Below the pieces are notes generated by a model. The model saw nothing but the letters and a program-made list of their open reading frames with translations. It did no database searches and was not told the DNA's origin. A stretch of DNA of 43,922 bases from a bacterium (GTDB taxonomy: Bacteria; Vulcanimicrobiota; Vulcanimicrobiia; Vulcanimicrobiales; Vulcanimicrobiaceae): assembly GCA_028869385.1 (NCBI GenBank), contig JAGWSR010000140.1:1-43922 (forward strand), in the 5' to 3' direction. This document shows positions 1 to 43,922 of the stretch, piece after piece; position 1 is the first letter of the stretch, and every line of letters begins with the position of its first letter. The position numbers and the translations under genes were made by a program.

Positions 1-78
1 AAGACACAGATGCGTGGCATACTCTTCGAGCGTGTTACTGAGATGGCACGCGCCGCGCCTGCCGAAGAGCTAGCAACG

Positions 79-411
79 ATGCGCGACGATCGAGAACTCG
101 TGTACTCCACCGAGACCGGCTATCAGGCGCCGCCGAAGCGGCGCGAGAGCAAGCCCGCGAGCGGCAAGCAGGCGCTGCCCGACGACGGGGTGATCCGCGT
201 CGCGCGCGAGCGCCGTCGCGGCAGCATGATGAGCGTCGTGCACGGCCTCGCGCCGGGCGAGCTCGACGCCATCGGCAAGGCGCTCAAGCGCCACTGCGGC
301 ACCGGCGGTACCGCGAAGAACGGCGTCGTCGAGATTCAAGGCGATCATCGCGAGAAGATCGTGGCGTGGTTCGCCGCGCAAGGCCGCAAGGCGAAGCTCG
401 CGGGCGGATAG
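79..411 (+). CDS. yciH: SUI1/eIF1-family translation factor (YciH-like), 110 aa
   Basis: Small basic protein of the SUI1/eIF1 fold. It opens with the RELVYSTETG segment typical of bacterial YciH, has a linker rich in Lys, Arg and Pro, and ends with the SUI1 core (RVARERRRGSMMSVVHGL, then KRHCGTGGTAKNG and the EIQGDHREKI strand). Homologues bind the small ribosomal subunit and affect start-codon selection in archaea and eukaryotes; the bacterial role is poorly defined. I place the start at ATG 79 because family members begin a few residues before LVYSTE and the length (110 aa) fits; in-frame ATGs at 43 and 10 would add unconserved residues. The P450 start codon follows the stop by two bases, so the two genes are probably co-transcribed. 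Confidence 0.85.
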   Translation: MRDDRELVYSTETGYQAPPKRRESKPASGKQALPDDGVIRVARERRRGSMMSVVHGLAPGELDAIGKALKRHCGTGGTAKNGVVEIQGDHREKIVAWFAAQGRKAKLAGG

Positions 412-413
412 CG

Positions 414-1760
414 GTGACGATTCCCGGGCCCGGCCGCTGGGAGACGCTGCGGCGCCTCTACCCATTGCCGTTTCGCGCGCTGCCGTCGTTCGTCGTCGAG
501 ATGAGCGAGCGCTACGGCGACATCGTCGCGTTCGCGCTTCCCGGTCGGCGCTTCGTGATGCTCAATCATCCCGATCAAATCAAAGACGTGCTCGTAACGC
601 AGCAGCATGCGTTCACGAAATCCGAGGGCGGGCGCACGCTCAAGATGCTGCTCGGTGACGGGCTGCTCACGAGCGAGGAGCCGCAGCATCGTCAGATGCG
701 TCGCATCGTTCAGCCCGCGTTCCACAAAGAACGCATCGCCGCGTACGCGCGCTCGATGCGCGAGCTCGCGCACGAATGGGTCGCGGCTCGCGCCGGCGGC
801 GAACGCATCGAGATGGCGGCGGCGATGAGCGAGCTCACGCTGCGAATCGCGAGCGTCACGCTCTTCGGCGCCGACGCGGGCGCGCAGGCGCACCTCGTGC
901 GCGACGCCTTGCACGAAACGATGGAGAGTTACGCCGTCGCGATCGGCCCGCTCGGGCGCTTGCAGCGCCGCATCCGCGCGTTACCGGCCAATCGCCGCTT
1001 CGAGGCCGCGCGCGCTCGCCTCGACCGCGTGATCTACGAACTCATCGCGCAGCGTCGCGCCTCGCGCGAGCGACGCGACGACGCGCTCTCGCTGCTGCTC
1101 GGCGAAGAGGATACGGAGACGGGATTTCGGCCGAGCGACGAGCAGGTGCGCGACGAAGCGATGACGCTCTTTCTCGCCGGGCACGAGACCACGGCGAACG
1201 CGCTCGTGTGGACGTGGTATCTGCTCGCGCAGCATCCCGAGATCGAGACGCGGATGCACGCCGAAATCGATGCCGCGCGCGAGCTCGACGATCCGTTCGC
1301 GCACGTCGCGCAGTTCGAGTACACGCGGCGCGTGCTGCGCGAAGCGATGCGGCTCTATCCGCCCGCGTGGATCATCGGGCGCGAGGCGCAACGCGAGCTC
1401 ACGCTCGTCGGCGGCTATCGCATCCCCGCGAAGACGACGCTCTTCGTGAGTCAACTCGCGCTGCATCGCCGCGCCTGCTTCTATGCCGATCCGCTGCGCT
1501 TCGATCCCGATCGTTGGCTGCGCGACGACGTGCCGCAATTCGCGTACGTTCCGTTCGGCGGCGGCGCGCGGCGCTGCATCGGCGAAGAGTTTGCCTGGCT
1601 CGAGGGCACGCTGCTGCTCGCCACGCTCGCGAAGGCCTACCGTTTCGTCCGCGAATCGAGCGCGCCGGTCGAGACCGAGGCGCTCGTGACCCTGCGGCCG
1701 CGGGGACCCGTCTGGATGCGGGGGCTCGCTCGCTCATCCGCGCCTGCTCGACCGGCGTAG
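414..1760 (+). CDS. Cytochrome P450 monooxygenase, 448 aa
   Basis: Haem-thiolate monooxygenase. Visible landmarks in order: the proline-rich start IPGPGRW, the C-helix segment around [13 protein letters not shown], the I-helix oxygen-activation motif AGHETT near residue 254, the K-helix ExxR (EAMR), and the haem loop [14 protein letters not shown] with the axial cysteine at about residue 388. All key residues are intact. There is no fused reductase, so an external ferredoxin or flavodoxin system is needed; none lies nearby. There is no N-terminal membrane anchor, so it should be soluble. The GTG start at 414 sits two bases after the SUI1 stop and gives a conventional N-terminus; an earlier ATG at 366 would overlap the upstream gene. 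The sequence looks nearer the CYP4/CYP102-like clan than classic CYP101 types, but the substrate cannot be predicted. Confidence 0.93.
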
Positions 1761-1767
1761 TAGGGGC

Positions 1768-2784
1768 ATGAAGCGTCTTATTGCCGCGCTTGCGGCCACC
1801 ATCATCACCACCGGCGCCGCGAGCGCGGCGACCGTCGCGCGCGGCGATCTCGGCATCACGAGCGCACTCAACGTCAATACGACCACCCACACGGCCACGC
1901 TCCCGCTTCGTCGCGGACACGTCGGCGCAAAGACCGTCTGGTACGTGGTGACCGATGCCTCCACGGCCGCAGCGGCGCGCAGCTACGGCGTCAACTACGC
2001 GCCCTCGCTCGGCGATCTCGGAGCGGCCGCGCTCCAGCGCGCCACCAAAGATGCACGCGGCGAACTCCACTTCGCGGGCGGCGTCGATTTCGCACCGACG
2101 CGCACGTACGTGCCGAGCGCCGGCGGCTTTCCGCCGAAATCCGCGACCCCGGGCGGGATCGCCGATGCGGCCTACTCGCCGTTCGTCCAGATCGGTAAAA
2201 CGATTCTGAACGCGCCAATCCTCGCGACGGGCAATGCGCCGTTCGACGTGACCAAGCACACCAACACCGAAGATCGCGTGATCGCGATCGACACCAAGAA
2301 GATGACCGTGACGTTGGTGCTCGCGCGCGGCTTTTCGAACGATAAGCCGATCTACTACGTCAGCACCGAGGCGTCGGATCCGGTCGCCGCGTCGGTCGAG
2401 CGCGCCACGTTCGTGCCGCGTCTGGCGAAAGCTCAGGCGTCGGGCGAGATTCCGATCGGCGTCGTCGTCAACGGCCCGCAGACCGGTAGCGCGCCGCAAG
2501 GTCTCACGTTCCTCACGCTGCACACGCCGCTCGGCGCCGATGCGACCGCGGCGAACGTCAAGCAGATCATGTCGTCGTTCAACGTGCTCTCGATCGCTCC
2601 GAACCTCGCCACGCGCTACGCGGAGAACGGCTACTCGCCGCTCTGGAGCGTGCAAGTCGTCGGCAAGAGCGCCAAGCGCGTGACGAACTACTCGGCATAC
2701 GCGGCGCTCGGCGCGAAGGCCGCTGGCTTCGTCGTCAACTGTCCGTTCGTCGCCCTCGGAGACGATACGACCGCCGGCTACTGA
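1768..2784 (+). CDS. Secreted protein of unknown function, 338 aa
   Basis: The N-terminus MKRLIAALAATIITTGAASA is a clear Sec signal peptide, cleaved after the ASA-type site near residue 20. The mature part has two similar halves: each contains an alternating hydrophobic strand ending in a YYVSTEASD- or WYVVTDAST-like segment, suggesting a duplicated beta-rich unit. The C-terminal part has no catalytic motif that I recognise. The gene starts 7 bases after the P450 stop and may share its transcript, but the function need not be linked. I do not recognise a characterised family; it may belong to one of the DUFs of surface or periplasmic proteins found in soil bacteria. Confidence 0.7.
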   Translation: MKRLIAALAATIITTGAASAATVARGDLGITSALNVNTTTHTATLPLRRGHVGAKTVWYVVTDASTAAAARSYGVNYAPSLGDLGAAALQRATKDARGELHFAGGVDFAPTRTYVPSAGGFPPKSATPGGIADAAYSPFVQIGKTILNAPILATGNAPFDVTKHTNTEDRVIAIDTKKMTVTLVLARGFSNDKPIYYVSTEASDPVAASVERATFVPRLAKAQASGEIPIGVVVNGPQTGSAPQGLTFLTLHTPLGADATAANVKQIMSSFNVLSIAPNLATRYAENGYSPLWSVQVVGKSAKRVTNYSAYAALGAKAAGFVVNCPFVALGDDTTAGY

Positions 2785-2812
2785 CCTTCCCAGGAATTAC
2801 TCTTCGATTGCG

Positions 2813-2843
2813 TAAGGTCGCTCTGCTGAAAGGAGCGACCTTA
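2813..2843 (+). promoter_or_regulatory. Perfect inverted repeat sequestering the RBS and start codon of the next gene
   Basis: TAAGGTCGCTC (2813-2823) is the exact reverse complement of GAGCGACCTTA (2833-2843), with a 9-base loop between. The Shine-Dalgarno AAGGAG (2829-2834) lies across the loop and 3' arm, and the last stem base is the A of the ATG at 2843. If transcribed, the 11-bp stem would limit ribosome access. It could instead be a protein-binding operator at DNA level. Confidence 0.65.
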
Positions 2844-3319
2844 TGCTTAGATCGTTCGCTATCGTTGCGTTTTCCGCGGTGTGTGCGCTCGGCGCCGTCG
2901 CCGTCGCCGCACCGCCCCACGGCGCCCCGCAGTTGCCGCCGCAACCGAAGGTTCATCCCGCGGGCATTCCCGCCGATGCCGTGATGCTCTCGCCGTGCAT
3001 CCAGACGATGGGCGAGCACTGGGCTGCGCTCAAGAACATGCCCACCGGTCCCATCTACGGCGTGTGGAAGGGCAAGCCGGTCTTCAGCGAGATCATGGTC
3101 TCGGTCGAGCAGTTGAAGCACGGCTTCAGCTACGCGAATCTCACTGCGCTTCCGGGCTACAAGATCGACCACGTCGATCTGGAGTTCGAGCCGAAGGGGC
3201 ACGAGGGGTTTCCGGTGCCGCACTACGATCTGCACGCCTACTACGTCACGCGCGCCGAAGAGATGAAGATCTGTCCGAACGGCATCCCCGATCCGGCGAT
3301 GAAGCCGACGAATATGTAG
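2843..3319 (+). CDS. Small secreted protein, possibly TTHB210-like, 158 aa
   Basis: Signal peptide of about 22 residues (MLRSFAIVAFSAVCALGAVAVA), then a proline-rich linker (PPHGAPQLPPQPKVHP), then a compact domain with a cysteine near the start (LSPCIQTMGEHW), a second cysteine near the end (KICPNG), and histidines in MGEHW and PHYDLHAYYV. The pattern MGEHW...GPIYGVW...FEPKGHEGFPVPHYDLHAY resembles TTHB210/DUF5602-type periplasmic proteins; this is recognition from memory and tentative. The paired cysteines could form a disulfide and the His cluster could bind metal. The start is fixed by AAGGAG at 2829. The gene ends one base before the convergent recQ stop, so no terminator fits between them. 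It has its own upstream hairpin, which suggests regulation separate from the gene before it. Confidence 0.7.
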   Translation: MLRSFAIVAFSAVCALGAVAVAAPPHGAPQLPPQPKVHPAGIPADAVMLSPCIQTMGEHWAALKNMPTGPIYGVWKGKPVFSEIMVSVEQLKHGFSYANLTALPGYKIDHVDLEFEPKGHEGFPVPHYDLHAYYVTRAEEMKICPNGIPDPAMKPTNM

Positions 3320-3320
3320 G

Positions 3321-5138
3321 CTACTCCGCCGCGTCGTAGGCGGCGATCTCCGCGAGAAACGTCTCCCCGTAACGCTCCAGCTTCACGTCTCCGACGCCGC
3401 TCGTCGCGAGGAAGTCCTGGAGCGTTTTCGGTTTGCGCCCCGAGAGTTCGCGCAGCGTCGCATCGGAGAAGATCACGTATGGCGGCACGCCTTGCTCGTC
3501 GGCGAGCCGCTTGCGCAGCGCGCGCAGGCGTTCGAAGAGCGCGTCCTCGTACGAGACCGGCGCGCTCTCACGCGCGCCGCGCGCACGTTTCGCACCCTTC
3601 TTCAAGAATCGCGGCCGCGCATAGACGATGCTGCGCTCCGAACGCAGCGCTTCGACGCCGTCGTTTGCCAGTTGCAGCGTACGGTGCTCGCCCTCTTCGA
3701 GGTAGCCGCGTCGCAAGAGATCGGAGATGAGCGCGAGCCATTCGTCCTTGCTCAACTCGCTGCCGATGCCGAACGTCGAGAGGCGATCGTGTCCCCACGA
3801 CTGCACCTTCTCCGTCGCGTTGCCGAGCAGCACGTCCACCAGGTGGTGCGCGCCCGAGCCGAAGCCGCTGTGCGCGCGAATGCGATAGACGCACGAGAGC
3901 AGCTTGCGTGCGGGAATCGTTACGTCCACCTCTTCGGGCGGATTCAGGCAGTTGTCGCACGAGCCGCAGTTCGCGTGCTCCGGCTCTTCGCCGAAGTAGC
4001 GCAGCAGCGAGGCGCGCCGACAGTGCGGCTCCGCGGCAAAGTCGAGCATCTTACGCAGCAGGCGGTCGGCTTGGTCGCGTTCGTGCTCGTCTTCGATCTG
4101 CCGAATGAAGTGCCGCTGCTTCGCCGCGTCACCGCCGTTAAAGAAGAGCACGCATTCGCTCGGCAATCCGTCGCGCCCCGCGCGGCCGGTCTCCTGATAG
4201 TACCCCTCGATGCTCTTGGGCACGTCGTAGTGCACCACGTAGCGCACGTTCGGCTTGTTGATGCCCATGCCGAACGCGACGGTCGCGCAGATCACGCGAA
4301 TCTCATCGCGGATGAAGAGCTCTTGATTGCGCGAACGCTGCGCGGCGGTGAGTCCGGCATGGTACGGTCGTGCCGGAACGCCCGCGGCGTCGAGTTTGCG
4401 CGCGAGTTCTTCGGCCGAATTGCGGCTCTGCGCGTAGATGATGCCGCTCTCGTTCGGGCGCGCCGTGCACCACGCGAGCAACTGCTTGAGCGCGTCGCGC
4501 TTCTCGAAGACGCGATAGGTGAGGTTCGGGCGGTTGAAACTACCGACGAAACGCTCCGGCTCGTCGAGGTGCAAGAAGCGCTCGATATCCTCGCGCACGC
4601 GCGCGGTCGCGGTCGCGGTGAGCGCGAGGACGGGCGTGCCGGGCAGGCGTTCGCGAACGTCGTGCAGGCGGCGGTACTCGGGGCGGAAATCGTGGCCCCA
4701 CTCGCTCACGCAGTGCGCTTCGTCGACGGCGATGCGTTCGACGTTCCAACGCGGCAGGCGCGCGAGAAAACTCGGCATCACGGCGCGTTCGGGCGAGACG
4801 TAGAGCAGGCGGTACGCGCCGCGGTCGAGGCCGTCGTAACAGGCGGCCGCTTCGCTCGCGTCGAGCGAGCTGTTGAGAAAGGTCGCCGCGATCCCGTTCG
4901 CGCGCAGGCCGTCCACTTGATCTTTCATCAGCGCGATGAGCGGCGAGATGACGAGCGTCACGCCGCCTGAAGCGAGCGCGGGCAACTGATAGCAGAGCGA
5001 TTTGCCGCCGCCGGTCGGCAAGAGCGCGAGCGCGTCGCGTCCGTCGAGCACCGCGTCGATGATCTCGCGCTGGAGCGGGCGGAACGCGTCGTAGCCGAAG
5101 TGGTGTTTGAGGAGGTCGTCGAGTTCCGCGGTCTGCAC
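3321..5138 (-). CDS. recQ: ATP-dependent DNA helicase RecQ, 605 aa
   Basis: 3'-to-5' superfamily 2 helicase for recombination and replication-fork repair. In order: Walker A PTGGGKS (Lys46), DEAH box (139-142) followed by the RecQ aromatic-rich loop CVSEWGHDFRPEY, motif VI region QETGRAGRDG, a four-cysteine zinc site (CRRASLLRYF...CGSCDNC), the RQC winged helix, and a C-terminal HRDC domain from about residue 530. Length and order are those of the E. coli-type enzyme. I choose the GTG start at 5138 (VQTAELDDLL), which leads directly into the conserved FGYDAFRPLQ segment; a further 71 codons remain open upstream but lie inside the neighbouring gene and encode Arg-rich shadow sequence. The stop is one base from the convergent secreted-protein gene. 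Confidence 0.96.
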   Translation of the reverse strand: MQTAELDDLLKHHFGYDAFRPLQREIIDAVLDGRDALALLPTGGGKSLCYQLPALASGGVTLVISPLIALMKDQVDGLRANGIAATFLNSSLDASEAAACYDGLDRGAYRLLYVSPERAVMPSFLARLPRWNVERIAVDEAHCVSEWGHDFRPEYRRLHDVRERLPGTPVLALTATATARVREDIERFLHLDEPERFVGSFNRPNLTYRVFEKRDALKQLLAWCTARPNESGIIYAQSRNSAEELARKLDAAGVPARPYHAGLTAAQRSRNQELFIRDEIRVICATVAFGMGINKPNVRYVVHYDVPKSIEGYYQETGRAGRDGLPSECVLFFNGGDAAKQRHFIRQIEDEHERDQADRLLRKMLDFAAEPHCRRASLLRYFGEEPEHANCGSCDNCLNPPEEVDVTIPARKLLSCVYRIRAHSGFGSGAHHLVDVLLGNATEKVQSWGHDRLSTFGIGSELSKDEWLALISDLLRRGYLEEGEHRTLQLANDGVEALRSERSIVYARPRFLKKGAKRARGARESAPVSYEDALFERLRALRKRLADEQGVPPYVIFSDATLRELSGRKPKTLQDFLATSGVGDVKLERYGETFLAEIAAYDAAE

Positions 5139-5167
5139 GGTAGAGGTACTTCCCGCGAGCGGCCTCG

Positions 5168-5593
5168 TCAGCCTAGGAGGACCGGCAACCGTCGCGGATC
5201 GATGCGGTCGAAGAGCTGCGTGCGCTCGCGGGCAATCTGCTCGCGCATGTCGTCGCGTAGCGCGTAGTAGCCTTCGAGAAACGATGCGCGCGCGCGATGG
5301 ATCGCTTCGTCGTCCCAGCGCTCGATGAAGCGCTCGAGGTCGGCGCCGCACGAAGCGGCGTGCTCCGCGCCGCGGCGCGCGAGCGCGCGCACCTCTTCGC
5401 GCTCGTCGAGCGCGAGGCGCGGATAGAGCGAACCCTGGAGCATCGAGCAGTGCAGCTTGACGAGCGAGGCGAGCAGCTTGAGCTCGTGCCGGAACTGCCA
5501 GGGCGAGCCCTGTGGCCCGATCCCGTCGATCAGGTTGAGTTGACGCAGAATCTGTTCGTGCTGGCGCCGATAGAGGCTAGTCTCCACATCCAT
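5168..5593 (-). CDS. Hemerythrin-like four-helix protein with degenerate metal ligands, 141 aa
   Basis: All-helical protein with the layout of a hemerythrin/HHE domain: helix 1 with His12 (YRRQHEQILRQL), helix 2 with His48 (LVKLHCSML followed by GSLYPRL, matching the family LYPRL turn), helix 3 with His78 (AEHAASCGADLERF), and helix 4 (YYALRDDMREQIARERTQLFDRI). In functional hemerythrins helix 2 carries HxxxE and helix 4 HxxxD/E; here the Glu is replaced and helix 4 has no His, so di-iron binding is doubtful. It may be a regulatory or scaffold derivative. It lies upstream of recQ on the same strand with about 29 bases between, so recQ may be expressed from its promoter. No Shine-Dalgarno precedes the ATG (see promoter entry). 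Confidence 0.6.
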   Translation of the reverse strand: MDVETSLYRRQHEQILRQLNLIDGIGPQGSPWQFRHELKLLASLVKLHCSMLQGSLYPRLALDEREEVRALARRGAEHAASCGADLERFIERWDDEAIHRARASFLEGYYALRDDMREQIARERTQLFDRIDPRRLPVLLG

Positions 5594-5597
5594 ACCG

Positions 5598-5625
5598 ACG
5601 CTAGGCTGGATTAAGTGGATGTCAA
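5598..5625 (-). promoter_or_regulatory. Probable sigma-70 promoter for the hemerythrin-like gene; implies a leaderless mRNA
   Basis: A perfect -35 TTGACA (complement of 5620-5625) is followed after 16 bp by TAGCGT (complement of 5598-5603), a 3/6 match to the -10 box. Transcription would begin about seven bases further, at or beside the ATG at 5593, and no Shine-Dalgarno lies upstream of that codon. The weak -10 keeps confidence moderate. Confidence 0.4.
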
Positions 5626-5656
5626 GGAAGCGTAAAATGCGTGCTGCGTAGACGAA

Positions 5657-5683
5657 GCGCCCGCGGCGATCGGCCGCGGGCGC
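5657..5683 (-). terminator. Strong GC hairpin after kamA, probable terminator
   Basis: An 11-bp perfect stem (GCGCCCGCGGC, 5657-5667, pairing with 5673-5683) closes a 5-base loop. It lies 28 bases beyond the kamA stop and before the hemerythrin-like gene. No clear T-run follows on either strand, so it may work weakly, with Rho, or only protect the 3' end of the lrp-kdd-kamA transcript. Confidence 0.5.
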
Positions 5684-5710
5684 TCTGCTGGGTCTGCTTC
5701 GAAAGCGGGG

Positions 5711-7084
<1,374 letters not shown>

Positions 7085-7092
7085 TGCTGCCT

Positions 7093-8157
7093 CTATTTGG
7101 TGGCGGCGTACTTCTCGTCGAAGTACGCGCGGATTCGTGGATTGTCGCGCAGGGTCTGGAGGGCCGTGTCGGCGTGCCCGCGCGCGTAGCCGTTGCCGAC
7201 GATCATGGTGACGTCTTTGCCCACGCCTTCGGCACCGAGCGCCGCCGCCGTGAACGAGGTGGACATCGAGAAGAAGTAGACGATCCCGTCTTCTTTGGTC
7301 GCGAGGATCGAGCCGAGCTCGGTGTTCGGCACGTTGACGCAGTTGATCGTGATATCCGCGAGTTCGGGCGCGATTGCGGCGACCTTGTCGCCGATCTCGA
7401 GCGCGTTGCGCGCGTCGGCGACGACGAAGGCGTCAACGAGCTTCGCCTCTTGGAGTAGCTTCGCGGACGGCGTTTCGGCCGACGGTGCGATGCCGATCAC
7501 GCGGCCGCTCTCGCCGACCTGCGCCTTGGCCTGCGCGCACGAGAGCATGCCGCTCTTGCCGTCGGCGCCGATCACCACGACCGTCTGCCCCGGCTTACAC
7601 ATGCGCTTGGTCTGCGCGGGCGCGCCCGCGACGTCGAGGACGGCGAGCGCGACGTTCTCGTCGATATCGGTCGGCAGCTTCGCCCATAGGCCCGATGCGA
7701 AGAGCACCGCCTTGCCGCGAATCCAGATACGGCCGGTCGCGACGTCGATCTTCGTGATCGCCTCGATGTAGAGCGGCGTGAGCGTCAGCGAGACGAGCGA
7801 GGCGATGCGGTCGCCCGCCTTCAGATCGATCTGCTCGCGGAGATTCTCGCCGACTTTGAGCACGTAGCCGATGAACATGCCGCCGCTGCCGGTGACGGGA
7901 TTGTGCTGCTTGCCGCGCTCGCGCACGTTCGCGAGCACGTGCTCCTTGATGCGCTCGGCATCGCCCTCGCACGCGTCGTGAATCTGCTTGAACGACGCGG
8001 AGTCGATGTTGAGTACTTCGACGTCGCAGAGGATCTCGTTCTCGAACGCGACCGGCGTGTTGTCGAGCTTCCACGCACTCTGCGGCATGGCGCCGGCCGG
8101 CTCGACCACGCGATGCGTGCCGAGCGGATGAACCGTGCGTTCGAATGCGATGCTCAT
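7093..8157 (-). CDS. kdd: L-erythro-3,5-diaminohexanoate dehydrogenase, 354 aa
   Basis: NAD(P)-dependent amino acid dehydrogenase of lysine fermentation, oxidising 3,5-diaminohexanoate to 5-amino-3-oxohexanoate. It has the family N-terminus (HPLGTHRVVEPAGAMPQSAWKLD), a medium-chain-dehydrogenase-like fold with a Rossmann region (GQTVVVIGADGKSGMLSCAQAK, near residue 190), and the GIVYFFSMSTSFTAAALGAEG segment characteristic of Kdd. Its ATG overlaps the stop of the lrp-like gene as ATGA, so translation is coupled. The substrate comes from beta-lysine through lysine 5,6-aminomutase (KamDE), and the product goes to Kce and Kal; none of these is in the window, so the rest of the route must be elsewhere or absent. 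Confidence 0.9.
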   Translation of the reverse strand: MSIAFERTVHPLGTHRVVEPAGAMPQSAWKLDNTPVAFENEILCDVEVLNIDSASFKQIHDACEGDAERIKEHVLANVRERGKQHNPVTGSGGMFIGYVLKVGENLREQIDLKAGDRIASLVSLTLTPLYIEAITKIDVATGRIWIRGKAVLFASGLWAKLPTDIDENVALAVLDVAGAPAQTKRMCKPGQTVVVIGADGKSGMLSCAQAKAQVGESGRVIGIAPSAETPSAKLLQEAKLVDAFVVADARNALEIGDKVAAIAPELADITINCVNVPNTELGSILATKEDGIVYFFSMSTSFTAAALGAEGVGKDVTMIVGNGYARGHADTALQTLRDNPRIRAYFDEKYAATK

Positions 8158-8624
8158 GAAAGAACCGAGATGCCTCCGCGGTCGAATGGGGTGGAAAGAA
8201 CGATCGTCGTTTTGGTGCGAGCCATGCCGCGCATCGTCTTCAGGCGTCCGAGCAGCTCGTCGAGATGCTGCGTCGAGCGCGTGACGACTTTACAGACGAA
8301 GCTCTCTTCGCCCGCGACCGAGTGAATCTCACAGACTTCCGGCATGCTGCCGAGCGCGGTGGTAAAGGCGTCGTACTCGCAGTCGGGCGTCGTGTAGCAA
8401 CTTACGAACGCGATGAGTTCGAGCCCCAGCCGCTTTCCGTCGAGCTGCGCGGAGTAGGCGCGGATGTGTCCGCGCGCCTCCAGGCGCTTCACGCGGTCGT
8501 GCACGGCCGGCGCCTTGAGGCCGACGAGCGCGCCGAGCTCGGCGAAGGTGGAACGGGCATTCTTCTGCAGCGCTTCGAGCAGCTGCAGGTCGAGCTCGTC
8601 CAGTTCGTCGTTTGCTTGAATCAT
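8154..8624 (-). CDS. Lrp/AsnC-family transcriptional regulator, 156 aa
   Basis: Feast-famine regulator: an N-terminal winged HTH (LDELDLQLLEALQKNARSTF, then LGALVGLKAPAVHDRVKRLEARG), the hinge strand IRAYSAQLDGKRLG, and a C-terminal RAM ligand-binding domain (FVSCYTTPDCEYDAF... SVAGEESFVCKVV... KTTIVLSTPF). It opens the lrp-kdd-kamA operon and overlaps kdd by four bases. The likely role is local control of lysine catabolism, with lysine or a beta-amino acid as ligand; this rests on position only. An imperfect dyad and a promoter lie just upstream, as expected for autoregulation. Confidence 0.93.
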   Translation of the reverse strand: MIQANDELDELDLQLLEALQKNARSTFAELGALVGLKAPAVHDRVKRLEARGHIRAYSAQLDGKRLGLELIAFVSCYTTPDCEYDAFTTALGSMPEVCEIHSVAGEESFVCKVVTRSTQHLDELLGRLKTMRGMARTKTTIVLSTPFDRGGISVLS

Positions 8625-8625
8625 G

Positions 8626-8651
8626 TTTGCTAAATTCGCAATTTTGCCAAA
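8626..8651. promoter_or_regulatory. Imperfect 26-bp dyad, probable Lrp-type operator
   Basis: The AT-rich site is symmetric about a central GC: outer TTTG (8626-8629) pairs with CAAA (8648-8651), inner AAA with TTT. It begins one base upstream of the lrp ATG, lies in the 120-bp divergent spacer with the peptide-binding lipoprotein gene, and is AT-rich against a GC-rich background. Lrp/AsnC proteins bind such degenerate AT-rich dyads. Confidence 0.55.
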
Positions 8652-8668
8652 TAGTATTCGGCAATCGG

Positions 8669-8698
8669 ACTATACCACCAACGATTTGTTCGGCGCAA
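8669..8698 (-). promoter_or_regulatory. Probable promoter of the lrp-kdd-kamA operon
   Basis: Reading on the minus strand, TTGCGC (complement of 8693-8698) and TATAGT (complement of 8669-8674) are separated by 18 bp, with a 5/6 match to the -10 consensus. Transcription would start near 8662, placing the dyad at 8626-8651 within the early transcribed region, a position that suits repression. Confidence 0.5.
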
Positions 8699-8744
8699 GG
8701 CCTCGTCTTAAGGAGCCAGGCCAGCGAGGGCGAAGGGGCGCTCG

Positions 8745-10343
8745 ATGGGATTGCGCCGCCTCCTCGCCCTCGCCGTGCTCGTGCTTGCCGGCTGCACCCG
8801 CGGTGGGAGCGTGCCCGCCCCCGAGCCGGGGACCGTGCGGTTCGCGCTCGCCGCCGATCCGGCGACGCTCGACCCGCTCTTTGCCCATCCCGATGCCTCC
8901 TCCGTGGAGCTCCAGGTGGCCCGCCTGGCCTTCGAGCCCTTCGTGGATCTGAACGCGCAGGGGCACCCCGTGCCCGCCTTGTTGGACCGCATCCCGAGTC
9001 CGGAGAACGGCGGGGTCTCGCCCGATGGGCGCACGATCACCTACCACCTGCGCCGCGGGGTCGTCTGGAGCGACGGCGTGCCGGTCACGAGCGCCGACGT
9101 GCTCTTCACGCTGCACGCGATCTTGGACCCGCGCAATCCCGTGCGCTCGCACGAGGGCTACGATCTCATCGACCGCGCGAGCGCGCCCGACGCGCATACC
9201 GTCGTGCTGCACTTGCGCCGCGCGTGGGCGCCCGCGGCGATGACGTACTTTTCGTACGGAACGGCGCCGCAGTTCGTGCTGCCCGCGCACGTGCTGCGCG
9301 ACCAACAGCCGCTCGCGACCGCGCCCTTCGGCGCCGCACCGACCGTGGGCGACGGACCCTTCCGCTTCGTGGCTTGGGATCGCGGCGAACGCCTCGTGTA
9401 CGAAGCGAATCCGCGCTACTGGCGCGGCGCGCCTACGGTCAAGCGTCTCGAACTGCGCATCGCGCCCAACCCCTCGACGAACCTCGTGTTGCTCCAGTCC
9501 GGTGCGCTCGATTGGAATCTGATCGCGCCGTCGCAGCGCGCGATCGTGGCGCGCTCGCCGCACGTACGCTTCCAAACCACACCGACCGCGGTCGTCGCGG
9601 CGCTGGTCTTCAACACGGCGCACGCACCGCTCGGCGACGTGCGCGTGCGTCGCGCCCTCGCAATGGCGATCGACCGCGCGGGCATCAGCCGGAAGATCAC
9701 CCTCGGCGCCTACCCGGTGACGAACGTGCTGCAGCCGCAGTTTTCGTGGGCGTACGATCCGAAGATCGCGCAGCCGTCCTACGATCCGCATGCGTCCGAC
9801 GCGCTGCTCGACGCCGCCGGGTGGCTTCGCGGCGCGAACGGGATGCGCGCGAAGCACGGCGTACCGCTGCGCCTCACCTACGTGCAGTTTCCGGAGTCCA
9901 GTACGGGCGTCGGCGTGGCAACCGCCGTGCAGGCCGAGTTGCGCTCGCGCGGCATCGACGTGACGATCAAGAGCGTGAGCAACGCTCAGCTCTTTTTGCC
10001 CAAGACGGGAACGCTCGCGAGCGGAAATTTCGACCTCGCCTACGTGCCCTTCACGTTGGGTGCCGATCCCGATGATTCGTTCGTGCTCGCGTGCGACGGC
10101 GCGTCGAATTACATGCGGTGGTGCGATCCGCGCGTGGACGCGCTCGAACGCGCCGCGCTCGCGGCCGTCTCGCGGCCGGCGCGCCGGGCGATCTACGCGC
10201 GCATCGGCCGTATCGTCGCGCGCGAGGTTCCGCTGCTCTACCTCTTCAACGCCGATTACATCTATGCGTATCGCGACCGGCTCCACGGCTTCGCGCCCAA
10301 CGCCTTCCTGCCCACGTGGAACGCGAGCGCGTGGAGGATCTAA
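8745..10343 (+). CDS. Peptide/nickel-type ABC substrate-binding lipoprotein (SBP family 5), 532 aa
   Basis: Extracytoplasmic solute receptor. A lipoprotein signal ends in the lipobox LAGC with the lipidated Cys17. The mature protein follows the SBP_bac_5 plan: RFALAADPATLDPLFAH at the start, DGRTITYHLRRGVVWSDGVPVTSADVLFTL, the GDGPFRFVAWDRGERLVYEANPRYW segment, and the DVRVRRALAMAIDR helix. These bind oligopeptides, nickel or other small ligands; here the ligand is unknown and no permease or ATPase genes are adjacent, so it is an orphan receptor or works with a transporter encoded elsewhere. GAAGGGG upstream supports the ATG at 8745. The 3' end overlaps the next gene by 13 bases. Confidence 0.92.
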   Translation: MGLRRLLALAVLVLAGCTRGGSVPAPEPGTVRFALAADPATLDPLFAHPDASSVELQVARLAFEPFVDLNAQGHPVPALLDRIPSPENGGVSPDGRTITYHLRRGVVWSDGVPVTSADVLFTLHAILDPRNPVRSHEGYDLIDRASAPDAHTVVLHLRRAWAPAAMTYFSYGTAPQFVLPAHVLRDQQPLATAPFGAAPTVGDGPFRFVAWDRGERLVYEANPRYWRGAPTVKRLELRIAPNPSTNLVLLQSGALDWNLIAPSQRAIVARSPHVRFQTTPTAVVAALVFNTAHAPLGDVRVRRALAMAIDRAGISRKITLGAYPVTNVLQPQFSWAYDPKIAQPSYDPHASDALLDAAGWLRGANGMRAKHGVPLRLTYVQFPESSTGVGVATAVQAELRSRGIDVTIKSVSNAQLFLPKTGTLASGNFDLAYVPFTLGADPDDSFVLACDGASNYMRWCDPRVDALERAALAAVSRPARRAIYARIGRIVAREVPLLYLFNADYIYAYRDRLHGFAPNAFLPTWNASAWRI

Positions 10344-11857
10344 AGCACGAGCGCGTCGCGCTCGTCGTGGTGCACGGCGTCGCCGCGCATCCGAGGTACG
10401 AATTCCAAGATCAATGCGCCGAGCTCTTGCGCGACCGATTGAACGAACGCGAGGGCGACGAAGCCTGGCGGGTGGGCATCATCAACCCGGGCAACGTGTT
10501 GCAGCCGGGAGATAAAGATCCCGAGCCGACGATCAGCCGCGTGTACCGCGGCGCCGATCCCGAAGCGTTCGACGGCCCGACGTTCGACGTGATCGAAGCC
10601 TACTGGAGTCCGATCACCAAACGCCGCACGAATTGGATCTCGCTGATCAATTGGATCCTGCGCATCGTCTTTACGCCGTTCAACACGACCGCGCGATACG
10701 ACGCGACTTGGCAGAAGCAACTCTTCGACTATGGGTTCATCGGGGGCACGATGGCGCTCGCCTTCGCGCTCTTCGTGCTCTCGCTCACCGGCGCGTGGGA
10801 ATCCCTCGTGCGAATCGGACGCGTCACCGGCCTCCTGCGGCAGTCCGATGCGGGCGCGCTCATCAGTGCCCTCGACGCCAACGCGAGCGTTCACGGCATT
10901 CCGATCAAGATCGGCGTGTGGCTCGTCGTCGGCATCGTCGGCGGCTTTCTGCTCGGCCAGGCCTTCGCCGCGATCTGGAAGACGATCGTGCAACGTCGCG
11001 CGCTCGCGCGCAATCGCATCGCGCTGCTCAGTCGCATCTTGCCGATCGGGGTGCTCCTCGCGCTCGGCGGTGCGTTCGTATACGAAATGGCGACGGTGCG
11101 CTTTCCGAATGGGACGCTCGGCTTGCCGGGGATCGGCTTCCTCGTCACCATCTTCGTCGCGTTCCAACTCGGGTACGCGCTGTTAGTCGGCTTTGTGGTG
11201 GACTTCTTCGGCGACGTGCAGATCTATACGACGCGCGACGAGAACGACTCGACCTTCTATCAGATGCGCGACGCCATCCTCGATACGACGGTCGCGGCGA
11301 TCGCGCGTGCCGTGTCGCCGCAACTCTCCGGCGGTCGTCGGTACGATCGCGTGCTCGTGCTCGCCCACAGTCTCGGCGCGACGATCGCCGCCGACGCGCT
11401 CGTGCGTCTCTACCAGCTCTCGCTGCAGGGCGCGTTGCGGCCGGAGGAGTTCGCGCGCATCCGAGCGTTTGCCATGCTCGGTTCGTCGCTCGAAAAGACG
11501 AAGTACTTCTTCGACGTGCAGGGCGCGTCGACGACCGCATCGTTCGAGCGTTGGAGCCGCGAAGTCTACGAAGAACTCTTCACCGCCGATCCCTCCGCGC
11601 TGCGCGGAACGAACGGCGGCAAGATCTTCTGGTGCAATTACTGGTACTTTCAGGATCCGATCTGTAACGAGATTCGGTCCTACGACGCGCGGCGCGAACT
11701 CTGCCGCAACGAGCGAGGCCGCAGGCGCGCGTCGCCGATGCATCCCATGCTGCACTCGGACTATCTCTACGACCCGTGGGTCTGGAACTCGCGCGGCGAC
11801 GAGCACGTCGGATTGCTCGACATCGTAACCGCTCATCTGAAAGGAGACGTGCCATGA
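10331..11857 (+). CDS. Membrane-anchored alpha/beta-hydrolase-like protein, 508 aa
   Basis: The protein begins with a hydrolase-type first strand and oxyanion-loop pattern (VALVVVHGVAAH). It then has about four membrane segments (GFIGGTMALAFALFVLSL; IGVWLVVGIVGGFLLGQAF; ILPIGVLLALGGAFVY; GFLVTIFVAFQLGYALLVGFVV), and after them the nucleophile elbow VLVLAHSLGATIAADAL with Ser347. The lipase-like core is thus split by an inserted transmembrane bundle. A late His (GDEHVGLLDIV) could complete the triad. I infer a membrane esterase or lipase; the substrate is unknown. The GTG at 10331 is chosen because the conserved strand begins seven codons later; it overlaps the lipoprotein gene by 13 bases, indicating co-expression. 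The end overlaps the next ATG as ATGA. Confidence 0.75.
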   Translation: MEDLKHERVALVVVHGVAAHPRYEFQDQCAELLRDRLNEREGDEAWRVGIINPGNVLQPGDKDPEPTISRVYRGADPEAFDGPTFDVIEAYWSPITKRRTNWISLINWILRIVFTPFNTTARYDATWQKQLFDYGFIGGTMALAFALFVLSLTGAWESLVRIGRVTGLLRQSDAGALISALDANASVHGIPIKIGVWLVVGIVGGFLLGQAFAAIWKTIVQRRALARNRIALLSRILPIGVLLALGGAFVYEMATVRFPNGTLGLPGIGFLVTIFVAFQLGYALLVGFVVDFFGDVQIYTTRDENDSTFYQMRDAILDTTVAAIARAVSPQLSGGRRYDRVLVLAHSLGATIAADALVRLYQLSLQGALRPEEFARIRAFAMLGSSLEKTKYFFDVQGASTTASFERWSREVYEELFTADPSALRGTNGGKIFWCNYWYFQDPICNEIRSYDARRELCRNERGRRRASPMHPMLHSDYLYDPWVWNSRGDEHVGLLDIVTAHLKGDVP

Positions 11858-12360
11858 TCGTGGGCGACATCATCGGGGCCATTCTCTCGAACTTCGTCAT
11901 CGTGCTGCTCGCCATCGCCGTCGTCACGTCGATCGTCAAGATCCGTCGAGCGCGGATGAGCCGTCGGCCGTTCAGCGCCTCGTTCATCGTGTGGGGCGAA
12001 TTGCTCTTCTATCTCTACGGCATCGGGAACATCTACGGCGGGTTCTTTCACGCATATGCCGGGCAAATGGCGGCGGCGAGCATCGGCTGGCAGAACAGTC
12101 CGTTTCAATACGAGCTCGGCTGGTTCGAGATGGGGTATGGTGCGGTCGCACTCGCATCGTTATGGCGCGGCCGCGAATTTCGCATCGCGCTGACGCTGCC
12201 GTACTCGATCTTCTTGCTCGCCGCCGCCGCACAGCACATCAACATGCTGATCGTCCTTCACGACACGGCGCCGAACAACGCGGGAGCACTCTTGTGGGTC
12301 GGCGATATCGCGGTGCCGCTCGTCGTGCTCGCGCTCGCCTGGCTCTCGCGCGACGAGTAA
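11854..12360 (+). CDS. Small integral membrane protein (DUF6790-like), 168 aa
   Basis: Four to five hydrophobic segments: ILSNFVIVLLAIAVVTSIV, FIVWGELLFYLYGIGNIYGG, MGYGAVALASLW, IALTLPYSIFLLAAAAQHI and IAVPLVVLALAWL. Between them is a polar signature (FFHAYAGQMAAASIGWQNSPFQYELGWFEMG) that I associate with DUF6790 membrane proteins of unknown function; the assignment is from memory. It is translationally coupled to the hydrolase gene (ATGA), with AAGGAG at 11840-11845. The stop touches the stop of the convergent regulator gene, leaving no spacer. It may be an accessory of the hydrolase. Confidence 0.7.
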   Translation: MIVGDIIGAILSNFVIVLLAIAVVTSIVKIRRARMSRRPFSASFIVWGELLFYLYGIGNIYGGFFHAYAGQMAAASIGWQNSPFQYELGWFEMGYGAVALASLWRGREFRIALTLPYSIFLLAAAAQHINMLIVLHDTAPNNAGALLWVGDIAVPLVVLALAWLSRDE

Positions 12361-14886
12361 TCAGGCACGCAAGAGCGCGAGCAGTTCTTCGCTCGGAGCG
12401 GTTCTGAGTTCGCGTTCGAGCAACGTCGCGTAGGCCCGAAACTCGCGCTGCGCGTCGTCGCGATCGTCGCGCGCGAGCGCGGCCGAGATCGCGAGCGCGT
12501 AGCTGCCCTCGTCGTATTCGTCGATCGCGCGCAGCGCCTCGATCGCGTGTCTGACGAGGAGCGAGTCGCCTCGTGCGATGGCGATGTCACCCACGCGCAT
12601 CCACGCGGCTTGCGCCGTTCGCAGCAGCTCGTGGTGCAACGAAACGAAGACGTCGTGCGCGTGAAAGTGCGCGGGGAGCCCGTCTTGAATCTGCGTCGCC
12701 GCGCTCGAGAGCGCTTCGGGATCGACGCCGTTCGCGTCGCTCGCGAGGAGCGTCGTGCAGCGCTCGTGCGCCTCGAGAATGTCGATGCGAAGGCCGGCGA
12801 GCGCGTAGCCCGTCGTGGTCGAGATCAGCGCTCCCGCGCATGCACCGAGCAGCGTGCGCGTTCGATGGATGCAACTCTTCAGGGCATTGCGGCGCGAATC
12901 GGGTACGAGATCGTTCCAGAGTGCGTCTTGCAGCGTCTCGCGCGTCGCCGCGCCGCCTCGCATCCGTAAGAGTAGGAGCAATTCGATCGAGCGATCTGGG
13001 AGCGTCGTCGGTGCGCCGTCGCCGATCAAGCTGCCGGCGACGACGTGCAGCACGGGTCGCACGTCGAGCGGCGTGCCGATCTGCGCCGCGACGAGCGCAT
13101 CGGCGCGAGCGAGCAGCGGATCGGGATTTCCGTCCGCGACGCGGCGAGCGCGTTCGAGCAATTCCACGGCGCCGGGGCGATCGCCACGGCTCGCGGTCAC
13201 CAGCGCGGCGACGTAGAGGTCGAGCGCGCGCTGGCCCGGCTGGAGCGCGTGCTCCGGAACCGTGCCGCGCTCGAAGAGCTCCACCAGAGGGCCGACGGTC
13301 GCGGGGTCGTCGTCGGCCAGCGCGCGCAAGTCGGCGAGTGCGTACTCGAGGGCCTCGGGGGCGTTGCCGATCCGTGCGATCGTCGCGAGGCCCTTGGCGC
13401 AACGAATGCGTCCGCGAAGCGCCGCGCTCGCCTCGACCCGGTCGTACTCGTCGCGCAGCGTCGGCCAAGCCGCGTCGACATCGGCGAAAAGTGCGTCGCG
13501 ATAGCGCTGAAGCAGATGCTCGAGTGCGAACGTCGTCGCGATACCTGCATCGGCAGCGAGTGCGCTTGCCCAAGCTCGTTCCGCGATCTCCGCTTGGCCG
13601 ACGCGCGCCGCGGCGACGAAGTGATAGGCGTGAGCGATGGCGCGGAAGCGCTGGTCGGGCTCGCGTCCGAGTTCGTGAACGACGGTCGCGAGGATGCGCA
13701 CCGCGCGTTCGTTGTCGCCGTCGAGGATTGCGAAGATGCCTCGCGTCAGGAGCGCGGCATTGGCGGCTTCGGAATCCTCGCCGAGCGGGATGTCGCGTGC
13801 GGCGGCGGCGCGATACGGATGATCGTGCGCGAAATGGAAGAGCGCGGGCTGGACGATCCACCAGAGCGATCGGTGTCGGCAGAGTTCTTGGAACGGAAGC
13901 CGCGCGATCGCCGCGCTCCACTCGGGCGTGTCGGTCGTGCCGGCCGCGCATGCGCGTTCGGCGATCTCGATGGCGTCTTCGACGTCGTCGCCGTCGAGAA
14001 AGAGCTCGACCGCGCGCGCGTCGTTACCGGCGCGCGCGTGCGCGCGCGCGAGTTTGCGTACCAGGCGGCGGCTCTCGTGCGGCTCACGATCGTGAACGAG
14101 CATGCGGACCATCGGAGAGACATCCCAGAGGCCCGCGCGGTGTACCAGCAGACTGCGATCTTCGAGATCGGCGAATGCCTGCGCGAACTCGACCGCGCCT
14201 TCGAAGAGGTCGAGATCGCAGATGGAAAAATCGCGAACGGCGGCAGCGAGGACGAGCGCGTCGTGTTGCGCGCCGTCGAGTCCGTCGTAAAGATGGCGCT
14301 GCAGGAATGCGAAGAGCTCACGCATCGAAGCGTGCGAGCGAAACGCATTGGAGGCGAGATCGAGCGCGCCTTCGCGCGCCAGGCGTTCGAGAAAGAAGAC
14401 GAGCATCGGCCAGCCGCGCGTGAGTCGTTCGATCGCGCCGACATGCGCGGCATCGTGATCGCCGCGATGCAGTACGAGGGCGATCTCGTCGCGCGTGAAG
14501 CGCAGGTCTTCGGAGCCGAGCGTGAGCATGCGGTGCGGCGGCACGTGCCGTTCGAGCGCGATCGGCTGGCGCGATGCGAGCAGGAGCGGTGGGCCGAGGT
14601 CGCGGTCGAGGAGCGGCGCGAGTTCGGCGATCGTAGCGCAGTCGAGGAGCTCCGCGTGGTCGATCGCGAGCGCAGCCCCTGGATCGTCGGCAAGGTCGCG
14701 GCACGCCTCGATCGCGGCGTCGCGTGGAGCGTCGGCGCGCCGAAGATCGACGACGCGCGCGCCATGCCGCGTACGTATCTGCCGTAAGAGCACGCTCTTT
14801 CCGTAGCCCGCCGGCGCGACGATGCGCACGACGCGCGGCGTCGCGCGCTCGATGCGCTGCAGAAGGCCGTTACGAATGAGATCCAT
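12361..14886 (-). CDS. STAND-type ATPase regulator with OmpR/SARP HTH and BTAD (paralogue 2), 841 aa
   Basis: Large one-component regulator. N-terminal P-loop ATPase: Walker A APAGYGKS (Lys30), Walker B-like AALAIDHAE, an LLASRQP sensor, and an RGWPMLVFFLERL segment like the GW motif of MalT-type ATPases. A long helical TPR-like region follows (about 220-590). A winged HTH begins near residue 610 (LPDRSIELLLLLRMRGG ... ALWNDL ... NALKSCIHRTRTLL ... TTGYAL), then a C-terminal BTAD-like helical domain. The order ATPase-TPR-HTH-BTAD differs from SARPs such as AfsR, where the HTH is N-terminal. ATG 14886 is preferred because it places the P-loop at the same distance as in relatives; 25 further upstream codons are open but unconserved. 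The ligand and target are unknown. It ends flush against the convergent membrane-protein gene. Confidence 0.82.
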   Translation of the reverse strand: MDLIRNGLLQRIERATPRVVRIVAPAGYGKSVLLRQIRTRHGARVVDLRRADAPRDAAIEACRDLADDPGAALAIDHAELLDCATIAELAPLLDRDLGPPLLLASRQPIALERHVPPHRMLTLGSEDLRFTRDEIALVLHRGDHDAAHVGAIERLTRGWPMLVFFLERLAREGALDLASNAFRSHASMRELFAFLQRHLYDGLDGAQHDALVLAAAVRDFSICDLDLFEGAVEFAQAFADLEDRSLLVHRAGLWDVSPMVRMLVHDREPHESRRLVRKLARAHARAGNDARAVELFLDGDDVEDAIEIAERACAAGTTDTPEWSAAIARLPFQELCRHRSLWWIVQPALFHFAHDHPYRAAAARDIPLGEDSEAANAALLTRGIFAILDGDNERAVRILATVVHELGREPDQRFRAIAHAYHFVAAARVGQAEIAERAWASALAADAGIATTFALEHLLQRYRDALFADVDAAWPTLRDEYDRVEASAALRGRIRCAKGLATIARIGNAPEALEYALADLRALADDDPATVGPLVELFERGTVPEHALQPGQRALDLYVAALVTASRGDRPGAVELLERARRVADGNPDPLLARADALVAAQIGTPLDVRPVLHVVAGSLIGDGAPTTLPDRSIELLLLLRMRGGAATRETLQDALWNDLVPDSRRNALKSCIHRTRTLLGACAGALISTTTGYALAGLRIDILEAHERCTTLLASDANGVDPEALSSAATQIQDGLPAHFHAHDVFVSLHHELLRTAQAAWMRVGDIAIARGDSLLVRHAIEALRAIDEYDEGSYALAISAALARDDRDDAQREFRAYATLLERELRTAPSEELLALLRA

Positions 14887-14926
14887 GCTTGAGGCTCTCG
14901 CTCCCCGCGGACCCGGTTCCGCGTAG

Positions 14927-14940
14927 TAACTTTTGTCGGC
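14927..14940 (-). promoter_or_regulatory. Shared 14-bp element upstream of regulator paralogue 2
   Basis: TAACTTTTGTCGGC (plus-strand reading) matches 13 of 14 bases of the element at 17627-17640 upstream of the sister regulator. It ends 40 bases before the ATG at 14886, inside the 100-bp spacer between the two genes. A promoter element or a common operator is likely. Confidence 0.5.
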
Positions 14941-14986
14941 TTTCCTACAGCAAAAGTTCACTCACCGGGTGGTCGGGATACTGGGA

Positions 14987-17593
14987 CTACGAGGCGCTCT
15001 CCCGGAGGAGCCGTTCGAGGGCCGCGCTCGAGGCGGCGATATCGCGTCGCGCGGAACGGCGAAAGCGTTCGAATGTCGCTTCGGCGCTCGAGCGCTCGCC
15101 ACGCGCGAGATGCCAGCGGATGGCGAGCGAGATCGCCGCTTCGTGGAGCGGGTCGTGCGCGCCGAGCGCCCCAACCGCGCGGTCGAAGAGCTCGCGGTGC
15201 TGCGTTGCGATCGCTTGATTCCCGAGATGCATCCACGAGCGCTCCGCCGCATCGCGCAGGCGCTGGGCGAGCGCAGCGAAGCATTCGAATCGCCGCATGT
15301 GCGAGGGAAGGCCGCGCTCGAGCAATTCGGCGAGCGCGAGCAACTCCGAATCCTCCATCGTGCTCGCGAGCGTCCGCCGTTCTGCCTCCACGACGTCGAG
15401 GGTGAGGTTGGAGACGGCATAGCCGTCGCGCACGGAGAGCAACACGCCGCGCCCGCCGTCGATGAGGGCGCGCGTGCGATGCACGCAGGTTTTGAGCGCG
15501 TTCTGCTGAGCCTTCGCGTCGAGGTCGTCCCACAGCGCGTCGGAGAGTTCGTCGCGCGAGACGGGGCGCGCGCGCAATGCGAGCAACGCGAGCAATTGGA
15601 CCGAGCGATCCGGGAGCACGACGGAGTCGGATCCGTCCACGCAGCGGCCGGTCGCGAGTTCGAGCGAGCGCGTGCGCGGTGTGGAAGACGGCGTCGCCTC
15701 CCGCCCGCGGGGCGCCTCGAGGCGTCTCGCGGCACGATCGATCAGCGCTCGCACCTGGGAGTCTTCCGTTCGGGCGAGCAGGCACTGCGCCTGGTCGCGT
15801 AGCGCACGCGCCGCGGCGATATCGCCTTTGCGTTGGAGCACGTCGATGGCGATCGCGTGATGCACGAGATGCACGCGAAGTCGCGTGCATCGCGGCAGCA
15901 CGCCCTCGCCGTAGAGTGCGAGCAGCGGCTCCACGCGATCTGGCGTGGTCGTGCGAAGTGCTTGCAGCTCGCGTAGCGCGTACTCGCTCGCCTCGCGGTC
16001 GTCGAGTAGAAATCCCGCGTTAAAGAGCGACTGCGCGCAACGCACGGATACGGTGCCGCCCGCATGGGCGAGCACGGTATCGAAGAGCGTGCGAATCTCC
16101 GCCCACGACGCCGCGAGTTCCGAACGATCGCACACGATGCGAATGCGCGCGAGAAAGCGCTTTGCGGAAAATCGCGTCGGCGCGTCGGCCGCAAGCTCGC
16201 AGGCGCGCGACCACCACCGTTCCGAGTCGGCCGCATTCGCGGCGAACGCCTCAACGAGCGACAGCGCCGCGGCGACGAAGGCTCTGAACCGCGCTTCGTC
16301 GCTCTCGGTCGATCCGAAGATCGTCGTAAAGATGCGGCGCGCATGCGCCACCCGACCGTCGTGCAACGCGAGCAGTCCGCTCGTAACGAGCATCGTCGCA
16401 CCGTCGCGCCCACCGACTGCGTGCGCGTGTTCGGCGAGTGCCGCCGCGGTCGTCGCGGGAATGCTCGGATCGAGCGCTTCGCCGTGGATGACGTTCTCGA
16501 TGGCCGTCCACCAGAGCTCACGATGGCGGCAGAGCATCGGTAAGGAGAGCCGAGCGATCGCCGCGTGTAGCCGACGTGCGTCGGGCGCGTGCGAACCCTC
16601 CATCGCCTCGGCGAGGCACCGTGCGGCCTCGCGTTCCTTTCCGGTCTCCAGATAGAGCTCGGCGGCGCGCACGTGGTCGCCGAAGCCGAGTACCGTTTCG
16701 GCGAGTCGCGAGAGCAACTCGGATGGCCGACTCGCGCGCCTGCGCAAGATGTGGCGAACGATCCAAGGAACTTCGATCGCCTCTTCGACGCGCGTCACGA
16801 TTCCGCGGGCTTCGAGCTCGGCGAACGCGCGCGGCTGCGGAAGCTGCTCGGCCGTGGCCGGCAGGTCGCCGACGTGGAGGTCGGGTGCCGCGGAGATCAG
16901 GAGCAGCGCCGCGCGCAACTCGGGCGCGAGCGGCGCGAGTAATTCGTGTCGCAGGTAGCCGAAGAGCTCGTCGATCGCGGCGCTCTCGAGTGGATCGGCG
17001 AGAAAGCCTTCGAGTCGACCCTCGTCGTGGAGGCGCCGCATGAAGAGCACGAGCGCGGGCCAGCCGTGCGCGATCTGCTCGATCCGGTGCAGCGCCTGCC
17101 ACGGAAGATCGGTCGCGGCGAAGATCTCCGCGATCTCCGCGTGCGCAAAGCGCAGGTCGTTCGCGCCGAGCACGAGCACGTCGTGCGGAGCGACCGCGCG
17201 CTCGTAGAAGTATGCGGGCTCGCGGCCTGCGAAGGCGAGGCAACTGCCCTCCGGTCGCTCGACGAGGAGCCGTTCGCAAGCGCGCATCAGGCGTTCGCGA
17301 TCCGTTGCGAGGGCATCGGCGTTATCGATGATGAGGCGCGCGCCGCGCGGCATCGCGCTCCACCGGGTAAGGATGTCCGGGATCGCGCACGGATCGAGAT
17401 TGTTCAGATGTGGAATGAAGATGGACGGGCCGTCGCGGGCGAGCTGTTCCAGCATCGCGCTCTTCCCGTAGCCCGCGGGCGCCGTCAAGCGAAGCAGCGA
17501 CGGCTGCAGATTCGCGATGCGCGCGTGAAGCCCGGTACGATAGACGATCGCCGTATCTCCTCGGAGTCGAAGGCCGATGACGAGGACGCCCAC
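14987..17593 (-). CDS. STAND-type ATPase regulator with OmpR/SARP HTH and BTAD (paralogue 1), 868 aa
   Basis: Same architecture as its downstream neighbour and clearly its paralogue: Walker A APAGYGKS (Lys44), Walker B-like ARLIIDNADAL, LAFAGREP, then HGWPALVLFMRRLHDEG; a long TPR-like helical middle; the HTH LPDRSVQLLALLALRARPVSRDELSDALWDDL with the recognition-helix segment NALKTCVHRTRALI and DGYAV; and a C-terminal BTAD-like domain. The recognition helices of the two proteins are nearly identical (NALKSCIHRTR and NALKTCVHRTR), whereas the ATPase and TPR parts have diverged, which suggests similar DNA targets with different inputs. The start is GTG 17593, the only reasonable start before the P-loop; no good Shine-Dalgarno is visible. 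It is transcribed away from the EAL gene. Confidence 0.82.
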   Translation of the reverse strand: MGVLVIGLRLRGDTAIVYRTGLHARIANLQPSLLRLTAPAGYGKSAMLEQLARDGPSIFIPHLNNLDPCAIPDILTRWSAMPRGARLIIDNADALATDRERLMRACERLLVERPEGSCLAFAGREPAYFYERAVAPHDVLVLGANDLRFAHAEIAEIFAATDLPWQALHRIEQIAHGWPALVLFMRRLHDEGRLEGFLADPLESAAIDELFGYLRHELLAPLAPELRAALLLISAAPDLHVGDLPATAEQLPQPRAFAELEARGIVTRVEEAIEVPWIVRHILRRRASRPSELLSRLAETVLGFGDHVRAAELYLETGKEREAARCLAEAMEGSHAPDARRLHAAIARLSLPMLCRHRELWWTAIENVIHGEALDPSIPATTAAALAEHAHAVGGRDGATMLVTSGLLALHDGRVAHARRIFTTIFGSTESDEARFRAFVAAALSLVEAFAANAADSERWWSRACELAADAPTRFSAKRFLARIRIVCDRSELAASWAEIRTLFDTVLAHAGGTVSVRCAQSLFNAGFLLDDREASEYALRELQALRTTTPDRVEPLLALYGEGVLPRCTRLRVHLVHHAIAIDVLQRKGDIAAARALRDQAQCLLARTEDSQVRALIDRAARRLEAPRGREATPSSTPRTRSLELATGRCVDGSDSVVLPDRSVQLLALLALRARPVSRDELSDALWDDLDAKAQQNALKTCVHRTRALIDGGRGVLLSVRDGYAVSNLTLDVVEAERRTLASTMEDSELLALAELLERGLPSHMRRFECFAALAQRLRDAAERSWMHLGNQAIATQHRELFDRAVGALGAHDPLHEAAISLAIRWHLARGERSSAEATFERFRRSARRDIAASSAALERLLRESAS

Positions 17594-17626
17594 GCTAAAG
17601 ACGCGCGGACGTCGAGGATCTCTACC

Positions 17627-17640
17627 TAACTATTGTCGGC
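17627..17640 (-). promoter_or_regulatory. Shared 14-bp element upstream of regulator paralogue 1
   Basis: TAACTATTGTCGGC (plus-strand reading) differs by one base from the element before paralogue 2 and ends 33 bases before the GTG at 17593. It lies in the 122-bp divergent spacer with the EAL gene, so it could also act on that promoter. Confidence 0.5.
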
Positions 17641-17715
17641 AGATATCTCCAAATCGAGAAGGTCGCGTAAACCCTCCGTTACCGCGCCGTCACCGCCCGG
17701 GCGTAGGGTGGGCTC

Positions 17716-18510
17716 GTGAGGGAGCTGCGCATCGTGAAGGGCGACGACCGGTACGCCGAGTTGGCGGCAGCCGTCGAGCGTCACGAGTTCGACCTTCATT
17801 TTCAGCCTATCGTACGGGTTGCCGACGGCAAAGTGGTGGGTGCCGAGGCGCTCGCGCGTTGGAACCACCCCGTCCAGGGGATCCTCGGCGCCGAGGCATT
17901 CATCGACGAGAGCGAGCGCAACGGGCTGATCGTCGCGCTCGGGTCGCTGCTGCTGATGGACGCGCTCTCGCAACTGCGAGCGTGGGGTGAGCGGCTCCAG
18001 GGCACCGGCTTCGTGCTCAACGTCAATGTATCGGTGCGGCAGTTCGAGCGCCCGGGATTCGCGGCGCTCGTCCTCTCGCTGCTCGATGCGCTCGAGGTTG
18101 ACCCGATCCACCTCTGCCTCGAGATCACCGAGACCGCCGAGGTCGTGCGCAGTATCGAGCGCATTCGCGAGAACTTGCAGCGCCTGCGCGCGCACGGCGT
18201 CGGTATCGCGGTCGATGATTTCGGCGCGGGCTACACCTCGCTTTCGATGCTCCGCGAACTCGACATCTCGGTGCTGAAGCTCGACCGACTCTTCGTCACG
18301 CGGCTGGTGGAGATTCCGCACGATCGCAAGGTTGTCGCCGCGCTGCTCGCGATGGCGCGCGGTCTCGACCTGAGCGTGATCGCCGAAGGCGTCGAGACGC
18401 CCGAGCAGGCGGAGATCCTCGCGGGGATCACCTGTCCGCTCGCGCAGGGCTACCTCTACGGAAAGCCGGTTCCGCGCGAGCCGTTCGAACGGCGGCACCT
18501 GCGGCGTTAG
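17716..18510 (+). CDS. EAL-domain cyclic-di-GMP phosphodiesterase, 264 aa
   Basis: Stand-alone EAL domain that should hydrolyse c-di-GMP to pGpG. Catalytic motifs are intact: EAL in GAEALARW, the Asn in LNVNVSVRQF, Glu in LCLEITET, the loop-6 motif DDFGAGYTSL, Lys in LKLDRLF, EGVE in VIAEGVETPEQ, and Gln in AQGYLYGKP. There is no sensory domain, GGDEF domain or membrane segment, so input must come from partners or expression level. The GTG at 17716 is used; a second GTG at 17734 is equally possible and would remove six residues. It is divergent from the regulator pair and 61 bases upstream of cheW in the same direction, so it may be the first gene of the chemotaxis transcript and link c-di-GMP to that pathway. 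Confidence 0.92.
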   Translation: MRELRIVKGDDRYAELAAAVERHEFDLHFQPIVRVADGKVVGAEALARWNHPVQGILGAEAFIDESERNGLIVALGSLLLMDALSQLRAWGERLQGTGFVLNVNVSVRQFERPGFAALVLSLLDALEVDPIHLCLEITETAEVVRSIERIRENLQRLRAHGVGIAVDDFGAGYTSLSMLRELDISVLKLDRLFVTRLVEIPHDRKVVAALLAMARGLDLSVIAEGVETPEQAEILAGITCPLAQGYLYGKPVPREPFERRHLRR

Positions 18511-18571
18511 CCGTTACCGGTCGGTTTCCGCGTATCGCGTAGGATCGTGATGGAATGGAGGACGTGGTTGT

Positions 18572-19084
18572 ATGACGACGCTCACGCACGCGCTTTCCGC
18601 AACGGATGCGAATGCCGGCACGCGCGAGATCTTGAGCTTTCGGCTTGGTGATGAAGAGTACGGCATCGACATTCTCAAGGTGCAAGAGATTCGCGGCTAC
18701 GGTACCGTTACCAAGATCGCGAACACGCCCGAGTTCATTAAGGGCGTTATCGATCTGCGCGGGACGATCGTGCCGATCGTCGATATGCGCCTGAAATTCG
18801 GCCTCGCGCGCGCCGAGTACGACCAATTTACCGTCACGATCATTCTCAACGTCGCCGAGCGCGTCGTCGGGATCGTCGTCGACGGCGTCTCCGACGTGGT
18901 CGCGCTCACGCCGGATAACGTCAAGCCGATTCCGACGCTCGGCACCCAAGTTGATGCGAACTATTTGGACGGGGTCGGAACGCTCGACGAGCGCATGATT
19001 CTCTTGATCGACATCGAGCGACTGATGACGAGCCGCGACATGCAACTGGTTGCCGCGGTAACGCACGCCGCTGTAGGAGGATAG
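18572..19084 (+). CDS. cheW: Chemotaxis coupling protein CheW, 170 aa
   Basis: Adaptor joining receptors to the CheA kinase. A single CheW SH3-like domain: ILSFRLGDEEYGIDILKVQEI, then GVIDLRGTIVPIVDMRLKFG (the receptor and kinase contact region), VGIVVDGVSDVVAL, and the C-terminal LDERMILLIDIERL. The roughly 20-residue N-terminal extension looks disordered. GGAGGA at 18557-18562 sets the start. The sequence is very close to the proteobacterial consensus. The receptor gene starts 9 bases after the stop. Confidence 0.96.
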   Translation: MTTLTHALSATDANAGTREILSFRLGDEEYGIDILKVQEIRGYGTVTKIANTPEFIKGVIDLRGTIVPIVDMRLKFGLARAEYDQFTVTIILNVAERVVGIVVDGVSDVVALTPDNVKPIPTLGTQVDANYLDGVGTLDERMILLIDIERLMTSRDMQLVAAVTHAAVGG

Positions 19085-19093
19085 ACACGAGTC

Positions 19094-21802
19094 ATGGATA
19101 TTCGCTGTTTGGTCGAGGCGGCGATCGCCGCCGTCGTTGCCGGCGTCGCCGTCGGCGCGTTCGTTCACATCCGCTCGCGCCGCATATATGCCGGAGCGAT
19201 CGATGCGCTCTACGACGCGCTCGCCGAGGTGATGCGCGCTCACATGGAGCGCGGCATGATCGAAGAGAAAATCGACGTCGCGCGTTTTAGCGGCGTGTAC
19301 GCGCGCATCGCCGACGCGATCAACCGCCACGTGCAGGCGCACATCGACGTGAAGATGCAGGTCGTCGACGTCGTAAGCCGCTACGCCCGCGGCGACTTTT
19401 CGGTGGATATGGAGCGCCTACCCGGCACCAAGGCGCGCATTAGCGCCGCGATCGACCAGGTCAAAGCGAGCTTCGAATCGGTTGCGGCCGAGGTCTCGGC
19501 GCTCGCGAACGCCGCCGCCAAGGGCGACTTCTCGGCGCGCGGCGACGCGGCGACGTATCAGAACAGCTTCCGTACCATGATGGAGAACCTGAACACGCTC
19601 ATGGAGACGGCCGACGTCGGCTTGCGCGACGTGCAGCGCATGCTCGGCGCCATCGCGAACGGCGACCTCACGCAGCGCATCCAGCGCGAGTATCCCGGCA
19701 TCTTCGGCGCGCTCAAGGAGCACGCCAACGAGACGATCGCGCTGCTCGAACGCTTCATGGCGGCGCAGGCGGAGATGTCGCGGCAGCACACCGAGCTCGG
19801 CATGATCGAGCAGAAGATCGATGCCGATCGCTTCCCGGGCGCATACCGGGAGATGGCGCAGTCCATCAACCATTTGGTGCAGTCGCACATCGACGTGAAG
19901 ATGCGCGTGGTGTCGATCGTCACGAGCTACTCCGAGGGCGACTTCACCGTGCAGATGGATCGCCTTCCGGGCACCAAGGCGCGCATCACCGAGGCGATCG
20001 ATCGCGTCAAGGCGAGCTTCGAAGCCGTCGCGAGCGACGTCTCGGGCCTCGCGGGCGCCGCCGGTCGCGGCGACTTCACGGCTCGCGCGGACGTCGAGCG
20101 CTACCAGAACAGTTTCCGGACGATGATGGAGCAACTCAACGCGCTGGTGGATACGGCCGACGTCGGTCTCACCGACGTGCTGCGCATGCTGCGCGCCATT
20201 TCGACCGGTGATCTGACGCAGCGCATCGAGGGCGAGTATCCGGGAACCTTCGGAACGCTCAAGGAGTACTCGAACGCCACCGTCGCGCTGCTCCAGCAAT
20301 TCATCGCGGCGCAGGGTGAGATGTCGCGTCAGCACATGGAGCTCGGCATGATCGAGTACCAGATGGACGCGAGCCGCTTCTCGGGCGCGTATCGCGACAT
20401 GGCGCAATCGGTCAACGATCTCGTGCAGTCGCACATCGCGGTGAAGATGCGCGTCGTCGACGTGGTGACGCAGTACGCGCTCGGCAACTTCGCGATCGAG
20501 ATGGATCGGCTGCCGGGAACCAAGGCGAAAATCACCGACGCCGTGGATAAGATCAAAGCGAGCTTCGAGTCGATCGCGGGCGAGGTCGTCGGCCTCGTGG
20601 ACGCTGCGGCGCGCGGCGACTTCTCGGCGCGCGGCGACGCCGGAGCCTATCAGTTCAGCTTCCGCGCGATGGTCGAAGGGCTCAACACGCTCATGGAGAC
20701 GGCGGACAAGGGCCTGAACGACGTGGCGCGGGTGCTCGCCGCACTCGCGAAGGGCGATCTCACCGAGGCGATCACCGCCGAGTATCTCGGAACGTTCGGC
20801 AAGCTCAAAGACGATTCGAACGCGACGGTCGCGAGCCTGAACGACGTGGTGGATCGTATCCGCTCGTCGGTCGAAGTGGTCAACACCGCGGCGCGCGAGA
20901 TCGCGGCCGGCAATTCGAATCTCTCGGCGCGCACCGAGCAGCAGGCCTCGAGCCTCGAAGAGACGGCGGCTTCGATGGAAGAGCTGCTCTCGACCGTCAA
21001 GCAGAACACCGATAACGCCCGCCAAGCCAACCAACTCGCGATCGGCGCGAGCGAGATCGCCGTGCGCGGAGGCGACGTCGTCTCGCAGGTCGTGACGACC
21101 ATGGGATCGATCAGCGACAGCGCGCGTAAGATCGGCGACATCATCGGTGTGATCGACGGGATCGCGTTCCAGACGAACATCCTCGCGCTCAACGCCGCGG
21201 TCGAGGCCGCGCGTGCGGGAGAACAGGGTCGCGGCTTCGCGGTCGTCGCGGGTGAGGTGCGCAACCTCGCGCAGCGCTCCGCCGCTGCGGCTAAGGAGAT
21301 CAAGGCGCTCATCAACGATTCGGTGGATCGCACCGAGAGCGGCAGCCGACTCGTGGATCAAGCGGGTCGCACGATGGACGAGATCGTGCAGGCGGTCAAG
21401 CGCGTCACCGATATCATGGCGGAGATCGCCGCGGCGTCGAAAGAGCAACTCGCCGGGATCGAGCAAGTGAACGACGCCGTCTCGCAGATGGACCAGGTCA
21501 CGCAGCAGAACGCGGCGCTGGTCGAAGAGGCTGCCGCAGCCGCGGGGTCGCTCGAGGAGCAGTCGGGTAATCTGGTCAACGCGGTCGCGGTCTTTCGGAT
21601 CGCACGCGCCTCGGCGCCCGCGCAACCGATCGTCGCCGCCGCTCCCGTGCAAAAGCCCGTGCTCGAACCCCGCAAACCGCTGCGCAGTAACGGTTCGGCC
21701 CGCGCGAAGAACGGCCGTTCGAACGGCCACGGGGCGACGGTGGTCGCGGCACCCAAGGTCGTTGCGGATCGCGAGGACGACGACGAGTGGAAGAGCTTCT
21801 AG
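19094..21802 (+). CDS. Methyl-accepting chemotaxis protein with triplicated poly-HAMP region and C-terminal tether, 902 aa
   Basis: Chemoreceptor with one N-terminal membrane segment (about residues 7-25) and no periplasmic sensor, so the rest is cytoplasmic. Residues 54-600 are three tandem copies of a 182-residue unit starting at GMIEEKID (54), GMIEQKID (236) and GMIEYQMD (418). Each unit holds three HAMP-like modules marked by GDF or GDL motifs, so about nine in a row. The kinase-control domain follows: methylation helix [18 protein letters not shown], hairpin tip [36 protein letters not shown] (691-726, interrupted here only by block counting), and returning helix. An Ala/Pro-rich flexible linker leads to the C-terminal pentapeptide EWKSF, a CheR/CheB docking sequence. 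The signal is probably internal or membrane-related, relayed through the HAMP chain. It overlaps cheR by 16 bases. Confidence 0.93.
19253..20890 (+). repeat. Three in-frame tandem repeats of 546 bp inside the receptor gene
   Basis: Units begin at 19253, 19799 and 20345 and share conserved anchors in the same order: GMIE, DVKMRVV-like, [40 protein letters not shown], and QAEMSRQH at the junctions. The exact 182-codon period in both intervals points to intragenic duplication followed by point divergence. Confidence 0.88.
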
Positions 21803-22611
21803 CGCGAGAGTTCGCGTTCGACGACTCCACGTTCGAGCGAGCGCGCAGTATGCTCTGCGCGCTCGCCGGCCTTCGCTTGGGCGAGAACAAGAGCGAACTC
21901 GTGTACAACCGGCTCGCGCGGCGGATGCGCCGATTGCGGGTACCGAACTTCGCCGCCTACTTTCGCATCGTCGAGAGCGACGCGGTCGAACAACGCGAGT
22001 TCGTCAACGCCCTCACGACTAACATTACCGCATTCTTTCGGGAGCCGCATCACATGGAGGCGATCGCCGCGCGCGCGCGCGCCTGGACGGAGAAGCATCC
22101 GATGCGTATCTGGAGCGCGGCGTGTTCGAGCGGCGAGGAGCCGTACAGCGTCGCGATGACGCTCTGCGACGTTGCCCGCACGCAGCGCTTCGCGTTCGAG
22201 ATCTTCGCCACCGACCTCGATAGCGACGTACTTTCGCGCGCGGCGCGCGGCACCTACGAGATCGAGCGAGCGGCGAAGGTGCCGCCGCAACTCCGCGAGC
22301 GCTACCTTCAACGCGGCGTCGGTTCGCGCCAGGGGCTCTGCCGGATTCGCCCCGAGGTGGCCGCGCACGTGCGCTTCCAACAATTCAACCTGCTCGATCG
22401 CGCGTGGCCGAGCCTCGGACCCTTCGACGTGATCCTGGTGCGCAACGTGCTGATCTACTTCGGCCGCGACGACCAGCGGCGCGTCGTCGAACGGATGCAC
22501 GGCGTGCTCGAACCCGACGGTCTGCTCTGCACGGGACATGCGGAATCGCTCTTCTACGCGAGCGATCTATACCGCATTCGCGGGCGCACGATGTACGCGC
22601 GAGCGGGCTGA
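21787..22611 (+). CDS. cheR: Chemoreceptor glutamate methyltransferase CheR, 274 aa
   Basis: SAM-dependent methyltransferase that methylates receptor glutamates for adaptation. N-terminal helical domain with NITAFFR (79-85), SAM-binding [13 protein letters not shown] (109-121), FEIFATDLD, and VRNVLIYF. The beta-subdomain segment [20 protein letters not shown] contains Gly177-x-Gly179 and matches the E. coli CheR region that grips the receptor C-terminal pentapeptide, consistent with the EWKSF tail on the adjacent receptor. The start overlaps the receptor gene by 16 bases, and cheD begins 5 bases after the stop, so expression is coordinated. Confidence 0.96.
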
Positions 22612-22615
22612 AGAG

Positions 22616-23224
22616 ATGGAGCACTACTTCGATCGCCGATTCGACTGCGACGGCCTCAAACTGCTGCCGGGCGAATTCGCGATCGCGACGGACGGCGAGA
22701 TGCTCGTAACCGTGCTCGGCTCGTGCGTCGCCGCGTGCATTTGGGATACCGAAAGCGGCGTGGGAGGCATGAATCACTTCATGCTGCCGCATTCGCAGTC
22801 CGGCGACGGCGGCGCGGCGATCTCGTATCTGTCGTACTCGGGCCGGTACGGCGTCAACGCGATGGAGATGTTGGTCAACGGCATCATTCGCCGCGGCGGC
22901 GATCGCACGCGCCTCGCTGCCAAGCTCTTCGGCGGCGCATCGGTGCTCGCGGCGCTCGACGCGCGTGAGATCGGCGAGGAGAACGCGCGCTTCGCGACCG
23001 CGTATCTCGAGACGGAGCGCATTCCGCTCGTCGCCTCGGACCTGCGCGGGCACGCGCCGCGCCGCGTGCACTTCTGGCCGACGAACGGCGATGCGCGCGT
23101 GCGCTATCTCGGTCACGAGAGCGCCGATGCCGGGGCGATTCAGGAGCACGAAGGTCGCTACGCACGCCGTCTGGCCGAGCGCCGCGAGTACGGCAGCGTC
23201 GATATCTTCGACATCATCGGATGA
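22616..23224 (+). CDS. cheD: Chemoreceptor glutamine deamidase CheD, 202 aa
   Basis: Deamidates receptor glutamines to glutamates, and in some bacteria is a partner of CheC. The catalytic Cys37 sits in [12 protein letters not shown] and His54 in GMNHFMLP, with downstream [23 protein letters not shown] and [10 protein letters not shown]-type strands as in the family. ATG 22616 gives the usual N-terminus; a longer frame overlaps cheR in a meaningless frame. The stop overlaps the cheB ATG (ATGA). No CheC is encoded here. Confidence 0.95.
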
Positions 23225-24252
23225 TTCGCGTCGTCGTCGTCGATGACTCAGCCCTGATTCGCTCGCTGTTGCGCGAGATGATCGACGCACAGCCCGATAT
23301 GCGCGTGGTCGGCGCGGCGGCCGATCCCTACGCCGCGCGCGAGATCATCCGCGCGGAGAACCCCGACGTGGTGACGCTCGACGTCGAGATGCCGCGCATG
23401 AACGGCTTGGACTTTCTCGAGCGGATCATGCGCCTTCGCCCGATGCCCGTGCTGATGATCTCTTCACTCACGCAGCGTAATGCCGAAGCGACGCTGCGCG
23501 CGCTCGAGTTGGGTGCGGTGGACTTCGTCGCCAAGCCGACGGTCGGTATCGCCGACGGCGTCCGGGAGCTGGAGCGTGAGATCGTCGAGAAGATCCGCAT
23601 CGCGGCGGATGCCCGTCCGCGTCAGCTCCACGCGTCGCCGCCGGCGCGCCGCGTCGCGTTCGAGTCGACGGAGAAGATCCTGGCGATCGGTGCGAGCACC
23701 GGCGGAACCGAGGCGATCGCCGCGCTGCTCGAGGCGTTTCCGCCGATGGCTCCCGCGACCGTGATCGCGCAGCATATGCCGCCGGTCTTCACGACCGGAT
23801 TCGCTCGGCGGCTCGACGCGCGTTGCCGCATCAACGTCGCGGAAGCACGCGATGGCGAACGCTTGCTGCCGGGCCACGCCTACGTCGCCCCCGGCGATTT
23901 TCACGTGCGCGTGGTGCGCCGCGGCGCCGACTACGTCGCGTCGGTCACGCAGGACGAGCCGGTCAATCGGCACCGCCCGTCGGTGGACGTGCTCTTCGCG
24001 TCGGTCGCGGCGAGCGCCGGTGGGAACGCGCTCGGGGTGATCTTGACGGGGATGGGAGCGGACGGCGCGGCGGGCCTGCGTGCGATGCGCGACGCGGGCG
24101 CCTTCACGGTCGCGCAAGATGAAGCGAGTTGCGTGATTTTCGGCATGCCGAAGGCGGCGATCGCGCTCGGCGCGGCCTGCGAGATCGTGCCGCTCGAGCG
24201 GATCGTTACGACGCTTTCGGAACGGCTTCGTGTCCGAACGAACCGGATGTGA
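23221..24252 (+). CDS. cheB: Chemotaxis response regulator and methylesterase/deamidase CheB, 343 aa
   Basis: Receiver domain (acidic pair Asp8-Asp9, phospho-acceptor Asp54 in TLDVEMP, Lys in VAKPT) joined by a linker to the methylesterase domain with the catalytic Ser in [10 protein letters not shown], His in AQHMPPVF and Asp in [11 protein letters not shown]. Phosphorylated by CheA, it removes methyl groups that CheR adds. ATGA overlap with cheD. The last 47 bases overlap the 3' end of the convergent cheA, so both strands are coding there. Confidence 0.97.
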
Positions 24253-26161
24253 GGATCGCGTTGACGTCGAGAATCAGCGCGACGCGGCCGTTGCCGAGCA
24301 CCGTCGCGCCCGAGTAACCCTCGACGCGGCGGAAGTTCGCCTCGAGGCTCTTGATGACGACCTGATGCTGTCCCTCGATCGCGTCGACCACGAGGCCGCC
24401 GGCGAGCCGATCGTGCTCGACGACGAGCGCCACGTGCTCTCCGTCGGACGTGCGCGCGTCGTCGCTCATGAAGATCAGCGGTAACGTGGTGTCGCGGTAG
24501 GCGATGAAGGGACGATCCGCGGCCACGTGCACGTCGCTCGCGGAGAGCACGATGGATTCGCGCACCGATGCGATCGGGAGAATCATCGTCTCGTCACCGA
24601 CGCGCACGCTCAAGCCGTCGAGGATCGCGAGCGTGAGCGGCAGACGTAGCCGAATTGTGGTGCCCGCGCCCGCGGCGCTCTCGACGTCCACGTGGCCGCC
24701 GATCGCCGCGAGGTTGCGCCGTACCACGTCCATGCCGACGCCGCGCCCGGAGAGTTCGGTGACGCTCGCGGCGGTCGAGAAGCCGGGGAGAAAGATGCAG
24801 CCGAAGATCTCGTCGTCGCTCGGATCGTCGGAGAGCGCGATGCCGGCGTCGCGCGCGCGCGCCATCACGCGGTCGCGGTCGATGCCGCGCCCGTCGTCGG
24901 CGATCTCGATGTAGACGTTTCCGCTGCGCTCGTAGGCGCGCAGCGCGATCGTTCCGGCAGCGGGCTTTCCCGCCGCGATGCGTTCGTCGGGAGATTCGAT
25001 GCCGTGATCGATGGCGTTGCGCACGAGGTGTGTCAGCGGGTCGATCACCGACTCGAGCAAACCCTTGTCGAGTTCGGTATCGTCGCCGCCCGTCTGCAGC
25101 GTGACGCTCTTGCCAAGATCGCGGGCGGTATCGCGCACGAGGCGATGAAAGCGTGCGAAGATCGAGCCGATGGGCAGCATCCGCACGCCCATCACCGCTT
25201 CGCGCACGTCGCGCGTGTAGCGCGAGAGGCGCTCCGCCGCGCTCAAGAGTTCTTGGTGACGTACTTCGTCGAGTTCGGCGAGCGAGGATTGGAGCGCGGC
25301 CTGCGCGATCAACATCTCGCCGACCAAGTCGATCAACTGGTCGACTTTCTTCACATCGACGCGAATGGACGAACCTTCGGCATTTTCGCCGCGCGCGCGT
25401 GCCGTCGGCGCGGTACTGCGGTGCTCGGTCGGCGGCGCAGTCGTCGCCGCCGTCTCGTCGTCGTCGAAAAAGCCGAACGCCGATGCGTCGAGTGGCTTCG
25501 GCTCGGGTGCGGCCTCGGCCGCTTCTTCGACGTCCACGCGATCGTGATCGTCGGTCGCGAAGAGCAGGATCTCGCGCAGCCGTTCGGCGGCGTGCGCCCC
25601 CACGACGCTCGCGCGCCAGGTCTCTCCGTCGTCGGCGATCTCCTCGACGCGCGCGATCGCGCCGAGCGCGTCGCGGATGCTCGCGAGCGTGGCGGCTCGT
25701 TCGTGATCGCGCCGAGCCGTTCGCACGCGCACGATGAGGCGCCGTTCGCGAACGGGAGCGCGAGCGTTCGCACCGGTGCGCGTCGCCTCGAGGCGCACGC
25801 GCAGGTGGTGGAGCGCATCGGCATTCGCCGGTTCGTGGGAGCGATACGCCGCGAGCAGCGCGCGCAACTCGTCGTGCGCCTCGAGGATCGCGGCGATCAC
25901 ATCGGAGGTCGGCTCGATCGCCCCGTTACGCAGTGCGTCGAGCAGCGCTTCGAGCGCGTGCGTCGCTTCGGCCATCTCGGCGAAGCCGAAGATGCCGCTC
26001 GCGCCCTTGATCGAGTGCGCGGCGCGAAAGAGCTCGTCGTAGGTCTCGGCATCGGCGTGCGGGTCCGCGTCGAGGGCGAGGGCGATGCGTTCGATGGTCG
26101 CGAGATGCTCGGCGACTTCGTCGAAGAAGCTCTCGTGAAAGCGCGAGATGTCGATCGGCAT
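24206..26161 (-). CDS. cheA: Chemotaxis histidine kinase CheA, 651 aa
   Basis: Domain order: P1 Hpt with the phospho-acceptor His49 ([12 protein letters not shown]), a P2-like regulator-binding segment (about 140-215), an Ala/Pro/acidic linker, P3 dimerisation helices ([18 protein letters not shown]), P4 ATPase with the N box ([12 protein letters not shown]), G1 (IADDGRGID) and G2 ([10 protein letters not shown]), and a P5 CheW-like domain ending in [12 protein letters not shown]. All catalytic boxes are present. The ATG at 26161 overlaps the cheY stop by one base (TGATG). A longer frame adds 21 unconserved residues. It belongs to the mcp2-cheY-cheA arm that converges on cheB. Confidence 0.97.
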
Positions 26162-26523
26162 CAGCCGATCAGCCGTTGAATGACCGCGAGCAGCGTATCG
26201 GGGTCGAAGGGCTTTACCATCCATCCGGTCGCGCGCACCGCTTTTCCGCGGGCTTTCATCTCGTCGCTCGCTTCGGTCGTCAGCATGATGATCGGCGTCG
26301 CGGAGAAGCGCGGATCGTTGCGCAGCTGGCCGATCAAGCCGAAGCCGTCGAGGCGCGGCATGTTCTGATCGGTGAGCACCATGTCGAAGCTGCGTCCTTG
26401 GGCCAGTTCGAGCGCTTCGGCGCCGTCCTTCGCTTCGATGACGTCGTACCCGGCGGAGCGCACCGTGTACGAGACCATCTGGCGAACGGAGGGAGAATCA
26501 TCAACGGTGAGGATCGTCTTCAT
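26161..26523 (-). CDS. cheY: Single-domain response regulator CheY, 120 aa
   Basis: Receiver-only protein with the acidic pair Asp8-Asp9 (TVDDSPSVRQMV), phospho-acceptor Asp52 (LTDQNMPRLDG), the switch Thr (IIMLTTEAS) and Lys (MVKPFDPDTL). It should accept phosphate from CheA. Its target is unknown because no motor genes are in the window. It lies 20 bases downstream of the second receptor gene and overlaps cheA by one base. Confidence 0.96.
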   Translation of the reverse strand: MKTILTVDDSPSVRQMVSYTVRSAGYDVIEAKDGAEALELAQGRSFDMVLTDQNMPRLDGFGLIGQLRNDPRFSATPIIMLTTEASDEMKARGKAVRATGWMVKPFDPDTLLAVIQRLIG

Positions 26524-26543
26524 GTTCGGTCATCCCACTTCGG

Positions 26544-27749
26544 TCAACTGGCGAAGAGCTCGATGCTGCCCGCGAGCATCGATTGCTGGTGAACGGGCGC
26601 GTCGCGTCGTAGCGGGGTCGGAAGGGCGGGGGTGCCGTCGTCGAGCAGCCCGCGCAGATGCGTCGCGCGTTGTTCGAGGTGCGCGATGAGTTGGGTGGAG
26701 AGATCGTGGAATTGCAGCGAGGTGACCGCCTCGCTGACGTGCGCGTGCGTCGCCGCGGAGAGCCGTTCGGTCTCGGCTAAGACGTGGCGCGTATCGCGAT
26801 CCACCGCGCGGATCTCGCTCGAGAGGCGATCCCACGAAGCACGTGCTTCGGAGGCAAAGGACGAGTCGCGGTCGGTCAGTTGGCGAACGCGGCGTTTGGC
26901 TTCGGTGAGTTCCGCGCCGAGCGCCTGAACGCGGCGCCGCGTGTCGAGGCTGAAATCGTTCGAGCGCGCGCTGAGTTTTCGCACCTCGGCGGCAACGACC
27001 GCGAAGCCGCGTCCGACATCGCCCGCGCGCGCGGCTTCGATCGTGGCGTTGAGCGCAAGGAGATTCGTCTGCTCGGCGATGTGTTCGACCTCGTCGAAGG
27101 CGCCCAAGATCGACTCGATGTGCCGCGCGACGTCGTCGATCGTGGCGGCGACGGCGAGCGCGACCTCGGACGAATCGCTCGCGTGCTCGACCAACTGCGC
27201 GAACACGTTCGAGACTTCGTGGAGAAAGTGCTCGAGATGTCGTTCGCGTCCACCGCCCGCGGCGTCGTCGAGGAGCGCGCGCTGCTCGCGCATGCAGCGA
27301 TCGAGGCTGGTGAAGCTCTTGACGAGGTGCCCGATCGCGTCGTCCACGAGCGCGCGCAGGCGCGCGAGCTCGCCGCCCAGTTCGCCGAGCGATCCGTTCC
27401 CGTCTTCGCGCAGGCCGCACAGGCGCGTGCGGCTCGCCGCGGCATCGGATTCGGCGGCGTCGGCGCGACGCGCGAGGTCCTCGCAGCGCGCCTCCAACTC
27501 GGCGATGCGCTCAACGTGCGCCGTCTGCGCGGGCAGATAGCGGGCGAGCTCGGCGCGGCCGTGCTCGATGGCGGCGCGGAGGTCGGACTCCGCATGCCTC
27601 GCCGCCGCGAGCGCGCGGTCCCGTTCGCTCTCCAGGCGCGAGCACGTCGCTTCGAGTGCGAGACGGCGAGAGCGGGCGCGCACGAGAGACGCCGCAACGA
27701 TGCCGAAAGCGCACAAAAGAATCGAACTCGCGATGAGGTAGGCAACCAC
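26544..27749 (-). CDS. Receptor-like MCP-domain protein with CheZ-like tail motif, 401 aa
   Basis: One N-terminal membrane segment ([22 protein letters not shown]), a long coiled coil with no recognised sensor domain, then the MCP signalling hairpin [38 protein letters not shown] that contacts CheA/CheW. The tail contains [17 protein letters not shown], with Asp349 and Gln353 placed as in the CheZ phosphatase motif (QDLTGQ type). This could be a receptor, a CheY-P phosphatase, or both. There is no C-terminal pentapeptide. GTG start at 27749 with GTAGGGG just upstream. It is first in the mcp2-cheY-cheA arm. Confidence 0.85.
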
Positions 27750-27759
27750 GCCCCTACCC

Positions 27760-27795
27760 TAGCGGCCGCGGGTAACGCGCAGGTAACGGCCGCTA
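27760..27795 (-). repeat. 9-bp inverted repeat at the nat stop codon
   Basis: TAGCGGCCG (27760-27768) pairs with CGGCCGCTA (27787-27795), with an 18-base spacer holding two GGTAAC copies. It includes the nat stop codon and lies in the 43-bp gap before the receptor-like gene. It may terminate the upstream operon partly or be an operator for mcp2; there is no T-run. Confidence 0.4.
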
Positions 27796-28602
27796 GAAGC
27801 CGCGCACGCGGTGCCGTACCCACGCGCGATGGCGTTCGGCGACGCGCTCCCAGAGTGCGTCCGCGTCGTCGGGAGCGAGCGCGAAGCGCGCGCGCAGCAT
27901 CTCGGCGAGCTCGGCGGCCGACTGCGCGATCGTCTCGGTCACCTCGTGCGGCGTGAGCGTGGTGAGCACGGCTCCGCGCAGCGAGACGATGCCTTCGTCG
28001 GTGAAGCGATGGCAGACGAGGTTCTGCACGAAGGGCGACTCCGGATCGCGCTGCAGCCACGCGCTCTTGGCGGCGAACGCACCGATCGATCGCGGCGTTT
28101 CGGTGAAGTCGTAGGTATCGGCCGCGGTCGCATGATTGTGAAAGCGCCAGCCGCTTTCGATTCGCTCCAGGCGAAAGGTGAAGCGCCCGTCGCCCGCGCT
28201 CCCGGGCGCGAGCGCTAACGGCGTGAGGAAGCCGTTGCCGAAGCCGACGTCGGCGAGCATCGGACGCTCGAGCGCGACGAGCAGCGCGAGGTGGTTGAAG
28301 GCGTTCTCGGGCCGCTCGCGCGCGCCGACGCCCGCGGCGACGAAGGTGACCTCGAATCCGATCTCGCGCAGCGCCCACGCGAAGAGCGCGTTCATTTCAT
28401 AACACCAGCCGCCGCGTCCGCCCTCGACGATCTTCGCATAGGCGTCGGCGACGTCGAGCGTGACGCGCCGACCGAACTGGACGTCGAGATTCTCATAGGG
28501 GATCGCAAGGAGATGCGCGCGGTGGAGCTAGTGCAGCGTCGCGCGCGAGACGTCGAGCGGGCCGCCGTAGGCGATGCGCCGCAGGTAGCGATGCAGGTTC
28601 AA
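27793..28602 (-). pseudogene. nat: Arylamine N-acetyltransferase interrupted by an in-frame amber codon
   Basis: Read from TTG 28602, codons 1-24 give an N-terminus typical of NAT (NLHRYLRRIAYGGPLDV), codon 25 is TAG (28528-28530), and the same frame continues with LHRAHLLAIPYENLDV and RGGWCYEMN (catalytic Cys), FNHLALLV (His) and LADVGFG (Asp), to a total of 269 codons, the normal NAT length. The frame is never lost and the triad is intact, so only one nonsense codon spoils it. No ATG, GTG or TTG lies between the stop and the catalytic Cys; the first ATG (28395) is past it. NAT transfers acetyl from acetyl-CoA to aromatic amines. The TTGA overlap with the ridA stop supports this start. It could be a recent mutation or a sequence error. 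Confidence 0.85.
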
Positions 28603-28969
28603 CGGTCGATGTAGGCGTCCGCTTCGATCTCCACGTAGAGGTCGGGTGCGATCAAGCGACTCACCTCCACCATCGTCGTAACCGGCCGCACGTCCGCGAA
28701 CGCCTCCGCGTGCGCGCGCCCCACGAGTTCCCAATCGGCGATGTCGGTCACGAACAGACGCGTGCGCACCACGTCGTCGAGCGAAGCCCCGGCCTCTTCG
28801 AGCGCCTGTTCGATCTTCGCGATCGCGCCCTTCGCTTGCACGTAGGCATCGGGTCCGTCGCTCGTCGTTCCGGCGACGTGCACGTGGTTGCCCACGCGCA
28901 CGGCGCGCGAGTAGCCGACGCGCTCCTCCCAGATGCTGCCGCTTGCGATGTGGCGGCGATGCGCGGTCA

Positions 28970-28970
<1 letters not shown>
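28599..28970 (-). CDS. RidA/YjgF-family protein (Rid), 123 aa
   Basis: Small trimeric enzyme fold; the best-known members hydrolyse reactive enamine/imine intermediates from PLP enzymes. Visible features: GYSRAVRVGNHVHVAGTT near the N-terminus, the helix AIAKIEQALEEAGASLDDVVRTRLFVTD with the Arg before the conserved strand, and the C-terminal PVTTMVEVSRLIAPDLYVEIEADAY. The sequence looks closer to the broader YjgF subfamilies than to archetypal RidA, so deaminase activity is not certain. The GTG start overlaps the pntB stop by one base (TAGTG), and the stop overlaps the nat TTG. Confidence 0.88.
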
Positions 28971-30366
<1,396 letters not shown>

Positions 30367-30370
<4 letters not shown>

Positions 30371-30681
30371 TTGCCGCCCTCCTTACGCCGGAACATCTGC
30401 AGCATGCGTTCGGTGACCGCGAAACCGCCGAAGACGTTGATCGCGCCGAGCGTCACCGCGACGATCGCGAGCGCGGTGACGAACGCGTTCGAGCCGCCGC
30501 CCGCGAAGAACGCGGCGGTGACGACGATCGCGCCCGCGAGCACGATGCCGTGAATCGCGTTGGTCGCCGACATCAACGGCGTGTGCAGCGTCGTCGGAAC
30601 TTTCGAGATCACCTCGAAGCCCACGAAGACGGCGAGCACGAGCACCGTGAGCAATTCGATCAGGTGGTTGACGTCGGTCAC
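30367..30681 (-). CDS. pntA2: NAD(P) transhydrogenase subunit alpha part 2, 104 aa
   Basis: Small membrane subunit of the three-gene transhydrogenase: three helices (LIELLTVLVLAVFVGFEVI; AIHGIVLAGAIVVTAAFF; VTALAIVAVTLGAINVFGGFAVTERML), with the conserved TPLMSATNAIHGIV motif and the FGGFAVTERML end. GTG start at 30681 overlaps the pntA1 stop (GTGA); the longer open frame would read into pntA1 out of frame. The split-alpha arrangement is as in Rhodospirillum rubrum rather than E. coli. Confidence 0.95.
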
Positions 30682-31796
30682 TTGGCACCTCCGGTGAGCA
30701 CCGCGCCGTCGCGCACGACGCACGAACCGCGAACGATCTCGTCGTCGGGATCGAGCGCGAGCGCGCCGTCTTTGAGAAACGGCGAGAGCAGGGCGTGCAG
30801 GTTGCGCGAGTAGAGTTGGCTTGCGTTATAGGGCATCGTCGCGGGAAGGTTCGTCGTGCCGACGATCTGCACGCCGTTCTCCGAGATCACGATCTCGTCG
30901 GCGCGCGTGAGCGCGCAGTTTCCGCCCGCTTCGGCGGCGAGATCGACGATGACGGAGCCCGGCTTCATCGCGGCGACGGCCGCTTCGGTGATGAGGATCG
31001 GCGCGCGTCGCCCGGGCACGAGCGCGGTCGTGATCACGACGTCGTTCTTGCCGATCTGCTCGACCATCCACGCGCGCGGCTTCTCTTGTTCCTCGGCCGT
31101 GAGCTCGCGCGCGTAGCCGCCCGAGCCTTCGGCGCTGCCGCCGAGATCGAACTCGAGGAAGGTCGCGCCGAGCGATTGCACCTGCTCTTTGACCGCCGCG
31201 CGCACGTCGTAGCCGCTGACGACCGCGCCGAGGCGGCGTGCCGTCGCGATCGCCTGCAAGCCGGCGACGCCCGCGCCGAGCACGAGCGCGCGCGCGGGCG
31301 GAATCGTGCCCGCGGCGGTGGTGAGCATGGGGAAGAATTTCGGCAACGCCGTCGCGGCGAGCAGCACGGCCTTGTAGCCCGCGATGTTGCTCTGCGACGA
31401 GAGCGCGTCCATCGATTGCGCGCGCGTGATACGCGGAATCATCTCCATCGCGAGCGCGGTCACGCCGCTCTGCGCGAGCGTCTGCAGGTATGCGGCATCG
31501 CCGAGCGGGTTCAAAAAGCCCACGAGCACCGCGCCGCGGCGCATCGCGCCGAGCAGCTCCGGTGCGGGCTTCGCGACGCAGGCGAGCAGGTCGGCGTCGG
31601 CGACGAGCGCGGCGCCGCCGTCGGCGAGCGTTGCGCCGGCCTTTTCGTATTCGGCGTCTGGAAAGGATGCGGCGCTTCCGGCACCGCGTTGGACGCGGAC
31701 GTTCACGCCCGACTTCACGAGCTTCTGGACCGTCTCGGGAACGAGCGCCACGCGACGCTCGTTCGAGGCAGCCTCACGGGGTACGGCGACGATCAT
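30678..31796 (-). CDS. pntA1: NAD(P) transhydrogenase subunit alpha part 1, 372 aa
   Basis: Soluble NAD(H)-binding domain I, related to alanine dehydrogenase. Features: the N-terminal VPREAASNERRVALVPETVQKLVKSG, MEMIPRITRAQSMDALSSQSNIAGYKAV-type signature, the Rossmann GAGVAGLQAIATARRLGA with VVSGYDVR, and VIVDLAAEAGGNCALT. ATG 31796 has GAGGA upstream. It starts the pntA1-pntA2-pntB-ridA-nat series, each gene overlapping the next. Confidence 0.96.
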   Translation of the reverse strand: MIVAVPREAASNERRVALVPETVQKLVKSGVNVRVQRGAGSAASFPDAEYEKAGATLADGGAALVADADLLACVAKPAPELLGAMRRGAVLVGFLNPLGDAAYLQTLAQSGVTALAMEMIPRITRAQSMDALSSQSNIAGYKAVLLAATALPKFFPMLTTAAGTIPPARALVLGAGVAGLQAIATARRLGAVVSGYDVRAAVKEQVQSLGATFLEFDLGGSAEGSGGYARELTAEEQEKPRAWMVEQIGKNDVVITTALVPGRRAPILITEAAVAAMKPGSVIVDLAAEAGGNCALTRADEIVISENGVQIVGTTNLPATMPYNASQLYSRNLHALLSPFLKDGALALDPDDEIVRGSCVVRDGAVLTGGAK

Positions 31797-31827
31797 GCCT
31801 GGCGTTTCCTCGTGGGGGTTAGCAAAC

Positions 31828-31845
31828 CTCCGACTAACGTCGGAG
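31828..31845 (-). terminator. Hairpin over the stop codon of the small membrane-protein gene
   Basis: CTCCGAC (31828-31834) and GTCGGAG (31839-31845) form a 7-bp stem with a 4-base loop; on the minus strand it is followed by GTTTGCT. It contains the TAG of the upstream gene and precedes pntA1 by about 30 bases. A weak intrinsic terminator or attenuator is possible. Confidence 0.4.
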
Positions 31846-32226
31846 CATGAGCGAGAGCAGCGCGAAGAGTACCGCAAAGCCGACCGCACCACCGACGTGC
31901 GCGAGTTGCTCGGTGCGAAAGCGTCGTTCGAACGAGAACGCGATCGTGAAATCCGCGACCGAGAGCACGAAGCCGATGACGGCGAGCGCCGCGAGGGTGA
32001 GCGCGTCGTGCAGGTAGGTCGCGCCCGCGACGATCGCGCCGATGAGGATGTCGCGCACGCCGGTCGCGCGCACGAAGGCGAGCGCGGCGCGCTCGGTGAC
32101 CGGCACGCCGTAACTGCGCGCGAGGCGCTCGGGCGCGAGCAGGGCCAGCACGCCGATCGCGCCGAGTCCGATCGCGGCGAGCGTGCAGAGCAGAAACGTC
32201 GTGTCGGCGAGAGCCTGGCTCACCAT
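31834..32226 (-). CDS. Four-helix membrane protein (DUF4267-like), 130 aa
   Basis: Four hydrophobic segments (LLCTLAAIGLGAIGVLALLA; ILIGAIVAGATYL; LTLAALAVIGFVLSVADFTIAF; HVGGAVGFAVLFALLSLML) with the loop APERLARSYGVPVTERAALAFVRATGVRD after the first. The RSYGVP...FVRATGVRDILIG pattern is that of DUF4267 membrane proteins, of unknown function. It lies 37 bases upstream of pntA1 on the same strand, with a hairpin between. Confidence 0.72.
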   Translation of the reverse strand: MVSQALADTTFLLCTLAAIGLGAIGVLALLAPERLARSYGVPVTERAALAFVRATGVRDILIGAIVAGATYLHDALTLAALAVIGFVLSVADFTIAFSFERRFRTEQLAHVGGAVGFAVLFALLSLMLRR

Positions 32227-32283
32227 GCGCAGTTGTCCATCGCCCCATAGAACGCCCGGCGCGACGATCGCAGTTGCGCCGCG

Positions 32284-33132
32284 TCAGCCGATGGCGACGC
32301 GGTTTCGCAGCACGCCGATCTTCTCGATCTCGACCTCCATCACGTCGCCGTCGCGCAGAAACTCCGGGGGCGTGCGTGCGAAGCCCACGCCTTCGGGCGT
32401 GCCCGTCGCGATCACGTCGCCCGGTTCGAGCGTCATGCCGCGCGAGAGTTCGGCGATCAGGCGCGGGATGTGAAAGATCATGTTGCCCGTGCTGCTGTGT
32501 TGCTTCTGCACGCCGTTCAAACGAAAGCCGATGGCGAGCGCCTGCGGATCGCCGATCTCGTCGGCGGAGACGATCCACGGTCCGAGCGGCGCGGTGTCGT
32601 CGAGACTCTTGCCCTTGAACCATTGCACGTGGGCGCGCTGCACGTCGCGCGCGGTCACGTCGTTGAGCGCGGTGTAGCCGAAGATCACGTGCATCGCATC
32701 GGCCTCGCTCACGTTCTTGCAGCGCGCGCCGATCACGACGGCGAGTTCGGCTTCGAAGTCGTACTCCGGCGAGATCTCCGCTTGCAGGTGCAGCGTCGCA
32801 TCGGGTCCGGCGATCGCGCTCGGAGCTTTGGTGAAGAAGGTCGGCACGTCGGGCAGCTTCAGCTCGCGTCCGAGCGCGCGCGCTCCCTCCTTCGCATGTT
32901 CGAGGTAGTTGCGTCCGACGCAGAAGACGTTGCGCGACGGGCGCAGCGGCGCTTCGAGCGTGACGCTCGCGAGCGGCAGCAACTCGTCGGCGGCGTGCCA
33001 GGCGATGCGTTCGTGCGGCGCGAGCGCGATGTAGTCGAGGAGCGTCGGCGTCGCGATCGGGCGAACGGCGTCGCCTTCGACGACGCCCGGCTGCGTGCGC
33101 CCGTCGGCGCGGCGGAACGTTACGAAACGCAT
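32284..33132 (-). CDS. Fumarylacetoacetate hydrolase-family protein, 282 aa
   Basis: C-terminal FAH fold, used by hydrolases, decarboxylases and isomerases of aromatic and keto-acid breakdown. Metal ligands are visible: Glu127 and Glu129 in EYDFEAELAVVIG and Asp158 in TALNDVTARDVQ, plus the conserved WFKGKSLDDTAPLGPWIV and GDVIATGTPEGVGFARTPPEFL motifs. The N-terminal part (residues 1-60) is the usual short beta domain. Candidate activities include acylpyruvate hydrolase and 2-hydroxyhepta-diene-dioate isomerase; sequence alone does not decide. No aromatic pathway genes lie near. Confidence 0.92.
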   Translation of the reverse strand: MRFVTFRRADGRTQPGVVEGDAVRPIATPTLLDYIALAPHERIAWHAADELLPLASVTLEAPLRPSRNVFCVGRNYLEHAKEGARALGRELKLPDVPTFFTKAPSAIAGPDATLHLQAEISPEYDFEAELAVVIGARCKNVSEADAMHVIFGYTALNDVTARDVQRAHVQWFKGKSLDDTAPLGPWIVSADEIGDPQALAIGFRLNGVQKQHSSTGNMIFHIPRLIAELSRGMTLEPGDVIATGTPEGVGFARTPPEFLRDGDVMEVEIEKIGVLRNRVAIG

Positions 33133-33144
33133 GCCGCTAGTGTA

Positions 33145-33366
33145 TCACTCGCGCCGTCGGGTGAGATGCCAAAGTTCGCAGTAGCGACAACGATAGACGG
33201 AGAGCGCGTCGGCCATGCCGTTCATCAGCATCGTTGCGCGCGCGTGCGCTTCGCTCGGATAGCCGTCTTTCGACTCGCAGCTCCGCGCGCGATCCACCTT
33301 CTCGTCGAGGACGAATTCGCGCGGGAGCGGCGGGCGCGGCTTAGGGGTGCGGTGACGGCGACCCAA
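33145..33366 (-). CDS. Small zinc-ribbon-like protein, 73 aa
   Basis: Basic short protein with a C-terminal half-ribbon: YRCRYCELWHLTRR holds one CxxC pair followed by WHLT, a pattern shared by many small proteins of actinobacteria and phages in which Cys and His residues bind zinc. An earlier Cys (RARSCESKDGY) may be a third ligand, with the WH histidine as the fourth. The middle helix (SEAHARATMLMNGM) fits the same family. The only long start is TTG 33366, which overlaps the upstream gene by 26 bases; a later start is possible. Function unknown. Confidence 0.55.
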   Translation of the reverse strand: MGRRHRTPKPRPPLPREFVLDEKVDRARSCESKDGYPSEAHARATMLMNGMADALSVYRCRYCELWHLTRRRE

Positions 33367-33853
33367 CGATAACGTCGAGCGGAGGCAGGTTCTTGCCGCT
33401 CTGCGCCTGCTGGGCCGCGCGCGCTTCGCGCTCGGCCGTGTTCATCATGTCGGTGGCCGCGCCCGCGGAGTTGCCCCAGTTGCCGCCCGCCTTCACGAGC
33501 GCGATCGTGCGGCGCACCTTCTTCGTCTTGGGATCGTAGTCGTAGTTGACGCGGTAGAGTCCGACCTCGGCGCTACCGTCAGGGTGGCGAATCCACATCT
33601 GCAGCACGTTGCCGTAGGTCTGCGCGTTGAACGTGAGGTTCTTGCACGACTTGCCGGATTTCACGCGCACGACCTGACCCTTGGCGTTCACTTCCACGAG
33701 AAAATCGGTGTGCAGGCGCTGATTCGGCATCACCACCTTCGGGACGGGAACGGCGTGCTTGGGCGCGGGCGTCGCGGCGGTCGCGGGCAGGGCGATTGCC
33801 GCGGCGAGAATCATCACGAGCGCGAGAGCTCGCGCGGAAGGTCGTTTCGTCAT
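33341..33853 (-). CDS. Secreted protein of unknown function, 170 aa
   Basis: Signal peptide MTKRPSARALALVMILAAAIALPATA, then a Pro/Lys-rich linker. The core (about 45-130) is a beta-rich domain: HTDFLVEVNAKGQVVRVKSGKSC, LTFNAQTYGNVLQMWIRHPDG, GLYRVNYDYDPKTKKVRRTIAL, reminiscent of TonB C-terminal-like or energy-transducer strands but without certainty. It ends in an Ala/Gln-rich helix and a disordered tail. Start supported by TAAGGA just before ATG 33853. I do not recognise a named family. Confidence 0.65.
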   Translation of the reverse strand: MTKRPSARALALVMILAAAIALPATAATPAPKHAVPVPKVVMPNQRLHTDFLVEVNAKGQVVRVKSGKSCKNLTFNAQTYGNVLQMWIRHPDGSAEVGLYRVNYDYDPKTKKVRRTIALVKAGGNWGNSAGAATDMMNTAEREARAAQQAQSGKNLPPLDVIVGSPSPHP

Positions 33854-33989
33854 AGTCCTTACGTCTTATTGGTGCTGTACCGTGTTCTAGAGAACGGCAT
33901 CCGAACCACGAAGAGTTCCCGCTGGGAGCGCTCGCTCCCCTCGGTCCCTTGGACGGAAGCCTCCGGCGCCTCCGCGAAGCCTGCGCGTC
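33854..33989. other. 136-bp divergent spacer with no recognised element
   Basis: It lies between a secreted-protein gene (-) and the macroglobulin-like gene (+) and must hold two promoters, but I see no clear -35/-10 pair, dyad or small gene. Confidence 0.4.
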
Positions 33990-36344
33990 GTGCTCCAGCT
34001 TCGCTCCGTTCTCGCAGCGCTCGTTGTGCTGATTGTCGCAGCGGCCCCGGCCTCGGCCGCGCGCCCGATCGTCGATCTGCACAAGCTCGACGCGTACTTT
34101 GCCCTCTTCGCGAGCGATTCAAACGTGCCGTGGCAGAAGACGACGGTACGCCTGGACACCTACTCCAGCGCGCCGGTCGCATTCACCGTCTATCAGGTGG
34201 ATCCGGCCGACGTGGTGACCGCGGGGAGCAACGCCCGCGCGCGCGCGATCGATACGCGCGGCCGTCGTCCCGTGGCGCGCTTCAGCTATACGCCGCCGGG
34301 CGGGTATCAATTTCAATCCAACCGCGTCGAGATTCCGCTCGGACGGCGGGAGGGATTCTTCGTCGTCGAGGCACGCCGCGGCGCGGTCGGCGAGCAGGTG
34401 TGGATCAACCGCACGCGCGTCGGACTCGTCGCCAAGCAGTCGCCGGGCGAACTCGTGCTCTACGCCGCCGACCTCGGCAGCGGGCGCGCGCTCGCGCATA
34501 TGCGCGTGCAGTTCGTCGTCAACAGCCGCTTCGACACGCGCTTCACCGACGCGCACGGCATCGTGCGTTGGACGCACGCGCCGTGGCCCGTCTTCGCGCT
34601 CGCGCAGTGGGGCTCGAGCTACGCGTTCACGAGCTTGTTTCCGCAGGCGCCGTTGCCGGCGACGATCGTCGGCATTCGTACCGATTCGGCGGTCGTGCAC
34701 GCGGGCGACTCGCTCCGCGTGATCGGCTTCGCGCGCACCCGCAACGGCAGCGTGCTCGAGAGCGCGCGCGGCACCGCGACGATCACGATGCGGCTCGGCG
34801 GCGACGCGATCGCGCAGACGCAGGCGCCGCTCGACGCGGCCGGTGCGTTCTCCGCGACGCTGCCGATACCGGCGAACGCCGCCGCGGGAAGTTACGCGGT
34901 GCTCGCGGAGGTGGCGGGCGGCGTGGGCGGTGCGAGCGCACACGTCGATGCCGACGCAGGCGGTCTCTCCCTCGGCGTGAACGGCGCGTGCGACGGCGCG
35001 TGCGATCCGAACGCCGACGTTCCCGTGGAGATTCGTTCGTCGCGAGGCGGCACCGACGTGCACCTCACCGTCGTGCGTTCGCCGCACGTGTACGTCGGGT
35101 ACACGCCCGACTCGCAGCCGTGGGCCACGACGACGTGGCTCGACCGTCACGTCACGACCGATTCGCGCGGACGCGCGATCGTCGATATTCCGCACCCGAC
35201 CGACGGGCTCGCCTCGACCTACGGCGTGCGTGTCGAATCGGGCGGCGCGACCGCCGTCACCCGCGTCATCGTGCCGACCGCGCGCGTCGCGGTTCGCCTG
35301 AGGGTCGATCGCGACACGCAGACGCTCGGCACGCCGCTCGGTTTCGACGTGTTCGTCAACGACGTCGGCAGCGGTAAGCCGCTCGCCGGTGCGACGGTCA
35401 CGGCACAGTTGCAGCACGGCAGTTCGACGCAGCAGCAGACGCTCACGCTCGACGCCGACGGGCACGCGCGCGGAACGTTCTCCACGCCGCAACTCGGCAC
35501 GAATTTGGTGCTTGCGAGCGTGGTCTCCGGCGGCGCGACCGCGATGGACGCCACGCAAGTGAACGTGATTCCTCAGGCGACGCAAGATACGAGCAGCACG
35601 AGTTCCAACGTGCGCATCGCGCTCGACCGCGCGGTGTACGCCGCGGGCGAAGCGGTTCGCGTGAATGCCGCGCTCTCCGGCGCTCGCGGCGATGCGTTCG
35701 TGACGCTCGAAGGCGCGCAGAGCGTCGCGGCGGACGTGACGCCGACGCGCGACGGCCGCGCCGATGCGACGCTGCGCGTAGGAGATGCGCCGGGCGATCT
35801 GCGCGTCGGTGCGGCGTTCGTGCGCGACGGCGCGATCGAATGGACGAGCGTTCCGCTCGCGCTCGACGCGCCGGGACGCCCGCGCGTAGTGCCGCTCTCG
35901 CTCGCCGCATCGCGCCTCGAACCGGGCGCGCAGACGACCCTCACGCTGCAGGGCGTCAAAGGCGACGCGGGAACGGTCGTCGTGCGCATCAGCCGCGGCG
36001 CGCCGTCGGGCAGCGCGCTCTTCGACACGGCGCCGTCGCTGCTCGCGGTGGGATTGGCGGCGACGCAAGTGAGCGCACCGGCCGGCACGACGTGGCATCC
36101 CTGGGTGGATTCGACCGGCGAGCACGCGCAAGTGCTCGGCTTCGAGCGCCGCGGCGCGCCGCCGAAGAACCTCGCGATCGCCGATGCCGACACGCAGGCG
36201 GTCTCGTGGAGCGTCGCGCGCGACGACGGGGCGCCGATTCCCGTGCAGTTACCGACCGAGCGCGGACGGTATACGCTCTCGGTGCTCGAAATGACCGACG
36301 ACGGCCGCGTGATCGCGGCATCTTCCGATATAACGGTGCAATAA
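33990..36344 (+). CDS. Secreted macroglobulin-like (MG-domain) protein, 784 aa
   Basis: Signal peptide (about residues 1-23, ending ASA). The body is a chain of beta-sandwich domains resembling alpha-2-macroglobulin MG domains: the MG2-type sequence SAVVHAGDSLRVIGFARTRNG, and repeated LDRAVYAAGEAVRVNAAL-like and RVDRDTQTLGTPLGFDVFV strands, with a middle CDGACDPNADVPV pair of cysteines. Bacterial A2M proteins are usually twice as long and trap proteases through a CxEQ thioester; neither the thioester nor the terpenoid-cyclase-like domain is present. It may be a scaffold or adhesin-like envelope protein. The GTG at 33990 is the likely start. polA begins one base after its stop. Confidence 0.65.
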   Translation: MLQLRSVLAALVVLIVAAAPASAARPIVDLHKLDAYFALFASDSNVPWQKTTVRLDTYSSAPVAFTVYQVDPADVVTAGSNARARAIDTRGRRPVARFSYTPPGGYQFQSNRVEIPLGRREGFFVVEARRGAVGEQVWINRTRVGLVAKQSPGELVLYAADLGSGRALAHMRVQFVVNSRFDTRFTDAHGIVRWTHAPWPVFALAQWGSSYAFTSLFPQAPLPATIVGIRTDSAVVHAGDSLRVIGFARTRNGSVLESARGTATITMRLGGDAIAQTQAPLDAAGAFSATLPIPANAAAGSYAVLAEVAGGVGGASAHVDADAGGLSLGVNGACDGACDPNADVPVEIRSSRGGTDVHLTVVRSPHVYVGYTPDSQPWATTTWLDRHVTTDSRGRAIVDIPHPTDGLASTYGVRVESGGATAVTRVIVPTARVAVRLRVDRDTQTLGTPLGFDVFVNDVGSGKPLAGATVTAQLQHGSSTQQQTLTLDADGHARGTFSTPQLGTNLVLASVVSGGATAMDATQVNVIPQATQDTSSTSSNVRIALDRAVYAAGEAVRVNAALSGARGDAFVTLEGAQSVAADVTPTRDGRADATLRVGDAPGDLRVGAAFVRDGAIEWTSVPLALDAPGRPRVVPLSLAASRLEPGAQTTLTLQGVKGDAGTVVVRISRGAPSGSALFDTAPSLLAVGLAATQVSAPAGTTWHPWVDSTGEHAQVLGFERRGAPPKNLAIADADTQAVSWSVARDDGAPIPVQLPTERGRYTLSVLEMTDDGRVIAASSDITVQ

Positions 36345-36345
36345 C

Positions 36346-38976
36346 GTGGCGAAAGCAAGCGGCGACGAACGACTCCTGATGGTGCTCGACACCTACGGGC
36401 TTGTCTATCGTGCCTTCTTCGCGCTTCCGCCGCTCACCACGACGCGCGGCGTGCCGATCAACGCGGTGTACGGCTTCACGATGATGCTCAATAAGCTCAT
36501 CGCCGACGAGAAACCCACGCACGTCATCGCCGCGTTCGATAAGGGTTTGCCGAAGGCGCGCGTGGAGCTCTTTCCGGCGTACAAGGCACAACGCGAGGCG
36601 ATGCCCGACGATCTGCGCAGCCAGTTCGCGCTCGTGCGCCGCGTGCTCGAAGTGCATCGCATTCCGGTCATGGAGATCGATGGGCAAGAAGCCGACGACG
36701 TGATCGCCACGCTCGCGAGCCAGGCGCAGGGTCACCGCGAGCGCACGTTGGTCGTGACCGGCGACTCCGATCTGCTGCAGATCGTGGACGAGAACACGAC
36801 GGTGCTCATGACGCGCCGCGGCATTACCGATCTCGGGCGCTACGATCCCGATGCGGTGCGCGAGCGCTTCGAACTCGACCCGCGACAACTGCCCGACTAC
36901 CGCGGGCTCAAGGGCGACCCGTCGGATAATCTTCCCGGAATTCCGGGCGTGGGCGAGAAGACCGCGATCAAGCTGATCAAGGCGGCCGGAACGCTCGATG
37001 CGCTCGTCGCGGATCCCGCGCTCGCGGGCAGCGCGAAGCTGCAACGGCTCGTTGAGCAGTACGGCGCGCAGGCCGTCGTCTGCCGCGACGTCTCCGTCGT
37101 GCGGCGTGATTTGCCGCTCGGGATCGACTGGGATCACGCGTATCGCGCGCCGAGCGATGCCGAACTCTACCCGCTCTACAGCGAACTCGAATTCAAGACC
37201 CTGCTCGCCAAGCTCAAGCCGCCGGTCGAGGGATTGCCGCTCTTCGCCGGCGAGGAGAAGCTCGAGGGCAATTACCGCTCGTATGTGGCGTCGGTCGATC
37301 CACCCGAATTCGAGCTTCTCGCGCAGGAGCTGCGGGCGCTCGCGGGCGCGGAGCGCCTCGCCCTCGCGCTGCGCGGCGAGGATCTCGGCGTGAGCGCCGC
37401 ACCCGCGACGGGACTCGCCTTTGCGCTCGGCGCGCTCGATCACGTCGGCGTGCGCGCCGCCTTCGAAGCGGCGCTCGATGCCGCGCCGCACGTCGCCGCA
37501 TACGACGTGAAGCGCACGATCCACGTGCTTCGCGACCGTGCTATCCGCTTCGAACGCTTCGGCGACGACGCGATGATCGCGGCGCATCTGCTCAACCCGA
37601 CCCGAACCTTCGCCGAGATCGGCGACGCCGTCGCCGAAATGCTGCAGCGCACCGTCGCCGACGACGCGGCGTCGTACGCCGACGCGACGCTGCGCATCGT
37701 GGAGAACGCGCTTCCGGAACTCGAAGCGCGCGATCAATTGCGTCTCTATCGCGACGTGGAGGTACCGCTCGCACCGATCCTCGCGCGGATGGAGGCAGCC
37801 GGCATCGCGGTGGACACGCGCGAACTCGACGTGCTCGCGCGCGAAATCGACGCGGCCGTCACCCGCCTGCAGCAGCATATCTACGACTTTGCCGGCGAGA
37901 CGTTCAACATCGGCTCGCCGCTGCAACTCGGCAACATCCTCTTTGGGAAGCTCCAGATTCCGAGCGGCAAGAAGACGAAGACGGGCTGGGCGACGGGGGC
38001 CGAGGTGCTGCAAGGCCTCGCGCGCGAGTATCCGATCTGCGGGCTCGTGCTCGAATGGCGCGAGGTGACGAAGCTCAAGAACACCTACGTCGACGTGATT
38101 CCGCAGATGCTCGACGCGCGCGACCGGCGTCTGCACACCGCGTTCAACCAAACCTCCACCGCGACCGGGCGCCTATCGTCCACCAATCCGAATCTCCAGA
38201 ACATTCCGGTGCGCGGCGATCTCGGTCGACGCATTCGGAAAGCCTTCGTCGCCAAGAGCGACGCCTACGTGCTGCTCGCCGCGGATTACAGTCAGATCGA
38301 ATTGCGGCTGATGGCGCACCTCTCCGGCGATGAGGCGATGCGCCGCGCGTTCGAGGAGGGGGCCGACATTCACGACTTCACGGCGCGCCAGATCTTCGCG
38401 CTCGCGCCCGACGCGGTGGTGGACGGCAATCAGCGCCGCATGGCCAAGAGCGTGAACTTCGGACTGCTCTACGGCATGTCGGATTTTGGGCTCGCGCAGC
38501 GGCTCGAGATCGGCCGACACGAGGCGCGCGAGATCACGGCCGCGTATTTCGCGCGCTTTCCTTCGGTGCAGGCGTACATCGACCGCACGATCGAGGACGC
38601 GCGCCGCAACGGCTACGTGGAGACGATCCTCGGACGGCGTCGCTACATGCCCGCGCTCTCTTCGAGCAACTACATGCTGCGCGCGGCCGCCGAGCGCGAG
38701 GCGACGAACGCACCGCTGCAAGGCAGCGCCGCCGATCTGATGAAGCTCGCGATGGTCAAGGTGGAGCGCGCGCTCGCCGACGCGGGCCTCGACGCGACGA
38801 TGCTGCTGCAGATCCACGACGAATTGATCTTCGAGGTCGCCCGCGACCGGCTGCACGACGTCGCGCACCTCGTGCGTGACGTTATGGAGGGTGCGCTCGT
38901 TCTGAGCGTGCCGCTCGAGGTCACCGTGAAGTCGGGCGACAACTGGTACGAAGTGGAGGCGATGTCCGATGTTTGA
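36346..38976 (+). CDS. polA: DNA polymerase I, 876 aa
   Basis: Repair and Okazaki-fragment polymerase. Residues 1-300 form the 5' nuclease (FDKGLPKARVELFPAYKAQR, EADDVIATLA, GDSDLLQIVD, GDPSDNLPGIPGVGEKTA). The middle 3'-5' exonuclease-like domain lacks the DxE metal-binding motif, so proofreading is probably lost, as in Taq polymerase. The polymerase domain has motif A DYSQIELRL (Asp647), motif B with RRMAKSVNFGLLYG (Lys701 in its end), and motif C HDELIFE (Asp825). The GTG start is one base after the preceding gene. The stop overlaps the DUF192 ATG by eight bases. Confidence 0.97.
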   Translation: MAKASGDERLLMVLDTYGLVYRAFFALPPLTTTRGVPINAVYGFTMMLNKLIADEKPTHVIAAFDKGLPKARVELFPAYKAQREAMPDDLRSQFALVRRVLEVHRIPVMEIDGQEADDVIATLASQAQGHRERTLVVTGDSDLLQIVDENTTVLMTRRGITDLGRYDPDAVRERFELDPRQLPDYRGLKGDPSDNLPGIPGVGEKTAIKLIKAAGTLDALVADPALAGSAKLQRLVEQYGAQAVVCRDVSVVRRDLPLGIDWDHAYRAPSDAELYPLYSELEFKTLLAKLKPPVEGLPLFAGEEKLEGNYRSYVASVDPPEFELLAQELRALAGAERLALALRGEDLGVSAAPATGLAFALGALDHVGVRAAFEAALDAAPHVAAYDVKRTIHVLRDRAIRFERFGDDAMIAAHLLNPTRTFAEIGDAVAEMLQRTVADDAASYADATLRIVENALPELEARDQLRLYRDVEVPLAPILARMEAAGIAVDTRELDVLAREIDAAVTRLQQHIYDFAGETFNIGSPLQLGNILFGKLQIPSGKKTKTGWATGAEVLQGLAREYPICGLVLEWREVTKLKNTYVDVIPQMLDARDRRLHTAFNQTSTATGRLSSTNPNLQNIPVRGDLGRRIRKAFVAKSDAYVLLAADYSQIELRLMAHLSGDEAMRRAFEEGADIHDFTARQIFALAPDAVVDGNQRRMAKSVNFGLLYGMSDFGLAQRLEIGRHEAREITAAYFARFPSVQAYIDRTIEDARRNGYVETILGRRRYMPALSSSNYMLRAAAEREATNAPLQGSAADLMKLAMVKVERALADAGLDATMLLQIHDELIFEVARDRLHDVAHLVRDVMEGALVLSVPLEVTVKSGDNWYEVEAMSDV

Positions 38977-39418
38977 GGCGATTCTCGCACTGCTGCTCGC
39001 AATCGCGCCGACGGCGGCGCCATCGACGACCCCCGCGCCGCAGCAGTTGCCGACCGTCAGCGTGCACGCGCCCAACGCGACACTCACGCTGCAGGTCGCG
39101 CAGACCGACGCGGAGCGCGAGCTCGGGTTGATGTCGGTGACGGCGCTCGCACCGCACACCGGTATGCTCTTCGTCTTCGACGCCGATCAAGGCGTCGAAT
39201 TCTGGATGAAGGACACGCTCGTGCCACTCGACATGGTATTCGTCGCTCCCGACGGCCGCGTGCGTCAGGTCGCGGCGAACGTGCCGGTCGTGGCGCCCGA
39301 TACGCCCGACGACGCGATCCCGCGTCGCATGGGCACGGCAAAATACGTGATCGAACTCGCCGCGGGCGAAGCGGTGAAAGACGGGATCCACGTCGGTACC
39401 GTGCTCACCGGATTATAG
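38969..39418 (+). CDS. DUF192-family secreted protein, 149 aa
   Basis: An N-terminal hydrophobic signal (MFEAILALLLAIAPTAAPS) and a Pro/Thr/Ala linker precede a DUF192 domain: VAQTDAERELGLMSVTALAPHTGMLFVFDADQGVEFWMKDTLVPLDMVFVAPDGRV and AKYVIELAAGEAVKDGI. These single-domain proteins are exported or periplasmic; the fold is a small beta-barrel of unknown activity. Its start overlaps the polA end. No catalytic role is proposed. Confidence 0.88.
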   Translation: MFEAILALLLAIAPTAAPSTTPAPQQLPTVSVHAPNATLTLQVAQTDAERELGLMSVTALAPHTGMLFVFDADQGVEFWMKDTLVPLDMVFVAPDGRVRQVAANVPVVAPDTPDDAIPRRMGTAKYVIELAAGEAVKDGIHVGTVLTGL

Positions 39419-39426
39419 GAGGCAGG

Positions 39427-41049
39427 ATGTTGCGTCGGGCGATTTCGCGCGGAGAGTTGATTTCGGGCATGCTCGCGGCGGGCGTGCTGAGCGCGTGCGG
39501 TGCGAAAAGCGTTCCGGCGCCGGGGCCGCAGGCCCAGCTCTGCGATCCGGTTCCAAACGATCTTCCCTGGCTCGATCAGGCGCTCGCCAATCCGCTCTTC
39601 GCTTCGTTCGACAAAGCGACGCTGCTCAACGAATACGACACCTCGAACGGCGTCGCGGTGCTGCAGCAGCCGTACTTCAATCGCAGCGGTCAGCAGCAGC
39701 TCTCCGGCACGACGATCTCGCAGATTCCGAGCGCCGGCATCGTGATCACCTCGCCCGGCACCTATGCGCTCGCGAGCGACATCGCGTGGAGCCCGAGCGC
39801 TCCCTACTCGGCGGCGATCACGATCGCGAGCGGCGACGTTACGCTGAATCTCAACGGTCACACGCTCTCGAACGCCGGAACGGATGCGAGCCAACACGTC
39901 GCGGGCGTGCTCGTAAAGGGCCCGCTCGAAAACGTCGTCATCTCGAGCGGAACGCTGAAAGACTTTACCGAGTACGGCGTGCTCGCGGCGCACGCGTGCG
40001 GATTCCAAGTCTCGGGCGTCACCGTGACGGGGCTGCGGCTAAACGATCTCGCGCTGCGCGAACTCACGCCGTCCGGCATCTTCGCCTCGTATTCGCAGGA
40101 CGTGACGATCGCGAACTGTGCCGTGAAGGGTGCGAGCATCAAGACCGACGCCGGTGCGGGCATCCAATTGATTCGCTGCAATCAGTCGGTCGTCGATCAC
40201 TGCACCGTGCAGTCGCTCGTCAACAACGCGGGCGGCATGCAGGGCTTCAGTTATCTCGCCTGCGAGCAGATCGCGACGAGCGCGTGCACGGCCGATTCGA
40301 TGCAAACATTTTACGGCGGTAACGATCTGACGAGCGGTCATACCTGCATCGGCTTTCTCCCGACGCTCTGCTTCGGATTGAGTTTTTCGCAGTGCGGCGC
40401 ATCCAACCTGACGGGCTGCTGCGACGACGCGCACGGCATGTCCGTCTTCGGCTGTGGATCCGTGACGATCGACCGCTTTACCGCCACGAACATTCTCGAT
40501 GGCGTGCTCCAGGGAGCGTCGTTTCAATCCGGGGCAAAGGCGACGGGGCTCGAGGTCTACAGCTTCCTCGGCGTCGCGATCACCAATTCGACCGTCTCTT
40601 CGATTCGGGCGCTCAATCCCCAAGATTTGCAGGCCGCCGGTTTCAGCGCATGGGGCGCGGGGATTACCTTTACCAATTGCAGCGCCTCGAACGTGACGGT
40701 GCAAAACGATCCGGTCGGAACCGTGGTCAATCCGGACGTGCGCGGAATCGGCTTTGGCTGGGCGCCGGATCCACGCGCGCTCTTCGACAGCGGAACGGCA
40801 TTGGGAACGACCTACACCAATTGCACGGCCGACTCGTGCGACGTCGCGTTCGACACGTGGAACCACGTCCTCGCGACATGGTCTGGGACGTCGTACACCA
40901 ATTGCACGACCGGCTACCTCGCGGAACCCTACGGAACGACGCGCACGCTTAGCTGCAACCCGTGCTCCGAGTGTCCGACGACGACGTATCCGGTTCAGCC
41001 GCACGTGACGCCCGTGAAGAATCAGGCACTCGGAAACACCTATCCGTAG
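39427..41049 (+). CDS. Right-handed parallel beta-helix lipoprotein, 540 aa
   Basis: N-terminal Arg-rich segment and hydrophobic stretch ending in LSAC, a lipobox with Cys25. The body from about residue 120 is made of PbH1-like coils: repeated strands such as VTLNLNGHTLSNAG, NVVISSGTLKDFTEYGVLAA, VTIANCAVKGASI, QSVVDHCTVQSLV, VTIDRFTATNILDG, VAITNSTVSSI and ITFTNCSASNVTV. Such helices are seen in pectate lyase-like or carbohydrate-binding proteins. The unusual trait is the number of cysteines on the stack positions (TNCT, ANC, DHC), which may form ladders or bind ligands. No catalytic residues can be named. AGGAGG precedes the ATG at 39427. Confidence 0.8.
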   Translation: MLRRAISRGELISGMLAAGVLSACGAKSVPAPGPQAQLCDPVPNDLPWLDQALANPLFASFDKATLLNEYDTSNGVAVLQQPYFNRSGQQQLSGTTISQIPSAGIVITSPGTYALASDIAWSPSAPYSAAITIASGDVTLNLNGHTLSNAGTDASQHVAGVLVKGPLENVVISSGTLKDFTEYGVLAAHACGFQVSGVTVTGLRLNDLALRELTPSGIFASYSQDVTIANCAVKGASIKTDAGAGIQLIRCNQSVVDHCTVQSLVNNAGGMQGFSYLACEQIATSACTADSMQTFYGGNDLTSGHTCIGFLPTLCFGLSFSQCGASNLTGCCDDAHGMSVFGCGSVTIDRFTATNILDGVLQGASFQSGAKATGLEVYSFLGVAITNSTVSSIRALNPQDLQAAGFSAWGAGITFTNCSASNVTVQNDPVGTVVNPDVRGIGFGWAPDPRALFDSGTALGTTYTNCTADSCDVAFDTWNHVLATWSGTSYTNCTTGYLAEPYGTTRTLSCNPCSECPTTTYPVQPHVTPVKNQALGNTYP

Positions 41050-41092
41050 CGTCGCCCGTCACAGCGCGCGAGCGCGTGTCGTTGAAGCGAGT

Positions 41093-41446
41093 ATGAAATC
41101 TTCACTCATCGCAGCGACGGCGCTCGGCGCAGCGCTCGTCGCGCTCACTTCACACGCGGGTGCCGCGCAGGAGGGCGGCACGGTCTGCGGCCGCGTGAAT
41201 GCGCCTGCATCGCTGATTCTCTCGCTCGCCCAATCGCCGGATCGCGCGAACATCGTCGTCGCGCGCTCGAGCAACGACGCCGTGACGGCACACGTGAACC
41301 TGGACGGCTCGTTCTGCTTCAAGGATCTCGTGCCCGAACTCTACACGGTCACCGCGTTCCCCCAAGCGTTCGCGAGCTATCAAATGACGGTCATGCCGGT
41401 CGCGGGCAAGCGCCTCGACATCGAGCTCGACGCGCGCGATCGGTAG
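41093..41446 (+). CDS. Small secreted CnaB/carboxypeptidase-regulatory-like protein, 117 aa
   Basis: Signal peptide MKSSLIAATALGAALVALTSHAGA, then one beta-sandwich: GTVCGRVNAPASLILSL, IVVARSSNDAVTAHVNLDGSFCFKDLVPELYTVTAF, and YQMTVMPVAGKRLDIELD. The NLDGSFCFKDLVPELYTVTAF pattern is that of transthyretin-like carboxypeptidase-regulatory or CnaB domains (G-x-F-x-F then P-G-x-Y). Two Cys residues (VCGRV and SFCFK) could form a disulfide. Function unknown. Confidence 0.65.
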   Translation: MKSSLIAATALGAALVALTSHAGAAQEGGTVCGRVNAPASLILSLAQSPDRANIVVARSSNDAVTAHVNLDGSFCFKDLVPELYTVTAFPQAFASYQMTVMPVAGKRLDIELDARDR

Positions 41447-41502
41447 CGCCGCGGCTCGCTCAGGCCTGATTCCGGCACGGCCGGGGCGAAGCAGCCTCGA
41501 CC

Positions 41503-42315
41503 GTGCCTGAGCTCCCCGAAGTCGAAACGATCGCCCGCGGCCTCGCCAATACGGTCGTGGGAAAGACCATCGCATCCATCGAGATCCGCCTCCCGAAGAT
41601 GGCCGTGGCGCCGCCGGGGGTGGATTTCGCGCGCGCGCTGCGGGGCGAGCGTATCGTCGGCGCGGGGCGCCGCGCAAAGTACGTGCTGCTCGACCTGGCC
41701 TCGGGCCGTCGCCTGGTGACGAGCCTGCGGATGACGGGTCGCCTGCTCGTGCAGCGCCCGGGAGAGGCCGATTTCCCCGGCACCCACGTGGTCGTCCATT
41801 ATACGGATGCGACGCGGCTCAGCTTCGCGGATGTGCGTACCTTCGGCCGGATGCGCCTCGTGGAACCGGGCGAGGAGTGGGACAAAAGTCTCGGTATCGA
41901 GCCGATTTCAGCTAGCTTTACACCGGAAGCCTTTATCGGTATGCTCTCTGGGCGGACGACGCCGATAAAGACACTGCTTCTGGACCAGCACCGCATCGCA
42001 GGCATCGGAAACATCTATGCGTGCGAGGCGCTGTGGGAAGCTGGGATAAAACCCGGCAAGCCCGCCAAGGCCTTGACGAAGCCGGCGGCACGGCGACTGC
42101 ACCACGCCATCGTGGACGTACTCCGACGCGCGATCGATATGCGCGGAACGAGCGTTGACGACTACGTGGATGCCGAAGGCATGCGAGGCGGTTTTCAAAA
42201 CGTCCTCGCGGTGTACGGCAGGCTCGGTCAACCGTGTGCGCGTTGCAACGCCCCGATCGTACGAACGGTGATGGCGCAACGCGGAACGTGGTGGTGCCGA
42301 AGCTGTCAGCGGTAG
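41503..42315 (+). CDS. mutM: Formamidopyrimidine-DNA glycosylase MutM (Fpg), 270 aa
   Basis: Base-excision repair enzyme removing 8-oxoguanine and formamidopyrimidines, with AP-lyase activity. The catalytic N-terminus after Met removal is PELPEVE (Pro2, Glu3). RRAKYVLL carries the conserved Lys, LRMTGRL the Met wedge, and the helix-two-turn-helix is at LLLDQHRIAGIGNIYACEALW. The C-terminal zinc finger has Cys245, Cys248, Cys265 and Cys268. GTG start at 41503. The S1 gene follows after 36 bases. Confidence 0.97.
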   Translation: MPELPEVETIARGLANTVVGKTIASIEIRLPKMAVAPPGVDFARALRGERIVGAGRRAKYVLLDLASGRRLVTSLRMTGRLLVQRPGEADFPGTHVVVHYTDATRLSFADVRTFGRMRLVEPGEEWDKSLGIEPISASFTPEAFIGMLSGRTTPIKTLLLDQHRIAGIGNIYACEALWEAGIKPGKPAKALTKPAARRLHHAIVDVLRRAIDMRGTSVDDYVDAEGMRGGFQNVLAVYGRLGQPCARCNAPIVRTVMAQRGTWWCRSCQR

Positions 42316-42351
42316 TCCGCAAAAAAAATATAGCAAGGTAGGAACTTCAAC

Positions 42352-43497
42352 ATCTCTACAACTGAAATCGCCCCCGCTCTTCACGAGGAAGAAGATCAAC
42401 TCGCTCTCGAGCAGCGCCTCTATGAAGAGTCGCTCAAGGTGCTCGACGAGGGCCAAGTCCTCAACGGCATGATCGTTCAGAAGGACAAGGACGAGTTGCT
42501 CGTCGACGTCGGCGGCAAGTCCGAAGGCGTGCTTCCGTTCCGCGAACTCTCGCTCGCCATCGAGCCCAAGGGGCTCAAGGTCGGCGACACGCTCGAAGTG
42601 ATGATCCATCGCATCGACGAGATGGACGGAACGCTCTTCCTCTCGGAGCGCCGCGCGCGCGCGCTCAAGACGTGGGAAAAGGTCATCGAAGCGCACGAGC
42701 GCGACGAAGTCATCGAAGCGACGGTCACGCAGGTCGTCAAGGGCGGCGTGCTCGTGGACCTCGGCATGCGCGGCTTCGTTCCGGCGTCGCAGATCCGCCG
42801 CCAGCCGGTCGGCAACCTCGACGAGCTCGTCGGGCAGAAACTCCGTCTCAAGGTGATCGATCTCGATCACAAGCGCCATCGCGTCGTGCTCTCGCAGCGC
42901 CTCGTGCTCGAAGAAGAGCTGCAGGCCAAGAAGCAAGAGCTGCTCGACACGATGGAGGTCGGTCAGATTCGCGAAGGCGTCATCGTGCGTCTCGCGGACT
43001 TCGGTGCGTTCGTCGATCTCGGCGGCATCGATGGCCTGATCCACAACAGCGAGCTGAGCTACGCCCGCATCAAGCATCCGTCCGAAGTGGTCAAGATCGG
43101 CGACGTCGTCAACGTCGAGATCATGAAGTTCGATCCGGAAGCGAAGAAGGTCAGCCTCTCGCTCAAGCACGCGCTTCCCGATCCGTGGGACGAGCACGCG
43201 GACAAGCTCTACGAAACCAACAAGCTCAACGCGCAAGTCGTCAAGGTGACGCCGAACTACCTCCTCGTCGAGATCGTTCCGGGTATCCTCGCGATGGTTC
43301 CCAAGGGCGAGTTCGATCCGTCGGCTCAGTTCAATCCGGGCCAGGACGTTGAGGTCACGCTTCTCACGATCAACCATGCGACGCGCCGCATCACCGCGTC
43401 GATCCAGCACGTCGCCGACGTCTCGCCCGAAGAGATCGACGCGCTCTCGATCGACGAAGGCCTCGGCACCATCGGAGACGCGATCGCGCAGAACTAG
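42352..43497 (+). CDS. rpsA: Four-S1-domain RNA-binding protein (ribosomal protein S1-like), apparent AUC start, 381 aa
   Basis: Four OB-fold S1 repeats: [88 protein letters not shown]; and [29 protein letters not shown]. Repeat number fits the short S1 of cyanobacteria and Gram-positives. The N-terminal helix RLYEESLK, conserved in S1 proteins (LFEESLK in E. coli), lies upstream of the first usable GTG (42439). In the frame back to the TAG at 42331 there is no ATG, GTG, TTG or CTG. ATC at 42352 is preceded by AAGGTAGG at a normal distance and would give [16 protein letters not shown] therefore place the start there; if wrong, translation begins at GTG 42439 (codon 30). Confidence 0.8.
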
Positions 43498-43513
43498 CCG
43501 TCACGTGTCACCC

Positions 43514-43545
43514 TGAGCCTGTCGAAGGGTGAGCCTGTCGAAGGG
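43514..43545. repeat. Two perfect tandem copies of a 16-bp dispersed-type repeat
   Basis: TGAGCCTGTCGAAGGG occurs at 43514-43529 and again at 43530-43545, just after the S1 stop. The unit CCTGAGCCTGTCGAAGGG is a short intergenic repeat I recall from many bacterial genomes, often after genes. Confidence 0.75.
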
Positions 43546-43562
43546 CGACGGGCGAGCAAAAC

Positions 43563-43592
43563 AAAGGAGCGCAGAGCAATCTGCGCTCCTTT
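43563..43592. terminator. Bidirectional intrinsic terminator between rpsA and the PIN toxin
   Basis: AAAGGAGCGCAG (43563-43574) and CTGCGCTCCTTT (43581-43592) form a perfect 12-bp stem with a 6-base loop. A-rich flank on the left gives a TTTGTTTTG run on the minus strand, so it ends the PIN transcript well; the plus-strand tail is TTTGCG. It sits two genes back to back, convergent. Confidence 0.75.
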
Positions 43593-43595
43593 GCG

Positions 43596-43922
43596 TTACG
43601 ATGCGAACGGATTACGGATCGCGAGCGGCCCGAAACGCTGGCCGCTTTGAAAATCCTCGGAGTAGAGCGTGGAGCATCCGTGAACCAATGCAGCCGACAG
43701 AATCGTCGCGTCGTAGATCGACAGATCGTAGCGGGCCAAAAGCGCCAACGCCTCATCGTGGATGGTGAGATCGAGCGCAACGATATCGCATGTGGACCGT
43801 ATGGCGCCAAGGGATTCGATGATCTCCGCGACGGTGAATCCGAGCTTGCGGCGGGCAACGTTTGCGAATTCGTTGAGAACTTGAACGCTTAGCGTACCGC
43901 CCCGAGTCAATAGTCGCTCCGC
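43596..43922 (-). CDS. PIN-domain (VapC-type) toxin, 5' end beyond the window
   Basis: C-terminal two thirds of a PIN-domain ribonuclease: LSVQVLNEFANVARRKLGFT, then LARYDLSIYDATILSAALVHGC with the conserved Asp, LYSEDFQSGQRF with the second acidic pair, and IRNPF at the end. The frame stays open to the window edge with AERLLTRGGT ahead of the TTG at 43910, and the first catalytic Asp near the N-terminus is missing, so the gene begins outside. VapC toxins cleave tRNA or rRNA and are paired with an antitoxin normally encoded upstream, which would be off-window. The stop is followed by a good terminator. Confidence 0.85.
   Translation of the reverse strand, partial: AERLLTRGGTLSVQVLNEFANVARRKLGFTVAEIIESLGAIRSTCDIVALDLTIHDEALALLARYDLSIYDATILSAALVHGCSTLYSEDFQSGQRFGPLAIRNPFAS

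Follow-up and report, generated by a model that had tools for sequence, protein, structure and literature searches.

The chemotaxis locus

A cluster of chemotaxis genes was identified in the window (the whole stretch of DNA that was analysed, 43,922 nucleotides in length), with the following genes.

18626..19033, plus strand: cheW (CheW match, E 3.2e-39)
19094..21802, plus strand: HAMP-array MCP of 902 amino acids ending in EWKSF, an Aer2-like partner receptor (Pfam, C-terminus)
21787..22611, plus strand: cheR (Pfam)
22538..23224, plus strand: cheD, with a C-terminal GSVDIF at 23192-23209 that resembles the GSIELF of the receptor (Pfam)
23221..24252, plus strand: cheB (Pfam)
24206..26161, minus strand: cheA (Hpt, H-kinase_dim, HATPase_c and CheW domains)
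26161..26523, minus strand: cheY, a single receiver domain and the presumed substrate (Response_reg, E 1.1e-26)
26544..27749, minus strand: gene for an McpA-like receptor with a CheZ-like module, 401 amino acids (ORF and translation, MCPsignal match, homologues, synteny)

The minus-strand genes for the receptor, CheY and CheA converge on the plus-strand genes cheW, MCP, cheR, cheD and cheB. The stop codon of the receptor gene is followed after 20 bp by cheY, the stop codon of which overlaps the start of cheA at 26161 (junction TGATG), bearing out the operon of these three genes that had been proposed in a preliminary description of the window. The mechanical ORF of cheA reaches 26224. At their 3' ends, the ORFs of cheA and cheB converge with an overlap of 47 bp (24206-24252). 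The active-site residues D8, D9, D52, T82 and K104 could be read from the translation of cheY. A perfect 10-bp inverted repeat (CTAGCGGCCG/CGGCCGCTAG) was found at 27759-27796, between the start of the receptor gene and an arylamine N-acetyltransferase-like ORF whose stop codon falls in one arm of the repeat; this could be a terminator or a regulatory site.

The protein shares with McpA-like receptors of the F7 class an MCP domain and a cluster containing an Aer2-like tethered receptor, cheR, cheD, cheB, cheY and cheA. By these features the gene is classified as that of an McpA-like chemoreceptor of an F7-type cluster, the F7 class being assigned by synteny. The EWKSF of the 902-amino-acid MCP is a pentapeptide of the CheR-tether type, while the C-terminal GSIELF of the receptor deviates from the CheR pentapeptide x-[HFYW]-x2-[HFYW] (motif definition in PMC7184735). 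Within the phylum Candidatus Eremiobacterota, few genomes carry this type of receptor (3 of 149). A relative of the same family possesses the same convergent layout, with a receptor that is 33% identical and an MCP ending in DWKTF. The two closest relatives of the CheA within the phylum (E 1.1e-147 and 2.9e-113, the next being 1.2e-98) belong to the other two genomes that carry the receptor, and therefore receptor and CheA go together.

The absence of cheZ, cheC and cheX noted earlier for the window was found to extend to the whole genome of 3.08 Mb, in which the receptor gene is the only place with a match to the CheZ family PF04344. Profile searches of the whole genome gave no CheX above the cut-off and zero matches to CheC, and neither CheC nor CheX of Pfam matched the receptor protein; FliM is present in the same genome. 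The genome thus has no known CheY-P phosphatase family other than the candidate module of the receptor. Another CheA with CheW domains, distinct from that of the window, is also encoded (G000:C57:51-1847); for this one, too, the genome yielded no CheY-P phosphatase.

Domain content of the receptor

The following features were assigned to the receptor.

27675..27749, minus strand: hydrophobic N-terminal segment, residues 1-25 (sequence reading)
27282..27380, minus strand: arm 1 of the CheZ-like hairpin, residues 124-156, ahead of the MCP domain (homology to helix 1 of the short forms described below)
26718..27188, minus strand: MCP signalling hairpin, residues 188-344, nested between both arms (Pfam MCPsignal match)
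26637..26786, minus strand: arm 2, the putative active-site helix, residues 322-371 (Pfam CheZ match, CheZ profile alignment, AF2 helix)
26691..26717, minus strand: LQFHDLSTQ, residues 345-353, with D349 and Q353 (translation; homologue columns)
26553..26570, minus strand: C-terminal peptide GSIELF, residues 394-399, then AS (conserved G, L and F; peptide common to CheD)

Residues 1-25 probably form a single membrane anchor. Conserved positions of arm 1 are L128, L142, F146, L149 and Q156, and the MCP domain was matched by MCPsignal (PF00015) at residues 188-344 (E 2.5e-26, Pfam). Translation of 26544-27749 confirmed the LQFHDLSTQ, with D349 and Q353, that had been reported in the tail of this MCP-domain protein. 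The range given for it, 26544-26700, takes in the codon of Q353 (26691-26693) but ends just short of that of D349 (26703-26705). The pattern DxxxQ occurs once in the receptor and eight times in the neighbouring 902-amino-acid MCP, and it therefore needs conservation to carry meaning; at these counts the bare pattern is at chance level and was dropped as evidence. Judged by the homologue columns given below, the extended pattern and its conservation go far beyond chance.

Homologues of the receptor tail

Searching with a profile of the tail only identified 15 loci in named genomes, mostly of Proteobacteria, and two architectures, termed here the long and short forms. Long forms possess the MCP domain and lie in clusters that match the F7 class by gene order. 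Among them, the Shewanella locus (L033; receptor, REC-SpoIIE protein, cheY, cheA) corresponds to SO_2117 and the Vibrio locus (L013; MCP, cheR, cheD, cheB, receptor) to VCA1088, both of which are McpA-like receptors (PMC7184735, PMC9855816). Short forms, found in Burkholderiales, are ORFs of 127-191 amino acids with an alignable core of approximately 150 amino acids, situated directly upstream of cheY-cheA. These have no receptor domain and consist of a predicted helical hairpin and the C-terminal peptide, with BLAST aligning them to the tail only. No Pfam match above the cut-off and no NCBIfam match was obtained for the short forms, and none was found in plasmids with tblastn.

Matches to the tail family were present in 101 of 369 genomes of the class Gammaproteobacteria. 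Sixty of the matching regions were read for gene context, which added two further groups, one of MCPs containing LQFQDRVSQ and one of standalone proteins containing QFYD...Q. The latter (or close variants; L105-L111, L113-L116, L118) have 154-282 amino acids and ends of the GxIELF type, in most cases neighbour cheR-cheD-cheB and a tethered MCP, and seem to be a second group of CheZ-like standalone proteins. MCPs with LQFQDRVSQIL and a C-terminal xTFF (L139-L148, L150-L152, L156) lie directly upstream of cheY, with cheA following soon after; by gene order these are perhaps VC1394-like receptors of F9 systems. Two Ectothiorhodospira MCPs (L053, L054) with a QYQDVEGQ tail and an IELF end were matched by the CheZ profile (E 5e-4) and not by the tail profile, and on this basis are placed as a further diverged group.

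Among 109 distinct tails, D349 was conserved in 109, Q353 in 108 (the remaining tail having R), Q346 in 109 and F347 in 106. In the C-terminal peptide, F was found in 79 of 79 sequences, and G and L in 77 of 79 each. The module varies least at these positions. The tails were chosen by profile score and not by motif, although the profile was seeded by 12 sequences sharing the motif, which is thus somewhat favoured. Lack of conservation of the motif among orthologues had been named beforehand as a finding that would refute a phosphatase role, and the motif was found to be retained.

Gene adjacency was scored as a single-domain cheY within 130 bp downstream on the same strand. By this measure, cheY is the next gene for 11 of 14 short forms, 14 of 19 LQFQDRVSQ-type MCPs, 12 of 57 McpA-type receptors (some of these loci being short) and none of 12 QFYD proteins, compared to 1 of 20 other MCPs and 18 of 614 other ORFs. 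Proteobacteria with members of the family encode a true CheZ at another site of their genomes as well.

Relation of the module to CheZ

The messenger CheY is switched off by the enzyme CheZ, whose catalytic residues in E. coli are D143 and Q147. The second-best Pfam match of the receptor is to CheZ (PF04344), aligning residues 309-358 to profile positions 89-138 with E 0.0024; its score of 18.2 bits lies below the gathering cut-off of 30.7, which leaves the protein outside the CheZ family. A sub-threshold match to the CheZ model PRK11166 was found with NCBIfam. Among 49 members examined, PF04344 was also the Pfam family with the largest number of matches (8 members, best E 4.6e-5, all below the cut-off), compared to 1 of 14 ordinary MCP tails. 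When 2530 ORFs were searched locally with a 12-sequence tail profile, the hits ranking directly below the family members were true CheZ proteins, with E values from 1.5e-4 to 7.5e-3; all unrelated proteins scored worse than E 0.01.

Alignment with hhalign against a 12-sequence CheZ alignment gave P 3.8e-4 for McpA tails and 2.8e-5 for LQFQDRVSQ tails, with D and Q in register. The reversed controls gave 0.05-0.5 and the MCP domain 0.019. Short forms alone reached P 0.051 and QFYD forms 0.7. For the combined motif window, P was 1.2e-5 with D and Q again in register, a value that is flattered as the window is anchored on the motif. The gapless hydrophobic pattern around the motif agreed best with that of CheZ at shift 0 (r 0.48). 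A PDB sequence search with the tail and short-form profiles did not return CheZ, giving spurious designed propellers and coiled coils. CheZ proteins conserve AXXFQ beside DXXXQ (PMC7750401); the family keeps the F, with the A position being mostly S or A. Together, these comparisons make remote homology of the module to CheZ likely but do not prove it, and the protein is best classified as an McpA-like receptor with a CheZ-like module and not as a member of CheZ.

Nested hairpin architecture

Helix 1 of the short forms was found to be homologous to the segment of the long forms before the MCP domain (hhalign P 1.8e-7, against 0.11 for the reversed control). Helix 2 and the C-terminus are homologous to the long-form tail (P about 4e-22). 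In the short form, the D of the motif lies 36 residues beyond the conserved F of helix 1, whereas nearly all long forms have a spacing of 203-220. In the window protein it is 203 residues (F146 to D349), an excess of 167 residues or approximately 24 heptads. Homology of both arms, together with this difference in spacing, places the MCP hairpin where the CheZ-like hairpin turns. At the level of sequence, the MCP hairpin is thus nested inside a second helical hairpin that carries the near-invariant QFxDxxxQ on its return helix, which is followed by a variable linker and the conserved C-terminal peptide. The preliminary description was correct in locating a CheZ-like motif in the tail, but the tail is half of the module, which also takes in the C-terminal peptide and the helix ahead of the MCP domain. 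Regarding the order of origin, deletion of the MCP tip from an McpA ancestor would be as likely as insertion.

An AF2 model of the short form consists of a hairpin (17-59/69-112), a linker and a small C-terminal helix (136-141), a predicted layout that fits that of E. coli CheZ (PMC7750401). Arm 2 was predicted to be helical in a model of residues 170-371 of the window protein, which is a weak model (pLDDT 68, pTM 0.31, eight sequences, monomer). Foldseek and VIA-align searches with these models returned MCPs for the long model and many unrelated helical hairpins for the short one; CheZ was absent from the matches, and such fold searches do not separate one helical hairpin from another.

The GxVELF-like C-terminal pattern was found in 90 of 121 ORFs of the tail family and 28 of 34 CheD proteins, and in 0 of 2192 others (loci including L013-L153). 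As it is common to CheD and the tail family, the peptide probably docks a partner common to both. One candidate partner is CheY, by likeness to the C-terminus of CheZ, and another is CheR, as suggested for Mlp44 (PMC11940527).

Proposed function

Conservation of the motif, occurrence of the module as a standalone protein beside cheY, adjacency of tail genes to cheY well above that of other genes, CheZ being the next match of the tail profile and a genome with no other known CheY-P phosphatase family together suggest that the McpA-like receptor is also a CheZ-like CheY-P phosphatase, which supports as a hypothesis the double role proposed in the preliminary description. We consider this to be probable, with considerable room for doubt. 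Weighing against it are the sub-threshold CheZ matches, the PDB searches that did not return CheZ, the differences from CheZ at positions -3 and +3, the poor alignment of the short and QFYD forms with CheZ, a C-terminal peptide that is common to CheD and so may have a partner other than CheY, the published links of McpA-like receptors to the F6 array and to CheA3, and the true CheZ of the proteobacterial carriers. The receptor would dimerise to form one uninterrupted four-helix bundle. Its CheA/CheW-binding tip would lie at one end, and the CheZ-like site approximately 110 residues from there in the direction of the membrane. CheY-P would dock on the return helix, possibly held by the C-terminal peptide. 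D349 would then pair with the lysine in the active site of CheY (K104), as D143 does in E. coli CheZ, and Q353 would orient the water attacking the phosphoryl group, as Q147 does. The receptor would supply its own signal terminator to a pathway that has no CheZ; that termination might be tuned by the state of the receptor is the most speculative step.

Alternatively, the module could be a non-catalytic scaffold derived from a CheZ-like hairpin, which binds or sequesters CheY-P and so brings or holds it at the array. Adjacency to cheY, the conserved residues and retention of the module without an MCP domain would all be accounted for, yet docking alone would not need the equivalents of the catalytic D (109 of 109) and Q (108 of 109) to be the least variable residues of the helix, and we regard this reading as unlikely. 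Equally unlikely is that the tail is a dock for adaptation enzymes, with xVxLF as a variant of the CheR/CheB pentapeptide and the helix residues being structural or sites of methylation or deamidation. V. cholerae Mlp44 (VCA1088) does end in E-V-E-x-F and has been grouped with the substrates of CheR3 (PMC11940527), cheR, cheB and cheD are in the cluster, and CheD has the same peptide. Against such a dock, valine at position 2 blocks binding to the four P. aeruginosa CheR proteins, according to work as cited in PMC7184735, and standalone proteins that have no receptor domain retain both helix and peptide. Furthermore, methylation sites vary between Q and E, while the column of Q353 contains 108 Q, one R and no E among the 109 tails; a methylation or deamidation site at this position was rejected on that ground. 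Least probable is that QFxDxxxQ is a convergent or structural packing or register motif of the coiled coil of 24-heptad receptors that resembles CheZ by chance, since, for all the weak matches that coiled-coil profiles return, the sub-threshold CheZ matches and the inability of fold searches to separate helical hairpins, CheZ proteins were the only non-members at E 0.01 or better among the 2530 ORFs, reversed and MCP controls gave no match and the module is found outside receptors, beside cheY.

Were the McpA-like receptor a CheY-P phosphatase, removal of CheY-P in F7 clusters that lack cheZ would be explained, as would the role of the conserved McpA C-terminus, published as "important yet unclear" (PMC7184735), and a receptor would both start and end its own signal. 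In the open literature searched, no phosphatase or CheZ-like module was reported for McpA-like receptors, and a search for LQFED/LQFQD gave nothing on chemotaxis. More tentatively, and with the balance leaning somewhat against it, a superfamily of CheZ-like CheY-P phosphatases may serve the classes without CheZ (McpA-type F7, LQFQDRVSQ-type, standalone LQFQD and QFYD), in whose receptor versions one coiled coil would both control CheA and, according to its signalling state, dephosphorylate CheY-P, and the peptide common to CheD would link adaptation and termination. The occurrence of a CheZ-like module in so wide a family offers a candidate route of signal ending for several chemosensory systems that lack CheZ.

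Comparison with known systems

The McpA-like F7 receptors of P. aeruginosa (CttP/McpA/PA0180), V. cholerae (VCA1088/Mlp44) and S. oneidensis (SO_2117) share with the window protein the MCP domain, a probable N-terminal hydrophobic anchor, a conserved C-terminus of the xVxLF type and the same cluster genes (Aer2-like receptor, cheR, cheD, cheB, cheY, cheA). The window receptor differs in its host, a member of Candidatus Eremiobacterota, and in the convergent layout of its operon. F7 clusters of stages 1 and 2, which are ancestors of the E. coli chemotaxis system, possess cheY and lack cheZ (PMC7184735), and VCA1088 has been classed among the 24H receptors (PMC7534058). In P. aeruginosa and S. 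oneidensis, the McpA-like receptors are found clustered with the F6 array; overproduction of S. oneidensis McpA affects swimming through CheA3 (PMC9855816, PMC7184735). F7 arrays have been published to form without McpA-like receptors. Location at the F6 array and F7 arrays that are independent of McpA are compatible with a phosphatase role, because a phosphatase need not organise the array.

CheZ (E. coli, PF04344) resembles the module, as predicted, in its DxxxQ, which follows an F on one helix of a hairpin, its linker, its C-terminal peptide and its gene beside cheY. The module differs in being interrupted by an MCP domain, in having LQFxD in place of AQDF[QH]D (Q in place of D at position -3, and S, R or T in place of G at +3) and in ending in GxVELF rather than DDLLxSLGF. 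The phosphatases CheC, CheX and FliY would share the same presumed task, dephosphorylation of CheY-P, but their fold and motif are unrelated to those of the module. Sensor kinases with HisKA_3 (NarX type) carry an (H)DxxxQ phosphatase motif on a helix. A phosphoacceptor H like theirs was rejected for the module, as E, Q and Y predominate at position -1, where T and P also occur. The helical DxxxQ is thus alike in the two, whereas the module protein has no kinase domains and does not conserve an H before the D.
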